Source: a virus
Strand: one strand, 5' to 3'
Length of the DNA stretch: 42,446 nt
Virus record (IMG/VR): IMGVR_UViG_3300044529_000039
Span: 1 to 42,446 of that record
In this document: positions 1-42,446 of the stretch, piece by piece
Layout: each line of letters begins with the position of its first letter
Numbering within the stretch: the first letter of the stretch is position 1
Made by a program: the position numbers and the translations under genes
The notes under the pieces: model-generated
Told to the model about the DNA's origin: nothing
Database searches by the model: none
What the model saw: the letters and a program-made list of their open reading frames with translations, nothing else

Positions 1-24
1 AGGGCGTGGTTTGCGAGCTACTAG
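1..24 (+). CDS. Possible C-terminal codons of the virion protein gene cut by the right edge
   Basis: Read from base 1, frame 1 gives RAWFASY and then TAG. I recall that small phage virion proteins related to the gene at 42100 often end in an aromatic-rich RAWF-type tail, so these bases look like its missing 3' end. A direct join of base 42446 to base 1 is out of frame, so a few bases would be missing at the junction. This is inference from a very short match. Confidence 0.35.
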   Translation, partial: RAWFASY

Positions 25-57
25 GGTTCAGGGTTTAGGGCCCAGGGTCCAGAAGGC
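24..57. repeat. GGGTTcAGG-type short repeat array
   Basis: G-rich heptamer-like units (GGGTTCA, GGGTTTA, GGGCCCA, GGGTCCA) follow directly after the TAG at 22-24. They resemble the GGGAATAGG-type arrays found after several other genes in this window, and the placement at a gene 3' end is the same. The units have diverged from the common form. Confidence 0.5.
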
Positions 58-193
58 GCACCCAGCCACACGCGATCGCCGGCGGGCGAGGCCCAGATGC
101 CGGTGCGCCAGGTGGGTCGGTAGCCGAGTTGGAGTAACTGCTGCATGGTTACCAGAATAACACGCGGCTGTAGACTGACGTACTCTTGACACG

Positions 194-270
194 TGGAGCC
201 CCGATTCGGATTTGAACCGAAAACCTGCTGCTTACGAGGCAGCTGCTCTAGCCAGTTGAGCTATCGAGGC
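194..270 (-). tRNA. tRNA-Thr(CGT), CCA encoded
   Basis: The reverse strand folds into a complete cloverleaf. The acceptor stem GCCTCGA pairs with TCGGGGC, with one T-G pair. The D-arm is GCTC/GAGC, the anticodon stem GCTGC/GCAGC and the T-arm TTCGG/CCGAA with loop TTCAAAT. The seven-base anticodon loop CTCGTAA gives anticodon CGT, which reads ACG (Thr). The CCA end is encoded at 194-196. G1-C72 and C2-G71 agree with known Thr identity elements. ACG codons are visibly frequent in the phage genes. Confidence 0.93.
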
Positions 271-281
271 GAAGTTTTGCT

Positions 282-303
282 CCCCGGCACCGTAATGCCG
301 GGG
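282..303. other. Hairpin between the two tRNA genes
   Basis: CCCCGGCA at 282-289 pairs perfectly with TGCCGGGG at 296-303 around a six-base loop. Neither strand has a T-run directly after the stem, so it is not a classical terminator. On the minus strand it lies between tRNA-Ala and tRNA-Thr and could guide processing of a common precursor; that role is inferred. Confidence 0.6.
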
Positions 304-393
304 AAAAGGTAAGGGGCACCCGCTTTTGTTTTGGGCCGCTTGGCACTCTGTTTACCCCCTTCGCGCATAGGCCTTTCGACCTTCTTGCCAATT

Positions 394-468
394 TGGTGGA
401 TACGGGTGGATTCGAACCACATCTTCCTCTTTGCGAGAGAGGCGCTCTCCCAGTTGAGCTACCGACCC
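394..468 (-). tRNA. tRNA-Ala(CGC) with imperfect acceptor stem
   Basis: On the reverse strand the D-arm GCTC/GAGC, anticodon stem CCTCT/AGAGG and loop CTCGCAA are intact. The anticodon is CGC, reading GCG (Ala). The acceptor is GGGTCGG against CGTATCC: pairs 1-72 and 2-71 are G-C and pair 3-70 is G-U, the alanine identity element. Positions 5-68 (C-T) and 6-67 (G-G) are mismatched, and 49-65 in the T-stem also fails to pair. CCA is encoded. It may be a weakened or decaying phage tRNA. Confidence 0.85.
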
Positions 469-498
469 AAAAAAAATAAACCCGGCCACTTGGCCGGG
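469..498 (-). terminator. Leftward intrinsic terminator abutting tRNA-Ala
   Basis: CCCGGCCA (481-488) and TGGCCGGG (491-498) form a strong stem. Reading leftward, it is followed at once by a T-rich tract (469-480: TTT, A, then eight T). The tract ends exactly at the first base of the tRNA-Ala gene. No leftward gene is seen just to the right, so the element may block read-through or set the 5' end of the tRNA transcript. Confidence 0.65.
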
Positions 499-504
499 TC
501 GCGA

Positions 505-525
505 GATTCGAGAAGGCTTCGAATC
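505..525. other. Perfect 7-bp inverted repeat
   Basis: GATTCGA (505-511) and TCGAATC (519-525) are perfect inverted arms around a seven-base spacer. It lies in the leader before the large tail gene at 636. It could be an operator, or a remnant of a tRNA T-arm (GGTTCGAATC-like). Nothing in the sequence decides between these. Confidence 0.4.
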
Positions 526-635
526 AGACACGACCGCGGGCCGCTGTTGCTGCGGTGGCCGTCGTCGTGGCTGTGGCGAAGAACTTCATACAGGACAAAA
601 GGTAGCACAGAGCGGCGCTGCTGTAAAGTATCCTC

Positions 636-3600
636 ATGCCGTTCAACATCAAGGGCGCGGTGGAGGTGGCACTCGAGGTCTTCGGGGGGCGGGTCACCGA
701 GCAGATGGCAGTCGACGTGCCCGAGGGGGTGTCGCCGGACGAGCAGGACAATACCTTTGTGCCGGGGTCGGTGGCCTCGCGGCCGTGCCTGCAGCGGGTG
801 CTGCTGAGCAGCTATGACGCCAGCACTTGCACCTACCAGAAGAGCTGCGTCTTCCCGAACGGCTGGATCCGCAACCTGTACCTGTTCTGCCCGGCGGACG
901 CGCCGGGGGCGCTGGTGTGGGAGGACCCGATCAACGCGCCGGGGGTGGTGAATCTACTGCTGCGCGTGCCGCAGGGCAGCTATGCGAAGAGCGCGACGGC
1001 GTTTGGGCGGGAGTGGATTGCGGTCAGCGACACGCTGCACGGGGCGACGATCCCGTACCAGTGGGACGGCACCAACCTGGACCGCGCCACGCAGGACGGC
1101 CCGGCCACGCCGCCGACGGTGACCAACCTGGCGCTGCCGCCGAGTACTCTCTCGAGCTCGACGGGCGTGGTGGGGGACTTTATCATCCTGCCGGTGCTGG
1201 GGGGCGGGACGGTAGCCATCGGCGCGGGGTCCGGCGCCGCGCAGGGCTCGAGCATACCGCTGCCGGATGGCTACGAGACCGCCAACCTGATGACATGGTC
1301 CACCGCCGGCGCGGGGACGAACCCGCACGATCTGTACGGCGTGGCGGAGAGCGTGGCGCCGCTGGGCGTGCTGAATACGCTGTGGAGCATCAACAATGGC
1401 GGCGGTTCGCCGACCTTTGCGCCGACGAGCAACTGGGCGGCGGTGACGTGGTCGACGGATGCAAATGTGACGTTCAGCACGGTGACCTACGGGGGCACCA
1501 CCTTCAAGGTTCTGACGTTTACGACGATTCAGGGGGACGAGCTGGCGGTGGTGACCGGGCTGCTGGCCGATGGGGCGAGCATGTATGTGCCGCCGGGGTT
1601 CAGCGATGCGAACTGGGCCAGCATGCAGGGCGCGGCGACGATCAACAGCCTGACGAATGTGCTGGATTACATCGACTGCTACTTTGGCCCGAGCGAGGGC
1701 ACCGGCGGGGCGGGGACGGTGCTGACCTGCCGGTACAGCGATTTTGCGCTGAACCGGACGTATGGCTCGGCGAATGTGCTGGGCATCTTCTGGCAGCTGG
1801 GCGGCGGGGTGACGACCACGGCGGTGACGGGCGGTACGGCGGTGCTGATCCCGACGTTTACCGGGGTGACGGCGGCGGTGATTACGGCGGTGGTGCCGAA
1901 TGCGGGGAGCTTCAGCATCCCGGCCGGGCATACGCTGCTGGACAGCACGACCAGCGTGCAGAGCGCGCTGGGGCCGGCGGGCAGCAACTCGGCGGTGGGC
2001 ATGAGCGCGCAGGCCTGCACCGGGCTGGTCTACGGGGGTGCGTGGATCGACATTATGTCGCGCCCGCCGTGGTACGTAAACGGGAACGTATTTGCGCTGA
2101 GCACGATGGGCACGCTGAGCACCAATGACCTGACCCGCGTGAACAACACGGTGACCGCAACGACACTGCCCGGCGAGCCGCACAACCTGCAGGTGGGCTA
2201 CCAGGCGCAGATCAGTGGTGTGCCGGCGACGAGCGTGGGCGGCGGGATCGCCAGCATCGTGGTGGACAACGAGAACAACCCGGGCATAGCGACGGTGACC
2301 ACCGAGAGCGAGCACGGGCTGCTGCCGGAGAACCTGGTGACGATGACCGGGATTGAGGGCGCGGCGGTGGGTGGCTTGGCGACGACGGTGCGCGCCGGCG
2401 GGATTGTGACGGCGACGCTGACGGACCCGGCGAACCTGCAGCCGGGGTCGCTGGTGACGATTGACGCGGTGGAGGATGCGAGCTTCAACGGCAGCTATGC
2501 GGTGCTGAGCGTGCCCAGCCCGACGACCTTCACGTACTACCAGACGGATGCGGATGGCAGCAGCACAGGGGGCACCGTGGCGCTGGCGTGGCCGATTCCG
2601 TCGACGGGCACGCCGGTGACCTACGAGGTGCTGAGCGCGCCGACGCCGACCAGCTTCCAGATCGCGCTGAACTATGCGGACGGCGAATGGAGCGGCGGCG
2701 ACGTCTACTTCGGATGGGACGGAACTTTTTATGTTACCAAGGTAATCGACCCGCTGACCTTTCAGTATCAGCAGTACGGGCCGGATGCGACGAGCTCGGC
2801 TGCGGGGCAGGTGACGCCGTTTGGGCAGGCGGCGCCGGGCAAGCACCTGTGCCGGGTCACGTTCCTGACGCGCAACGGCGCGGTGCTGAAGTCGAGCCCC
2901 TGGGTGCAGTTCATTGCGAACGGCGGGCAGTACCTGCAGGTGGAGAACATCGCCATCGGCCCGGCGGGGGTGACCGCGGCCCGGATTGTGGAGTTTACCG
3001 GGGCGGACGGAAGCTACTTCTTCTACCTGCCGGTGCAGCCGCAGGTGAATGGGCTGATTGTAGGCACGGCCACGCAGATCAATGACAACACGACGACGTC
3101 GGCGGTGTTCGACTTTGGGGACCCGAGCCTGTTTGCGGGCATCGCAACCAGCATCCCGGGGAATGACCTGAACAGCCAGATTGTGCTGGACGGCGCGCTG
3201 GGCTTTGGGCTGTACGGCACGCGGCTGATCACCTATGGGCAGCGGAACCGGCTGCAGACGCTGCTGAATATGGGGTTTGACGGCGGATATGTGCCGAGCG
3301 CGCCGACAGTGCCGACCGGCTGGACCGTAGGGACGGACGGCTACGGCAGCCTGGGTGCGGGGCTGCTGTACGGCGGATGGGTGATCGACGCGCCGGCCAC
3401 AGGGGTGCAGGCCGGAGTGCTGAGCCAGGGAGCGTACCAGGCGCAGAACGGCAACCCGATTCTGACAGCCAGCACGGATTACCTGCTGCGGGTGTGGCTG
3501 CAGGCGAGCGCGGCGGATGCGGGGCTGAACTTCTACGCGACCCTAAGCAGCGCGTCGACGGGCTTTACAGCCACCGCGACGGTGAACGGGGCGGGGATGA

Positions 3601-4892
3601 GCACCACCGGCGGCTGGTTCACGGTGGCGCTCGATGACACGATGCCGGAGACCATCCCGGAGGACATGCTGCTGACGATCTATGCGACCAGCAGCGAGAA
3701 CGCGCTGACGCTGACGGTGGATGAGCTGAGCCTGATCTACGCGCAGACGCCGTACCTGGACCTGGTGCTGTTCGGGAGCTACGGGAACAATCCGGAGGGG
3801 ATGGACGGAGTGAGCGGCAAGTTTGGGCCGGTGACGGACACGCGCAAGGTGATGGACTTTGGGGTGCTGCGCGAGACGTTCTACATGCTGACGCAGGACC
3901 CCACCGGGCGGGTGCATGAGACCACGGACAACGGCACTACCGAGCCCAGCGGGTGGGATGTGAACGAGGTGGGCGCGAACTGCGGCGCGCTGAGCGCGTT
4001 CAGCCTGACGAAGAGCCAGGCGGACGACACTGCGGCGAGCGGCGGCGAGGAGTGGTTTGTGTACGCGAGCTCGTCGGGATCGCGGATTTTTGGGGGTGCG
4101 TACCCGGACAAGATCAGCCAGGAGATCCAGCCGGACTGGGCGGGGATCAACCCGGCGGCCGCGCTGACGATATGGAGCCTGAATGACCCGGTGGGCCGGG
4201 CGATCTACACCGGCGTGCCGCTGGGCGCGGCCACCGCGCCGAACAAGGTGCTGTTTATGAGCTACCGGCAACTGGACAGCGCGCAGGCCATCGCGCAGAG
4301 TCCGCCGTTCCGGGTGAGCTTTACCGGCAAGCTGATTGCGACGGACAACAGCCGAAAGTGGAGCCTGTGGAACGTGCAGGCGAACTGCGGCGCGCTGATG
4401 TACCGCGCGGCGGGGGCGCTGAGCGTGGTGCTGGGCGGCGGCAACGGGCAGACGCCGGGGCTGGCCGCGGGCTATGGGCAGGTGTACACGCTGAATCCCG
4501 CGAAGTACACCGACGACGACTATGGGCAGATGTTCCCGTACTACTTCACCTGCGCGATGCCGACCAGCCAGCAGGAGCAGGCGCTACAACTGGGCGGCGG
4601 GCAGAAGGAGCTGATGTATCTGACCGCGTATGTGCAGTGGGTGGGGCAGATGACGGTGACGGCGTACCCCAACGCGCTGAGCAACCCGTGGAGCCTGAAC
4701 TGCGTGCGCACGGTGAGCCAGGAGAACTTTGACCTGGAGTGGGGCGGGGCGTATGCGCGGGGGAGCCGGATATTCCTGAAGTTCGCGCCGATTCCGCTTG
4801 CTGATACCACGGATGTTTACTACAATTTGCAGAGGCTGGCGGCGTACATGGCGCCGGCGGCGAGGCTGAAGGTACGAGGTGCGGCGCAATGA
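636..4892 (+). CDS. Large tail/virion structural protein (1418 aa) with beta-sandwich-like repeats
   Basis: This is the first gene of the tail module and one of the two longest proteins in the window. The sequence is rich in Gly, Thr, Ser and Val, as expected of beta-structured virion proteins. Around residues 505-650 there are three repeats of a module with the pattern V-T-T, N/H-L or G-L, P, V-T-I/M, G-V and FNGSY. Such modules are common in phage tail proteins and are sometimes annotated as FCCH-like. Residues from about 900 hold a second beta-rich section, and the C-terminal third carries DTRKVMDFGVLRE-type segments that look like a structured head-proximal or hub domain. No enzymatic motif was seen. 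The start ATG at 636 lacks a strong ribosome site. The product is probably a tail tube or hub component of a short-tailed virion; the family is not identified with certainty. Confidence 0.72.
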   Translation: MPFNIKGAVEVALEVFGGRVTEQMAVDVPEGVSPDEQDNTFVPGSVASRPCLQRVLLSSYDASTCTYQKSCVFPNGWIRNLYLFCPADAPGALVWEDPINAPGVVNLLLRVPQGSYAKSATAFGREWIAVSDTLHGATIPYQWDGTNLDRATQDGPATPPTVTNLALPPSTLSSSTGVVGDFIILPVLGGGTVAIGAGSGAAQGSSIPLPDGYETANLMTWSTAGAGTNPHDLYGVAESVAPLGVLNTLWSINNGGGSPTFAPTSNWAAVTWSTDANVTFSTVTYGGTTFKVLTFTTIQGDELAVVTGLLADGASMYVPPGFSDANWASMQGAATINSLTNVLDYIDCYFGPSEGTGGAGTVLTCRYSDFALNRTYGSANVLGIFWQLGGGVTTTAVTGGTAVLIPTFTGVTAAVITAVVPNAGSFSIPAGHTLLDSTTSVQSALGPAGSNSAVGMSAQACTGLVYGGAWIDIMSRPPWYVNGNVFALSTMGTLSTNDLTRVNNTVTATTLPGEPHNLQVGYQAQISGVPATSVGGGIASIVVDNENNPGIATVTTESEHGLLPENLVTMTGIEGAAVGGLATTVRAGGIVTATLTDPANLQPGSLVTIDAVEDASFNGSYAVLSVPSPTTFTYYQTDADGSSTGGTVALAWPIPSTGTPVTYEVLSAPTPTSFQIALNYADGEWSGGDVYFGWDGTFYVTKVIDPLTFQYQQYGPDATSSAAGQVTPFGQAAPGKHLCRVTFLTRNGAVLKSSPWVQFIANGGQYLQVENIAIGPAGVTAARIVEFTGADGSYFFYLPVQPQVNGLIVGTATQINDNTTTSAVFDFGDPSLFAGIATSIPGNDLNSQIVLDGALGFGLYGTRLITYGQRNRLQTLLNMGFDGGYVPSAPTVPTGWTVGTDGYGSLGAGLLYGGWVIDAPATGVQAGVLSQGAYQAQNGNPILTASTDYLLRVWLQASAADAGLNFYATLSSASTGFTATATVNGAGMSTTGGWFTVALDDTMPETIPEDMLLTIYATSSENALTLTVDELSLIYAQTPYLDLVLFGSYGNNPEGMDGVSGKFGPVTDTRKVMDFGVLRETFYMLTQDPTGRVHETTDNGTTEPSGWDVNEVGANCGALSAFSLTKSQADDTAASGGEEWFVYASSSGSRIFGGAYPDKISQEIQPDWAGINPAAALTIWSLNDPVGRAIYTGVPLGAATAPNKVLFMSYRQLDSAQAIAQSPPFRVSFTGKLIATDNSRKWSLWNVQANCGALMYRAAGALSVVLGGGNGQTPGLAAGYGQVYTLNPAKYTDDDYGQMFPYYFTCAMPTSQQEQALQLGGGQKELMYLTAYVQWVGQMTVTAYPNALSNPWSLNCVRTVSQENFDLEWGGAYARGSRIFLKFAPIPLADTTDVYYNLQRLAAYMAPAARLKVRGAAQ

Positions 4893-5539
4893 GCACGGGC
4901 ACGGCAGAACGACCGATTTTATTCAGCGCACCGATGGTGCGGGCTATCCTTGAAGGCCGCAAGACGCAGACGCGGCGCGTAGTGAAGCCGATACCAGAGC
5001 TAGAACAAGAGCCGGATACGGTTCTAAGCAATTGGTCGTGGGGCAACGGGCGCAACGCGAACGGAGATCCGAATTCACTGGCAGATGCCCAGCGTTACGG
5101 TTCGCCCGGGGACCGCCTGTGGGTGCGGGAGACATGGAACGCTGGTAACCCCGCGCACCCCTCGGGCATTGGAATCATGTTTGACGAAAAACCGCGCGAG
5201 GGGATGAAGCTGGTCTATCGCGCCGACCCCGAAAGCGAAACCTACGTGCCCGAAATCCCATGGCGATCACCGATCCACATGCCGCGCTGGGCCTCGCGCA
5301 TCACGCTGGAGATCGCTGAGGTTTGGGTACAGCGGTTGCAGGAGATCGGCGAAGAGGATTGCCGCGCCGAGGGTATCTGTTTGTTGAAGACAAACTGCGA
5401 TGGAGAATGCGGTCAGACACCCTGCGGCATTTCAAGGCAACCGTTTATGACGCTGTGGGACTCCATCAACGGCAAGAAGCACCCGTGGGAGAGCAACCCG
5501 TGGGTGTGGGCGGTGACATTCAACCGAGTTGAGGCCTAA
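4889..5539 (+). CDS. ASCH-domain protein
   Basis: This 216-residue protein matches the phage ASCH-like family in pattern: PILFSAPMVRAILEGRKTQT near the N-terminus, a YGSPGDRLWVRETW block around residue 70, HMPRWASRITLEI around residue 130, and a closing LWDSINGK...NPWVWAVTF. ASCH domains form a beta-barrel related to the PUA fold and are thought to bind RNA or modified nucleosides. An insert with a CDGECGQTPC cluster (about residue 170) may bind metal. The start overlaps the stop of the tail gene (ATGA), so the two are translationally coupled. Its presence inside the tail operon is a typical phage oddity with unknown purpose. A second, different ASCH protein lies at 35936. Confidence 0.85.
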   Translation: MSTGTAERPILFSAPMVRAILEGRKTQTRRVVKPIPELEQEPDTVLSNWSWGNGRNANGDPNSLADAQRYGSPGDRLWVRETWNAGNPAHPSGIGIMFDEKPREGMKLVYRADPESETYVPEIPWRSPIHMPRWASRITLEIAEVWVQRLQEIGEEDCRAEGICLLKTNCDGECGQTPCGISRQPFMTLWDSINGKKHPWESNPWVWAVTFNRVEA

Positions 5540-6171
5540 TGCCCCTGAAGATCCGCAATCTCGACTTTCTGCGCAACCTGAGCGTGGATGCCAGCGGGGA
5601 GCCGCAAGCGGCGCTGGCGCGGATGGGGCAGACGATCAGCCAGTTGGGGCCGCGGCTGTATGAGGCGCTGACGGACCTGCGGGGCTTCCACCAGAACATC
5701 GCGCAGCAGACCAACGCCAGCCCCACGGGCGAGCCGCAGCCGCCGCCGGCGCTGAACGGCTTCAAGGTGACGGCCGACGCGAACGGCTATCACCATGTGA
5801 GCTTTACGGATAACAACGAACTCTACCGCGGGGTGCGGTACTACGCGCTGCATGCGGACAACCCGCAGATGCGCGGTGCGCTGCCCACGCAGGCCAGCGG
5901 GACGGAGCTGCGCAACCACATGGAGCATCTGGGGCCGGCCACGCGCTACTGGATGGGCTACAGCGCGTATCCATGGAGCGCGCCGAACCAGCCGCTGTAC
6001 CACGGCGGCGCGCAGCCGATCGCGGTGACCGGCGGCAGCGGGACGGGCGCGCCGGAGTTTCAGCCGAGCCAGGGCATGGGCACTGGCACGCCGGGCGTGG
6101 CGCTGAGCGGGCCGGGGCCGGTGGCGTTCCGGTCGGCGACGGGTGCGCCGCCGGTGAAGGCGGCGGGGTGA
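5539..6171 (+). CDS. Putative virion protein
   Basis: 210 residues. The N-terminus (MPLKIRNLDFLRNLSVDASG) leads into an alpha-helical stretch to about residue 60. A fibronectin-like beta section follows (GFKVTADANGYHHVSF ... RYWMGYSAYPWSAPNQPLYH). The tail is Gly/Pro/Ser-rich and low in complexity, from about residue 160. The ATG overlaps the previous stop by one base (TAATG). Its position between the tail protein and the internal-virion genes suggests a small structural part. I do not recognise the family. Confidence 0.6.
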   Translation: MPLKIRNLDFLRNLSVDASGEPQAALARMGQTISQLGPRLYEALTDLRGFHQNIAQQTNASPTGEPQPPPALNGFKVTADANGYHHVSFTDNNELYRGVRYYALHADNPQMRGALPTQASGTELRNHMEHLGPATRYWMGYSAYPWSAPNQPLYHGGAQPIAVTGGSGTGAPEFQPSQGMGTGTPGVALSGPGPVAFRSATGAPPVKAAG

Positions 6172-6175
6172 GGCT

Positions 6176-6328
6176 ATGAAAATTCTGAAAGTGGACGGTA
6201 AGGTTTTGTGTGTGGGACTGTGGAGTAAGCAGTTCCGTGGATGGCGAATCGAGCGCGGACCCTTTGGAACCTGGTCAATCGCGGCTGGGGTAATTCGGGT
6301 CCAGTGGCAGTTACTTCGATGGCTGTAA
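6176..6328 (+). CDS. Small basic Trp-rich protein, 50 aa
   Basis: A 50-codon reading frame starts four bases after the preceding stop and ends at TAA 6326-6328. The product is basic, rich in Trp, Ile and Val, with several hydrophobic residues but no clear membrane segment (it ends WQLLRWL). Codon use is less GC-rich than in its neighbours (ATT, TTG, TGT), a possible sign of recent acquisition. No SD-like sequence stronger than GAGG just before the ATG is seen. Function unknown. Confidence 0.5.
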   Translation: MKILKVDGKVLCVGLWSKQFRGWRIERGPFGTWSIAAGVIRVQWQLLRWL

Positions 6329-6350
6329 AAAGCAAGAGCACGGAGGCACG

Positions 6351-6581
6351 ATGGACGTTACGGAGATGGCATGCGGGGGTTGCGGCATGAAGGTTCAGGT
6401 CCAAATTGAGCCGATAGGTGGGTTAGCGGCCTACAGCTATCTGAGCAACTCATTTTTCCAGCTCGTCCGCGAGATGATGCACGATCATCAAGACTTCGCC
6501 GATATTGATTGCCCGGCGTGCGGTGAACACTGGCATTTTCTCAACAGCGCACCACTACTGCCACAGATTGGCCACGCATGA
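6351..6581 (+). CDS. Small zinc-ribbon protein
   Basis: 76 residues with two knuckles, CGGC near residue 8 and CPAC near residue 60, followed by GEHWHF, so a single zinc ribbon is likely. The initiation region GCACGGAGGCACGATG is the standard form used by many genes of this phage. The gene overlaps the next by four bases (ATGA). It could bind DNA or RNA or act as a small adaptor. Function not recognised. Confidence 0.7.
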   Translation: MDVTEMACGGCGMKVQVQIEPIGGLAAYSYLSNSFFQLVREMMHDHQDFADIDCPACGEHWHFLNSAPLLPQIGHA

Positions 6582-7018
6582 CCCTGCGGCCGATGGAGCC
6601 GCGGGACGTGGCGGAACTGCGGACGTTGTATGATGAGGGCGCGGTGCAGGATGGCTGGCTTGGCTGGCTCGGGCCGGACGTTCTGGAGCCGTATGTGCTT
6701 GTGGATGAGGACGGCGCGCTGCTGGGAGCGATGGCGGCGCGGTTGGTGCCGGAGTTTGTGCTGGTGCTGGGCAAAGGGCATCCGGCGGCGCGGATGAGCT
6801 GGCTGCGGCGGCTGGCGGGTACGGTGAAGGCGAGGCTTTTGGCGCGCGGGTACAGGAGGGCGCTGGCAGTGCTGCCGGCAGACCTGGCCCGACCCTGGGG
6901 ACGGCGGCTGCAGCAGTTGGATCCACGCTGGCAGCCTGGGCACGTTTTGTACGTGTACGTCGCGGAGGGCGCGGATGAGCAAGGGGACCGGGGCGCAGAA
7001 GGACCTATTCGCGAATAG
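6578..7018 (+). CDS. GNAT-like protein
   Basis: 146 residues beginning MTLRPMEPRDVAELRTLYDE, the typical first strand and helix of GNAT N-acetyltransferases. It continues with a strand pair (PYVLVDEDGALLGAMAARLV) and the ARLLARGYRRALAVLP region, where an acetyl-CoA-binding loop would be expected. The canonical Q/R-x-x-G-x-G/A loop is not clear, so it may be catalytically divergent. Starts with an ATGA overlap and itself overlaps the next gene by 44 bases. Small GNAT-like proteins are often found beside phage internal-virion genes, but their substrate is unknown. Confidence 0.5.
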   Translation: MTLRPMEPRDVAELRTLYDEGAVQDGWLGWLGPDVLEPYVLVDEDGALLGAMAARLVPEFVLVLGKGHPAARMSWLRRLAGTVKARLLARGYRRALAVLPADLARPWGRRLQQLDPRWQPGHVLYVYVAEGADEQGDRGAEGPIRE

Positions 7019-7556
7019 CGGCACCGGCGACACGATCGCAAACACATCCATGGGGAACGCCGCGAGCCTGTATGGGACGGCGGTACCGGCGCTGACGGCC
7101 GAGGCGACGGCGCCGGCCGGGATTGCGGCCCCGGACCTGGCGAAGATGACGACCAGCGCGGAGCAGAGCGCGGGTGGCAGCAATGCCGGGGCGGTGGGGC
7201 AGGGCAGCCTGCTGGCAGCGCGGACAAAGAACGCGGGTACGGCGGATGCGGCGATCGCGAAGTCTGCGGAGAAGGCCGGACAGACGCTGGGCGGCGAGAA
7301 CCTGGACATCCAGGGCATGAACACCAAGACCAAGCTGAACCAGCAGCAGGAGGGCCTGAGCGGGCTCGAAAACCTGTATGGGACGAACGTGCGCAATGAG
7401 GTGCCGGGACTGGATGCGTCGAATACGGCGCTGAAGGACGAGTATCAGGCGCCGCAGAGCTTCTGGCAGCGGACAGGGCAAGACATCGCCACGCAAGGAA
7501 TCGACAGCTTATTAGATTTTGGGCTAGGAAAGGCCGGGCTACCAATTCCGGGGTAA
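6975..7556 (+). CDS. Putative internal virion protein, small
   Basis: 193 residues, Ala/Gly/Gln/Asn-rich and mostly helical. The segment ASLYGTAVPALTAEATAP, followed by a QSAGGSNAGAVGQGSLLAA-like block (residues about 30-80), follows a pattern I associate with short-tailed phage proteins encoded just before the large internal-virion proteins. The second half is Gln-rich and ends in a helical SFWQRTGQDIATQGIDSLLD segment. It has a start GAGG before the ATG and lies in another frame over the end of the preceding gene. It may be a lysozyme-less ejection protein or tail component; assignment rests on composition and position. Confidence 0.6.
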   Translation: MSKGTGAQKDLFANSGTGDTIANTSMGNAASLYGTAVPALTAEATAPAGIAAPDLAKMTTSAEQSAGGSNAGAVGQGSLLAARTKNAGTADAAIAKSAEKAGQTLGGENLDIQGMNTKTKLNQQQEGLSGLENLYGTNVRNEVPGLDASNTALKDEYQAPQSFWQRTGQDIATQGIDSLLDFGLGKAGLPIPG

Positions 7557-7559
7557 AGT

Positions 7560-9206
7560 ATGGGAGCGTTCGCAGGGCTGCCGCAGCCCGCCACAAGCAA
7601 TCCGATGGTCGCCGAGCTGCTGAATCTGAGCCCGGGCGCGAAGGCTGCGCTGGCAGGCGCGGCAGGCGCCGCAGGCGCGGCAGCAGGACCACAGCAGGTC
7701 CCGGCAGGGAATGCCGCACCTGCGCCCGTGGCGGGGCCACCGCCTCCGGGACGGCTGCTGCCGATGGCGATGCCGCAGGGCGCGGCACGGATGGACGCTG
7801 GCGGGGCTGTAGCGGGCGCGGCGATGCCGCAGCTGGGCGCGGCCCCGGCGCCGGCGCCGAGCCTGCCTAACGTGAAGGCCCCACTGGGTACGGCGGATGG
7901 GGATATGGCCGAGCGGGCGCGGCTGATCGAGACCGGGCCAGCGACCAGCCAGATTGCGGGGAAGATTGAGAACTCGGGCTTTGGGCAGGACCACCCGAAG
8001 CTGGGGCGGCTGCTGGGCGACCTGGCGGAGGTGCCGGCGCGCATCGGCGACACGCTGCTGAGCCGCGCTCTACCGGGGCTGGCGAGCGCAATCCCCGGCA
8101 CGGAGGCGCGCCACAACTACCTGCTGAATCAGGCGGATACGCACATCACGCAGGACCAGAAGGCGGCCCAGCAGCAGGCGGCTACCGCTGACACGAAGGC
8201 CCAGACTGCCGAGCGCGAGGAGTTGGGCGAGAAGTATGGGGTCGCAGCAGAAGCCGACCGGCCGTTTGACGTGACGCCGGAGATGGCCGAGGCGGCGGGT
8301 GTGCCGGAGCTCGCCGGGCAGAAGGTGAGCCAAGCGACGTACCAGAAGCTGTTCGGCGGCACGCAGACCAACGCTACGCGCGAGGAGGTTGGCGCGGGGC
8401 ATGATGCTGCGGGGGTGCAGAAGCAGCAGATGAAGGATGACGCGGCAGCGCTGCTGAACTCGGAGAAGATACCCCAGCGGGACGACCATTATATTTCGAT
8501 ACTGACCAAGCCAGTCGGAGAACGCACGCCAGCAGATCTGGCGTATCAGCAGGCTTATGAGCAGTACATTCACACCACGAAGACGGTGCCGGGGCTGGCG
8601 CGCGCCAGCTACATGATGCAGATGCCGATTGCGGTGGCGGACCCGAACAACCCGGGCGGCGAGGTGTTTATGACCCGCAAGGATGCCATCGGGCAGGGCG
8701 CGCCGGGCGGAATTGGGACCAAACTGCCGCAGAGCGTGGCGAAGGACCTGGCGACCGGGCCGGACGGCAAGCTGCTGACCAACATCCGCACGGCGGACGC
8801 GCATATCCAGCAGCTGCGCCAGATTGCGCTAGCCCTGCATAACGGCGAGGTGCCGCTGTTGAATGAGCTTGCCAATAACTATGCGCAGGCAACCGGCGAC
8901 CCAGCACCGGTGAACTTCCAACTACTCAAAACGGCGCTGGCGGGAGAGATTGCGAAGACGACGACAGGTGGCGTGGCAACGAACGAGGAGACCAGCGAGC
9001 TAACCAAGGCGATCAACGCGAGCGAGAGTCCGGAGCAGATATTCGGCGTGACGGACGCGGCGCACAGGCTGATGCAGAGCAAGGGCGACCAGATTATTCA
9101 ACAGCTCCAGCGGACGCCGCAGAACACGCTGAATGCGGGGGGCGGCAAGGGCGCGGGGAAGGCTGATTATGTGTATGTGACCGGGAAGGGTCTGGTGAAG
9201 CAGTAA
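7560..9206 (+). CDS. Putative internal virion (ejection) protein, 548 aa
   Basis: The first 120 residues are an Ala/Pro/Gly-rich low-complexity segment (AGAAGAAGAAAGP and similar). The protein then becomes helical, with a likely coiled coil around residues 185-225 (ITQDQKAAQQQAATADTKAQ). The C-terminal half is mixed, containing IPQRDDHYISILTKPVGERT and ending GKADYVYVTGKGLVKQ. No enzyme motif is visible. Size, helical content and position between the small internal-virion candidate and the next large gene fit an ejection protein of a podovirus. The ATG follows the previous stop by three bases with no obvious SD; the following gene overlaps by one base. Confidence 0.62.
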   Translation: MGAFAGLPQPATSNPMVAELLNLSPGAKAALAGAAGAAGAAAGPQQVPAGNAAPAPVAGPPPPGRLLPMAMPQGAARMDAGGAVAGAAMPQLGAAPAPAPSLPNVKAPLGTADGDMAERARLIETGPATSQIAGKIENSGFGQDHPKLGRLLGDLAEVPARIGDTLLSRALPGLASAIPGTEARHNYLLNQADTHITQDQKAAQQQAATADTKAQTAEREELGEKYGVAAEADRPFDVTPEMAEAAGVPELAGQKVSQATYQKLFGGTQTNATREEVGAGHDAAGVQKQQMKDDAAALLNSEKIPQRDDHYISILTKPVGERTPADLAYQQAYEQYIHTTKTVPGLARASYMMQMPIAVADPNNPGGEVFMTRKDAIGQGAPGGIGTKLPQSVAKDLATGPDGKLLTNIRTADAHIQQLRQIALALHNGEVPLLNELANNYAQATGDPAPVNFQLLKTALAGEIAKTTTGGVATNEETSELTKAINASESPEQIFGVTDAAHRLMQSKGDQIIQQLQRTPQNTLNAGGGKGAGKADYVYVTGKGLVKQ

Positions 9207-10966
9207 TGCCTGTGCGCGTGAAAATGCCGGATGGCAGTGTTGCGGAGTTCCCGGACGGGATGGCCCCTGCTGACATTGAAAAGGCCATTACGGAGCACAT
9301 GGCCAGCGCAACCACCGACAATGTGCGCCCGGCGGGTCTGCCGGAGGGCGTGGATCTGCCGGGGTTCCGGACGCGGGAGCCTGCGCACGTGGAGGCTCCG
9401 GTGTCGGCGCAGCTTGGCGCGGCGGCGAACCGGCTCCTGCCGGCGCTGGGACACTATGAGATGGGCGGCGTCCGGGGGCTGGCGAACACGGCGGAGCATA
9501 CGATGGCGCTGCGTGACCGCGTGCCGCGTCCGGTGCGGGCGCTGCTGACGGGCGATGTGGGGCGGAATGCCACGCCGGAGGAGATGTCCGCGATCCACGA
9601 CCTGGCCACGCCGCGGAACACGGGCGAGGCGGTGGGGCGTGGTGTGGAGCAGGCGGCGGAGTTTCTGCTGCCGACGGGCGTGGAAGAGGGCGCCGGTCGG
9701 GTTGGTGCCGGACTGCTGGAGCATCTGCTGCCGGAGGCGCCGGGCGCTGCGCGCGCTGCGGGGGTTGGCGGCCGGCTGCTGGGCGGGGCTGTGCATTCCG
9801 GCGGGATCAATGCGGCGCAGGGCGGCGGTTTCCTACCCGGAGCGGCCATGGGCGCAGGCGGCAGCGCGGCGGGGCAGACGCTGGAGCATATTGCGGTGCC
9901 GCTGGCGGAGAAGGCGCTGAACGTGCGGGCGGTGGACCGCGCACTGGGGCGGACGCCGGGGCGGGCCATCCTGGATGAGACGACTGGGCTGACGCCGCGA
10001 GCGGTGGCGGACCAGGCGAGCCAGCGGGTGAGTGACCTATCCACGGGCGTGGAAAAGGCGCTGGATAAGGCCCCCGACGGGAGCCTTCTACCGGCGCGGC
10101 AGGTGGCACAGGACTTTGTGGACACGGCAGTGGCGCGGAACTCGCCCGAGAGTATCCGCCGGACGGGTGCGCTGCGCAACGTGCTGACGACGAAGTTTGG
10201 CGAGGATGCGAAGCCGGTAGAGGTGCCGAAGTACGGGGACATCCCAAACCCGAACGGTGCGCACAGCCTGCTGGACGAGTACGCGAATGGCGGCTACCCG
10301 ATTGCGCCGATGCGCGGCCAGGTGGGTACAGAGCCAGCGGAGTACCCGCCCTATGTGCCGGCGCGCACGCTGCTGGACCTGAAGCGCGGCGTGGGCGAAC
10401 AGGCACAGGCCTTCAATCCCAACGTCCCGAATAAGCTCGGCGACAGTGCCCGTGCGGCGATCTACCATGCGCTGGACAGCCAGATGGACGAGCTCGCGCC
10501 GGAGACCGAGGGCATGAATACGCGGATGAGCAGCCTGATCCCGGTGGGGGACCGTGCAGCTGCGACGGACCTGAACGCCGGCGTGCTGCACCGGATGCTG
10601 GGGCGGTTTGGTGCGCCGACGGGCGCACTGCTGGGCATGGGCGGTGGACTCGCCTACGGCGAGCATAAGGCCGGAGTGCCGGGAGCGCTGGTGGGTGCCG
10701 GTGTGGGGCTGGCCGCGCCGGAGCTGCTGACGAACCCCACCACCCTGCTGACGATGGCCCGTGCGGCGGACTCGCCGGCGGCGCAGGGCGCGATCAAGGC
10801 CGGTGAAGGTGGTTTGCTACAGTTGAATCGTCCGGTGCCGCAGGAGCAGCGGCTGATGGTGCCGGGTGACCCCTCGCAGGGTGTGACGCCGGTGGTGCTG
10901 CCGGCATACCCCGGAATGATGACCCCACAGCCAACGCGGCTGCTGCCGCAGGGAGCGCAACAGTGA
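9206..10966 (+). CDS. Putative internal virion protein with phage N-terminal VKMPDG motif, 586 aa
   Basis: The protein opens MPVRVKMPDGSVAEFPDGMA, a small beta-hairpin domain found at the start of many internal virion proteins of short-tailed phages. The rest is helical and Ala/Gly-rich, with amphipathic or membrane-like glycine stretches (GAAMGAGGSAAGQ near residue 215; LVGAGVGLAAPELL near residue 500) that could contact a membrane during ejection. Start ATG overlaps the previous TAA by one base and the next gene overlaps its stop (GTGA). No peptidoglycan hydrolase motif was found. Role is inferred from motif, composition and order. Confidence 0.65.
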   Translation: MPVRVKMPDGSVAEFPDGMAPADIEKAITEHMASATTDNVRPAGLPEGVDLPGFRTREPAHVEAPVSAQLGAAANRLLPALGHYEMGGVRGLANTAEHTMALRDRVPRPVRALLTGDVGRNATPEEMSAIHDLATPRNTGEAVGRGVEQAAEFLLPTGVEEGAGRVGAGLLEHLLPEAPGAARAAGVGGRLLGGAVHSGGINAAQGGGFLPGAAMGAGGSAAGQTLEHIAVPLAEKALNVRAVDRALGRTPGRAILDETTGLTPRAVADQASQRVSDLSTGVEKALDKAPDGSLLPARQVAQDFVDTAVARNSPESIRRTGALRNVLTTKFGEDAKPVEVPKYGDIPNPNGAHSLLDEYANGGYPIAPMRGQVGTEPAEYPPYVPARTLLDLKRGVGEQAQAFNPNVPNKLGDSARAAIYHALDSQMDELAPETEGMNTRMSSLIPVGDRAAATDLNAGVLHRMLGRFGAPTGALLGMGGGLAYGEHKAGVPGALVGAGVGLAAPELLTNPTTLLTMARAADSPAAQGAIKAGEGGLLQLNRPVPQEQRLMVPGDPSQGVTPVVLPAYPGMMTPQPTRLLPQGAQQ

Positions 10967-13900
10967 GACTGAGTGTGAAGCGGGTAACGGTGCTGGTGGT
11001 GCTGGCGATTGCGGCGGTGCTGTGCTTTGGCACGCTGCGGGCGTGTGCGCAGAGCTATGTGCGGTATGACTACCAGTCGACCACGGTGCAGGCCCAGGGC
11101 GGGAACCTGCTGCCGGTGTACGCCATCCCCGGCGCGACGATCCGGTTCTTTTCCTGCTCGGGCGCGAGCGCGGCCACCTGCACCACGCCGCTGACGACTT
11201 ACACCAGCGCCAGCGGGACGAGCTGCGGGACGAGCACGCCGGTGGTGCTGCAGGGCTCGAGTACCTGCGTGGGCACAGCGGACCCCTATGGCAACTTCGG
11301 GGCGTGGATGGCGCCGTGCTCCAGCGGCAGCTACGGCTACGCATGGAAGCAGACGATCGGCACAACGACCTATCCCGCCTTCCAGTTCTGCCCCGGCGGG
11401 TACGGCGGCGGGGGTGCGCCAGGCCCCACAGGGCCGACGGGCGCAACCGGACCCAGCGGGGCGACGGGCAATACAGGGGCGACGGGCGCAACCGGTGCAA
11501 CCGGCGCTGCGTCGACGCCGACGAATAATACGGTGAGTTGCGCGAGTTCGGTGACGCTGTCCGGGGTGGACCGGACGGTGAACGCGCTGAATCTGAGCTG
11601 CAATGTGAGCAGCAGCACAATCGCCAGCGGCGCGGCCGGGGCGTGCATTGTGGTGCAGATCAACCAGGTGGCGAGTTATACGTTCGCGTGGCCCGCGAAT
11701 ATGACGGGGACCTTTGTGCCTGGCGCGGCGGGGATCAACAGCGGGACGTTCTGCTGGAGCACGACCTACAGCCAGTGGGAGGGGTCAGGCGCGGCACAGC
11801 CACCGGGCCAGGGGCCAGCCCTAGTCTCCGCACCCACAGGCTCGCAGGTAGTTACGCAGCCGTCTGGTACGAACTTTGGCGTGGTGCATACCTATACAGC
11901 TGGGAGTGGGGGTGTGACGCAGGGGCAGTTGGTCACGATGGCGACGGCTGCGAATACGGTCATTACAACGCCAAGCCTCTTTGGGACTTATCCGATTGGG
12001 TTCGCTACACAGACCGCATCTGCATCCTCTCCGGTGACGGTTCAAGTAAGTGGTGCTTCCGCCTCATGTCTTTTTGACGGAACGACAGTTGTTGGGGATG
12101 CTGTTGTTGTCTCGCTAAGCATCGCTGGTGATTGCCATGATTCTGGAACTACCAACCCCATACCCTATGCATTGCCATTTGGGGAAATCATTATTGGCGC
12201 AGTGGAGCAGGTTGTTACTGTTGGACAGATAGGGAAGGTGCAGGTGTCACCCTATTTTGCCACTGGAATGGCTGGGACGGTTGTAAATTATGGAACCGCA
12301 TGGGCATCAGTCGCTTCGCAGGTTATCGTTTCAGATGGCGGAGCTAACAACAACGGAATCAGTCGCAGCGGCAAAGCCCTTCTGGGCAGCGGTGCGGGGG
12401 TGCCCACAGGCCCAAGCTCCACCACCAACGGCGATGCGGCAATCTACACTGGGACGGCAGGGCAGCTTGCCGACGCAGGCTCACCCCCCTGCACGGTAGC
12501 ATCGCCCTGCTCTCCAGCATCCCTCTCGACGCTCGGCTATATCCTCAACCAGACCACCTTTCCCGGCAGCAGCTTGCCTTCAGGCTTTACGGCCAACGGA
12601 ACCACTCCGACCGTATCGAGCGGCGTGCTGCATTTTACGGGCGGGGCGGGGAACTTCACACAGACCCTCGACTACGGCAACACGACGACCCTCCAGCAAT
12701 GGTGCGTGGTGGAGAATGTCACGGCTCCGGCGACAGGCTCGACCTCCTATGGCTTTGGGGCGGGCACGCGGAGCAATCAGACATTCAGCGACTACTACAG
12801 CATGACCAGCCAATTCTCCTTTGCCAGCGCGGATGCCGGGACTGTCTACCTGCACGCCTCCAGCACGTCAGGCAGCGGAAGCAACCAGCCTACTATCGCC
12901 ACCAGCGCCTCTGTGCTGGCATTCACCACTGGCGACAACATCCAAATGACAACCTGCCGCAACTATGACCAGTTCACCGCCAGCGCGACAGATACGACCA
13001 GCGGCGTGGGGCCAGTCAGTGTGAGCTACCAGTTCGGTTTGATCTACACAGGCTCACCCGTTCCGTCCCTCCCGAACACAGGCAAGTTCGCGCTCTACAA
13101 TCTGGGCGGAACCTACACGGTGTCTTCGATGTCCATTACCTCAACGGTGCAGCAGGGCGACCAGGTGATGTTTGTGGGTGACTCTAAGACGGCAGGATAT
13201 TGGGCCGGAAACATGCCGCAGGACTGGCCGCAGCTTATGACTGCGGGGGTGAAGGCGAATACCGAGGCTGGCGGCGCGGACACGACCTCTGACGTGCTGA
13301 ACAATCTGACGGAGATCGAGAGCCTTTCCCCGAAGGCGGTTGTGTTGAATATCGGGCGCAACGACCTCTGCGCCTTCAGCGTTTCACTCGGCACGATTGA
13401 GACGAACTATGCCAGCATCGTGAGTCAGCTTGTGGCGCACGGAATCACGGTATACAACCTGCTCCCGCTGTACGAGACGGCCTGCGACCAGAGCACACTT
13501 ACGGCTTGGATTCTGTCCACCTACCCGACGACCAGCTTCACTGCGAACCTGCAAAATTATTCATCGAGTTATGTGCTGGTAGGGGACAACATTCATCCGT
13601 CGCCAGCGGCGCAACCCATCATCGCCAATGCGGTTGCAGCATGGCTCCAGCAGCAAAGCGTCCCATTCAACTATCAGAGCTATGCGAAGAACTTTGCCGT
13701 GCTGCCGGACGCAAAGTTTGGGGCGGTGCAGAGCACCGGAGGAACCTTCAGCGACGGCACGCAGGGCATGTATGTCGGGCCGTACAGCATCGGCGCGGGG
13801 TTCGGTGCGCTGTACCCCTATGGGGTTACGCCGAGCATGACCAATTACGCCTTCGCGACCAATGGCACCTATGGAATCGTCAACGGAGCGACGGAAGTAG

Positions 13901-14490
13901 ACCTGAAAATCGCAAATGTTCAGGCTTTTGGATGCACAACATCTACTTGCACGTCGTCCCATAACTTCGTAGCTCCGTCCGTACAGGCTACAGCCTTGGG
14001 TACAGGCATAGTCCACAGCTCCAGCGCTGGCCTGTTCTCCTCCAGCGCGGTGAACCTTGCCAGCGAGGTGACGGGGCAGTTGCCAATCACGGCAGTAGGC
14101 AGCGCGGGCCTGAGCGGGACTTCGCCTATCTCGGTGGCCGCAACGGGTGTGGTGAGTTGCCCGACATGCGCCGTCGCTGCTGTTTCCAATGCCATCACCA
14201 GCGCGACGGGCGGCTCCGGCACGGGAACCATCACCTGCCTGACGGCGAGCTGCACCAACCTCGCGGGCACTTATAGCGTTGCAGGTGGCACCTTCACCAC
14301 GGGCACGTTCCTGACGCTGGTGTGGCCTACGACAACAACAGCCTACGACTGCACGGTGGTTATGAATGGCGGGTCTGGGTTCCTGGGGCTTGGGCATGGC
14401 GTTGCCACCGCTACAGGCATGACGGTGACCGCAGCGGTGAGCATTTTAGGGCTGACAGTGACTTTTGATTACCGATGTGGGCCGAACTGA
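10963..14490 (+). CDS. Tail fibre with signal peptide, collagen-like repeat and SGNH hydrolase domain
   Basis: 1175 residues, GTG start overlapping the previous stop. Residues 1-29 are a classical Sec signal (MRLSVKRV, a hydrophobic core, then RACAQS). Residues about 150-180 are a collagen-like Gly-x-y run (GPTGPTGATGPSG and on), which can trimerise fibres. Around residues 530-720 lies a jelly-roll-like section. Residues about 725-900 form an SGNH/GDSL hydrolase: GDSK (Ser near 739), NIGRND (block III, near 797) and GDNIHPS (catalytic Asp-x-x-His near 876). Such domains remove acetyl groups from surface glycans. From about 11860 onward the DNA is visibly less GC-biased than upstream, which suggests a mosaic exchange of the receptor-binding part. 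A signal peptide on a virion fibre is unusual. Confidence 0.85.
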   Translation: MRLSVKRVTVLVVLAIAAVLCFGTLRACAQSYVRYDYQSTTVQAQGGNLLPVYAIPGATIRFFSCSGASAATCTTPLTTYTSASGTSCGTSTPVVLQGSSTCVGTADPYGNFGAWMAPCSSGSYGYAWKQTIGTTTYPAFQFCPGGYGGGGAPGPTGPTGATGPSGATGNTGATGATGATGAASTPTNNTVSCASSVTLSGVDRTVNALNLSCNVSSSTIASGAAGACIVVQINQVASYTFAWPANMTGTFVPGAAGINSGTFCWSTTYSQWEGSGAAQPPGQGPALVSAPTGSQVVTQPSGTNFGVVHTYTAGSGGVTQGQLVTMATAANTVITTPSLFGTYPIGFATQTASASSPVTVQVSGASASCLFDGTTVVGDAVVVSLSIAGDCHDSGTTNPIPYALPFGEIIIGAVEQVVTVGQIGKVQVSPYFATGMAGTVVNYGTAWASVASQVIVSDGGANNNGISRSGKALLGSGAGVPTGPSSTTNGDAAIYTGTAGQLADAGSPPCTVASPCSPASLSTLGYILNQTTFPGSSLPSGFTANGTTPTVSSGVLHFTGGAGNFTQTLDYGNTTTLQQWCVVENVTAPATGSTSYGFGAGTRSNQTFSDYYSMTSQFSFASADAGTVYLHASSTSGSGSNQPTIATSASVLAFTTGDNIQMTTCRNYDQFTASATDTTSGVGPVSVSYQFGLIYTGSPVPSLPNTGKFALYNLGGTYTVSSMSITSTVQQGDQVMFVGDSKTAGYWAGNMPQDWPQLMTAGVKANTEAGGADTTSDVLNNLTEIESLSPKAVVLNIGRNDLCAFSVSLGTIETNYASIVSQLVAHGITVYNLLPLYETACDQSTLTAWILSTYPTTSFTANLQNYSSSYVLVGDNIHPSPAAQPIIANAVAAWLQQQSVPFNYQSYAKNFAVLPDAKFGAVQSTGGTFSDGTQGMYVGPYSIGAGFGALYPYGVTPSMTNYAFATNGTYGIVNGATEVDLKIANVQAFGCTTSTCTSSHNFVAPSVQATALGTGIVHSSSAGLFSSSAVNLASEVTGQLPITAVGSAGLSGTSPISVAATGVVSCPTCAVAAVSNAITSATGGSGTGTITCLTASCTNLAGTYSVAGGTFTTGTFLTLVWPTTTTAYDCTVVMNGGSGFLGLGHGVATATGMTVTAAVSILGLTVTFDYRCGPN

Positions 14491-14501
14491 GGAGGCAAGC
14501 G

Positions 14502-14702
14502 ATGGACGGAAAACCGTACGACCCGCTGTATCTGGTAGCAAAGCTGACGGCCTCCGGGCTGCTGATACCGAACCGGAGGGCGGTATGCAGGATGGCAGCA
14601 CGTCTTGGGGTGGCAGCACCCTATGGAGAGAAGAAGGTGCAGAGATTGGCGATCAGCGTGAAGCGCAAGCTGGAGCCGACGCTTGACCCGTGGCTGGTTT
14701 GA
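14502..14702 (+). CDS. Small basic hypothetical protein, 66 aa
   Basis: The ATG at 14502 is preceded by a strong GGAGGCAAGCG initiation region, so it is preferred over the in-frame ATG at 14475. The product is basic and helical, with a possible helix-turn-helix-like segment (NRRAVCRMAARLGVAAPYGE) around residues 23-42. It sits between the tail fibre and the lysis genes. A DNA-binding or small structural role is possible; the family is not recognised. Confidence 0.6.
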   Translation: MDGKPYDPLYLVAKLTASGLLIPNRRAVCRMAARLGVAAPYGEKKVQRLAISVKRKLEPTLDPWLV

Positions 14703-14781
14703 GCAACAAAGCGGGTTTGAGAGGCCCGCTGCACCACACCCTTGCGGCAGTAATAGCCGAGGCTGAAGGACGGGCGGGTGA

Positions 14782-15120
14782 ATGAGATTGAGGATGGAAG
14801 CTGTGGTGAGAGGGCTGCGGATTCTTTACATAGTGGCGGCGTTTGGCGGGTCGCTGGCGATGCGCATCGGCGGCGGCATGGCCTATGCGCAGGCAGCGCA
14901 GGAGCCGAGCTTTACGCAGAGTATTCCGCTGGAGGATGAGGGCAACCGGCGCGACCGCACCGAGGAGGCCCTGGCGGTGCGCGTGGACCAGCTGGATGAG
15001 CGAGTGAGCACGATCCAGGGCATAGGGAGCGGTGCGCTGGGGGTGCTGGGGGTGCTGCAGCTGATGGGGCTGATTGCCAGCGCGAAGGCGCGGAGAGGGC
15101 AGGCTGGTGATGTTCAATGA
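14782..15120 (+). CDS. Membrane protein of the lysis cassette
   Basis: 112 residues with a hydrophobic N-terminal segment (about residues 11-36, ending AYAQA) that may be a signal peptide or anchor. A charged helical middle follows (EDEGNRRDRTEEALAVRVDQL, cut short here), likely a coiled coil. A second hydrophobic segment (about 82-103) and a basic tail close the protein. It directly precedes and overlaps the lysozyme gene. It could be a holin or a spanin-like factor; the coiled coil between two hydrophobic ends does not decide this. The start ATG follows GGGTGA without a strong SD. Confidence 0.65.
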   Translation: MRLRMEAVVRGLRILYIVAAFGGSLAMRIGGGMAYAQAAQEPSFTQSIPLEDEGNRRDRTEEALAVRVDQLDERVSTIQGIGSGALGVLGVLQLMGLIASAKARRGQAGDVQ

Positions 15121-15562
15121 TCGCAAGCTGAGTGCGGCGGGGCTGGCGCTGCTGGAGAGGTTTGAGGGCTGCCGGCTGGAGGCCTATGCGGACGGTGGCG
15201 GCGTCTGGACCATCGGCTACGGGCACACCGGACCGGAGGTGCGCGAGGGGCTGACCTGGACGCAGGAGCAGGCCTCTGCGGCGCTGCTGGCGGACACGAA
15301 GGATGCCCATGATGCGGTGAACCTGGCGGTGACAGCGCAGATCGGGCAGAACCGGTTCGATGCGCTGGCGAGCTTTACCTACAACGTGGGGATCCACGCG
15401 CTGGACAAGAGCACGCTGCTGCGGGAGCTGAACGCGGGGAACGTGATGGCAGCGGCGGCGGAGTTTCTGCGCTGGGACCGCGATGCGAAGGGCAACGTAG
15501 AGAAGGGGCTGTTCAACCGGCGGGTGGAGGAGCGGGATCTGTTTATGAAGCCGGACGTGTAA
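15110..15562 (+). CDS. GH24 (T4-type) lysozyme, endolysin
   Basis: 150 residues from the ATG at 15110, which follows a GAGAGG-containing leader; an upstream in-frame start is less likely. The catalytic arrangement of T4-type lysozymes is intact: Glu19 in ERFEG, Asp28 in AYADGGG and Thr34 in WTIGYGHT (E-8x-D-5x-T). Downstream LASFTYNVG and NRRVEERDLF are family landmarks. It cleaves the glycan strand of peptidoglycan between MurNAc and GlcNAc to release progeny. No signal peptide or SAR segment is seen, so export should depend on a holin, for which the flanking membrane proteins are candidates. Confidence 0.95.
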   Translation: MFNDRKLSAAGLALLERFEGCRLEAYADGGGVWTIGYGHTGPEVREGLTWTQEQASAALLADTKDAHDAVNLAVTAQIGQNRFDALASFTYNVGIHALDKSTLLRELNAGNVMAAAAEFLRWDRDAKGNVEKGLFNRRVEERDLFMKPDV

Positions 15563-15566
15563 CATC

Positions 15567-15597
15567 AGGGAATAGGCAATAGGGAGCAGGGAGTAGA
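15567..15597. repeat. GGGAATAGG-type repeat array
   Basis: Units AGGGAATAGG, CAATAGGGAG and CAGGGAGTAG follow directly after the lysozyme stop. This is one of about ten such arrays in the window (see findings). Confidence 0.8.
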
Positions 15598-15620
15598 AGA
15601 AGCACGGCGAGGAGGCGGCG

Positions 15621-15872
15621 GTGAATACCAACCTGGGCGCGGAGCTGGTGCGGAACTCGACGGGATACTTCCTGGTGCTGGTGGGCGTGAGCATCATCGG
15701 GCTGGGTGCGCATTACAAGATCGACAAGCTGGTGGACACCGGCGGGATGCTGGTCTCGGCTGCGCTGCTGGCCTTCCAGGCCAAGCACACGCCCGACGGC
15801 AACACCACGACGACCCAGGTGACCGTGCCGCCGCCGGCGATAGCGGCCCCGGTGGCGGACCCAAACGCATGA
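15621..15872 (+). CDS. Holin-like two-pass membrane protein
   Basis: 83 residues from a GTG start preceded by GAGGCGGCG. Two predicted membrane segments lie at about residues 15-31 (TGYFLVLVGVSIIGLGA) and 39-54 (DTGGMLVSAALLAFQA), with a short loop containing charged residues. A Thr/Pro-rich soluble tail follows. Size, topology and position just after the lysozyme fit a class II holin that opens the inner membrane. The next gene overlaps its stop (ATGA). Confidence 0.68.
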   Translation: MNTNLGAELVRNSTGYFLVLVGVSIIGLGAHYKIDKLVDTGGMLVSAALLAFQAKHTPDGNTTTTQVTVPPPAIAAPVADPNA

Positions 15873-16471
15873 ACCGGAGCCCGTTCATCAGGACTCCGGG
15901 GGGCGCAGTGGTGCCGGTGAGACAGGCTGGATTGCTGCCTCCGGCTTGGACGGCAGGAGCGGCAGAAACGATAACGGCAGCACAACCAGCAGCAGAGGTA
16001 CAGGAGACGAATATGGCAAGCGCAGCAGTACCCGTAGCAGCGGCCGCACCGGCGGCAGCGAAGAAGCCGAGCTTTCTGACGAAGCTCGGCCAGGACTTCA
16101 AGGGCGTCTTTGCCTTTCTGACCAGCACCAAGGGAAAGGCCATCGTGCAGCTCGCCGAGGGCGTGGTAGAGGACATTGTGCCCGGCGCGGCCGGCGCAAT
16201 CAACCTGCTGAACAGCTGGGGCACGGAGGCGATCAAGACCGAAGCGCTGGCCGCAGCGGCCGGCGAGGCCATCGGTACGGGCCCACAGAAGGCCGCGCTG
16301 GCGCTGCAGGCGGTGACGCCGCAGGCGCTGGCTTTTGCGACGGCCAACGGGCTGCCTGCGCCCACAGCAGCGCAACTGGCGGCGGCTAACGATGCGGTGG
16401 TGGCCTTCCTGAACATCTGGGGCGCGATTGCGCCGGCACCAGCACCACCCGCCGCAGCGCCCGGCAGCTAA
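15869..16471 (+). CDS. Ala-rich hypothetical protein at the end of the lysis module
   Basis: 200 residues with an Ala/Pro-rich N-terminal region to about residue 65. A helical section follows (KKPSFLTKLGQDFKGVFAFL), then hydrophobic helices (VVEDIVPGAAGAINLL, AAAAGEAIGTGPQKAALAL). It ends in a proline-rich tail. An internal ATG at 16014 could be an alternative start, which would remove the low-complexity N-terminus. It is the last gene before a clear terminator. Function unknown; the amphipathic helices might associate with membranes. Confidence 0.6.
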   Translation: MNRSPFIRTPGGAVVPVRQAGLLPPAWTAGAAETITAAQPAAEVQETNMASAAVPVAAAAPAAAKKPSFLTKLGQDFKGVFAFLTSTKGKAIVQLAEGVVEDIVPGAAGAINLLNSWGTEAIKTEALAAAAGEAIGTGPQKAALALQAVTPQALAFATANGLPAPTAAQLAAANDAVVAFLNIWGAIAPAPAPPAAAPGS

Positions 16472-16510
16472 GCGAAGGGTGGGCGAAAGGGCTATAACCC
16501 ACAGAGAGGA

Positions 16511-16537
16511 ACGCGGCGTAACTGCCGCGTTTTCTTT
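16511..16537 (+). terminator. Intrinsic terminator ending the tail-lysis operon
   Basis: ACGCGGC (16511-16517) and GCCGCGT (16524-16530) form a seven-bp stem with a six-base loop. TTTCTTT follows at once on the plus strand. It lies 40 bases after the last lysis-module gene. Confidence 0.88.
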
Positions 16538-16539
16538 GC

Positions 16540-16786
16540 CTGATGGTGGTTTTCCACTTTCCCGAGCGGGAGGGCTGTGGACGGCCTGTGGAGGGACTGT
16601 GCAGATCGGCTGGAATTTTATTTTTGCACGGTTTGGGTGGGTTTTCCGAGGACTTGCACATTTTTATCCACAGCGGTAAAGTGGTGGGGACGCGGGGAGG
16701 AACGGCTTTTCCGCGTTTTGCACGACAACGGCTACTACGGCGGTATATGTCTTTTGTTCTGAATAGGTATTGACCGACGTAGTACC
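16540..16786. other. AT-enriched gap with a perfect DnaA box: candidate replication origin
   Basis: This gene-free stretch has AT-rich patches (around 16615-16625 and 16655-16668) in an otherwise GC-rich genome. A perfect TTATCCACA box lies at 16664-16672. Weaker TGTGGA-type sites lie at about 16575 and 16588 on the other strand. It lies directly before the RusA-like gene. An origin used by host DnaA is plausible because no phage replication initiator was recognised. Direct proof is lacking; no long direct iterons were seen. Confidence 0.45.
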
Positions 16787-16837
16787 GTGGGTCACGCTAG
16801 CAGGAACGGCAAGCAACGGATGCGAACGAGGCACGGG

Positions 16838-17353
16838 ATGAGAGCAGGCGGCACAGCAGGCAGGGTGGTAGTTCTGAGCGATAGGGCCGTTCCAGCCGAG
16901 CCCGACCAAAGAACGGTCGGTTCGCACGGGGTGGTGCCAGCCGGCTTGACGTGCCTGGAACTGGTGGTGGCGGGGATACCGCCGAGCGGAAATCACTACA
17001 AGGTGCCGGGGCTGAAGTTTGCGGGTGGCGGCCGGCGGGCGTTCGGGTTTCGGCTGACGCGCGAGGCGCAGGACTTCCGCAACGCGGTGGCGCTTGCGTC
17101 CCGCGGCCGGACGATCGCGCCGCCGGCGCTGCCGCGGGGCCTGCGGGACAAGGTGCGCTACGCGCTGACGGTGACGGTGACCCTGGGGGCGGGGCAGCGG
17201 GGGGATGGGGACAACTTCTGGAAGTGCATCGCGGACAGCCTGCAGGCGGCAGGGGTGATCCACAGTGATGCGCGGGTGCGCCGGTGGGTGCTGACGGTGG
17301 AGGATGGCGACCGGGAGAACCCAAGGACCGAGATCTGCGCGGAGGTGCTGTGA
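16838..17353 (+). CDS. rusA: RusA-like Holliday junction resolvase
   Basis: The conserved core begins GIPPSGNHYK, the RusA-type N-terminal strand and loop, at about residue 48. The C-terminal part has GDGDNFWKCIADSLQAAGVI, with the aspartates expected to bind metal (D-x-D-N and A-D), then SDARV and a closing NPRTEI. RusA enzymes cut four-way junctions during late replication and recombination, which clears DNA for packaging. I chose the ATG at 16838 because GAGGCACGGG precedes it, as at other starts here; a GTG at 16787 is also in frame. The 45 residues before the core include a repeated DNA hairpin (16893-16927) and are not part of the family. The sigma-like gene follows with a TGATG overlap. 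Confidence 0.88.
   Translation: MRAGGTAGRVVVLSDRAVPAEPDQRTVGSHGVVPAGLTCLELVVAGIPPSGNHYKVPGLKFAGGGRRAFGFRLTREAQDFRNAVALASRGRTIAPPALPRGLRDKVRYALTVTVTLGAGQRGDGDNFWKCIADSLQAAGVIHSDARVRRWVLTVEDGDRENPRTEICAEVL
16893..16927. repeat. Hairpin repeat, copy 1 (within rusA 5' end)
   Basis: Contains CCGACC (16902-16907) and GGTCGG (16915-16920) around AAAGAAC, followed by TTCGCAC. Closely similar copies lie at 23100-23140 and 25519-25560. In rusA the repeat is read in a different codon frame from the other two. Confidence 0.8.
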
Positions 17354-17715
17354 TGGGGGCGCTGGCGGCGGTTCCGTTCGAGCGGGGGGAAGCGGTGCAG
17401 GACCGGCAGCTGGTGGTCTATGGCGTGCCGGTGGCGGGTGGGATGACGCTCGAGGAGATTGCGCAGGAGCTGGGGACCACGCGGCAGCAGGTATATGTGA
17501 TCCAGGAGCGGGCGATGCGCAAGCTGCGGAGGTCGCCGGAGGCGCGCGGGCTGCTGGAGTTTGTGAATTACGAGCTCGCCGACGCGCCGCGGGCGGTGAG
17601 CTTCTTTACGAAGATCAGCGGGCCGCGCGGGGCGCTGCTGCGGGCGCTGGTGGCGGAGCGCGATGGGCCGCTGGTGAAAGAATGGCAGGGTGAGGCAGGG
17701 AAGTGCAGGGGTTAG
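17353..17715 (+). CDS. Stand-alone sigma-70 region 4-like protein
   Basis: 120 residues from the ATG coupled to the rusA stop. Residues about 31-70 (MTLEEIAQELGTTRQQVYVI, then QERAMRKLRR) match the helix-turn-helix of sigma-70 region 4.2, which normally reads the -35 box and touches the beta flap. Regions 2 and 3 are absent. A protein with only this domain could redirect or block host RNA polymerase, or act as a late-gene activator. The C-terminal 45 residues have no recognisable domain. It might also be a simple DNA-binding protein of the same fold. It ends convergently with the leftward operon, overlapping by three to four bases. Confidence 0.75.
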   Translation: MGALAAVPFERGEAVQDRQLVVYGVPVAGGMTLEEIAQELGTTRQQVYVIQERAMRKLRRSPEARGLLEFVNYELADAPRAVSFFTKISGPRGALLRALVAERDGPLVKEWQGEAGKCRG

Positions 17716-17870
17716 TGGGTGAGGGTGTAGATGAGGTAGCCCAGAGAGAAGAAGATCCCGCAAAAGTACAGCAGAATGAAGAGCAGGGCGCCCCAGGCCA
17801 GGACCCTGCGCCAGAGAGCGATGCGCTGAGGCGGGCGGGGATTGTAGATGGTGAGCATAAAGTTATCCAC
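17712..17870 (-). CDS. Small single-pass membrane protein
   Basis: Leftward frame starting at GTG 17870 (MDNF...) or at the in-frame ATG 17858. The product is about 48-52 residues: a short basic N-terminus (YNPRPPQRIALWRR), then a hydrophobic segment of about 24 residues (VLAWGALLFILLYFCGIFF) and an aromatic tail. It is the last gene of the leftward operon. The GTG start lies in a 38-bp element shared with the methyltransferase gene at 21580, also at a GTG-GA start, which favours the GTG. Function unknown; such proteins in phage accessory operons sometimes act in superinfection exclusion. Confidence 0.55.
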   Translation of the reverse strand: MDNFMLTIYNPRPPQRIALWRRVLAWGALLFILLYFCGIFFSLGYLIYTLTH

Positions 17871-17900
17871 AGATTTATTTGATTTTGGGGGCTTGACACG
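17863..17900 (-). repeat. 38-bp leader element, copy 1, containing a perfect DnaA box
   Basis: TTATCCACA (17863-17871), ATTTATTTGATTTTGGGGG and CTTGACACG are matched, in the opposite orientation, by 21550-21587 with only a few differences. Relative to its downstream gene, each copy reads CGTGTCAAGCCCCC ... AAATAAATCTGTGGA, ending at a GTG start. Confidence 0.82.
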
Positions 17901-17903
17901 TTG

Positions 17904-17925
17904 TACAGGGATTAGGGAATAGGGG
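17904..17925. repeat. GGGATTAGGGAATAGG-type repeat array
   Basis: Units AGGGATTAGGGAATAGGGG lie immediately beyond the stop of the leftward gene at 17926-18633, that is, at its 3' end. Same family as the other arrays. Confidence 0.75.
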
Positions 17926-18633
17926 TTAGTGAACAGCGGGGCGCCCCCTGCACGACCGCACCTTGCAGGGCTTGCGAACGTGCACGTGACAGTGCTTCAC
18001 GGACGGCGGGTGGGGCATGACCGCTGCTTTGTTGGCTACGTCAAGGGAATCATCCCATTCGTCCAGAATCTCCTTCTTCTCTTTCATATCGCTGTCGTAC
18101 TGCGCGGCCTGGGACTTGAGCAGGTAGTTGATTACCTCGTCCAGCGTGTGCCCGTCAGCGATCTTGCAGTCCTTCACCTTGTTGCTATCCGCCGTGGCGC
18201 AAGTCATTAACGGCGGGGTGTAGATGCTGTCCGCCAAAAAGAAGGACGGCATGACGGGGGCGGTAGTTATGCAAGCCCCATCCGCACACCCAACAATTAG
18301 GCCGGACGACGGCTGTACCTGTGGCAGTTGCGTGGATACAGTCGGCCAGCACCGTTGCATGAACCCATCTCGCGGGCCGTGCGTGTCTCCGCCAACATAC
18401 CCATCTGGGCAAGTGGACTGCGGCATCTTCGCGCAATCGTCGCGGAACTTCTTCTCTTGCTCCGGCGTGGAATCAGCGAACCCCGGCGTTCCGTTCGGGA
18501 TGAAGACGCAAGCGTGAAGCTCCACAGGGACAGAGCCATCAGACACTTGCCCGGTATACATTACAGCGCGGTCGGCTGGCGTGGACACCTGCGGGTGCAT
18601 CAGGGCGAGAGCGACGGCGAGGATGATGGGCAT
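17926..18633 (-). CDS. Secreted or periplasmic Cys-containing protein, unknown
   Basis: The ATG at 18633 is chosen because AGGAGCGCCC precedes it; an ATG at 18660 is also in frame. The product starts MPIILAVALALMHPQVSTPA, a short signal-like hydrophobic segment. The body has about ten cysteines in pairs (KMPQSTCPDGY, IVGCADGACIT, LMTCATADSNKVKDC) and a helical charged stretch (SDMKEKKEILDEWDD). It ends in a His/Cys-rich tail (KHCHVHVRKPCKVRSC). Disulfide or metal binding outside the cytoplasm is plausible. Codon use is less GC-rich than in the structural genes. No family recognised. Confidence 0.6.
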   Translation of the reverse strand: MPIILAVALALMHPQVSTPADRAVMYTGQVSDGSVPVELHACVFIPNGTPGFADSTPEQEKKFRDDCAKMPQSTCPDGYVGGDTHGPRDGFMQRCWPTVSTQLPQVQPSSGLIVGCADGACITTAPVMPSFFLADSIYTPPLMTCATADSNKVKDCKIADGHTLDEVINYLLKSQAAQYDSDMKEKKEILDEWDDSLDVANKAAVMPHPPSVKHCHVHVRKPCKVRSCRGRPAVH

Positions 18634-18664
18634 GGGCGCTCCTATTTGCGGTGAATGCATTTAG

Positions 18665-19204
18665 TTAGAGTCCAACCGCCGAGCGGCCGGGATGGGTGGG
18701 GATGGTGTCGGGGTCGGGCTCGCAGAGGACGGAGTCGCCGTCGGGTTCGACCTGGCAGGTCCAGCGGGAGTCAAAGCCTGTGGGGTGTGGGCCGTCGGGC
18801 GCGGAGCCTTTGACGTCGGGATCCAGCAGGGGGCAGTAGAGCCTGCCGGCGAGATTGGCCTTGACGCCGGTCCAGGAGGGGTAGCTGTAGCAGGCGAAGG
18901 TGACGCCGGCCAGAAGGGTATCGGGGAAGGCACGCTGAGACACAGCCGGGCACGGGTGCGCGGGGGATTTGCAGGGCTGCTGGGCGTGGGCGCAGCCGGT
19001 GGAGAGCCAGACCACCACCACGACAGCCACGGCGGCACAGAGCCAGCCGAGGACGCGCTTGAGGGTGATGGGGCGGGGCGGGCGTTCCCATGCGAGGCGG
19101 TTGATGTCGGCGCGGCGCTGGATGAGCGCCTGAATGTCCGGGTCGTTTGCTTCCGCCATCATGCGCGCGGAGCGGATGCGGTCGCGTTCAGAAGAGGTAG
19201 CCAT
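18665..19204 (-). CDS. Membrane-anchored Cys-rich protein, unknown
   Basis: 179 residues; the ATG at 19204 follows AAAGGATCCCACCTC, a good ribosome site. Residues 1-48 are charged and cytoplasmic in character. Residues about 49-70 are one membrane segment (VLGWLCAAVAVVVVVWLSTG) followed by CAHAQQ. A Cys/Pro-rich exported domain follows, with six to seven cysteines (CKSPAHPC, FACYSYP, LYCPLL, TCQVEP, VLCEPD). The LSTGC run resembles a lipobox but sits far from the N-terminus, so a type II anchor is more likely. It lies between two other Cys-rich genes of the same operon, which suggests a joint envelope function. Confidence 0.62.
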   Translation of the reverse strand: MATSSERDRIRSARMMAEANDPDIQALIQRRADINRLAWERPPRPITLKRVLGWLCAAVAVVVVVWLSTGCAHAQQPCKSPAHPCPAVSQRAFPDTLLAGVTFACYSYPSWTGVKANLAGRLYCPLLDPDVKGSAPDGPHPTGFDSRWTCQVEPDGDSVLCEPDPDTIPTHPGRSAVGL

Positions 19205-19466
19205 GAGGTGGGATCCTTTCGAGATCGAGGATGGGGACGATGGGTTGCGGGTCGCCGATTGCTGCGTCCAGCATACCGCTGAGATGGGTGAAGCCAGGAG
19301 AGGCAGGGTCGGGCAGGGCGGTGCAGGGAGGGTCCGAGAGGCCCAGGGGCAGCGCCATGGTGCGGAGGGTGGGGTTGGCGCAGGAGATGTGGCGGACGCG
19401 GCAGCCGTCGATCTGCCAGCGGTGCCCGCGCTTGATGTGACCGGTGCAGTCGGCGCAGATTCTCAT
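19188..19466 (-). CDS. Small zinc-binding protein, unknown
   Basis: 92 residues starting MRICADCTGHIKRGHRWQID. The ATG overlaps the TGA of the gene upstream (ATGA), which decides the start. A CADC knuckle (residues 4-7) and CRVRHISC (about 22-29) could bind one zinc ion, as in small zinc-finger proteins that read host nucleic acid or bind proteins. The rest is Pro/Leu-rich. It overlaps the start of the next leftward gene by 17 bases. Confidence 0.6.
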   Translation of the reverse strand: MRICADCTGHIKRGHRWQIDGCRVRHISCANPTLRTMALPLGLSDPPCTALPDPASPGFTHLSGMLDAAIGDPQPIVPILDLERIPPHGYLF

Positions 19467-20110
19467 GGGACCAGCACCCGAACTTCGTCCCATGTCTTGA
19501 ATCCGAAGAACGCCAGGAAGTAGGGTTGCTTGCCGTCACGTGCGAGGATGTCTATGCCTTGAATCTCGGAGGCAGCTTCCGCCGCAGCCCCGGCCGCAGC
19601 CCCGGATGCCGCCGCGCCCGCCGCAGCCCACGTCGCAGCCCCCGCCGCAGCCCCGGATGCCGCCGCGCCCGCCGCAGCCCACGCCGCAGTCCACGCCGCA
19701 TCCCTCGCCAAGCCGCCCACCGCCGCATCCCTCGCCAAGCCGCCCACCGCCGCATCCCACGCCGCAGCCGAAAGCCCGTCCAGATGCAACCAGAACGCCA
19801 GCAGCAGCGGAGCCTTATCGCCTACGATCTGCTCAGGGTTGGACAGTACGATTTGCGGAGCGCCGCCTACCTTGTCGGTGACGTTGCGGAGTAGCACAGA
19901 ATGGGTGCGCGAGATCCCGAGAATCTTCGCCACCTCCGCGTCTGCGTTGAATTGCGTCATGGCGCGAAGCTGGTCGTCTGTGAATCCAGCGCAGTGCAGT
20001 ACATCGCCTTGCGCGCAATAGCAGCCCTCAGCGTCAATCAGGCTACCCCTGAATAACGGGCGGTCGCGTCCCGTCCAGCGTTCGATCATTGTTTCGATTG
20101 TGGGTGGCAT
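19463..20110 (-). CDS. Protein with Ala-rich tandem repeats
   Basis: 215 residues from the ATG at 20110, which follows AAAGGCACAGCT; an ATG 15 bases upstream is also in frame. The N-terminal half is globular: a TMIERWTGRDRPLFRGSLID start, an AEGCYCAQGDVLHCAG segment with three cysteines, and AEVAKILGISRTHSVLLRNV. After an AFWLHLDG segment comes a run of tandem Ala-rich repeats: two 9-residue units (AAVGGLARD) and two 17-residue units of the TWAAAGAAASGAAAGAA type. The C-terminus (YFLAFFGFKTWDEVRVLVP) is again ordered. I recall similar globular-plus-Ala-repeat proteins in phage and soil bacterial genomes, with no known function. Confidence 0.65.
   Translation of the reverse strand: MPPTIETMIERWTGRDRPLFRGSLIDAEGCYCAQGDVLHCAGFTDDQLRAMTQFNADAEVAKILGISRTHSVLLRNVTDKVGGAPQIVLSNPEQIVGDKAPLLLAFWLHLDGLSAAAWDAAVGGLARDAAVGGLARDAAWTAAWAAAGAAASGAAAGAATWAAAGAAASGAAAGAAAEAASEIQGIDILARDGKQPYFLAFFGFKTWDEVRVLVP
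19593..19748. repeat. Two tandem coding repeats (51-bp and 27-bp periods)
   Basis: A 40-bp block starting at 19593 recurs unchanged at 19644, a period of 51 bp (17 codons). GCCGCATCCCTCGCC and its following bases recur at 19695 and 19722, a period of 27 bp (9 codons). Periods are multiples of three, so copy-number change would keep the frame. Confidence 0.9.
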
Positions 20111-20121
20111 AGCTGTGCCTT

Positions 20122-20418
20122 TCAATTCCCGTAGTACGCCGCGGACCAGTCAGGGCGCGGGTTGGGGTTAGGGGTGGGGAGGATGAGGCGGGTGCGGGGG
20201 AGATTGACGCAGCGCCAGCAGCCCCAGAGGTCGCCGGCGGCCTTGGAGCCGCGGACGAGGTAGCCGTGGTCGTCATGCCGCTGGCCGGAGAAGGCGAGCG
20301 GGGTGTGGGGCCCGAGGCAGTCGCGGCGATACTGCAGCTGGCAGCAGCCGCCGGCGCGGTCGAAGGCCTGCTGGCGGCGGTGCTGGAGAGAGGCGCGGCG
20401 CTGGGCGATGGTGGGCAT
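20122..20418 (-). CDS. HNH-like endonuclease fold protein
   Basis: 98 residues. The pattern QAFDRAGGCCQLQYRRDCLG, then DDHGYLVRGS, then LWGCWRCVN resembles an HNH/zinc-finger nuclease: two zinc knuckles flank a DDHG motif in place of the DH pair, and the final C-x-x-C-x-N is typical of HNH. The metal and catalytic histidine would be in DDHG. There is no ribosome site upstream of the ATG at 20418; instead a GGGAATAGGG array abuts it. It overlaps nothing on its left (11-base gap). Free-standing HNH proteins in phages can be homing enzymes or packaging partners. Confidence 0.6.
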   Translation of the reverse strand: MPTIAQRRASLQHRRQQAFDRAGGCCQLQYRRDCLGPHTPLAFSGQRHDDHGYLVRGSKAAGDLWGCWRCVNLPRTRLILPTPNPNPRPDWSAAYYGN

Positions 20419-20419
20419 A

Positions 20420-20442
20420 AGGGCAGGGAATAGGGAGTAGAA
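20420..20442. repeat. GGGAATAGG-type repeat array
   Basis: GGGCAGGGAATAGGGAGTAG lies between the leftward genes ending at 20455 and starting at 20418, so it is at the 3' end of the former, as for other members. Confidence 0.78.
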
Positions 20443-20454
20443 AGGCGGTCGCTG

Positions 20455-20745
20455 TTATTGGAGCTTGGTTGTGGGTGGAAGGGTGTCGCCGGCGGTGAGG
20501 CGGGGCCGGCGGGTGGATTCGGGGAGCTGGGGTGGCGGCGGGACGAGGACCGGGCCGAAGAAGATGCCTGCGGCGCTGTCGACCTGCTGGAGGGCGGAGA
20601 GGCTGCCCTGGTTGAAGGCGTCGGCTAGGTAGTGCTCGAGGACGTCGGGCGCGATGAGCCAGGGCGCGCCGGGGGCGATCCTGAGCTCGCGCTGGGTGCG
20701 CGCGACGAAGTTGCGGGCGAAGGTGGTGGCGGGGTAGCTGGACAT
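20455..20745 (-). CDS. Hypothetical protein, 96 aa
   Basis: The ATG at 20745 is preceded by ACGAGG with nine bases of spacing, so the shorter start is used rather than an upstream extension. The product (MSSYPATTFARNFVARTQRE at the start) has a helical N-terminal half, an AADAFNQGSLSALQQVDS-like helix, and a Pro-rich tail. No motif is recognised. It belongs to the leftward operon. Confidence 0.55.
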   Translation of the reverse strand: MSSYPATTFARNFVARTQRELRIAPGAPWLIAPDVLEHYLADAFNQGSLSALQQVDSAAGIFFGPVLVPPPPQLPESTRRPRLTAGDTLPPTTKLQ

Positions 20746-20803
20746 TGAAGAAACCTCGTAAAAAGTGCAACGGTAAGTGACCCACGAAAGAACGGGGTGG
20801 TGG

Positions 20804-21160
20804 TTAGCTCGCGTAACTGCCGAGAACCAGACCGCGATCCTCGAGGCTGTCGGTATCGGGCTGTGGGCGACGGGAAGGGCGGCGACGGGGGGAGTCATCC
20901 TCCTGCGCGGCAACAAAGGCGCGCTGGGCCTGCCAGAAGGCTTCACAGCCAAGGCGCTTGTGGTCGGGGACGTTGCGGCAGGGGCAGCAGGGCGCGGTGA
21001 TTTCGGCTGCGATGCTCGCCAGAACAATGGGGCAAGCCGGCTTGTGGTAGCCGCGTCCGCCGCAATCGAGGCACTCGTCGCCGTGGTCTACGCCGCATTC
21101 GCGGCAGCAAAGCGTCTCCGGGTCGATGGTGCAGTCTGAGTCTTGGGTGTGGTTTGCCAT
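20804..21160 (-). CDS. Multi-knuckle zinc-binding protein
   Basis: 118 residues from the ATG at 21160, which follows GGAGGGGCATCT, a strong ribosome site. Cysteine clusters CCRECG, DECLDCGGRGYHKPAC and CCPC (residues about 18-70) suggest two or three zinc sites. One resembles the CxxCxGxG half of a DnaJ-type zinc finger (CLDCGGRGYHKPAC). The C-terminal third is basic, Arg-rich and polar (DDSPRRRPSRRPQPD). The gene is driven by the consensus-like promoter at 21189-21217 with its embedded palindrome, so its expression is probably repressible. Function unknown. Confidence 0.65.
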   Translation of the reverse strand: MANHTQDSDCTIDPETLCCRECGVDHGDECLDCGGRGYHKPACPIVLASIAAEITAPCCPCRNVPDHKRLGCEAFWQAQRAFVAAQEDDSPRRRPSRRPQPDTDSLEDRGLVLGSYAS

Positions 21161-21188
21161 AGATGCCCCTCCATGGAGCACTTAGAAA

Positions 21189-21217
21189 ACACTATTCCAA
21201 GCCGCTTGGAATGTCAA
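21189..21217 (-). promoter_or_regulatory. Leftward sigma-70 promoter with a perfect palindrome as its spacer
   Basis: Reading leftward: TTGACA (21212-21217), then 17 bases (21195-21211), then TAGTGT (21189-21194). The spacer TTCCAAGCCGCTTGGAA is a perfect 8+8 palindrome with a central base. RNA polymerase and a dimeric repressor could not bind at once. A likely start site near 21182 gives a leader of about 22 bases before the ATG at 21160. Confidence 0.82.
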
Positions 21218-21398
21218 CAGGTATTTTCTGTTTCTTTTGGCGGGCGGCGCGGGCGGCGGCGGCGTTGGCCTGGGCGGCGCGGATCTTGGCCTGCGAGGTG
21301 GACTGCCCGCCCCTGCGGCCAATGGCGGCGAGGTGTTCGCGCAGAGTGGGCTGCGGCGGCAGGAGCAGCGTGGCGGGGGCTGGGGCGGGGTTCTTCAC
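21192..21398 (-). CDS. Small basic protein between two operator-bearing promoters
   Basis: 68 residues from a GTG at 21398. The sequence [26 protein letters not shown] and the following Ala/Arg-rich helix resemble small phage and bacterial proteins with a G-x-x-G-G-x-S-x-S-x-A-K motif, sometimes classed as DNA-binding. It is encoded between two promoters that contain the same CCAAGC-N-GCTTGG palindrome, so it is a candidate for the regulator that binds them, though the XRE-type protein at 23878 is another. It is basic enough to bind DNA; no helix-turn-helix is certain. Confidence 0.6.
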
Positions 21399-21405
21399 AG
21401 GCGCT

Positions 21406-21435
21406 ATTGTATACCGAAGCCGCTTGGATTACAAT
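21406..21435. promoter_or_regulatory. Overlapping divergent promoters around an imperfect operator
   Basis: Rightward: TTGTAT (21407-21412), 17 bases, TACAAT (21430-21435). Leftward: TTGTAA (21429-21434), 17 bases, TACAAT (21406-21411). The shared spacer ACCGAAGCCGCTTGGAT is a degenerate copy of the palindrome at 21195-21211. The whole 30-bp block is itself nearly palindromic, so the two promoters compete. The rightward start site would fall at about 21442. Confidence 0.8.
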
Positions 21436-21444
21436 AGGGAGATG

Positions 21445-21470
21445 CAGGGACGAGGGATAAGGGATAAGGG
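21445..21470. repeat. GGGATAAGGGATAAGG-type repeat array
   Basis: CAGGGACGAGGGATAAGGG and AATAAGGG-like units lie in the leader of the methyltransferase gene. It is the only array of this family found in a 5' leader rather than at a gene 3' end. Confidence 0.7.
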
Positions 21471-21549
21471 CACCACTGGCGCGGCTGGGCGAGACCCGCA
21501 CATCTACGTTGGTGGTGCTCCGCAGCCCACGGCGGGAATCTCTACACCC

Positions 21550-21587
21550 CGTGTCAAGCCCCCCAAGGCAAATAAATCTGTGGAAAA
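21550..21587 (+). repeat. 38-bp leader element, copy 2
   Basis: CGTGTCAAGCCCCCC, AAGGC, AAATAAATCTGTGGAAAA. This is the inverted match of 17863-17900. The GTG of CTGTGGA is the likely start of the methyltransferase gene. Confidence 0.82.
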
Positions 21588-22755
21588 GTGGCTGGTTCTG
21601 ACGGGCGATGTGCTGGCGAATCTGACCGCGATGCCGGCGGCGTCGGTGCGGTGCGTGGTGACGAGCCCACCCTATTGGGGCCTGCGCGACTACGGCGTTG
21701 AGGGGCAGATCGGGCTGGAGCCGACGCCCGCGGCGTACCTGGAGCGGATGGTGGCGGTCTTTCGCGAGGTGCGGCGGGTGCTGCGCGACGATGGCACCTG
21801 CTGGGTGAACATGGGGGACGGATATACGAGTGGCGGCAGGGCGACCTGGCGAAGCGGCGCAAGCGAAAATAAAGGTCAAGACGTGCAGAACGATCAGTCG
21901 CGGCCCGACACGCCACAAGGATTGAAACCGAAAGACATGCTGGGGATGCCGTGGCGGCTGGCGTTTGCGTTGCAGGAGGATGGTTGGTGGCTGCGGCAGG
22001 ACATCATCTGGTCCAAGCCCAACCCCATGCCGGAGAGCGTGACCGACCGCTGCACCAAGGCGCATGAGTACATCTTCCTGCTGACGAAGAGCGAGCGGTA
22101 CTTCTATGATGCCGAGGCGGTGAAGGAGCCGGCGAACGGCTGGAATGACAGCGCCATTGACGACGGCAAGAATGCCGAGGTTCACCCCAACGTGGGCAAG
22201 AAACGCGCACACCCGCGCGGGCCGGGGAACAAGACCCACAAGGGCACCTCAGCCTATGAGGGCGGCGCGGCTGAGCATCGGACGAAGGCGGGGCTGGTGG
22301 CGTATGCGGAGCGGCAGCGGGCGATTGATCGCAAAGCCGACGCCGAGATGGTTCACGGTAACAAGCCGGGACGAAGCGACGGGGGAGCCGCGTGCAATGC
22401 GCCGGGGCAACACCGCCGCAACAAGCGCAGCGTGTGGGAGATAGCGACGGAGCCGTATACGGAGGCGCACTTTGCGACCTTCCCGACCAAGCTGGTCGAG
22501 CCGTGCATCCTGGCCGGCAGCAAGCCTGGCGACGTGGTGCTGGACCCATTTAGCGGGTCAGGGACGACCGGCGTGGTGGCGCTGCGGCTGGGCCGGGAGT
22601 ACATCGGCATCGAGCTGAACCCGGAGTATGTGGCCATGAGCGAGCGCCGGCTGGCGACGTGGTGGAAGCGGCCAGCACGGCGCGCGAAGGGCACAGCCGG
22701 CGAGCATGCGCCGCTGTTCGCGAGTGATATGGAGCGAGAGGCGGTGCGGGTATGA
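21580..22755 (+). CDS. Beta-class DNA methyltransferase (N4-cytosine or N6-adenine)
   Basis: 391 residues from the GTG at 21580. The frame is open far upstream, but the core starts at [14 protein letters not shown]. The catalytic motif [12 protein letters not shown] lies near residue 27 and the SAM-binding motif [20 protein letters not shown] near residue 322: the order IV then I is that of the beta class. TSPPYW-type catalytic motifs are frequent in N4-cytosine enzymes, but some N6-adenine enzymes share it. The middle ([20 protein letters not shown] region) would hold target recognition. No partner restriction enzyme is adjacent, so it is a solitary phage enzyme that could protect DNA. ATG 21442 would be an alternative, leaderless start. 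Confidence 0.9.
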
Positions 22756-22800
22756 AGCCGCCGATTGTTCCACGTACTACTCCACATCTACAATCGAAGG

Positions 22801-23103
22801 ATGGGACGGCGAAGAAACCGAAGGTGCCGGTGCGGCAACACGCTGCGGGGCCGGGCGCAGAACAACTGCCGGGCGTGCCACGCGGCGTGGATGCGGGAGA
22901 ACCGTCCGGCGCTGAGCGACGAGGCGCGGCGAAGGGCGAACGCGCGCAGCTACGCGCACGTGTACCTGCGGCGGGGAAAGATCGCAAGAAAGCCGTGCGA
23001 GCGGTGCGGCAGCCCGGAGAGCCAGATGCACCACAGGGACTACGCCAGGCCGCTGGAGGTGACGTGGCTGTGCCGGTGGTGCCGGCAGGGCCAGATGAGC
23101 TGA
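22801..23103 (+). CDS. HNH-like zinc-finger protein
   Basis: 100 residues starting MGRRRNRRCRCGNTLRGRAQ. Cysteines form CxC...CxxC in the N-terminal part. The second half has PCERCGSPESQMHHRDYARP followed by WLCRWCRQ, the C-x-x-C-G ... H-H-x-D-Y ... W-L-C-x-x-C pattern of small phage HNH-like proteins. These are often encoded next to terminase genes, and some HNH proteins help DNA packaging or cut cos sites. The start follows an SD-poor AGG. The final 34 bases overlap the small terminase start. Confidence 0.78.
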   Translation: MGRRRNRRCRCGNTLRGRAQNNCRACHAAWMRENRPALSDEARRRANARSYAHVYLRRGKIARKPCERCGSPESQMHHRDYARPLEVTWLCRWCRQGQMS

Positions 23104-23633
23104 CCCATCCGAACCCGGCCAAAGTGCGGCCGGTTCGCACGAGTGGGGCGGCAAAGAAGCCCAAGGTTCCGGCGAAGCGCCCGGTGGGACGGCCGCCGAA
23201 GTACTCGGCGCGGCTGGCGGCGCGGGTGTGCAAGGCTATCGGCACACATGCTTTAGGCTTAGAGGCTTTGCGGCAGATGTTCAAGTGGTTTCCAAGTAAG
23301 ACGTGTATCTATCAGTGGCGGTGGGACTTCCCGGAGTTTGCGGAGATGTACGTGCGCGCGAGAGAGGCGCAGGCGCAGATCCTGGCGGATGAGCTGCAGG
23401 AGCTGGCGGACACGCCGAGGATGGGGCAGCGGGTGGAGATTGTGCGGGAGGGTGACGTCGAGACGTCGCGGCGGACGGTGGTGGAGGACATGGTGGCGCA
23501 CCGGCGGCTGCAGATCGATACCCGGAAGTTTATTGCGGTGAAGCTGCTGCCGCGGTTCGCGGACACGACGCGGCTGCAGGGACCGCAGGGCGGCGCGGTG
23601 GAGGTGGTGATCCGTTCAGCCATAGATGGCTGA
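23070..23633 (+). CDS. terS: Terminase small subunit-like protein
   Basis: 187 residues from a GTG at 23070 that follows GGAGGTGAC; GTG 23064 is an alternative. After about 45 linker residues (with the hairpin repeat) the family core appears: GRPPKYSARLAARVCKAIGT, a helix-turn-helix (LRQMFKWFPSKTCIYQWRWD), the helical YVRAREAQAQILADELQELA segment, and the RRLQIDTRKFIAVKLLPRF block typical of this small-terminase group. It binds the packaging site and loads the large subunit. The same frame is open upstream to 22752, but there the HNH-like gene in another frame is the real coding sequence. Confidence 0.82.
   Translation: MPVVPAGPDELTHPNPAKVRPVRTSGAAKKPKVPAKRPVGRPPKYSARLAARVCKAIGTHALGLEALRQMFKWFPSKTCIYQWRWDFPEFAEMYVRAREAQAQILADELQELADTPRMGQRVEIVREGDVETSRRTVVEDMVAHRRLQIDTRKFIAVKLLPRFADTTRLQGPQGGAVEVVIRSAIDG
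23100..23140. repeat. Hairpin repeat, copy 2 (within terS 5' end)
   Basis: CTGACCCATCCGAACCC leads into CCGGCC (23115-23120), AAAGTGC, GGCCGG (23128-23133) and TTCGCAC. Compared with copies 1 and 3, the stem has A:T replaced by G:C on both sides, which keeps pairing. Confidence 0.85.
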
Positions 23634-23682
23634 TTAGGGGCAGGGAATAGGCAGTAGGGAGTAGGGAGTAGGGAATAGGAAA
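23634..23682. repeat. GGGAATAGG-type repeat array, longest copy
   Basis: TTAGGGGCAGGGAATAGG is followed by GCAGTAGGGAGTAGG and GAGTAGGGAATAGG units. It starts immediately at the terS stop and lies between terS and the leftward membrane gene. Confidence 0.85.
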
Positions 23683-23690
23683 GACGAGGA

Positions 23691-23855
23691 TCAGCGCGTG
23701 TGCAGCAGGGCCGGAAGGTAGCCGAGCAGGATGGCCAGGCACCAGCAGGCCATGCCCAGCCATCCGTAGGTGACGCGACGGGCGGGGACGTTGAAGCCGG
23801 CGAGGCAGAGCAGGACCAGCGCGGCGAGCAGGAGAAGGAAGGGGAACGGGTTCAT
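23691..23855 (-). CDS. Small two-pass membrane protein
   Basis: 54 residues encoded leftward from the ATG at 23855, preceded by AGGGGTACTTTCC. Two hydrophobic segments, MNPFPFLLLLAALVLLCLAG and TYGWLGMACWCLAILLGYL (cut), are joined by FNVPARRV. It lies alone on the minus strand inside a rightward operon, with its start 22 bases from that of the regulator gene on the other strand. It resembles small bacterial inner-membrane proteins; it could be a leftward holin-like or host-membrane effector. Function unknown. Confidence 0.6.
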   Translation of the reverse strand: MNPFPFLLLLAALVLLCLAGFNVPARRVTYGWLGMACWCLAILLGYLPALLHTR

Positions 23856-23877
23856 GGAAAGTACCCCTGGAAGTGAG

Positions 23878-24351
23878 ATGCGGCGGGAGACGGTGAAGTG
23901 CAGCGCGTGCGGGCTGAACCAGTACCGGACGGCGAAGGATGTGTGCCGGCGGTGCGGGGTGTCGACGGGCCCGGAGCCTGAGCCGGCGGCGCCGGACCTG
24001 AGCGTTTGTGACCCAGTTGCAGAGGTTGGGCCACCCAAGGCAGCTGGCAGGACGATGAAGCCGAAGGACGCGGTTGCGCGGGTGATGCTGCGGATGCGCT
24101 ACATGGCAGGACTAAGCCAGCGCGAGGCTGAGGATCTGAGCGGACTGCAGCGAACCTACTTCAGCAAGGTGGAGAACGGTGGTGCTGCGCCGCAGATCGA
24201 TTCCCTCGTGAAATTGACCGAGCTGTACGGGCAAACGATGGAGGGTTTTGGGCGGCTGCTGGATGCGGAGATGCGCGGCGAAGGTGGTCCACTGCCGCCG
24301 AAGCCGGCGGGCAAGCCACGGGGCAGAAAGAGCTGGCGCGTGATAGAGTGA
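23878..24351 (+). CDS. Zinc-finger plus XRE-type helix-turn-helix regulator
   Basis: 157 residues from the ATG at 23878 (GGAAGTGAG before it); the in-frame ATG 23854 is possible. Residues about 7-24 hold a zinc ribbon (CSACGLNQYRTAKDVCRRCG). A Pro-rich linker follows. Residues about 75-130 form a Cro/CI-type helix-turn-helix: GLSQREAEDLSGLQRTYFSK, then VENGGAAPQIDSLVKLTELY. The tail is basic and Pro/Gly-rich. Such proteins repress promoters through palindromes, and the operator pair at 21.2-21.4 kb is a possible target. It lies between the terminase small subunit and a small virion-like gene. Confidence 0.8.
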   Translation: MRRETVKCSACGLNQYRTAKDVCRRCGVSTGPEPEPAAPDLSVCDPVAEVGPPKAAGRTMKPKDAVARVMLRMRYMAGLSQREAEDLSGLQRTYFSKVENGGAAPQIDSLVKLTELYGQTMEGFGRLLDAEMRGEGGPLPPKPAGKPRGRKSWRVIE

Positions 24352-24368
24352 TTGGCGTGAGGTGAGGG

Positions 24369-24719
24369 ATGCCGCTGTTCAGCGTTGCGGGGATGACGTC
24401 GTTGGCGCCGGGCGAGAAGCTGGCGGTGCTGAATGCGGAGAACCTGGCCTCGGCGGCTGCGGCGCAGGGTGTGGCCTTTGCGCCGATCGGTGGCGGACCG
24501 GTGCCGCTGACCGTGCTGAACGCCACCGCGCAGACGGTGACGCTGCAGGCCAGCGGGGACGGGACCAACTGGTATCCGTATGTGGATGCGGACGAGCAGG
24601 CGGTGACGGTGGCCACCGTCACCGCGCTGCAGGTGCTTGTGAGCCCGGGGCTGTTCTACCGGGCGTACAACGGCAGCGGGTCCGCGATTACGGCGGGAAC
24701 GATCTGGTTCAGCCGGTAA
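24369..24719 (+). CDS. Small beta-rich virion-like protein
   Basis: 116 residues, no cysteine. The pattern LTVLNATAQTVTLQASGDGT, NWYPYVDADEQ, then VSPGLFYRAYNGSGS is the beta-sandwich signature I associate with small phage surface or decoration proteins. The initiation region GAGGTGAGGG precedes the ATG. A TGATAGAGT-like extended -10 lies just upstream (24341). Its location among DNA-packaging genes fits a head-associated accessory protein, but a non-virion role is not excluded. Confidence 0.55.
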   Translation: MPLFSVAGMTSLAPGEKLAVLNAENLASAAAAQGVAFAPIGGGPVPLTVLNATAQTVTLQASGDGTNWYPYVDADEQAVTVATVTALQVLVSPGLFYRAYNGSGSAITAGTIWFSR

Positions 24720-24730
24720 AGGACGAGGAC

Positions 24731-25483
24731 GTGAACGACGCGAAGCCCCTGTGTATCGACCTGTTCTGCGGCCTGGGCGGATGGTCTGAGGCGTTCATCG
24801 CCGAGGGCTATGAGTGCCGGGGCTATGACATTGAGGCGCATGAATACGGCGAGCAGAAGTATCCCGGCACGCTGATCCTGCGCGATGTTCGTTCCATTCA
24901 CGGCAGCGAGTTCGCGGATGCGGCGATCATCGTGGCGAGCCCACCGTGCCAGGCGTACAGCTACCGGGCGATGCCGTGGAGCCGCGCGAAGGCGCTGCCG
25001 CCACCGGACAACACGCTGTTCAACGAGTGCTTCCGCATCCAGCGGGAGGCGAGCGAGGCGGCGGGGCGGTACATCCCGATGGTGGTGGAGAACGTGCGCG
25101 GGGCGCAGAAGTGGGTTGGGCCCTCAAAATACAACTATGGCAGTTTTCATCTTTGGGGCGATATTCCCGCGCTTATGCCAGTTCCGGCGAAGGTCACAAA
25201 ATCAAGACACGGCTCATGCAAGCGACTACCCGGCGCAAAAGGGGGACGAATATCAGGATGGCCGCACATCGTTGAAAATGAAGGGATAAAGCAATCGGGA
25301 ATTGGGGGCCCAAGGCAAAACGGTAAAGGCGATGCATGGTTCCAGAATGGAGCCGCCGCACATGGAAGCAAATCACTCCAGCGCAAGGCAGCGAGCGCGA
25401 TGATTGCCAAAATCCCATACCCACTGGCGCAGCACATCGCGCGGACGTACTACCCGAGGCCCAGGCTGGTAGAGGCCGGATGA
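24731..25483 (+). CDS. C5-cytosine DNA methyltransferase (compact)
   Basis: 250 residues from a GTG preceded by AGGACGAGGAC. Motif I is DLFCGLGGWSEAFIAEGYEC (residues about 9-28), motif IV ASPPCQAYSYRAM (catalytic Cys near residue 73) and motif VI VVENVRG (near residue 119). The C-terminal PLAQHIARTYYP is the usual motif X-like helix. The classic RxR of motif VIII and a large target-recognition domain are not evident; the enzyme is short for the family. It transfers a methyl group to cytosine in DNA. The stop overlaps the terminase start (ATGA). Confidence 0.87.
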   Translation: MNDAKPLCIDLFCGLGGWSEAFIAEGYECRGYDIEAHEYGEQKYPGTLILRDVRSIHGSEFADAAIIVASPPCQAYSYRAMPWSRAKALPPPDNTLFNECFRIQREASEAAGRYIPMVVENVRGAQKWVGPSKYNYGSFHLWGDIPALMPVPAKVTKSRHGSCKRLPGAKGGRISGWPHIVENEGIKQSGIGGPRQNGKGDAWFQNGAAAHGSKSLQRKAASAMIAKIPYPLAQHIARTYYPRPRLVEAG

Positions 25484-27339
25484 CCGCCCGTAACCATTGG
25501 CAAGCAGGGTCAGGCAAGCTGACCCAGCCGAGCCCGACCGAAGTACGGTCGGTTCGCGCCGGCCCGTCGACGCTGATCGACCTGAGCTTCCAGCCCAAGC
25601 AGGAGGACCTGCTGAAGGCGATGAAGGCCACCGGGCCGGGGGTGCCGACGATCTGGGGGTGGGGTGGGGCGAAGGGCGCGGCGAAGAGCGGAGGTCTGCG
25701 GCGGATTGCGCTGGCCATGCGGTTTCTGTTCCCGGGGACGACCGGCTGGATCGTGCGCAAGATCTGGGAAGACCTGCGGCTGAACCACGTGGAGGAGTAC
25801 TTTCGGGAGTGGCCGTGGCTGGAGCAGCACTACAACGTGAACGATAAAGAGATCAGCATCCCGATGACAAAGCTGGTCAACGGAAAGCGGGTATCTTGCC
25901 CGCCGAGCGTGCTGGGCTTTCGGCATGCGGAGAGTCTGAAGAAGGTGCGGCAGAAGTTCGCCGGCCCGCAGTGCCATGACCTGTACGTGGACCAGGCGGA
26001 GCAGTTCGATGCCGAGGCGCTGGTAATTATGCCCACCGCCTGCCGCTGGCCGGGCGCGGCGCCGGGGGAGTGCAAGACGGCGTTCTTTTTCAATCCCGGC
26101 GGGCCGGGGACCGAGTACCTGCGGCGGGTCTTCTGGACCAAGCACAAGTGGGAGAAGGGCGAGATTCCGGGCAACTTCGGGTTCATCCAGGCGTATGGGT
26201 GGGACAACTACGAGTGGTTCCGGACGGAGCAGATCAAGAGCATCCTGGACCCGCGCCGGGTGATGTCGATCAAGGAGTTTTACGAGCTGCCCGAGATGCT
26301 GAAGGAGGGCGAGCCGAGCCGTCCAAACCGCTTTGATATGTTCATCACCCAGACCACCTATGGCCGGCAGCTGAACAGCCTGCCGACGGGGCTGCGCGCG
26401 GGGTACCTGCTGGGCACGATGGACCGGTTTGCGGGGCAGTACTTTACCGCGGTGTGGGATGAGGACAAGGTGGTGCAGACCAACGACCAGATTGGGGCGA
26501 TTGTGCAGCCGTGGTGGGTGCGCTGGCTGGCCACGGACTGGGGCTACAGCCATTACATGCCGACGGTGTGGTTTGCGACCGGCAAGCTGAGCCCGGCGGA
26601 GTTCAAAAGGCACTTCGGCAAGACGACGGAGTGGCCGGTGGATGTGGTGGTGATCTACCGCGAGCTGGTGGTGAAGGAGATGGCCGAGGCCGACGTGGCG
26701 CGGCTGGTGGTGGACGGCGGCGAGTATGAGGACAGCGGGGACAAGGTGGCGTTCGGGGGGACGCCGGCGGATGAGCGGCCGGAGATGCGGCACCACTACT
26801 TCAGCGTGGAGAAGGTGAACGACCGCCGCAAGGGCACGGACCACAACGTGCCGGACCTGATGAACCCGGTGCTGAAGGGTGGCGGGATGCCGGAGCTGGA
26901 GCCGGCGGACAGCGAGCGGATCCCGGGCTGGCGGCTGCTGTTCAGCATGCTGCGGCAGACCTGCCAGCTGCTGGGGATGCCGGACGACCAGATGATTACC
27001 AAGCAGATGGTGGTGGAGGGCGGGCCGATGCTGCTGATCAGCGCACACTGCGCAGACGTGATTGGGGCGTTCCCGCTGGCGAAGGAGACCGAGGAGCAGG
27101 ACGGCGATGTGCTGAAGGTGGAGGGGGTGAGCCGGGCCGACGACATTATGGACACGGTGCGGTATGGTTGTAAGAGTTATCTGCGGCCGCGCGGGCAGGC
27201 GCCGCGGGAGGTTCGGGCGCGGGAGCTGGCCGAGGCGGTGCGCGAGGAGCATCCGGGCGACCAGACGGAGCTGGCGATGACGATGCGGAAGTTTTATAGT
27301 GATGAGAACCGGCGGAAAAGACGGCGCCGAGGTGTGTAG
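25480..27339 (+). CDS. terL: Terminase large subunit
   Basis: 619 residues from the ATG at 25480, coupled to the methyltransferase stop. The N-terminal ATPase has a Walker A-like GWGGAKGAAKSGG near residues 57-69 (Lys and Ser kept, with an extra Ala instead of the usual GSGKS). The Walker B-like strand HDLYVDQAEQF near residue 166 has Asp followed by Gln, and Glu two further on. The C-terminal nuclease has ATDWGYSH near residue 351 and DDIMDTVRYG near residue 554, giving metal-binding acids. The protein drives DNA into the procapsid and cuts concatemers. The first 45 residues contain the hairpin repeat and are outside the conserved core. Confidence 0.93.
   Translation: MTARNHWQAGSGKLTQPSPTEVRSVRAGPSTLIDLSFQPKQEDLLKAMKATGPGVPTIWGWGGAKGAAKSGGLRRIALAMRFLFPGTTGWIVRKIWEDLRLNHVEEYFREWPWLEQHYNVNDKEISIPMTKLVNGKRVSCPPSVLGFRHAESLKKVRQKFAGPQCHDLYVDQAEQFDAEALVIMPTACRWPGAAPGECKTAFFFNPGGPGTEYLRRVFWTKHKWEKGEIPGNFGFIQAYGWDNYEWFRTEQIKSILDPRRVMSIKEFYELPEMLKEGEPSRPNRFDMFITQTTYGRQLNSLPTGLRAGYLLGTMDRFAGQYFTAVWDEDKVVQTNDQIGAIVQPWWVRWLATDWGYSHYMPTVWFATGKLSPAEFKRHFGKTTEWPVDVVVIYRELVVKEMAEADVARLVVDGGEYEDSGDKVAFGGTPADERPEMRHHYFSVEKVNDRRKGTDHNVPDLMNPVLKGGGMPELEPADSERIPGWRLLFSMLRQTCQLLGMPDDQMITKQMVVEGGPMLLISAHCADVIGAFPLAKETEEQDGDVLKVEGVSRADDIMDTVRYGCKSYLRPRGQAPREVRARELAEAVREEHPGDQTELAMTMRKFYSDENRRKRRRRGV
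25519..25560. repeat. Hairpin repeat, copy 3 (within terL 5' end)
   Basis: CTGACCCAGCCGAGCCCG leads into CCGACC (25534-25539), GAAGTAC, GGTCGG (25547-25552) and TTCGCGCC. It is read in the same codon phase as the terS copy and in a different phase from the rusA copy. Confidence 0.85.
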
Positions 27340-27353
27340 CACGGAGGACGGCG

Positions 27354-27614
27354 ATGGGTACGGTACGGGCACGATTCAAGCAAGTGGAGGAATGGCCAGC
27401 GTGGGGCCTTTGCTGCCCTGCCGTGGTGGAATATGCAGCCAGGCTGGCGGGCACGGTCGTTGAGCTGCGGCCGGGGGTTTTTCATACAAGGGACAGGAAA
27501 TGTCCGGCATGTGGGGTGGTTCGGAAGGCCACGGTCTATGCTGAACGTGCGGACGAACCTATTATCACCGCGGTGGCGGTTTTAGATATTGAGGAAGGCA
27601 CGGAGGCACGATGA
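27354..27614 (+). CDS. Small zinc-binding protein
   Basis: 86 residues. CCPAVVEYA near residue 20 and CPACGVV near residue 50 may form a zinc site; the rest is mixed. The initiation region GCACGGAGGACGGCGATG is the phage standard. Overlaps the next gene by four bases (ATGA). Function unknown. Confidence 0.65.
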   Translation: MGTVRARFKQVEEWPAWGLCCPAVVEYAARLAGTVVELRPGVFHTRDRKCPACGVVRKATVYAERADEPIITAVAVLDIEEGTEAR

Positions 27615-28036
27615 TCTGGTTTGTGGCGTTGGGCATGGTGGTGCAGGCGGGGATCAACTGGTGGCTGATCCGGCGGGCGCGCGCGGCGCGGAATGACAAC
27701 CGCACGCTGGTGCGCAGCCTGGATACGGCGCAGCGCATCGCGGCCCAGGCGGTGACGCCGGAGGAGCTGCAGACGAAACTGACGGGGATTGGCGCGGCGT
27801 GGCAGGATTGGATCGATGCCTGTATGAGGCGGCTAGAGGCCACCGAGAGCGCCGACGCGGGGCTGGCAGCGGCGGTGGAGGCGCTGAAACATAAGGCTGC
27901 CGTACCGCCGGCGAAGAAAGAACCCACCCCGAGGCGTGCGGCTACGGGTGCGCAGGCCATGCGTATGATTGAGACGGCTGTGGCTTCGGCGGACGCTGAC
28001 CGCGCCGATGTGCAGGATGTTGGCCGCGAGGGATGA
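27611..28036 (+). CDS. Membrane-anchored helical protein
   Basis: 141 residues: an N-terminal membrane segment (MIWFVALGMVVQAGINWWLI), then basic RRARAARNDNR. A long helical region follows (residues about 35-100) with heptad-like Leu and Ala, a KKEPTPRR linker and a short C-terminal helix. Likely N-terminally anchored with its body in the cytoplasm. The next gene overlaps or follows within 40 bases. It lies after terL; function unknown. Confidence 0.55.
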   Translation: MIWFVALGMVVQAGINWWLIRRARAARNDNRTLVRSLDTAQRIAAQAVTPEELQTKLTGIGAAWQDWIDACMRRLEATESADAGLAAAVEALKHKAAVPPAKKEPTPRRAATGAQAMRMIETAVASADADRADVQDVGREG

Positions 28037-28074
28037 AATCTGCATCACAAATAGCACGACCAGGAGGCAAGGCG

Positions 28075-28521
28075 ATGGCGGAAACACGAGTTGACAAGCA
28101 CGCGGACGAGCGGCAGGCAGTGGAAGACCAGGTGCAGACGATCCGCGATGGGAAGGCCAACCCGCACGTGCAGACGTTTCTGGCGAAGCTGAAGAACGCC
28201 GGGATTCTGAGCGACAGCAGCGCGGCCGTGGACCACTTTGTGCTGCTGCTGGCCGAGTTCTTTGAGGACCTGGGCGAGGGCACGCCGCTGGCGCCGGGCG
28301 AGAGCCTGGAGGCGGCCAGCATCGAGCAGATCTGGGCCGAGGTGGACCGCCGGACGCGCGAAGGGCGGGTGTGGGGTTCGGGGAACATCGGGTCAAGCGG
28401 GCTGCTGCTGAGCGATGAGACGGTGGCCGAGCAGGGCGACGTACGGCAGGTGGCTGACGACCGCACGGCGAACGATGCCGGGGTGACGGCCGAGCAGGGC
28501 GACCCGAAGCCAGTGGCCTAG
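28075..28521 (+). CDS. Hypothetical acidic protein, 148 aa
   Basis: The ATG at 28075 is preceded by AGGAGGCAAGGCG, the best ribosome site in the area, so it is preferred over the in-frame ATG at 28033. The product is acidic and largely helical (HADERQAVEDQVQTI, HVQTFLAKLKNAGILS). The last 50 residues contain a repeated AEQGDVRQVADDR / AEQGDPKPVA motif. It is the last gene before a strong terminator. Function unknown. Confidence 0.6.
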   Translation: MAETRVDKHADERQAVEDQVQTIRDGKANPHVQTFLAKLKNAGILSDSSAAVDHFVLLLAEFFEDLGEGTPLAPGESLEAASIEQIWAEVDRRTREGRVWGSGNIGSSGLLLSDETVAEQGDVRQVADDRTANDAGVTAEQGDPKPVA

Positions 28522-28526
28522 AGTTT

Positions 28527-28570
28527 GGCTGGCCGCGAACGAGAGACCGCGGCCAGCCTATTTTTCTTTT
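28527..28570 (+). terminator. Strong intrinsic terminator
   Basis: GGCTGGCCGCG (28527-28537) pairs with CGCGGCCAGCC (28548-28558) to form an 11-bp perfect stem with a ten-base loop. TATTTTTCTTTT follows. It separates the DNA-processing operon from the head operon. Confidence 0.95.
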
Positions 28571-28572
28571 GG

Positions 28573-28581
28573 TGCTACAAT
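28573..28581 (+). promoter_or_regulatory. Extended -10 promoter, candidate
   Basis: TGCTACAAT has the TGn extension and a TACAAT -10, and lies directly after the terminator T-run. No good -35 is seen; extended -10 promoters do not need one. It would start the transcript of the head operon about 50 bases before the ATG at 28640. Confidence 0.5.
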
Positions 28582-28639
28582 TCCTGCGAGAGCTATGGCG
28601 GAGTGAGGCCGGGCGATCTGGAGGCGCGAAACCGTGGCA

Positions 28640-29098
28640 ATGAACAAGGGTGGTGAGCACTTCCGGTCGGGGTCTGCGATGCGCATGGCCGAGCGCGGCG
28701 GCGAAGAGAAGGCCATGGAGCACAAGGCCGAGGGCGAGGGCCGCGAGTCCGAAGGCGCGAAGATGACGCTGGAGCATGACGGCGCCGGCGGGATGCACAG
28801 CACCGATGAGAAGGGTGAACGCACCGAGCATCCGACGCTGGGCCACGCGCTGATGCACTTCGCGCACCACGTGGAGCCGGGATCCAAGCATGAGCACGTG
28901 GCGCATGACGGCTATGGCATGGAGAGCCACGGGGTCAACGAGAAGGGCGAGCACCACGGCCCGGACGAGCATGAGGATGTGAAGGGCTTGGCCGACCACA
29001 TGGGCCAGATGTTCGGCGAAGAGGCCGGCGGCAAGGATGAGGGCGAAGGCGGCGGGATGGAGGAGCACGAGCCGCCGGAGGCTTCGGGACTTTACTGA
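28640..29098 (+). CDS. His/Glu/Gly-rich hydrophilic protein, unknown
   Basis: 152 residues. A GTG at 28634 is a possible start; the ATG at 28640 is preferred. There are nearly 20 histidines, many Glu, Gly and Lys, and few hydrophobic residues. Imperfect repeats HSTDEKGERTEHPT, SHGVNEKGEHHGPDEH and EHKAEGEGRESEG recur through it. Such sequences can be disordered and bind metals (Zn, Ni). It is the first gene of the head operon and might be a scaffolding aid or a virion metal-binding factor. Only composition supports any role. Confidence 0.6.
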   Translation: MNKGGEHFRSGSAMRMAERGGEEKAMEHKAEGEGRESEGAKMTLEHDGAGGMHSTDEKGERTEHPTLGHALMHFAHHVEPGSKHEHVAHDGYGMESHGVNEKGEHHGPDEHEDVKGLADHMGQMFGEEAGGKDEGEGGGMEEHEPPEASGLY

Positions 29099-29100
29099 GG

Positions 29101-29118
29101 CGGGGATTAGGGATTAGA
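29101..29118. repeat. GGGATTAGG-type repeat array
   Basis: CGGGGATTAGGGATTAG directly follows the stop of the His-rich gene. Same family as the other arrays. Confidence 0.75.
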
Positions 29119-29150
29119 ACGGCAAGGGCATCTGCCCAGGAGGAACGGCG

Positions 29151-30122
29151 ATGATGTTGGTAATCGAAATATTGGGCGGTCTGCTTTTGGCCGCGATTCT
29201 GGTGGTTTGCGCCATCGTGGCATTTATGAACAACCCACACATTCTGCACGCCCCGCGTAGCCGGACGATGCGGCGCGGATTTTTCTCTGCGCTTGCGTTA
29301 CTCCTTGGCATGACTCTGGCGCCGCCTTCGCGGGCGCAGGATAATCCGGTGAAGTTTGCAGGCGAGTTCCGCGCGGTGAACTATGCCTATGGCGTGGCAC
29401 CGAACACGTCAGCACTGAAGCTGGACATGGCCGCGCCGAGCGCGACCGGGACAGCCACGTTGACGGTGGCCTACGGGACGGTGACGCTGAGCGATGGCAC
29501 CAGCCTGACGCCGCTGGCCACGACCGCGCCGATTACCGTGGGCATTGGGGCGACCCAGGAGACGGTCACGCCGACGGCGGTGAGCTGTTCCACGCCGGCG
29601 GTCTATGACACCTGCACCTTTACCGGCAGCTTTACCTACCAGCATGGCACGGGCGAGCCGGTGACCAGCGGCACCTATGGGCTGCAGGAGGCGATCAACG
29701 CCGCCGCGAACTGGGGCCCGGCGGGTGCGACCGGGCTGGGTGGGACGGTGCTGATCGATGGTGCCTGGTACAAGCTGGGCGGCGCGAAGAGCAACATCAC
29801 CGCGCGCACCAGCGCCACGCCGAATGTGTGGATCCGCGATACCAGCGGCCTGGGGCCGGTGTACTACGGCAAGAGCGGCGTAACCACGGCGGCGTACTCG
29901 GCGCTGAACAACGACATGAGCTTCCAGCTGACCGAGGCCAGCGGCACGGCGACCAAGACGCTGAGCCAGACCTATGCGGTGGCGCCGAACTGCGTGGGGA
30001 GCTACATCAGCGGCACCGCGACGGGCATTCTGAAGATCGCGCCGACGACCACCACGGTGGTGGTGACCGACAGCGTGAGCGAGGCGAATGTGGTGCAGGT
30101 GAGCTGCGCACTGCAGAAGTAG
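29151..30122 (+). CDS. Beta-rich protein with membrane segment plus signal-like segment
   Basis: 323 residues; the ATG at 29151 follows AGGAGGAACGGCG. Residues 3-26 are hydrophobic (MLVIEILGGLLLAAILVVCA). Residues about 41-57 form a second hydrophobic stretch that is followed by a signal-peptidase-like site (PPSRA, then QDNPVK). The mature part (from about 63) is Thr/Gly/Ser-rich and beta-structured, with GEFRAVNYAYG and GTYGLQEAINAA, like a virion or surface protein. An internal start near 29269 (MRRGFFSALALLL) would give a cleaner signal peptide. Phage virion proteins rarely carry export signals; see findings. Confidence 0.65.
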   Translation: MMLVIEILGGLLLAAILVVCAIVAFMNNPHILHAPRSRTMRRGFFSALALLLGMTLAPPSRAQDNPVKFAGEFRAVNYAYGVAPNTSALKLDMAAPSATGTATLTVAYGTVTLSDGTSLTPLATTAPITVGIGATQETVTPTAVSCSTPAVYDTCTFTGSFTYQHGTGEPVTSGTYGLQEAINAAANWGPAGATGLGGTVLIDGAWYKLGGAKSNITARTSATPNVWIRDTSGLGPVYYGKSGVTTAAYSALNNDMSFQLTEASGTATKTLSQTYAVAPNCVGSYISGTATGILKIAPTTTTVVVTDSVSEANVVQVSCALQK

Positions 30123-30145
30123 AGCGTAGAGCGTAGAGCGTAGGG
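30121..30145. repeat. TAGAGCG tandem repeat
   Basis: Three seven-base units (AGAGCGT) follow directly after the stop of the preceding gene, then AGGGAAGGCACG leads into the next start. A related TAGAGCG array follows the coat gene at 38010. It is a variant of the same repeat class. Confidence 0.75.
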
Positions 30146-30153
30146 AAGGCACG

Positions 30154-30351
30154 ATGGCACAAAGCTTTGAGATTGTCGGGGAGCCGGTGAAGTGGAAAGG
30201 CCTGGACGGTTGGCTGCAATATACGGCCAAGGTTGAAGGTCTCGACGTGCCGGTAACTGCCATCGTGCCGGCGCAAAACGGCGGGGCCACAGAGGAAACT
30301 AAGGCCGAGGCCGAAAAGTATCTGGACCGCTATCTAAGGAACACGCCATGA
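30154..30351 (+). CDS. Small hypothetical protein, 65 aa
   Basis: Initiation region GGAAGGCACGATGG is standard. The product has a beta-rich first half (SFEIVGEPVKWKGLDGWLQY) and a helical acidic second half. No domain recognised. Its stop overlaps the next start (ATGA). Confidence 0.6.
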   Translation: MAQSFEIVGEPVKWKGLDGWLQYTAKVEGLDVPVTAIVPAQNGGATEETKAEAEKYLDRYLRNTP

Positions 30352-30545
30352 GCCTGCTGGGGGCGCGGAAGCCGAAGAAGGACTGGATCGGCGGGGCGGT
30401 GAAGCATCCCGGCGCGCTGACGCGCGAGGCCCAGGCCAGCGGACGCACCAAGCTGCAGCAGGCCGAGGTTGACAGCCACAGCAGCGACCCGAGCAAGCGT
30501 GGGCGGGGGCTGCTGGGCATGCGATTTATCAAAAAGACGATTTGA
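30348..30545 (+). CDS. Small basic protein, 65 aa
   Basis: Begins MSLLGARKPKKDWIGGAVKH and continues with GALTREAQASGRTKLQQAE and a KRGRGLLGM end. The central Gly-Ala-Leu-Thr-Arg segment resembles small basic phage head or internal proteins. Overlaps the preceding gene by four bases. Function unknown. Confidence 0.6.
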   Translation: MSLLGARKPKKDWIGGAVKHPGALTREAQASGRTKLQQAEVDSHSSDPSKRGRGLLGMRFIKKTI

Positions 30546-30555
30546 GGACGTGAAC

Positions 30556-30771
30556 GTGACCGAGACCGTTACCACGACTGAAGAAGCGATGAATCTCAGC
30601 ATTCAAGCTGTTCATCGCGTGTACCCCGAGGCGCATTGCGTACGGGTGGGCACACAAGACGGAAAGCGCTGGTGGGTGCTTCGGGATCAGCGCATTCCAT
30701 GTCCGAAATTAGCAGATGCCGAATCTCCGGTTGAGGCGTGGGCAGAGGCCCGCGACAATCTCTATGCCTGA
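30556..30771 (+). CDS. Small hypothetical protein, 71 aa
   Basis: GTG start at 30556, seven bases after GAGGA; GTG 30550 is an alternative. The product has HRVYPEAHCVRVGTQDGKRW and a WVLRDQRIPCPK segment with two cysteines. No family recognised. It overlaps the next gene. Confidence 0.55.
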   Translation: MTETVTTTEEAMNLSIQAVHRVYPEAHCVRVGTQDGKRWWVLRDQRIPCPKLADAESPVEAWAEARDNLYA

Positions 30772-31132
30772 CCGGGTCAAACCAGCACCGAACCGGGCCG
30801 CCCGCCGCGCGGCGGAGAAGTACCGTAGGCGCATGAATATGCCCGTCAACGCGGCGAACTTTACCCCCGAGCAGAAGATGCAGTTTGTGGAAGATCAGAT
30901 CCGCGCGCGGACGGCGGCGCAGCGGGACTTTCTGCTGTGCCCGTACTGCGGTGGCGAGAACTGGCCAGCAGGGTCAGGCGAGATGTGCTGCGATCTGTTC
31001 AGGCAGGCCGTGGTGGCGGTGCTGGAGCGGATGGAGAAGCAGGACGAGGTGCGGGCCACGCTGGAGTTCATGGGCGAGGTTGCGGATAAGAACATGCAGG
31101 CGTTGCAGGAGAAGAAGCCGTGGCTTCACTAG
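30764..31132 (+). CDS. Zinc-ribbon protein
   Basis: 122 residues from the ATG at 30764, overlapping the previous stop; the ATG at 30833 is an alternative. The N-terminus is basic (RVKPAPNRAARRAAEKYRRR). CPYCGG and GEMCCD (residues about 64-82) form a zinc ribbon. The C-terminal half is helical. It is the last gene before the portal and could bind nucleic acid. Function unknown. Confidence 0.62.
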   Translation: MPDRVKPAPNRAARRAAEKYRRRMNMPVNAANFTPEQKMQFVEDQIRARTAAQRDFLLCPYCGGENWPAGSGEMCCDLFRQAVVAVLERMEKQDEVRATLEFMGEVADKNMQALQEKKPWLH

Positions 31133-31138
31133 CAGCAC

Positions 31139-31171
31139 CCCACCCTTTGCGATAAGACTGCAAAGGATGGG
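31139..31171. repeat. REP-like hairpin before the portal gene
   Basis: CCCACCCTTTGC (31139-31150) and GCAAAGGATGGG (31160-31171) pair except for one mismatch, with a nine-base loop, followed by CCACCC. No T-run follows on the plus strand. I remember very similar CCCACCC ... GGGTGGG hairpins as dispersed repeats in Acidobacteriota genomes; from memory only. Confidence 0.65.
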
Positions 31172-31182
31172 CCACCCGGCGG

Positions 31183-31191
31183 TGGTAGGAT
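31183..31191 (+). promoter_or_regulatory. Extended -10 promoter, weak candidate
   Basis: TGGTAGGAT lies seven bases before the portal ATG at 31198, so a transcript from here would be almost leaderless. The -35 area is GC-rich with no consensus. Weak support. Confidence 0.35.
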
Positions 31192-31197
31192 TTCAGG

Positions 31198-33696
31198 ATG
31201 GCGGAAGACACGCGGCTGGCGGCGCAGGGTGGGGACGAGGACGCGAGGCCGAACGACGGCACGCGGGCGGTGGAGCAGCATCCGGGGGCCATTGCGGGGC
31301 CGGATGAGCCACCCACGTATGGCGAGCGCAACCGCAAGCTGCCCCAGCAACTGAAGGACGCGATCAAGCAGGCCCTGGTGTCGATGGGCAGGCTGGAGCT
31401 GTACGACCGCCGGCGGGAGTCGATGCGGGACTTTCGCAACCGCAAGTACCGCGCCGGGCAGCAGCACATGTACGGCAACCGGAACACCGGGGCGTACACC
31501 GAGCTGAGTCCCGGCGAGACGGTGTCGGTGGGTGGGAGCACGGCGCCGATCCAGTGCCCGGAGTATATGGGCGACTTCAACATCTTCCGCCCGACCGAGC
31601 TGGTGATTGAGAGCGTGCTGACCCAGCAGCCGCCGGGAATCGACTTCCGGCCCGACACCCAGAGCACCGAGGACCTGGAGGCGGCGGACACCGCGGAGAC
31701 CTATCGCGAGTACTTTGACCGCAGCAACGATGTGAAGCTGATACAACTGCGGATCGTGCAGATGATGTGCGAGAGCGGGCGGACGGTGGTGGCGGTCTCG
31801 ACCGAGGCCGACGCGCAGCTGCTGGGTGAGAACGGCAAGGGCGAGGCCAAGCAGCGCGAGGTGGCGCGGGTGTTCGGCACGCTGGAGAGCAAGTGCGTGC
31901 CGCTGACGGCGCGCGACCAGGCCAGCCTGGATGCGGTGTTTCTGTACGACGATCCCAGCGTGAACAAGGCCAAGGGCGAGTATCCGCACATCCGGACAAA
32001 GATCAAGGGCGTCCCGGCGATCAGCGAGAACATGTACGAGCGGATCCTGCGGCTGGGCGTGCTGCAGGGCAACCGCCGGAGCGGGCAGTTGACGGATGCG
32101 CTGAGTCACCTGGCGGGGCGGGTGAATGCGTTCCTGCGGCCGAGCTGCTGGGAGGCGGACTACTTCGACGAGCCGTATGAGCTGTTTGCAGGGGATGACG
32201 AGGCCGGGATACCGGCGGACGAGCCCGAGGACAACGAGAACAAGGACGGCACGCCGTTCAGCCTGCGGGACAAGCTGAACCAGCTATTTCCACAGGGTAT
32301 GCACACGGTGTATGTGGGGCTGGAGTACGCCGAGGCATGGGCGGAGAGCGTAGATGATGCGCTGGCCATCGGATTCCCGTATGAGGGCGACGGGATGAGC
32401 CGCGAGGCCATGATGGACGACGCGGTGGAGATACAGGACTTCTTCAACAACATCATGAATCTGCTGTGGGAGGCCGTCGACACCGGCTGGCCGCGCACCC
32501 ACGTGAACGCGGAGGTTGACGACTTTGACGCGCTGACGGACCAGATCAGCGCGCCGTACATGTTCAGCCTGCACAAGGCCCGGACCGGCATGAAGACGCA
32601 GGACGACTTCTTCCGCGAGCCGGACCTGGTGCTGCCGGACAGCGTGGTGAAGCTGATGGAGTACCTGGGCGGGCCGTTCCTGCAGTTTGTGCTGGGGACG
32701 CCGCCGAGCCTGTTTGGCGCGGGCATGGAGGACCAGAAGACGGCCAGCGGGTACGCCACGGCGCGCGCGCAGGCCATGGGCGTGAAGGGCGTTCCGTGGA
32801 TGGCGGTGCAGAAGCTGATGGCACGGATGTACACCATGGCCGCGCTGAAGGCCGCGCAGAACCCGGACTATGCGGAGCAGATTCTGGTGCCGGTGGCCAA
32901 CGGCCAGATGAAGACGATGAAGCTGGAGCGGCTGACTAAGGGGCACTTTGGGGCGTATCCGGATGAGGATTCGAGCTTCCCGACGTCGACCGCGGAGCAG
33001 CGCGCGATGCTGCAGCAGATGATCACGATGGCCGCGAGCAACCCGGAGATTGCCAGCCAGCTGCTGGGGTACGTGTACAACTGGGAGATATTCAAGCAGA
33101 TCTTCGGTATGAGCGAGCTCGAACTGCCGCAGGCGGAGTGCGCGGCGAAGCAGATGCGGGAGATCGAGGAGCTGCTGCAGCAGAGCCCGATTCCGCCGCC
33201 GCCGGAGCAGCTTACGGCCTGGAAGCAGCAGCAGCAGGCCACGCTCGAGCAGCACGCCACGGCGGCCGCTGCGGCGCACCTGGCCGGGCAGCCGCTGCCG
33301 CCGGCGCCGCCCACGCCGGTGATGGTAACGTTGGGCGGCGGGGACGATGGCGCGGGCGTGGAGTATCCGATGGAGCTGCTGAAGCCGTCGATCGAGCCGG
33401 ACCCGCAGGACTTTGACGCGTGGGAGGGGCTGACGGGCAAGCAGTGGCTGAGCAGCAAGGCGTGCTGGCGGGAGCTGAATGTGGGGCGGCCGGGGCCGGA
33501 TGGCGCGGTGATGCCGAACCCGGAGGGCGTGGCGAATGTGCGGCTGCATGTGCAGATCCACCTGGACCGCGCGGCTGCTATGATGGCCACGGCAGCGCCG
33601 ACGATCTCGCCGGCGGCGACCGGCCCGCAACCGCCCGCGCCGATGGGTGCCAAGCCTGCGCTTCCACAGCCGGCGGGTGCGGGGCAGACGATGTAA
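31198..33696 (+). CDS. Portal protein
   Basis: 832 residues. An acidic N-terminus precedes a helical region (LYDRRRESMRDFRNRKYRAG). Conserved portal segments follow: FRPTELVIESVLTQQPPGID near residue 128, EYFDRSNDVKLIQLRIVQMM, FFNNIMNLLWEAVDTGWPRT near residue 417, and FSLHKARTGMKTQDDFF. The TPPSLFGAGMEDQKTASGYA segment is near residue 500. The C-terminal 100 residues are Gln/Ala/Pro-rich and disordered. The dodecameric portal is the DNA entry vertex of the capsid. The gene follows the order expected for a podovirus (portal, scaffold, coat). Confidence 0.85.
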   Translation: MAEDTRLAAQGGDEDARPNDGTRAVEQHPGAIAGPDEPPTYGERNRKLPQQLKDAIKQALVSMGRLELYDRRRESMRDFRNRKYRAGQQHMYGNRNTGAYTELSPGETVSVGGSTAPIQCPEYMGDFNIFRPTELVIESVLTQQPPGIDFRPDTQSTEDLEAADTAETYREYFDRSNDVKLIQLRIVQMMCESGRTVVAVSTEADAQLLGENGKGEAKQREVARVFGTLESKCVPLTARDQASLDAVFLYDDPSVNKAKGEYPHIRTKIKGVPAISENMYERILRLGVLQGNRRSGQLTDALSHLAGRVNAFLRPSCWEADYFDEPYELFAGDDEAGIPADEPEDNENKDGTPFSLRDKLNQLFPQGMHTVYVGLEYAEAWAESVDDALAIGFPYEGDGMSREAMMDDAVEIQDFFNNIMNLLWEAVDTGWPRTHVNAEVDDFDALTDQISAPYMFSLHKARTGMKTQDDFFREPDLVLPDSVVKLMEYLGGPFLQFVLGTPPSLFGAGMEDQKTASGYATARAQAMGVKGVPWMAVQKLMARMYTMAALKAAQNPDYAEQILVPVANGQMKTMKLERLTKGHFGAYPDEDSSFPTSTAEQRAMLQQMITMAASNPEIASQLLGYVYNWEIFKQIFGMSELELPQAECAAKQMREIEELLQQSPIPPPPEQLTAWKQQQQATLEQHATAAAAAHLAGQPLPPAPPTPVMVTLGGGDDGAGVEYPMELLKPSIEPDPQDFDAWEGLTGKQWLSSKACWRELNVGRPGPDGAVMPNPEGVANVRLHVQIHLDRAAAMMATAAPTISPAATGPQPPAPMGAKPALPQPAGAGQTM

Positions 33697-33710
33697 GCTG
33701 GAGCAAACGT

Positions 33711-33741
33711 GGGTGGCGACCGACCGCTGTGGCACGAGGAC
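33711..33741. promoter_or_regulatory. GGGTGGCGACCGAC leader element, copy 1
   Basis: GGGTGGCGACCGAC (33711-33724) followed by GCACGAGGACG just before a start. The same layout recurs at 40861-40896. Possibly a leader structure or translation enhancer. Confidence 0.5.
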
Positions 33742-33750
33742 GTGAACGGC

Positions 33751-34209
33751 ATGAAGATCTACGTGGCAAGTTCCTGGCGGAACACCTACCAACCTGACAT
33801 CGTGAAGAAACTGCGAGCGCTGGGGCATGAGGTCTATGACTTCAGGGGCGCTGGGACTGGCTGGGGAGAAAAACCCGGCGGGGACGGCGGTTTTTCTTGG
33901 AAGACTGTTGACCCGGAGTGGCAGAGTTGGCCGGACGACGTTGAGCGATACCGCGCAGGACTGGACCATCCGCTGGCGATTGAAGGCTTCAACCGCGATA
34001 TGGATGCACTGAAGCGCGCCGACTGCTGCATCATGGTGATGCCGTGCGGGCCGAGCGCCAGTATGGAAATGGGATGGGCCTGCGGGGCTGGTAAGCTGGT
34101 GGCCGTCTATATGCCGGCGATTCGCGAGCCGGATCTGATGGTGAAAATGGCGGATTTGGTCACGACCCGCTGGGATAACATCGAGCTGTGGCTGCGGGTT
34201 GACATTTAG
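33751..34209 (+). CDS. Nucleoside 2-deoxyribosyltransferase-like protein
   Basis: 152 residues from the ATG at 33751 (GAGGACGTGAACGGC before it). Landmarks of the family are MKIYVASSWRN at the start, LRALGHEVYDFR (about residue 28), a DPEWQSW segment, FNRDMDALKRADCCIMVMPC (about 80-100) and GPSASMEMGWACGAGK, in which the Glu is the expected nucleophile. These enzymes move 2-deoxyribose between bases or act on nucleoside phosphates; phage relatives are discussed in connection with base modification or nucleotide salvage. No partner modification enzyme other than the methyltransferases is seen. Confidence 0.85.
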   Translation: MKIYVASSWRNTYQPDIVKKLRALGHEVYDFRGAGTGWGEKPGGDGGFSWKTVDPEWQSWPDDVERYRAGLDHPLAIEGFNRDMDALKRADCCIMVMPCGPSASMEMGWACGAGKLVAVYMPAIREPDLMVKMADLVTTRWDNIELWLRVDI

Positions 34210-34223
34210 ACACGAGGTAAGCG

Positions 34224-35627
34224 ATGGCGGACGAAGCAGCGGTGCTGGATGCAGGGGTGGACGCGGGAGCCGATACCGGCGCGGACGACGGTGCGAGTGG
34301 CGCGGATGATGGCGCCGGCGCCGATGGTGCCGGCGAGGGTGACCAGGGCGCGGACCGCGGCGGCGAGGGTGGCGAAGGCGGCAAGGGGGCCGATGCTGCG
34401 GCGCTGACCGGGCTGGTGGTGAAGGATGCGGGCGGGCAGTTGAAGATGACGCCCGCGCTGAAGTCCCGGCTGGACGAGATGAAGGCCAAGGGCGGCGAGG
34501 ATGCGCGGCTGGCGAAGATGATCCGCGCCAGCGTGTTTGAGGCCGAGACGCTGCGCGAGCGCGGCGGGGCCAAGGCGCTGCTGGAGCAGGTGGCCAAGCT
34601 GGAGGAGATGGGCGGCGAGGAGGGTATCGCGTCCACAAAGGAGGAGCTGGGCCAGTGGCGGCAGCTGGACGAGGACTTCAAGGCCGGCAAGCCGGAGGTA
34701 GCCAAGGACATTGCTGCGGGGAACCCGGAGGCGTTCTGCAAGATTGCGCCGCAACTGTTCGGCGAGTACGCGCAGATGGACCCGGACGGGTTCAATGGGT
34801 ATGTCTGTTCGATAGTGGCCTCCGACCTGAAAGCAGAGGACGTGCCGCTGGCGATGAGGATGATGGCCAAAGGCATCTTCAACCAGGGTGGCCCGAAGTT
34901 CAATGAGCTGGGCCAGTTGGTGAGCCTGAATGCGCAGGAGGGCAAGGAAGACATTGCGGCCGAGTGGATGAAGGTCGCAGGATGGTTCGACCGGCTGACC
35001 GGACTGAGCAAGCTGCAATCGAAAGGCCCGAAGAAGCCCGAGGCCGGCAAGGACGGCGCGGGTGAGGGCAAGCCGGACGAGATTGCGCAGCGGGAGCAGG
35101 CGCAGACCGTGCGGGAGTGGAGCTTTGAGCGGGAGCGGGTGCTGGACAAGGAGACCGAGTCGGCGTTCACCAGGCTGTCCGGCGGGCGCACCGTGAGCGA
35201 GAAGCAGGTGGCGGCGATCCGGGAGCTGTTCGACAGCCGTCTGCGGCGCATGCTGAACGCCGACGGGAAGCACAAGAGCACCGTGGACCGGTTTCTGGCG
35301 GCGAAGGACAAGCAGGGCTATCAGAAGCACATGCAGGCCAAGTACAAGGACATGGTGCCGAAGGCGATGGCGGCGGCGTTTGACGCCATCCTGCCGGGCA
35401 AGCCGGGGCCGAAGGCTGCGGGGGACAAGGGTAAAGGCGCGGACGCCGGGAAGGCCGCTGCGGCGGCCGGGACCACGCCGGCGGGCGTGGAGCGGAAGAT
35501 GGGCAAGGCGCCGATGAAAGACACCGCATGGAAGAACAGCGTGAAGTGGTACGCGCGCACGCCGGAGATGAAGGCCAAGGGGATGTATCCGCTGAAGAGC
35601 GGCAAGATTGAGCAGTATGTAGGGTAA
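34224..35627 (+). CDS. Scaffolding protein, candidate
   Basis: 467 residues with an acidic, Ala/Gly/Asp-rich N-terminal 55 residues. A long helical body follows with alternating charges (LKSRLDEMKAKGGEDARLAK and on), a possible coiled coil around residues 90-145, and a Lys/Gly-rich flexible region near 395-430. The C-terminus is basic (KNSVKWYARTPEMKAKGMYP), as expected of a coat-binding end. No cysteine-rich or enzymatic motif. Position between portal and coat genes with this composition is typical of scaffolding proteins, which guide capsid assembly and then leave. Start follows CACGAGGTAAGCG. Confidence 0.75.
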   Translation: MADEAAVLDAGVDAGADTGADDGASGADDGAGADGAGEGDQGADRGGEGGEGGKGADAAALTGLVVKDAGGQLKMTPALKSRLDEMKAKGGEDARLAKMIRASVFEAETLRERGGAKALLEQVAKLEEMGGEEGIASTKEELGQWRQLDEDFKAGKPEVAKDIAAGNPEAFCKIAPQLFGEYAQMDPDGFNGYVCSIVASDLKAEDVPLAMRMMAKGIFNQGGPKFNELGQLVSLNAQEGKEDIAAEWMKVAGWFDRLTGLSKLQSKGPKKPEAGKDGAGEGKPDEIAQREQAQTVREWSFERERVLDKETESAFTRLSGGRTVSEKQVAAIRELFDSRLRRMLNADGKHKSTVDRFLAAKDKQGYQKHMQAKYKDMVPKAMAAAFDAILPGKPGPKAAGDKGKGADAGKAAAAAGTTPAGVERKMGKAPMKDTAWKNSVKWYARTPEMKAKGMYPLKSGKIEQYVG

Positions 35628-35631
35628 GGCA

Positions 35632-35660
35632 GGGAATAGGGAATAGGCAGTAGGGAGTAG
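35632..35660. repeat. GGGAATAGG-type repeat array
   Basis: CAGGGAATAGGGAATAGG and CAGTAGGGAGTAG units directly follow the scaffold stop. Same family as 15567 and 23634. Confidence 0.85.
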
Positions 35661-35695
35661 AACGGCAGAGGCAAGCGAAAAGGAGCGAGAGGGCG

Positions 35696-35917
35696 ATGGC
35701 AGTAGGACAGCGGGAGTTCGGGACGGTGAAGTGGTTCAACGCGGCGAAGGGCTTTGGGTTCATCGCGCGCGATGACAATCCGAAGGATGTGTTTGTGCAC
35801 TACTCGGAGATCCAGACCGAGGGCTACAAGAGTCTGGATGAGGGTGCGCGGGTGTCGTTCTATGTGGCCCAGGGACCGAAGGGGCCGCAGGCGAACGAAG
35901 TGCAGGTGAAAGCGTAA
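35696..35917 (+). CDS. Cold-shock domain protein (CspA-like)
   Basis: 73 residues, the full length of a single cold-shock domain. RNP1 is GFGFIA and RNP2 VFVHYSEI, preceded by [10 protein letters not shown]. These OB-fold proteins bind single-stranded RNA or DNA and open RNA hairpins. It lies between scaffold and ASCH genes in the head operon, unlike the usual bacterial context. It may act as an RNA chaperone or anti-terminator for phage transcripts. The ATG follows GAGCGAGAGGGCG. Confidence 0.96.
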
Positions 35918-35935
35918 GGACGAGGACGGCACGGC

Positions 35936-36403
35936 ATGAGGGCGATCAGCCTATGGCAGCCACACGCGACGGCGATTGCTCTGGGGCTGAAGCCGTACGA
36001 GACCCGCAGTTGGGCGACATCCTACCGGGGCCCGCTGGTGATCTGCGCAGCGAAGAAGCCTTTCCGCGAGCGGGACTTCGACACGGATTGGGACTGGTGT
36101 GTGGAGGCCCGCGACCGCCTGGCCGCGGCCGGAGTGCCTTTGCCGCAGCTCCCCTATGGCGTGGCGCTGTGCATTGTGGACCTTGTTGATTGCCTGCCGA
36201 CAGAGCCGCTGACTAAGCGGCTGTACCCAGATGAGCGATTCTGGGGTGACTTTGGGCCGCAGCGGTTTGCGTTCAAGCTGGAGAATGTGCGGCTGATCGA
36301 GCCGCCGAAGCCGGTGGTGGGTCACCAGGGATGGTTCGATGTGGACATGGGCGCAGCCACGCCGGCGCCGACGAAGCCAGCACAGTTGCAACTGTTTGCA
36401 TAG
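35936..36403 (+). CDS. ASCH-domain protein, second type
   Basis: 155 residues. The start RAISLWQPHATAIALGLKPY, then ETRSWATSYRGPLVICAAKK, is the ASCH pattern (x-S-L-x-x-P-x-A, E-T-R, R-G-x-x-x-I-x-A). GQRFAF and VVGHQGWFDVD follow, and the tail is Ala/Pro-rich. The conserved Lys of AAKK and Thr-Arg of ETR would face the ligand pocket in this fold. It is distinct from the ASCH protein at 4889, which has a longer insert. Possible roles are binding of modified nucleosides or RNA. GAGGACGGCACGGC precedes the ATG. Confidence 0.85.
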   Translation: MRAISLWQPHATAIALGLKPYETRSWATSYRGPLVICAAKKPFRERDFDTDWDWCVEARDRLAAAGVPLPQLPYGVALCIVDLVDCLPTEPLTKRLYPDERFWGDFGPQRFAFKLENVRLIEPPKPVVGHQGWFDVDMGAATPAPTKPAQLQLFA

Positions 36404-36742
36404 CCCTGTGGTACTATTCTGCCAGTGACAATTCGCTGTATCGGCATGAGGGAGCGGACACCCTTACAAACCGGGCTGATGGAGTGGATGGCACAGGCAA
36501 GAGACGTGGCCGGGTGATGTGAGTCCGATGGCCACGACCAGAACTTGAGAACGTGTACAGAAACCTTGTGCGCAAGCGGCAGCAGCGTCCATGCTGGTCC
36601 CTCCGGGGGCGAATGGATGCACATAGGCGAGAACAACCTCAGAGAGCACGACAAGCGCACGCGCTAACGCGCGCTGACGCTGACTACGTTCGGCAGGGGC
36701 GAGAGCCACCGGCCGCGCGATCTCACATGGAGTGTGTCCGCT
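36404..36742 (+). other. 339-bp region before the coat gene, with a TGA-interrupted frame
   Basis: No full gene is seen here. One reading frame is open from the ATG at 36446 to the TAA at 36665 except for a single TGA at 36515-36517. The first part reads MRERTPLQTGLMEWMAQARD and the second ends GEWMHIGENNLREHDKRTR, both protein-like. The upstream part has no SD. It could be a broken gene, a read-through case or coincidence. A GC-rich inverted segment (around 36655-36676) lies near its end. The region may serve as the 5' leader of the coat mRNA. Confidence 0.4.
36409..36417 (+). promoter_or_regulatory. Extended -10 promoter candidate before the coat gene leader
   Basis: TGGTACTAT just after the ASCH stop. 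A start site near 36424 would give the coat mRNA a leader of about 320 bases. No matched -35 at standard spacing. Confidence 0.4.
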
Positions 36743-38008
36743 ATGGCAGCCGGAAACAATGCATCGACAGTAGCATCGCAGCTGGAGTACGTGCGTGGCG
36801 AGTTGGAGGAGCCGTTCCTTACCTCGTCCATTTTGTGGTCGCGCATTGAGGCGCGGACCGACATCAAACCGGTATCGAGCCGACCGAGCCGCATTCCGAC
36901 GGTGCCGCTGCCGCCCGCGGCCTTCCGCCAGGCAGGCGTGGATGGGCAGGGCCTGGGACGCGGACAGGGCGCGCAGGAGGTCTACGGGACGTTGAGCTGC
37001 GTGTACTTCAGCGCGGCCATCGAGTACACCGCCCAGACCGAGTACGCGACGGACTCGAACGAGAAGGCGATCAAGGACTACGTGGCGCTGACCACGGAGC
37101 TGAACACCCGGCAGATGGCGGGGTTCATGGACGCGCTGGTGGCGACCAGCGATGGGTCGAACACGCTGGACACGGTGGTGTCGGCGGGTGCGACGTCGTT
37201 GATTGTGAATAACCCGAACGCCTTCAGCAACCAGCAGAACATCGACATTTACAGCTCGCTGACCGGCGCCGCGGGGTTTGTGGCGACGGTGCAGATCAAC
37301 ACGGTGGACACCACCAACAGCGAGCTCTGGCTGACCGGCCCGGTGCCGGCCGGCGTGACGGCGGGCTACTTTCTGGTGGTGAATGGGAGCGCGGGCCTGC
37401 CAAACAGCGGCCTGTTCGGGCTGCCGGCGTACCAGGTGGGCGGAAACGCGGGCACCTGGATGAACCTGCTGCGGTCCAGCTTCCCGGACCAGTTCAGCGC
37501 CCGCAACATCCCGGCCAACGGCGCGCTGACCCCTGCGATTGTGCGGGCGCTGCTGAACCAGATCATTCTGGCGAAGGGCGAGGCTGCGGCCGAGTCTGAC
37601 GACCTGGTAATCCACCTGAACGTGGACATGGACGCGGCCTGGGAGGACAATGCGCTGCTGGTGCAGCGGATTGACATTGCCAGCGGGCGCCGTAAGGAGT
37701 CCGACGACATGCTGGCGAAGAAGTCCAGCAGCACGATGGCGGGCTACGAGAAGATTGTGAACCCCCGGGCGATACCGGGGCGGATCGACTTTCTGGCGTT
37801 GAAGAAGTGGGGCCGGCTGGAGGCCAAGCCGCTGGACCTGTACGAGGTGGACGGGCAGACGACCTTCCCGGCGTACGCTGCGGACGGGTCGATTGCCACC
37901 AGCAACATGAGCTGGCTGCTGCTGGGCTGCCAGGTCGGCAGCTGGCTGCCGCGCATCAACGCGTACATCAGCAATGTGACGATTCCGAAGAACTACTTCG
38001 GCCATTAG
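36743..38008 (+). CDS. Major capsid (coat) protein
   Basis: 421 residues from the ATG at 36743 (GGAG ten bases upstream; an in-frame GTG at 36734 is possible). The helical start MAAGNNASTVASQLEYVRGE and PFLTSSILWSRIEARTDIKP is followed by beta-strand-rich domains, an internal insertion (residues about 135-210: VVSAGATSLIVNNPNAF and on), and a closing helical/beta part ending PKNYFGH. Length and fold-like pattern agree with an HK97-type coat. It directly follows scaffold-region genes, as expected. Identification is by position and pattern rather than exact homology. Confidence 0.82.
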   Translation: MAAGNNASTVASQLEYVRGELEEPFLTSSILWSRIEARTDIKPVSSRPSRIPTVPLPPAAFRQAGVDGQGLGRGQGAQEVYGTLSCVYFSAAIEYTAQTEYATDSNEKAIKDYVALTTELNTRQMAGFMDALVATSDGSNTLDTVVSAGATSLIVNNPNAFSNQQNIDIYSSLTGAAGFVATVQINTVDTTNSELWLTGPVPAGVTAGYFLVVNGSAGLPNSGLFGLPAYQVGGNAGTWMNLLRSSFPDQFSARNIPANGALTPAIVRALLNQIILAKGEAAAESDDLVIHLNVDMDAAWEDNALLVQRIDIASGRRKESDDMLAKKSSSTMAGYEKIVNPRAIPGRIDFLALKKWGRLEAKPLDLYEVDGQTTFPAYAADGSIATSNMSWLLLGCQVGSWLPRINAYISNVTIPKNYFGH

Positions 38009-38009
38009 G

Positions 38010-38036
38010 CCGAGCGTAGTGGGTAGAGCGTAGAGA
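38010..38036. repeat. TAGAGCG / TAGTGGG repeat array
   Basis: GAGCGTAGTGGGTAGAGCGT follows the coat stop. It is related to the AGAGCGT array at 30121 and to the GGGAATAGG family. Confidence 0.65.
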
Positions 38037-38044
38037 AAACTTGA

Positions 38045-38072
38045 CGGGCGGCTGGAGAAATCCGGCCGCCCG
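38045..38072 (+). other. 12-bp hairpin with GAAA loop after the coat gene
   Basis: CGGGCGGCTGGA (38045-38056), loop GAAA, TCCGGCCGCCCG (38061-38072): 12 consecutive pairs, one of them T-G. No T-run follows, so it is not a classical intrinsic terminator. It may protect the 3' end of the coat mRNA, stall polymerase, or act as a processing site. A TTGACG at 38041 overlaps its left arm. Confidence 0.75.
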
Positions 38073-38081
38073 TGCTAGTCT
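38073..38081 (+). promoter_or_regulatory. Extended -10 promoter, weak candidate
   Basis: TGCTAGTCT directly follows the hairpin and lies about 20 bases before the Dam-type methyltransferase ATG. The -10 match is poor. Listed because it fits the pattern of similar sites before other head genes. Confidence 0.3.
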
Positions 38082-38100
38082 GTGGGCACGGAGAACGTGC

Positions 38101-38961
38101 ATGGCCACGCCAGAACGACCCATTTTGCGATACCACGGCGGAAAGTGGGTGCTGGCCCCATGGATCATCGCTCACATGCCCGCGCATCGCGTTTATGTAA
38201 AACCCTTTGGGGGCGCAGCCTCTGTTTTACTGCGGAAACCGCGCGCATATAGCGAGGTTTACAACGATCTTGACGGCGAAGTGGTGAATCTCTTCCGCGT
38301 GGCCCGCGACGAGGGTGAAAAACTCCGCAAGTTGCTGGAAATGACGCCATTTTCCCGGCAAGACTATCTGACAGCATGGGAACCAGCGAACGATCCGGCA
38401 GAACAAGCCCGGAGGACGGTAGTGCGGTCATTTATGGGCTTCGGGAGCGCGGCTGTGACAAAGCAGCGAGCCCCGGAGTCCAGGAGCCGTGGAGGGCTCG
38501 CGCTGACGGGTTTCCGCGCCAATAGCAACAAGTCAGGGACCACACCCGCACACGATTGGAAGAATTTGCCCGACGTCTTCCCTGCGATCATTGATCGGCT
38601 GCGCGGGGTTGTAATCGAGAATCGGCCGGCCGAGCAAATTATTGCCTCCCACGATGGATTGGAGACGCTGCACTATGTGGATCCGCCGTATGTGGCCGCA
38701 ACGCGGGACAAGGGCGGAGATTACCGTCACGAGATGAGCGACGACGACCACCGGCTGCTGGCTGTGGTCCTGCGTGGTGTGAAGGGGATGGTGATGCTCT
38801 CCGGCTATGACTGCGCGCTGTATGGCGAACTGTATGAAGGCTGGCAGCGCATTGAGCGTACAGAGCCAGCCGAGGACGCGCGGAAGCGGGTTGAATTTCT
38901 CTGGTTCAACGCTGCCGCGTGGGAACGCAGACCGCAAATGAGTCTGGCAGGTGCAGCATGA
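38101..38961 (+). CDS. Dam-type (alpha-class) N6-adenine DNA methyltransferase
   Basis: 286 residues from the ATG at 38101 (GGAGAACGTGC before it). ILRYHGGKWVLAPWIIAHMP opens the family core. Motif I is VYVKPFGGAASVLL (about residue 30), where the usual Glu is Lys. NDLDGEVVNLF follows, and motif IV is HYVDPPYV (near residue 194). The order I then IV is that of alpha-class or Dam enzymes. It transfers a methyl group to adenine. Codon use is less GC-biased than in its neighbours, a sign of separate origin. Located between coat and virion genes, an unusual place. The next gene overlaps the stop. Confidence 0.9.
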   Translation: MATPERPILRYHGGKWVLAPWIIAHMPAHRVYVKPFGGAASVLLRKPRAYSEVYNDLDGEVVNLFRVARDEGEKLRKLLEMTPFSRQDYLTAWEPANDPAEQARRTVVRSFMGFGSAAVTKQRAPESRSRGGLALTGFRANSNKSGTTPAHDWKNLPDVFPAIIDRLRGVVIENRPAEQIIASHDGLETLHYVDPPYVAATRDKGGDYRHEMSDDDHRLLAVVLRGVKGMVMLSGYDCALYGELYEGWQRIERTEPAEDARKRVEFLWFNAAAWERRPQMSLAGAA

Positions 38962-39605
38962 CCCCACCCACGACCATCGCGGCCGTTGGGGCGGGGATGT
39001 ATGAGCCGCAGCACTTTCCGTACCCTATGGCGCGGTTCGGGCAGACGCCCGCGGGCAAGAACCTGTGGCGGATTGTGTTTGCGGACAGCGTGCGGCGGCT
39101 GGTGTGGGGCACCATGATGGTGAACGGCGCGCCGGTGACCGGGCACCACTATGTGAAGGCCTACCAGGGGCCTGCTGCCCGGAGCCGGTGGGTGCTGGAG
39201 AGCTGGATTCCGCCGGGAGAGTTTGCCGGGGGGCTGAGCCGCGAGGAGTACGCGCTGCGGTTTGACGGCGTGGAGGGCAGCGAGCCGTGGCCGGCCGAGG
39301 GCGTGTACGTGGAGCGGTACGTGTTCGACAGCGCGCCGGGCGCGGATGTGAGCGTGGAGGCGCTGATTGCGAAGTGGAATCATGACCGGGGCATCGGGTT
39401 CAGCGAGCGGCGGCGGCTGCGGCAGGAGCAGATCGATTACGAGCAGAAGAAGACCACCGAGCGGAACGTGGACCGGCTGGTGGATCTGCAGCCGAACCCG
39501 AATGGGTCTATGATGATCAAGAAACGCAGGCAGATCAATCTGAAGCCGGCGAAGGACTTCAAAGGGCTGCCTAGGGCGGGGTTTGCGCAGGTGGGTGCGC
39601 GGTGA
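38958..39605 (+). CDS. Hypothetical head-region protein, 215 aa
   Basis: ATG at 38958 overlaps the methyltransferase stop (ATGA). The product has a mixed N-terminal domain (RIVFADSVRRLVWGTMMVNG, HYVKAYQGPAARSRWVLESW) and a C-terminal helical basic segment (RRRLRQEQIDYEQKKTTERN). It ends in a flexible Lys-rich tail. It follows the coat gene group, so a head or neck accessory role is possible. No family recognised. Confidence 0.6.
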   Translation: MTPPTTIAAVGAGMYEPQHFPYPMARFGQTPAGKNLWRIVFADSVRRLVWGTMMVNGAPVTGHHYVKAYQGPAARSRWVLESWIPPGEFAGGLSREEYALRFDGVEGSEPWPAEGVYVERYVFDSAPGADVSVEALIAKWNHDRGIGFSERRRLRQEQIDYEQKKTTERNVDRLVDLQPNPNGSMMIKKRRQINLKPAKDFKGLPRAGFAQVGAR

Positions 39606-39615
39606 GGCAGCGAAG

Positions 39616-39658
39616 TGCAGGGAAAAGCAGGGAATAGGCAGTAGGGAATAGGGAGAAG
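39616..39658. repeat. GGGAATAGG-type repeat array
   Basis: CAGGGAAAAGCAGGGAATAGG then CAGTAGGGAATAGGGAG follow shortly after the stop of the preceding gene. Same family. Confidence 0.82.
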
Positions 39659-39677
39659 AAGGGCACGGAGGACGGCG

Positions 39678-39902
39678 ATGGATATGGAAGGGCTGCGGCT
39701 GCGTAACCAATTACTGTACGAAGATGGTGCCCGGTTCCGCATCCAGCCTGTCGGCCCATATTTCCGGGTGACCTACGTGATACCCGGGGATGGTATCCTC
39801 AGCCGGCAGGTCTCAAATTATCTTTGTCGTACACTTCAGGGGGCATTCGCGTGCTGCGCGGACAGCGTGGCCCTTTTGACGGGTAGCAAGGTTTTACAGT
39901 AG
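39678..39902 (+). CDS. Small hypothetical protein, 74 aa
   Basis: Initiation region GCACGGAGGACGGCGATG. The product is beta-rich (FRIQPVGPYFRVTYVIPGDG) with three cysteines in the second half. Slightly lower GC than its neighbours. Function unknown. Confidence 0.6.
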   Translation: MDMEGLRLRNQLLYEDGARFRIQPVGPYFRVTYVIPGDGILSRQVSNYLCRTLQGAFACCADSVALLTGSKVLQ

Positions 39903-39926
39903 CAGGCGCGAAGCACGGGAGGAACG

Positions 39927-40769
39927 ATGGCACGGATGAATGCGGCGGAAGCGGCGGCAGGTGTGGCGAAGTTGACGGGCGTGGGGCGGGGGCGGCGGAT
40001 GCCGGCCACGCCGGAGAGCACGGCGCGGGCGATCCGCGAGGAGACGGTACACATCTTCAACGTGGGGCCGTGGGAGTTCCGCGAAAGCATGGGCAGCCTG
40101 GGCTGGTACTTTATCCCGGCGTGCGCCGTGGGTGCGGTGATGGAGTGGGTCCGGCGGGACAAGCCGCAGTACGTGAATGGCGTGTTTATGCCGGACATCT
40201 TCGAACCCGGTAAGAAGCGGGTGAAGGACCCGCACACTGAGTATGCCGCGATGAAGCCGCTGCCGGGGGTGACACGCGAGCTGGTGCCTACCGAGATTGA
40301 CCAGATGGAGTGGCGGGAGGAGCCGCGGCGGCTGCACTTTGCGGAGCAGCTGCTGGGCATCGGGATTGGGCACAGCCGGCAGAACAGCAAGACGCTGATG
40401 GGCTGCTTTATCGCCGAGGGCAAGGTGCCGACGGAGAAGGAGCTGGCCAAGGCCCGGCACACGATGGAGACCGAGTACATGCCGGCGCTGATCCGCGAGG
40501 CGGACCAGGCGGCAGCGGCGGGCCCGGCGGAGGAGGCGAAGATCATCCGGGTGGGCAAGCACCACGTTGCGGCGTACTGGCTGGGCCTGCATGACCGGCC
40601 GTGGGTGCGCGGGTTCGAGAACAAGGCGCGGACGGCCTGCAAGGGCTGCGGCACGATGGTCAACGACGGCGTGGCGCTGTGCCCGCAGTGCCCGAACATC
40701 GTGCACCCGGAGATTCTGTCGGCGGCGGCGCTGAAGACGCTGGAGGCGTCGGGACACATCGTTATCTGA
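39927..40769 (+). CDS. Hypothetical protein with C-terminal zinc ribbon, 280 aa
   Basis: The ATG follows GGAGGAACG. The first 60 residues are basic and helical. The middle contains FNVGPWEFRESMGSLGWYFI and a helical stretch (LAKARHTMETEYMPALIREA). The C-terminus has CKGCG ... CPQC (residues about 237-253), a zinc ribbon. It lies between small genes and the adaptor-like protein. The role could be nucleic-acid-linked or structural; no family recognised. Confidence 0.65.
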   Translation: MARMNAAEAAAGVAKLTGVGRGRRMPATPESTARAIREETVHIFNVGPWEFRESMGSLGWYFIPACAVGAVMEWVRRDKPQYVNGVFMPDIFEPGKKRVKDPHTEYAAMKPLPGVTRELVPTEIDQMEWREEPRRLHFAEQLLGIGIGHSRQNSKTLMGCFIAEGKVPTEKELAKARHTMETEYMPALIREADQAAAAGPAEEAKIIRVGKHHVAAYWLGLHDRPWVRGFENKARTACKGCGTMVNDGVALCPQCPNIVHPEILSAAALKTLEASGHIVI

Positions 40770-40860
40770 GTTTGCGGCGGCGGTGGCTGGCAAAGCTCCG
40801 GGCAGCCGTGCCCAACGGTGGAGCGGGACCCCTAAGCCGCCGCAATTCACTGTAAGACGA

Positions 40861-40896
40861 GGGTGGCGACCGACGCCAGAGCGCAGCACGAGGACG
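40861..40896. promoter_or_regulatory. GGGTGGCGACCGAC leader element, copy 2
   Basis: GGGTGGCGACCGAC (40861-40874), 11 bases, then GCACGAGGACG (40886-40896) and the ATG at 40902. It matches 33711-33741 in sequence and layout, with a slightly different spacer. TGTAAG lies just upstream in both. Confidence 0.5.
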
Positions 40897-40901
40897 GCAC
40901 A

Positions 40902-41222
40902 ATGGACGCGAACGAGCAGGCAGCACAGGCAAGAAGGGAAGAATATCCATACGAACGCGCAGAGCGGCTGGCACGTGAGCAACAGAAGAGCAGGGATTGC
41001 GACACCAACCCCGCGACCACCGGTTGTGCTAGTGGCGAGACTTTTACAGGCCAAGGAGTACTTTCCGGACTGGGCACATATACGAATCTGTACGGGCGAC
41101 TGCGAGCCGAGCACGGCATTCACGTAGACCGCCGCAGGGAACTGGCAAGGGCGCTCAATATTCTCGAGCGCCACCCGGAGTTTGAGGATCTGATCTGGCT
41201 GATCCGCTCTGGTTTAGTCTAA
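40902..41222 (+). CDS. Hypothetical protein, 106 aa
   Basis: The ATG at 40902 is chosen from the CACGAGGACGGCACA initiation region. The product is acidic and helical at the start (EQAAQARREEYPYERAERLA), with a Gly/Thr-rich middle that has two cysteines. The helical end has HVDRRRELARALNILERHPE, then DLIWLIRSG. No family recognised. Confidence 0.6.
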   Translation: MDANEQAAQARREEYPYERAERLAREQQKSRDCDTNPATTGCASGETFTGQGVLSGLGTYTNLYGRLRAEHGIHVDRRRELARALNILERHPEFEDLIWLIRSGLV

Positions 41223-41238
41223 AGAGCAGGAGTAGCCG

Positions 41239-42054
41239 TTGCCACTGCCGCCACTAGCCACCGCGCCGTATGACATCGTTGAGACGGTGATGAATACGGC
41301 GCGGGTGCGCATGAACGATGCCATCCAGCAGCTCAGCGGCGACATCCTGAAGGACACCCAGCCGTTCACCCAGACCATGTGCAACGCGGCGTGGCGGCGG
41401 CTGCAGGAGTTCCTGATGAACCTGGGGGACACCCGGTTCATCGATGAGATCATCATCAGCGCGCTGCCAATTGTGGCCACCACCGACCCGGCCAGCCAGT
41501 GCTGGCTGGACTGGACGGGGTTCTTCGACGGCACGCAGGTGTGGACGAACTATGCGCTGCCGCAGAAGTGTGATTTTCCGCTGAAGCTGTGGGACCGGGT
41601 GAGCGGGATCAATGCCGGCTGGGGCCGCCACTTGGAGAACCAGATGGACGGCCTGCCTGCGACGTACAAGGCCCAGCGCAACGGGATCTTCGAGTGGCGG
41701 AACGACAAGGTGTACATGCCGGGGGCGCTGCTGCCGGTGGACCTGCGGGTGCGGTTTGCGCAGTTCTTTCCGGACTTCCAGACGCAGGGCGACACCGAGT
41801 GGTGGCAGCAGCCGGTGCCGCTGACGCGCAGCCTGGATGCGCTGGCGGACTTTATCTGCGTGGAGGCCAGCGACGGGCGGGACGATGTGAGCTCGGCGAC
41901 GTTCCTGACGCGCGCGGAGGGCAATGCGAAGAAGCTGTTCAACAAGAACGTGCGGCTGAAGAACCGCAGCAACGTGCGCCGCCGGCCGCGCGGCGGGAGC
42001 CGGGGGAACAGCTACGATTGCGGGTATGGCGGCGCGGGCGTGGGCTGGCAGTGA
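41239..42054 (+). CDS. Putative head-tail adaptor or tail completion protein
   Basis: 271 residues from a TTG start at 41239 (GGAG eight bases upstream); no ATG fits better. The start PPLATAPYDIVETVMNTARV, followed by RMNDAIQQLSGDILKDTQPF, is helical. The middle has WLDWTGFFDG and LWDRVSGINAGWGRHLENQM. The tail is basic and Gly/Arg-rich. Position after the coat region and before a small virion gene fits an adaptor-like protein that joins portal and tail. Family assignment is tentative. Confidence 0.55.
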   Translation: MPLPPLATAPYDIVETVMNTARVRMNDAIQQLSGDILKDTQPFTQTMCNAAWRRLQEFLMNLGDTRFIDEIIISALPIVATTDPASQCWLDWTGFFDGTQVWTNYALPQKCDFPLKLWDRVSGINAGWGRHLENQMDGLPATYKAQRNGIFEWRNDKVYMPGALLPVDLRVRFAQFFPDFQTQGDTEWWQQPVPLTRSLDALADFICVEASDGRDDVSSATFLTRAEGNAKKLFNKNVRLKNRSNVRRRPRGGSRGNSYDCGYGGAGVGWQ

Positions 42055-42060
42055 TAGTAT
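42052..42060 (+). promoter_or_regulatory. Extended -10 promoter, weak candidate
   Basis: TGATAGTAT overlaps the adaptor-like gene's stop and lies about 40 bases before the ATG at 42100. No -35 consensus. Weak support. Confidence 0.35.
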
Positions 42061-42099
42061 TCAGGGGTAAAGCGAAGGCACCCCCAGGAGGGTTGAGCG

Positions 42100-42446
42100 A
42101 TGGCAGCGACGATTACACCGGATACAAGCATTGCGCCGAATGACGTGACGGAGCGGGAGATCATCGTCGACGGGACGGTGACGCTGACGGGCGCGTATGG
42201 CGGCGCGAGCACCCATGGCGACACGCTGGACCTGACGCAGTTTGGCGATCTGCTGAAGGCAACCGGGCTGCCGAAGAAGGTGGAGATCTGGGAGGCACCG
42301 GCTGCGGGCACCGCGCCGACGGGCTACCTGTTCGGCTTTGCGCCGGGTACCACGCAGAAGAACGGCGTGCTGACGATCTTCAACAATCTGACCGAGTACA
42401 CCGAGGCGTCCAACTACAGCGCCGGCCTGCTGGCCGCGACGCTGCG
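42100..42446 (+). CDS. Small beta-rich virion protein, 3' end cut by the window
   Basis: The ATG at 42100 follows CAGGAGGGTTGAGCG. The visible 115 residues include GTVTLTGAYGGASTHGDTLD, then VEIWEAPAAGTAPTGYLFGF and TTQKNGVLTIFNNLTEYTEA. This pattern recurs in small phage virion proteins encoded after the coat and adaptor genes. No stop is reached before the window ends. The likely last codons (RAWFASY, stop) appear at positions 1-24, which suggests circular permutation. Expected whole length is about 120-125 residues. Confidence 0.7.
   Translation, partial: MAATITPDTSIAPNDVTEREIIVDGTVTLTGAYGGASTHGDTLDLTQFGDLLKATGLPKKVEIWEAPAAGTAPTGYLFGFAPGTTQKNGVLTIFNNLTEYTEASNYSAGLLAATL

Follow-up and report, generated by a model that had tools for sequence, protein, structure and literature searches.

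Nine small leftward genes of a tailed soil phage, probably of Acidobacteriota, as a likely early accessory operon with a predicted local repressor

Analysis of a 42,446-base IMG/VR virus record (referred to here as the window, the whole stretch of DNA that was analysed) revealed nine small leftward open reading frames (ORFs), lettered A to I from left to right, at 17712-21398. These ORFs run against the structural genes. The first-pass annotation had described them as an operon of zinc-binding, membrane and exported proteins and had suggested a role in superinfection exclusion, host-surface change or competition with other phages. The locus therefore raises the questions of whether the ORFs are genes, whether they are expressed as a regulated unit and what such a unit might do. 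The features considered are listed in Table 1.

Table 1. Features of the leftward block and of its surroundings in the window
Feature	Positions	Strand	Description
Gene A	17712..17870	-	52 aa; GTG start (ATG at 17858 possible); one-pass membrane protein
Gene B	17926..18633	-	235 aa; Cys-rich, weak signal peptide; AGGAG ahead of ATG 18633
Gene C	18665..19204	-	179 aa; N-terminal part of ~50 residues, one transmembrane helix, Cys-bearing C-terminal part
Gene D	19188..19466	-	92 aa; CxxC...CxxxH zinc-type motif; ATGA overlap with E
Gene E	19463..20110	-	215 aa; conserved N-terminal domain, Ala-rich repeats, conserved SEIQG tail
Gene F	20122..20418	-	98 aa; possible degenerate HNH protein
Gene G	20455..20745	-	96 aa; Cys-free, no match; GAGG ahead of ATG
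Gene H	20804..21160	-	118 aa; 11 Cys, zinc-type pairs; strong GGAGGGG ribosome site
Gene I	21192..21398	-	68 aa; basic Ala-rich protein; GTG start near the promoter-like site of I
51-nt leader/start element of A	17863..17913	-	Holds DnaA-box consensus site TTATCCACA
51-nt leader/start element of divergent methylase	21537..21587	+	GTG at about 21578-21580
Promoter of H	21189..21217	-	TTGACA, 17-nt palindromic spacer (predicted operator, 21195-21211), TAGTGT
Two opposed promoter-like sites	21406..21434	.	Towards I and towards the divergent methylase, around the second operator core
Candidate repressor	23770..24351	+	Zinc ribbon and Xre-type HTH (Pfam HTH_3, E = 1.2e-7); homologue in relative L047

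With a GC content of about 66%, long open frames often arise on the antisense strand, and codon usage learned from the rightward genes does not favour most of the block ORFs. Both observations would fit a reading in which part of the set consists of non-genic antisense frames that high GC has kept open. The codon score falls short here because the local plus strand stays G-rich, and a test that uses only the strong/weak base patterns of codon pairs, and is thus independent of strand skew, was therefore applied instead. In this test, the gene reading beat all five other frames for each of the nine ORFs, and the shadow ORFs were rejected: all eight long antisense ORFs over the structural genes failed, as did seven of eight rightward ORFs that compete with the block genes. 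The remaining one overlies the repeats of E, a gene whose leftward reading has homologues. The test is good and not perfect, as 1 of 10 real control genes failed it too. A gene caller based on the same score recovered eight of the nine block genes in place; D was missed because it overlaps its neighbours. Ribosome sites ahead of B, C, E, G and H, together with the homologues of E, also argue against the non-gene reading, which we regard as highly unlikely. All nine ORFs are taken as genes, as the first-pass annotation had proposed.

The genes are closely packed. E and D share an ATGA overlap, D and C overlap by 17 nt, and all other junctions are gaps of 11 to 58 nt. The earlier statement that several genes overlap by ATGA thus comes down to the single case of E and D. 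The plus strand is G-rich across the block, so that the coding strand is C-rich in seven of the nine genes. The exceptions are E and B, which this difference in skew may mark as later arrivals. The rightward gene at 17353-17715, which converges on A with overlapping stop codons, encodes a sigma-70 region 4 domain (Pfam E = 8.5e-8), and its product could be a phage transcription factor.

Inspection of the region upstream of H revealed a TTGACA hexamer, followed by the perfect 17-nt palindrome TTCCAAGCGGCTTGGAA as the spacer and by a weak TAGTGT. Only one of the eight TTGACA sites in the window has a palindromic spacer, and the chance expectation for such a site is about 2e-4 for the whole window. 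The palindrome core, AAGCCGCTTGG, has one further exact copy in the window, at 21417-21427, 218 nt away, where it sits between two opposed TTGTA(A/T)-17-TACAAT sites. The operator-bearing promoter that had been proposed for the block is hence supported, and the palindrome suggests that this promoter is regulated. Temperate phages have operator-controlled early promoters. The arrangement found here resembles these in the palindromic operator inside a sigma70-type promoter, in the divergent promoters and in the presence of an Xre-type regulator gene in the same region. It differs from them in that no integrase is recognised in the incomplete contig and in that the repressor is a candidate only. 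The Xre-type protein is the natural candidate for the repressor, and its binding to the palindrome is predicted.

The block had also been described as bounded by inverted leader elements. The two inverted 51-nt copies are 82% identical and have CAAATAAATCTGTGGA in common, within which a likely GTG start codon lies. Because each copy ends at a likely start codon, that of A on the left and that of an N6/N4 methylase gene on the right, the copies are read as shared gene-start elements. They do not bound the operon, since the right copy lies outside it. For the same reasons, a mobile cassette framed by inverted repeats was rejected. An acidobacterial genomic repeat was also rejected as the source of the element: the 13-nt core occurred once in 21 genomes of the family, and the full pattern occurred in none of 61. 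A 16-mer scan of IMG/VR for the element returned only matches without a common flank. Three of the four DnaA-box consensus sites in the window fall within 16.6-21.6 kb (16664-16672, 17863-17871 and 21579-21587), where 0.06 would be expected; two of these lie in the duplicated element and so do not count as independent. The cluster possibly marks a replication origin region in a contig showing no replication genes. Degenerate repeats of the AGGGATTAGGGAATAGGG type are present at several gene junctions (17907-17929, 20425-20441, 21453-21469 and 23642-23679).

To place the block in its genomic context, relatives of the phage were compared. A syntenic relative is the 44,234-base contig G091:C135 in an Acidobacteriaceae-family genome, which has the window's order of terminase, portal, capsid, tail and fibre genes, with identities of about 30-51% (large terminase subunit [TerL], 38%; portal, 34%; major capsid protein [MCP], 40%; fibre, 46-51%). 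Based on this best structural relative, the host of the phage is likely a member of the Acidobacteriota. A search of IMG/VR with an alignment of the terminases of the window and of G091:C135 yielded 68 TerL relatives with structural genes that match those of the window; in 27 of them, the sequence upstream of the terminase exceeds 5.5 kb. The nearest relative found shares about 42% identity in the terminase, and gene calls in some relatives (e.g., L041) are unreliable.

Between its tail/fibre genes and TerL, G091:C135 carries a long leftward run that includes genes for a CHC2 primase, a VapE-like protein, a VRR-NUC protein, a DEAD helicase, an SMC-like AAA protein and YqaJ. Leftward genes upstream of TerL in L067, L054 and L065 encode DnaB helicase, a DUF3799 nuclease, ERF, a ParB-like protein, a pentapeptide-repeat protein and DNA polymerase A. 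The block thus has the slot and polarity of the early genes of its relatives: in these four contigs, as in the window, the region lies between the fibre/lysis genes and the terminase and is leftward against rightward late genes, and the order of the structural genes is shared. In content, the regions differ. Those of the four relatives carry primase, helicase, polymerase, nuclease or recombinase genes, whereas the block has none of these and not one gene in common with them. A leftward block is not present in every relative, as the slot of L047 is mostly rightward. Searches with the products of A to I, RusA and the three methylases of the contig against the 68 TerL relatives gave no match at E 0.01. 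In this comparison, the structural cassette persists through dozens of soil phages, whereas the content of the early slot is completely exchanged.

Single-protein scans of IMG/VR returned relatives for E only, in seven contigs at 44-82% identity, and a scan of bacterial genomes added four more, in contigs with assignments to Verrucomicrobia, two sphingomonads and one Acidobacteriaceae MAG. Overall, E relatives share 42-82% identity and are single occurrences in otherwise unrelated phage and bacterial contigs. The members of the family, from uncultured phages and from the bacterial contigs (L004-L014; BFVD A0A6J7XDA0), have in common a conserved N-terminal domain, an Ala-rich repeat of widely varying length and the conserved SEIQG tail; the neighbourhoods differ, and none of the contigs carries any of the other eight block genes. 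E relatives adjoin a YqaJ recombinase gene in L014 and an Imm5-like gene in L004; annealing-protein-like genes beside them in L006 and L012 were judged by eye and have no Pfam match. E behaves as a gene that moves among early regions. Near the E relative of L004, positions 4215-5009 of that contig encode a long run of CSSCSDC-type Cys/Ser repeats. Inside E, twelve-base tandem repeats occupy 19572-19775; since the repeat length differs strongly among the relatives, the copy number probably changes by slippage.

One motif of B, CKIADGHTLDEVI, recurs in a small L011 protein with a signal-like N terminus that is encoded directly beside an E relative (E = 2e-4, single comparison). This hints, as a lead, that an exported B-type partner can travel with E. 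A scan for further copies of the motif found none. IMG/VR single-protein searches with TerL, MCP, C and H gave no match. Phage isolates yielded remote TerL matches and no relative of E, of B or of the block DNA. Among 237 Acidobacteriaceae-family genomes, no relative of H or F was found; matches to B and C in genomes of this family were weak, most with internal stops, and were taken as chance.

The distribution of the genes bears on whether they form one co-inherited system; the first-pass annotation had itself named scattering or loss in close relatives as a refutation of its reading. The nine genes were not found together elsewhere: none of the 68 TerL relatives, at no more than about 42% terminase identity, has the set or any of its members, and E occurs alone in unrelated contigs. 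The proposed refutation is thus borne out in part. These findings would also fit a chance assembly (a moron bank), in which independently acquired genes with functions of their own lie side by side since the slot tolerates insertions and do not form a one-purpose operon. E travels alone, A has its own leader, I and H have separate promoter-like sites, gaps of 31-58 nt separate the genes at several junctions, and the coding-strand skew of E and B is unlike that of the other seven genes. Against this, the genes from F to B are tightly spaced or overlap, which suggests that they are transcribed together and that their translation is partly coupled. We consider a chance assembly rather unlikely, if the most serious of the alternatives, and favour the operon.

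The proteins themselves were then considered. Searches of Pfam, PHROGs, PADLOC and NCBIfam with all nine gave no meaningful family match, and none of the nine had a significant Pfam or PHROG match to a replication or recombination protein. F gave a weak PHROG HNH match at E = 0.05. Structure prediction, which had been suggested as a check for every protein, was run on E and F, and neither model was usable: that of F had a pLDDT of 45, and that of E, at a pLDDT of 55.9, had no PDB match and BFVD matches to uncharacterised phage proteins only. PDB sequence matches to E (E 0.005-1) involved the Ala-rich stretch and were taken as composition. C matched the CU044_5270 family weakly, at 14 bits against a cut-off of 100, and this match was disregarded. 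Because all block genes except E are ORFans, their biochemical functions cannot be read from sequence. Cysteines are frequent in B (11), H (11) and C (8), and CxxC pairs are present in D, F and H.

Hydropathy analysis predicted one clear transmembrane helix each in A (maximum, 2.45) and C (2.37), in keeping with the membrane proteins described earlier; the signal peptide of B is weak (1.61). Two or three of the nine proteins thus look envelope-directed, and most look cytoplasmic. An envelope role of the promoter-distal genes is possible through A and C and, more weakly, through B. On this basis, superinfection exclusion or host-surface change might be considered: A, C and exported B would alter the envelope against adsorption or injection by a second phage, with the other genes in support or regulation and with expression in the lysogen or early in infection. 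The operator-type promoter and the accessory position fit this reading. On the other hand, no homology to known exclusion or defence proteins was found, most products look cytoplasmic, A to C are not co-inherited with one another or with other block genes in the relatives, and the slot serves early replication and recombination in those relatives. No positive support was obtained for the exclusion, host-surface or anti-competitor functions that had been suggested, and we judge this explanation improbable. Still less probable is a specific, repressor-switched envelope system in which A, C and the exported Cys-rich B, with zinc-binding partners, would change the Acidobacteriota surface against competing phages. 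If true, such a system would be undescribed. To our knowledge, few phages of Acidobacteriota have been studied.

The evidence is best explained by a leftward early/accessory operon that is under a local repressor and encodes small host-directed proteins, in a tailed phage that probably infects Acidobacteriota; we hold this reading to be probable, with clear room for doubt. The description as a regulated leftward accessory operon is supported by the gene test, the operator-type promoter and the slot shared with relatives. The block has its own palindrome-bearing promoter and closely packed small genes, and it was classed as an accessory and not a replication operon because none of the nine genes has a replication or recombination match. 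The label "early" is inferred from position, polarity, promoter and E, in a block that holds no recognisable replication gene.

After infection or relief of repression, host RNA polymerase would start at the operator-bearing H promoter and at the promoter-like site before I. Transcription would then read H-G-F-E-D-C-B leftward against the late structural genes, and A would follow from its own leader copy. With the operator between -35 and -10, a bound repressor, most simply the Xre-type protein, would shut the H promoter and, via the second core copy, the divergent methylase as well. The products would be small host-directed proteins of the kind that phages swap in and out of early regions, with nucleic-acid- or zinc-binding proteins encoded near the promoter and envelope proteins at the far end.

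A switchable promoter and private sets of small genes are typical of phage early accessory regions, which hold phage proteins for redirecting or protecting the host cell. In these terms, the block looks like an ordinary, fast-changing region of this type and, as it stands, reveals no new kind of system. For further study, it provides nine proteins with clear limits, most of them unique, together with a defined promoter-operator, in a group of viruses that has barely been studied (PMC11924767).

Two complete tRNA genes, for tRNA-Thr (CGT) and tRNA-Ala (CGC), lie on the minus strand at the left end of the contig (194-270 and 398-468), opposite to the structural genes. An Rfam scan of the contig returned these two tRNAs only, and no tRNA genes were found in the relatives checked. 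The contig has no terminal overlap; this, together with the tRNA genes at its left end, indicates that the genome may be incomplete here. Replication genes are possibly among what is missing, and the true early genes of the phage may lie there too. Three DNA methylase genes are present in the contig, of the N6/N4 type (21578-22755), the cytosine-5 type (24731-25483) and the Dam/D12 type (38098-38961).

Follow-up and report, generated by a model that had tools for sequence, protein, structure and literature searches.

The window analysed here comprises the full 42,446 bases of an IMG/VR virus record. It carries two neighbouring sites at which a palindrome built on the same core, CNAAGCSGCTTNG, is centred in the 17-bp spacer of predicted promoters, and between them lies the gene of a 68-aa protein with a KGG motif (21192-21398, minus strand). 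We consider it likely that this KGG protein binds CNAAGCSGCTTNG as a dimer and represses three promoters, namely its own, that of the methyltransferase/terminase transcript, and that of a gene for a 118-aa protein. What the sequences show directly is where the sites lie, in which register they stand to the promoters, and that the palindrome accompanies KGG sequences in unrelated genetic elements; what is new here would be an unnamed putative DNA-binding module together with its operator. If this reading is true, a motif carried by proteins without significant hits in the families of Pfam, PHROGs, or NCBIfam would gain a function, sequence-specific DNA binding; the predicted operator would become usable for finding KGG regulons in phages, plasmids, and chromosomes; and small phage regulators would be linked to toxin–antitoxin autoregulation.

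Two palindrome-filled promoter spacers around a small gene

The genes of this region diverge from an intergenic stretch, accessory genes pointing leftward and a block of DNA methyltransferase, terminase subunits, and portal pointing rightward. To the right, the first gene after the operator–promoter is an N6/N4 DNA methyltransferase (21442-22755, plus strand), followed in the predicted transcript by the terminase small subunit (22752-23633, plus strand), both assigned by family matches. To the left, a Cys-rich protein of 118 aa and unassigned function (20804-21160, minus strand), whose gene has a Shine–Dalgarno sequence, had no match in the family searches and no relatives in viral contigs. 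Farther on the same strand, the ORF at 19463-20125 contains a low-complexity stretch of alanine/glycine/tryptophan repeats. It may also be mentioned that this 42-kb phage has three DNA methyltransferases, at 21442-22755 (N6/N4), 24362-25483, and 38041-38961, the types found being N6/N4, C5, and, for the third, a match to phrog_56.

Operator–promoter 1 (21189-21217, minus strand) reads TTGACA-17-TAGTGT with the spacer TTCCAAGCGGCTTGGAA, is backed by its sequence, by shuffles, and by the family consensus, and is predicted to drive the leftward accessory genes, beginning with that of the 118-aa protein. Its operator is a perfect palindrome of 19 bp (21194-21212) that overlaps the stop codon of the KGG gene, the site as a whole covering the last codons and the stop of this 68-aa ORF. 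Only one perfect palindrome of the window is longer, namely GCGGTGACGGTGGCCACCGTCACCGC, which measures 26 bp (24600-24625) and lies within the ORF at 24369-24719. Site 2 is a near-palindrome of 34 bp (21404-21437), CTATTGTAT-ACCGAAGCCGCTTGG-ATTACAATAG, with the core CGAAGCCGCTTGG at 21415-21427 and outer 8-bp arms that are perfect over the 34 bp, and it holds a divergent promoter pair. The rightward promoter, which is the one in the family register, reads TTGTAT-17-TACAAT (21407-21435, plus strand), and the leftward one TTGTAA-17-TACAAT (21406-21434, minus strand), so that the two spacers are offset by one base. The ATG of the methyltransferase (21442) stands 6 nt past the rightward -10 and the GTG of the KGG gene (21398) 7 nt past the leftward -10, from which both transcripts of site 2 would be leaderless or nearly so. 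The -10 of site 1 matches TATAAT at only three of six positions, as does the rightward -35 of site 2 with TTGACA, which explains why a consensus scanner lists only the leftward promoter of site 2.

Both sites match exactly the pattern TTG-N5-CNAAGCSGCTTNG-N2-TANNNT, written in full TTGNNNNNCNAAGCSGCTTNGNNTANNNT, which occurs twice in the window and in none of 100 shuffles, while the core alone occurs twice for 0.06 expected. In the same vein, the spacer palindromes of the window reach a score of 8, which was absent from 20 shuffles, a score of 7 arising 0.25 times per shuffled window. The claim of an earlier note on this DNA, that a palindrome fills the 17-bp spacer in two neighbouring promoters, is therefore borne out by the promoter-plus-core matches, and both palindromes that it described are present, albeit with other lengths (19 bp at site 1, and 34 bp instead of 30 at site 2). 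Its description of site 2 as a degenerate form needs correction, since site 2 matches the conserved core as exactly as site 1 does; the perfect palindrome of site 1 may be bound more tightly, as the note predicts, with both sites matching the core fully.

The core and KGG genes in other contigs

When viral contigs were scanned for the promoter with its core, one match was obtained (L036), with a start codon 6 nt past the -10; a looser scan yielded 16 contigs and a genome scan six more matches, giving 22 in total. Ten matches inside apparent genes were set aside, and the 12 contigs kept besides the window were hand-picked for a promoter-like position outside a convincing gene, before the KGG genes had been noticed. 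This sorting was made partly by eye, L040, L043, and several other contigs also overlapping some ORF of at least 70 aa. Eight of the matches set aside simply lie within apparent genes (L038, L039, L041, L042, L046, L053, L054, and L056), and the other two, in L037 and L055 (GC 0.72 and 0.68), were discarded for ORF overlap and for a different repeated motif, CTTGGACAAG. These two GC-rich contigs, one from Kitasatospora and one viral, display TTGCTT-N2-CCAAGCSGCTTGG-N2-TANNNT (L037:3176-3204, L055:5231-5259) with CTTGGACAAG-like repeats nearby, perhaps the mark of another regulator. Another spacer-filling palindrome with a different core, TTGCTA-TTCAATCGGGCCGATTG-TATGAT, was seen in a terminase-related phage (L013:588-616).

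In the 12 further contigs, the 13-bp core is centred in a 17-bp promoter spacer at promoter-like positions. In all 13 contigs, window included, the bases of the -35 left unconstrained by the pattern are ACA, CAA, CCA, or ATA, position 6 being always A, and positions 7 and 21 of the 29-mer are complementary in 10 of the 13, with four types of pairs (p 3e-4), which fits a symmetric binder. Seven promoters, among them the rightward one of the window, have their ATG exactly 6 nt past the -10, in a leaderless-like arrangement. The exact 17-bp palindrome has seven matches in viral contigs, all of which were taken as chance because each lies inside an ORF judged coding.

The KGG motif spans about 35 residues of small basic proteins (YLxxIGxKGGxxxSxAKxxAxRxNGxxGGRP), the stand-alone proteins being about 43-70 aa long. 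KGG genes are present in 12 of the 13 site-bearing contigs, window included, the one of L040 falling just beyond the search expression and being counted by eye, and in none of the 43 contigs taken for comparison (440 kb in all; Fisher 2e-11), which were fetched by terminase, by the exact palindrome, or as set-aside matches and are not a random phage sample. The exception is L044, where the site is present and no KGG gene was recognised. The KGG gene may follow the site directly, come later in the gene string, or immediately precede the site, which then overlaps its stop codon; in several contigs it occupies the second or third place of the operon or is as much as 2.7 kb distant. A KGG gene flanked by sites, one upstream and one at or just behind the stop codon, is seen in the window, L050, and L002, the last of which was found through KGG similarity alone; the upstream site of L050 has one mismatch, and the sites of L002 have two and one. 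The two features of the KGG operator family, a spacer-centred core and an adjoining KGG gene, are thus found in the window, the former at both sites and the latter between them.

The 68-aa protein, a predicted DNA-binding autorepressor, has two predicted helices (residues 19-31 and 36-57), and neither an HTH_3 domain nor any family match was detected in it by Pfam and other family searches; it has no DUF2442 domain and consists of the KGG part only. The Pfam family PF10685 (KGG, a stress-induced repeat motif) shares the KGG letters with the KGG proteins over a short stretch of 10 residues, but the match (E 0.04-0.2) is below the cut-off, so that the two are not the same family by that test. 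No match was returned by tblastn of the KGG proteins against the phage collection. The structure model of the 68-aa protein shows two helices around the conserved GG in an arrangement of low confidence (pTM 0.35, and 0.31 for a relative), a fold search with the KGG protein model found no match among solved structures, and the solved DUF2442 structures stop short of the KGG tail. The literature searched, which was covered in part, offered no description of the KGG motif or of its operator.

KGG-tailed antitoxins and chromosomal KGG genes

A tblastn search of plasmids with a KGG protein led to DUF2442 proteins that end in the KGG motif as a C-terminal tail. At ten such plasmid loci, picked regardless of the site, the DUF4160–DUF2442 operon is mostly preceded at short distance by a AACCYAAGCNGCTTRGGTT-type palindrome, and one of these operons, L100, has the exact core at its promoter. 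In a set made of plasmid loci and further loci from Pseudomonadota genomes, the strict pattern lies ahead of 12 of 23 KGG-tailed DUF2442 genes and of none of 32 tail-less ones (Fisher 3e-6), a contrast of tail plus lineage given that the tail-less proteins form a more distant branch. The palindromes next to KGG-tailed antitoxins vary at their centre (15-19 bp), and no single strict site covers the family. As to the function of DUF2442 antitoxins, the one of dhiTA, which may or may not carry a KGG tail, acts in trans to bring down the activity of its promoter by about 50%, and more so with the toxin (PMC8198452), and in Thermus a plasmid could not be established once its DUF2442 gene was deleted (PMC12724237).

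The reverse test started from KGG ORFs identified by profile in 289 Verrucomicrobiota genomes, fetched blind to the site, and used the pattern of the antitoxin set with its right-hand end slightly loosened. This pattern was found upstream of 10 of 26 KGG genes, for 0.2 expected, and of none of 34 control ORFs, some of the matched genes encoding, once more, antitoxin-like proteins that end in a KGG tail. A generic palindrome score gave a weak signal in this set (26 loci, combined p 0.004, with 5 of 28 controls passing 0.05) because the spacing varies. Of the sites considered here, on which no spacer position was imposed, 16 of 27 have their palindrome in the middle of a 16-18-bp promoter spacer. 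Members of a second KGG subfamily, IGxKGGxKSRRxLS (about 90-99 aa), show ATCATAAGCNGCTTATGAT-like palindromes immediately before the start codon; in Verrucomicrobiota they are L155, L156, L163, L168, L169, L177, and L179. A host-wide Verrucomicrobiota regulon was rejected, the core pattern occurring in the chromosomes of only 1 of 388 genomes.

Proposed repression and competing readings

Because the KGG motif is common to proteins whose promoters share the palindrome, it probably serves as the DNA-binding module, which would make the 68-aa protein the likely binder in the window. On this basis, we somewhat favour the broader idea that the KGG motif is an undescribed minimal DNA-binding module, used in phage regulators and in DUF2442 tails, that recognises a spacer palindrome. 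In the window, the KGG protein would bind CNAAGCSGCTTNG, probably as a symmetric dimer, and its presence in both spacers should keep RNA polymerase off three promoters at once, since the sites lie between -35 and -10; repression by exclusion of RNA polymerase is established for spacer operators. Its own leftward promoter would be shut, resulting in autorepression of the KGG gene, the divergent methyltransferase/terminase promoter would be shut by the same binding, and the leftward promoter at the KGG stop codon, which would drive the 118-aa gene, would be shut as well. From sequence we infer that the protein binds and dimerises, that it represses instead of activating, and when such a switch would act in infection. 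That one protein may serve a shared spacer operator at both sites, and thereby control the methyltransferase transcript on the right together with the operon on the left, had been proposed in the earlier note, and both proposals gain support from the three contrasts given above (12/13 versus 0/43, 12/23 versus 0/32, and 10/26 versus 0.2 expected). The flanking palindromic positions differ between elements, and these differences may set operator specificity, hence immunity between related elements.

This arrangement can be compared with known systems. Lambda-type repressors are small phage-encoded dimers that control divergent promoters through 17-bp odd palindromes within them. The window resembles them in its spacer-length palindrome, its divergent promoters, and its small proposed binder, but the latter belongs to proteins of about 45-70 aa without recognisable HTH_3, and there is no multi-site cooperative array. 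A lysis/lysogeny-type switch had also been suggested, whereas no integrase, repressor/integrase module, or other lysogeny module was seen among the window proteins scanned, which represent part of the ORFs. The C proteins of restriction–modification systems are HTH proteins with other C-boxes; like them, the KGG protein is a small candidate autoregulator adjoining a DNA methyltransferase at divergent promoters, but the small protein lacks HTH_3 and no restriction enzyme was found beside the methyltransferase among the genes scanned. A further comparison is with DUF4160–DUF2442 systems (dhiTA; PMC8198452, PMC12724237), whose KGG-tailed members have the same palindrome at their promoter and whose antitoxin represses its own promoter; the phage protein differs in being reduced to the KGG part, since it lacks a DUF2442 domain and has no DUF4160 toxin as neighbour.

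Could another regulator, from the host or an unrecognised phage protein, bind the palindrome, the KGG genes being mere frequent neighbours or targets? The site of L044 without a recognised KGG gene and the KGG genes that come second or third would agree with this, binding by KGG proteins being our own deduction, but we hold it to be unlikely, because the link extends from phages to antitoxin operons on plasmids of Cyanobacteriota and Pseudomonadota and to chromosomes of Verrucomicrobiota, with KGG as the common factor, because tail-less DUF2442 antitoxins lack the site, and because the rarity of the core pattern in Verrucomicrobiota genomes argues against a wide host regulon there. Of the two binders that the earlier note had put forward, the small basic protein is retained, in view of the KGG genes of the site-bearing contigs. 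The other, the XRE-type protein at 23770-24351, does match a helix-turn-helix domain (Pfam HTH_3 1e-7), yet nothing links it to the sites: its gene stands within the rightward block at a distance of 2.4 kb, no relative of it occurs in the other site-bearing contigs or the records searched, and a close-relative search found none in viral contigs, which makes it a highly improbable binder.

As for site 1 taken separately, it would very unlikely be just the intrinsic terminator of the 68-aa gene with a secondary likeness to site 2. A scanner lists there an 8-bp stem closed by a 3-nt loop, with AGTGTTTTCT after it, at the stop codon and with a hairpin z-score of -2.4, but the T tract is weak (an interrupted TTTT), another fold wins in a longer stretch, no T tract accompanies the same core at the divergent promoter of site 2, and in other contigs the core lies in promoters ahead of genes; a double role as operator and terminator is possible. 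A chance likeness of two AT-rich promoters with palindromic spacers is barely credible: a palindrome with 9-bp arms is by itself not rare in 42 kb, but it is already contradicted by the excess of promoter-plus-core matches over shuffles and by the way the core returns in unrelated elements that have KGG genes. We thus retain the KGG protein as the preferred binder of both sites. Finally, the window encodes a 120-aa protein with a match to sigma-70 region 4 (17353-17715, plus strand; Pfam 7e-8), and contig L044 likewise has a small sigma-4-like ORF (2161-2409).
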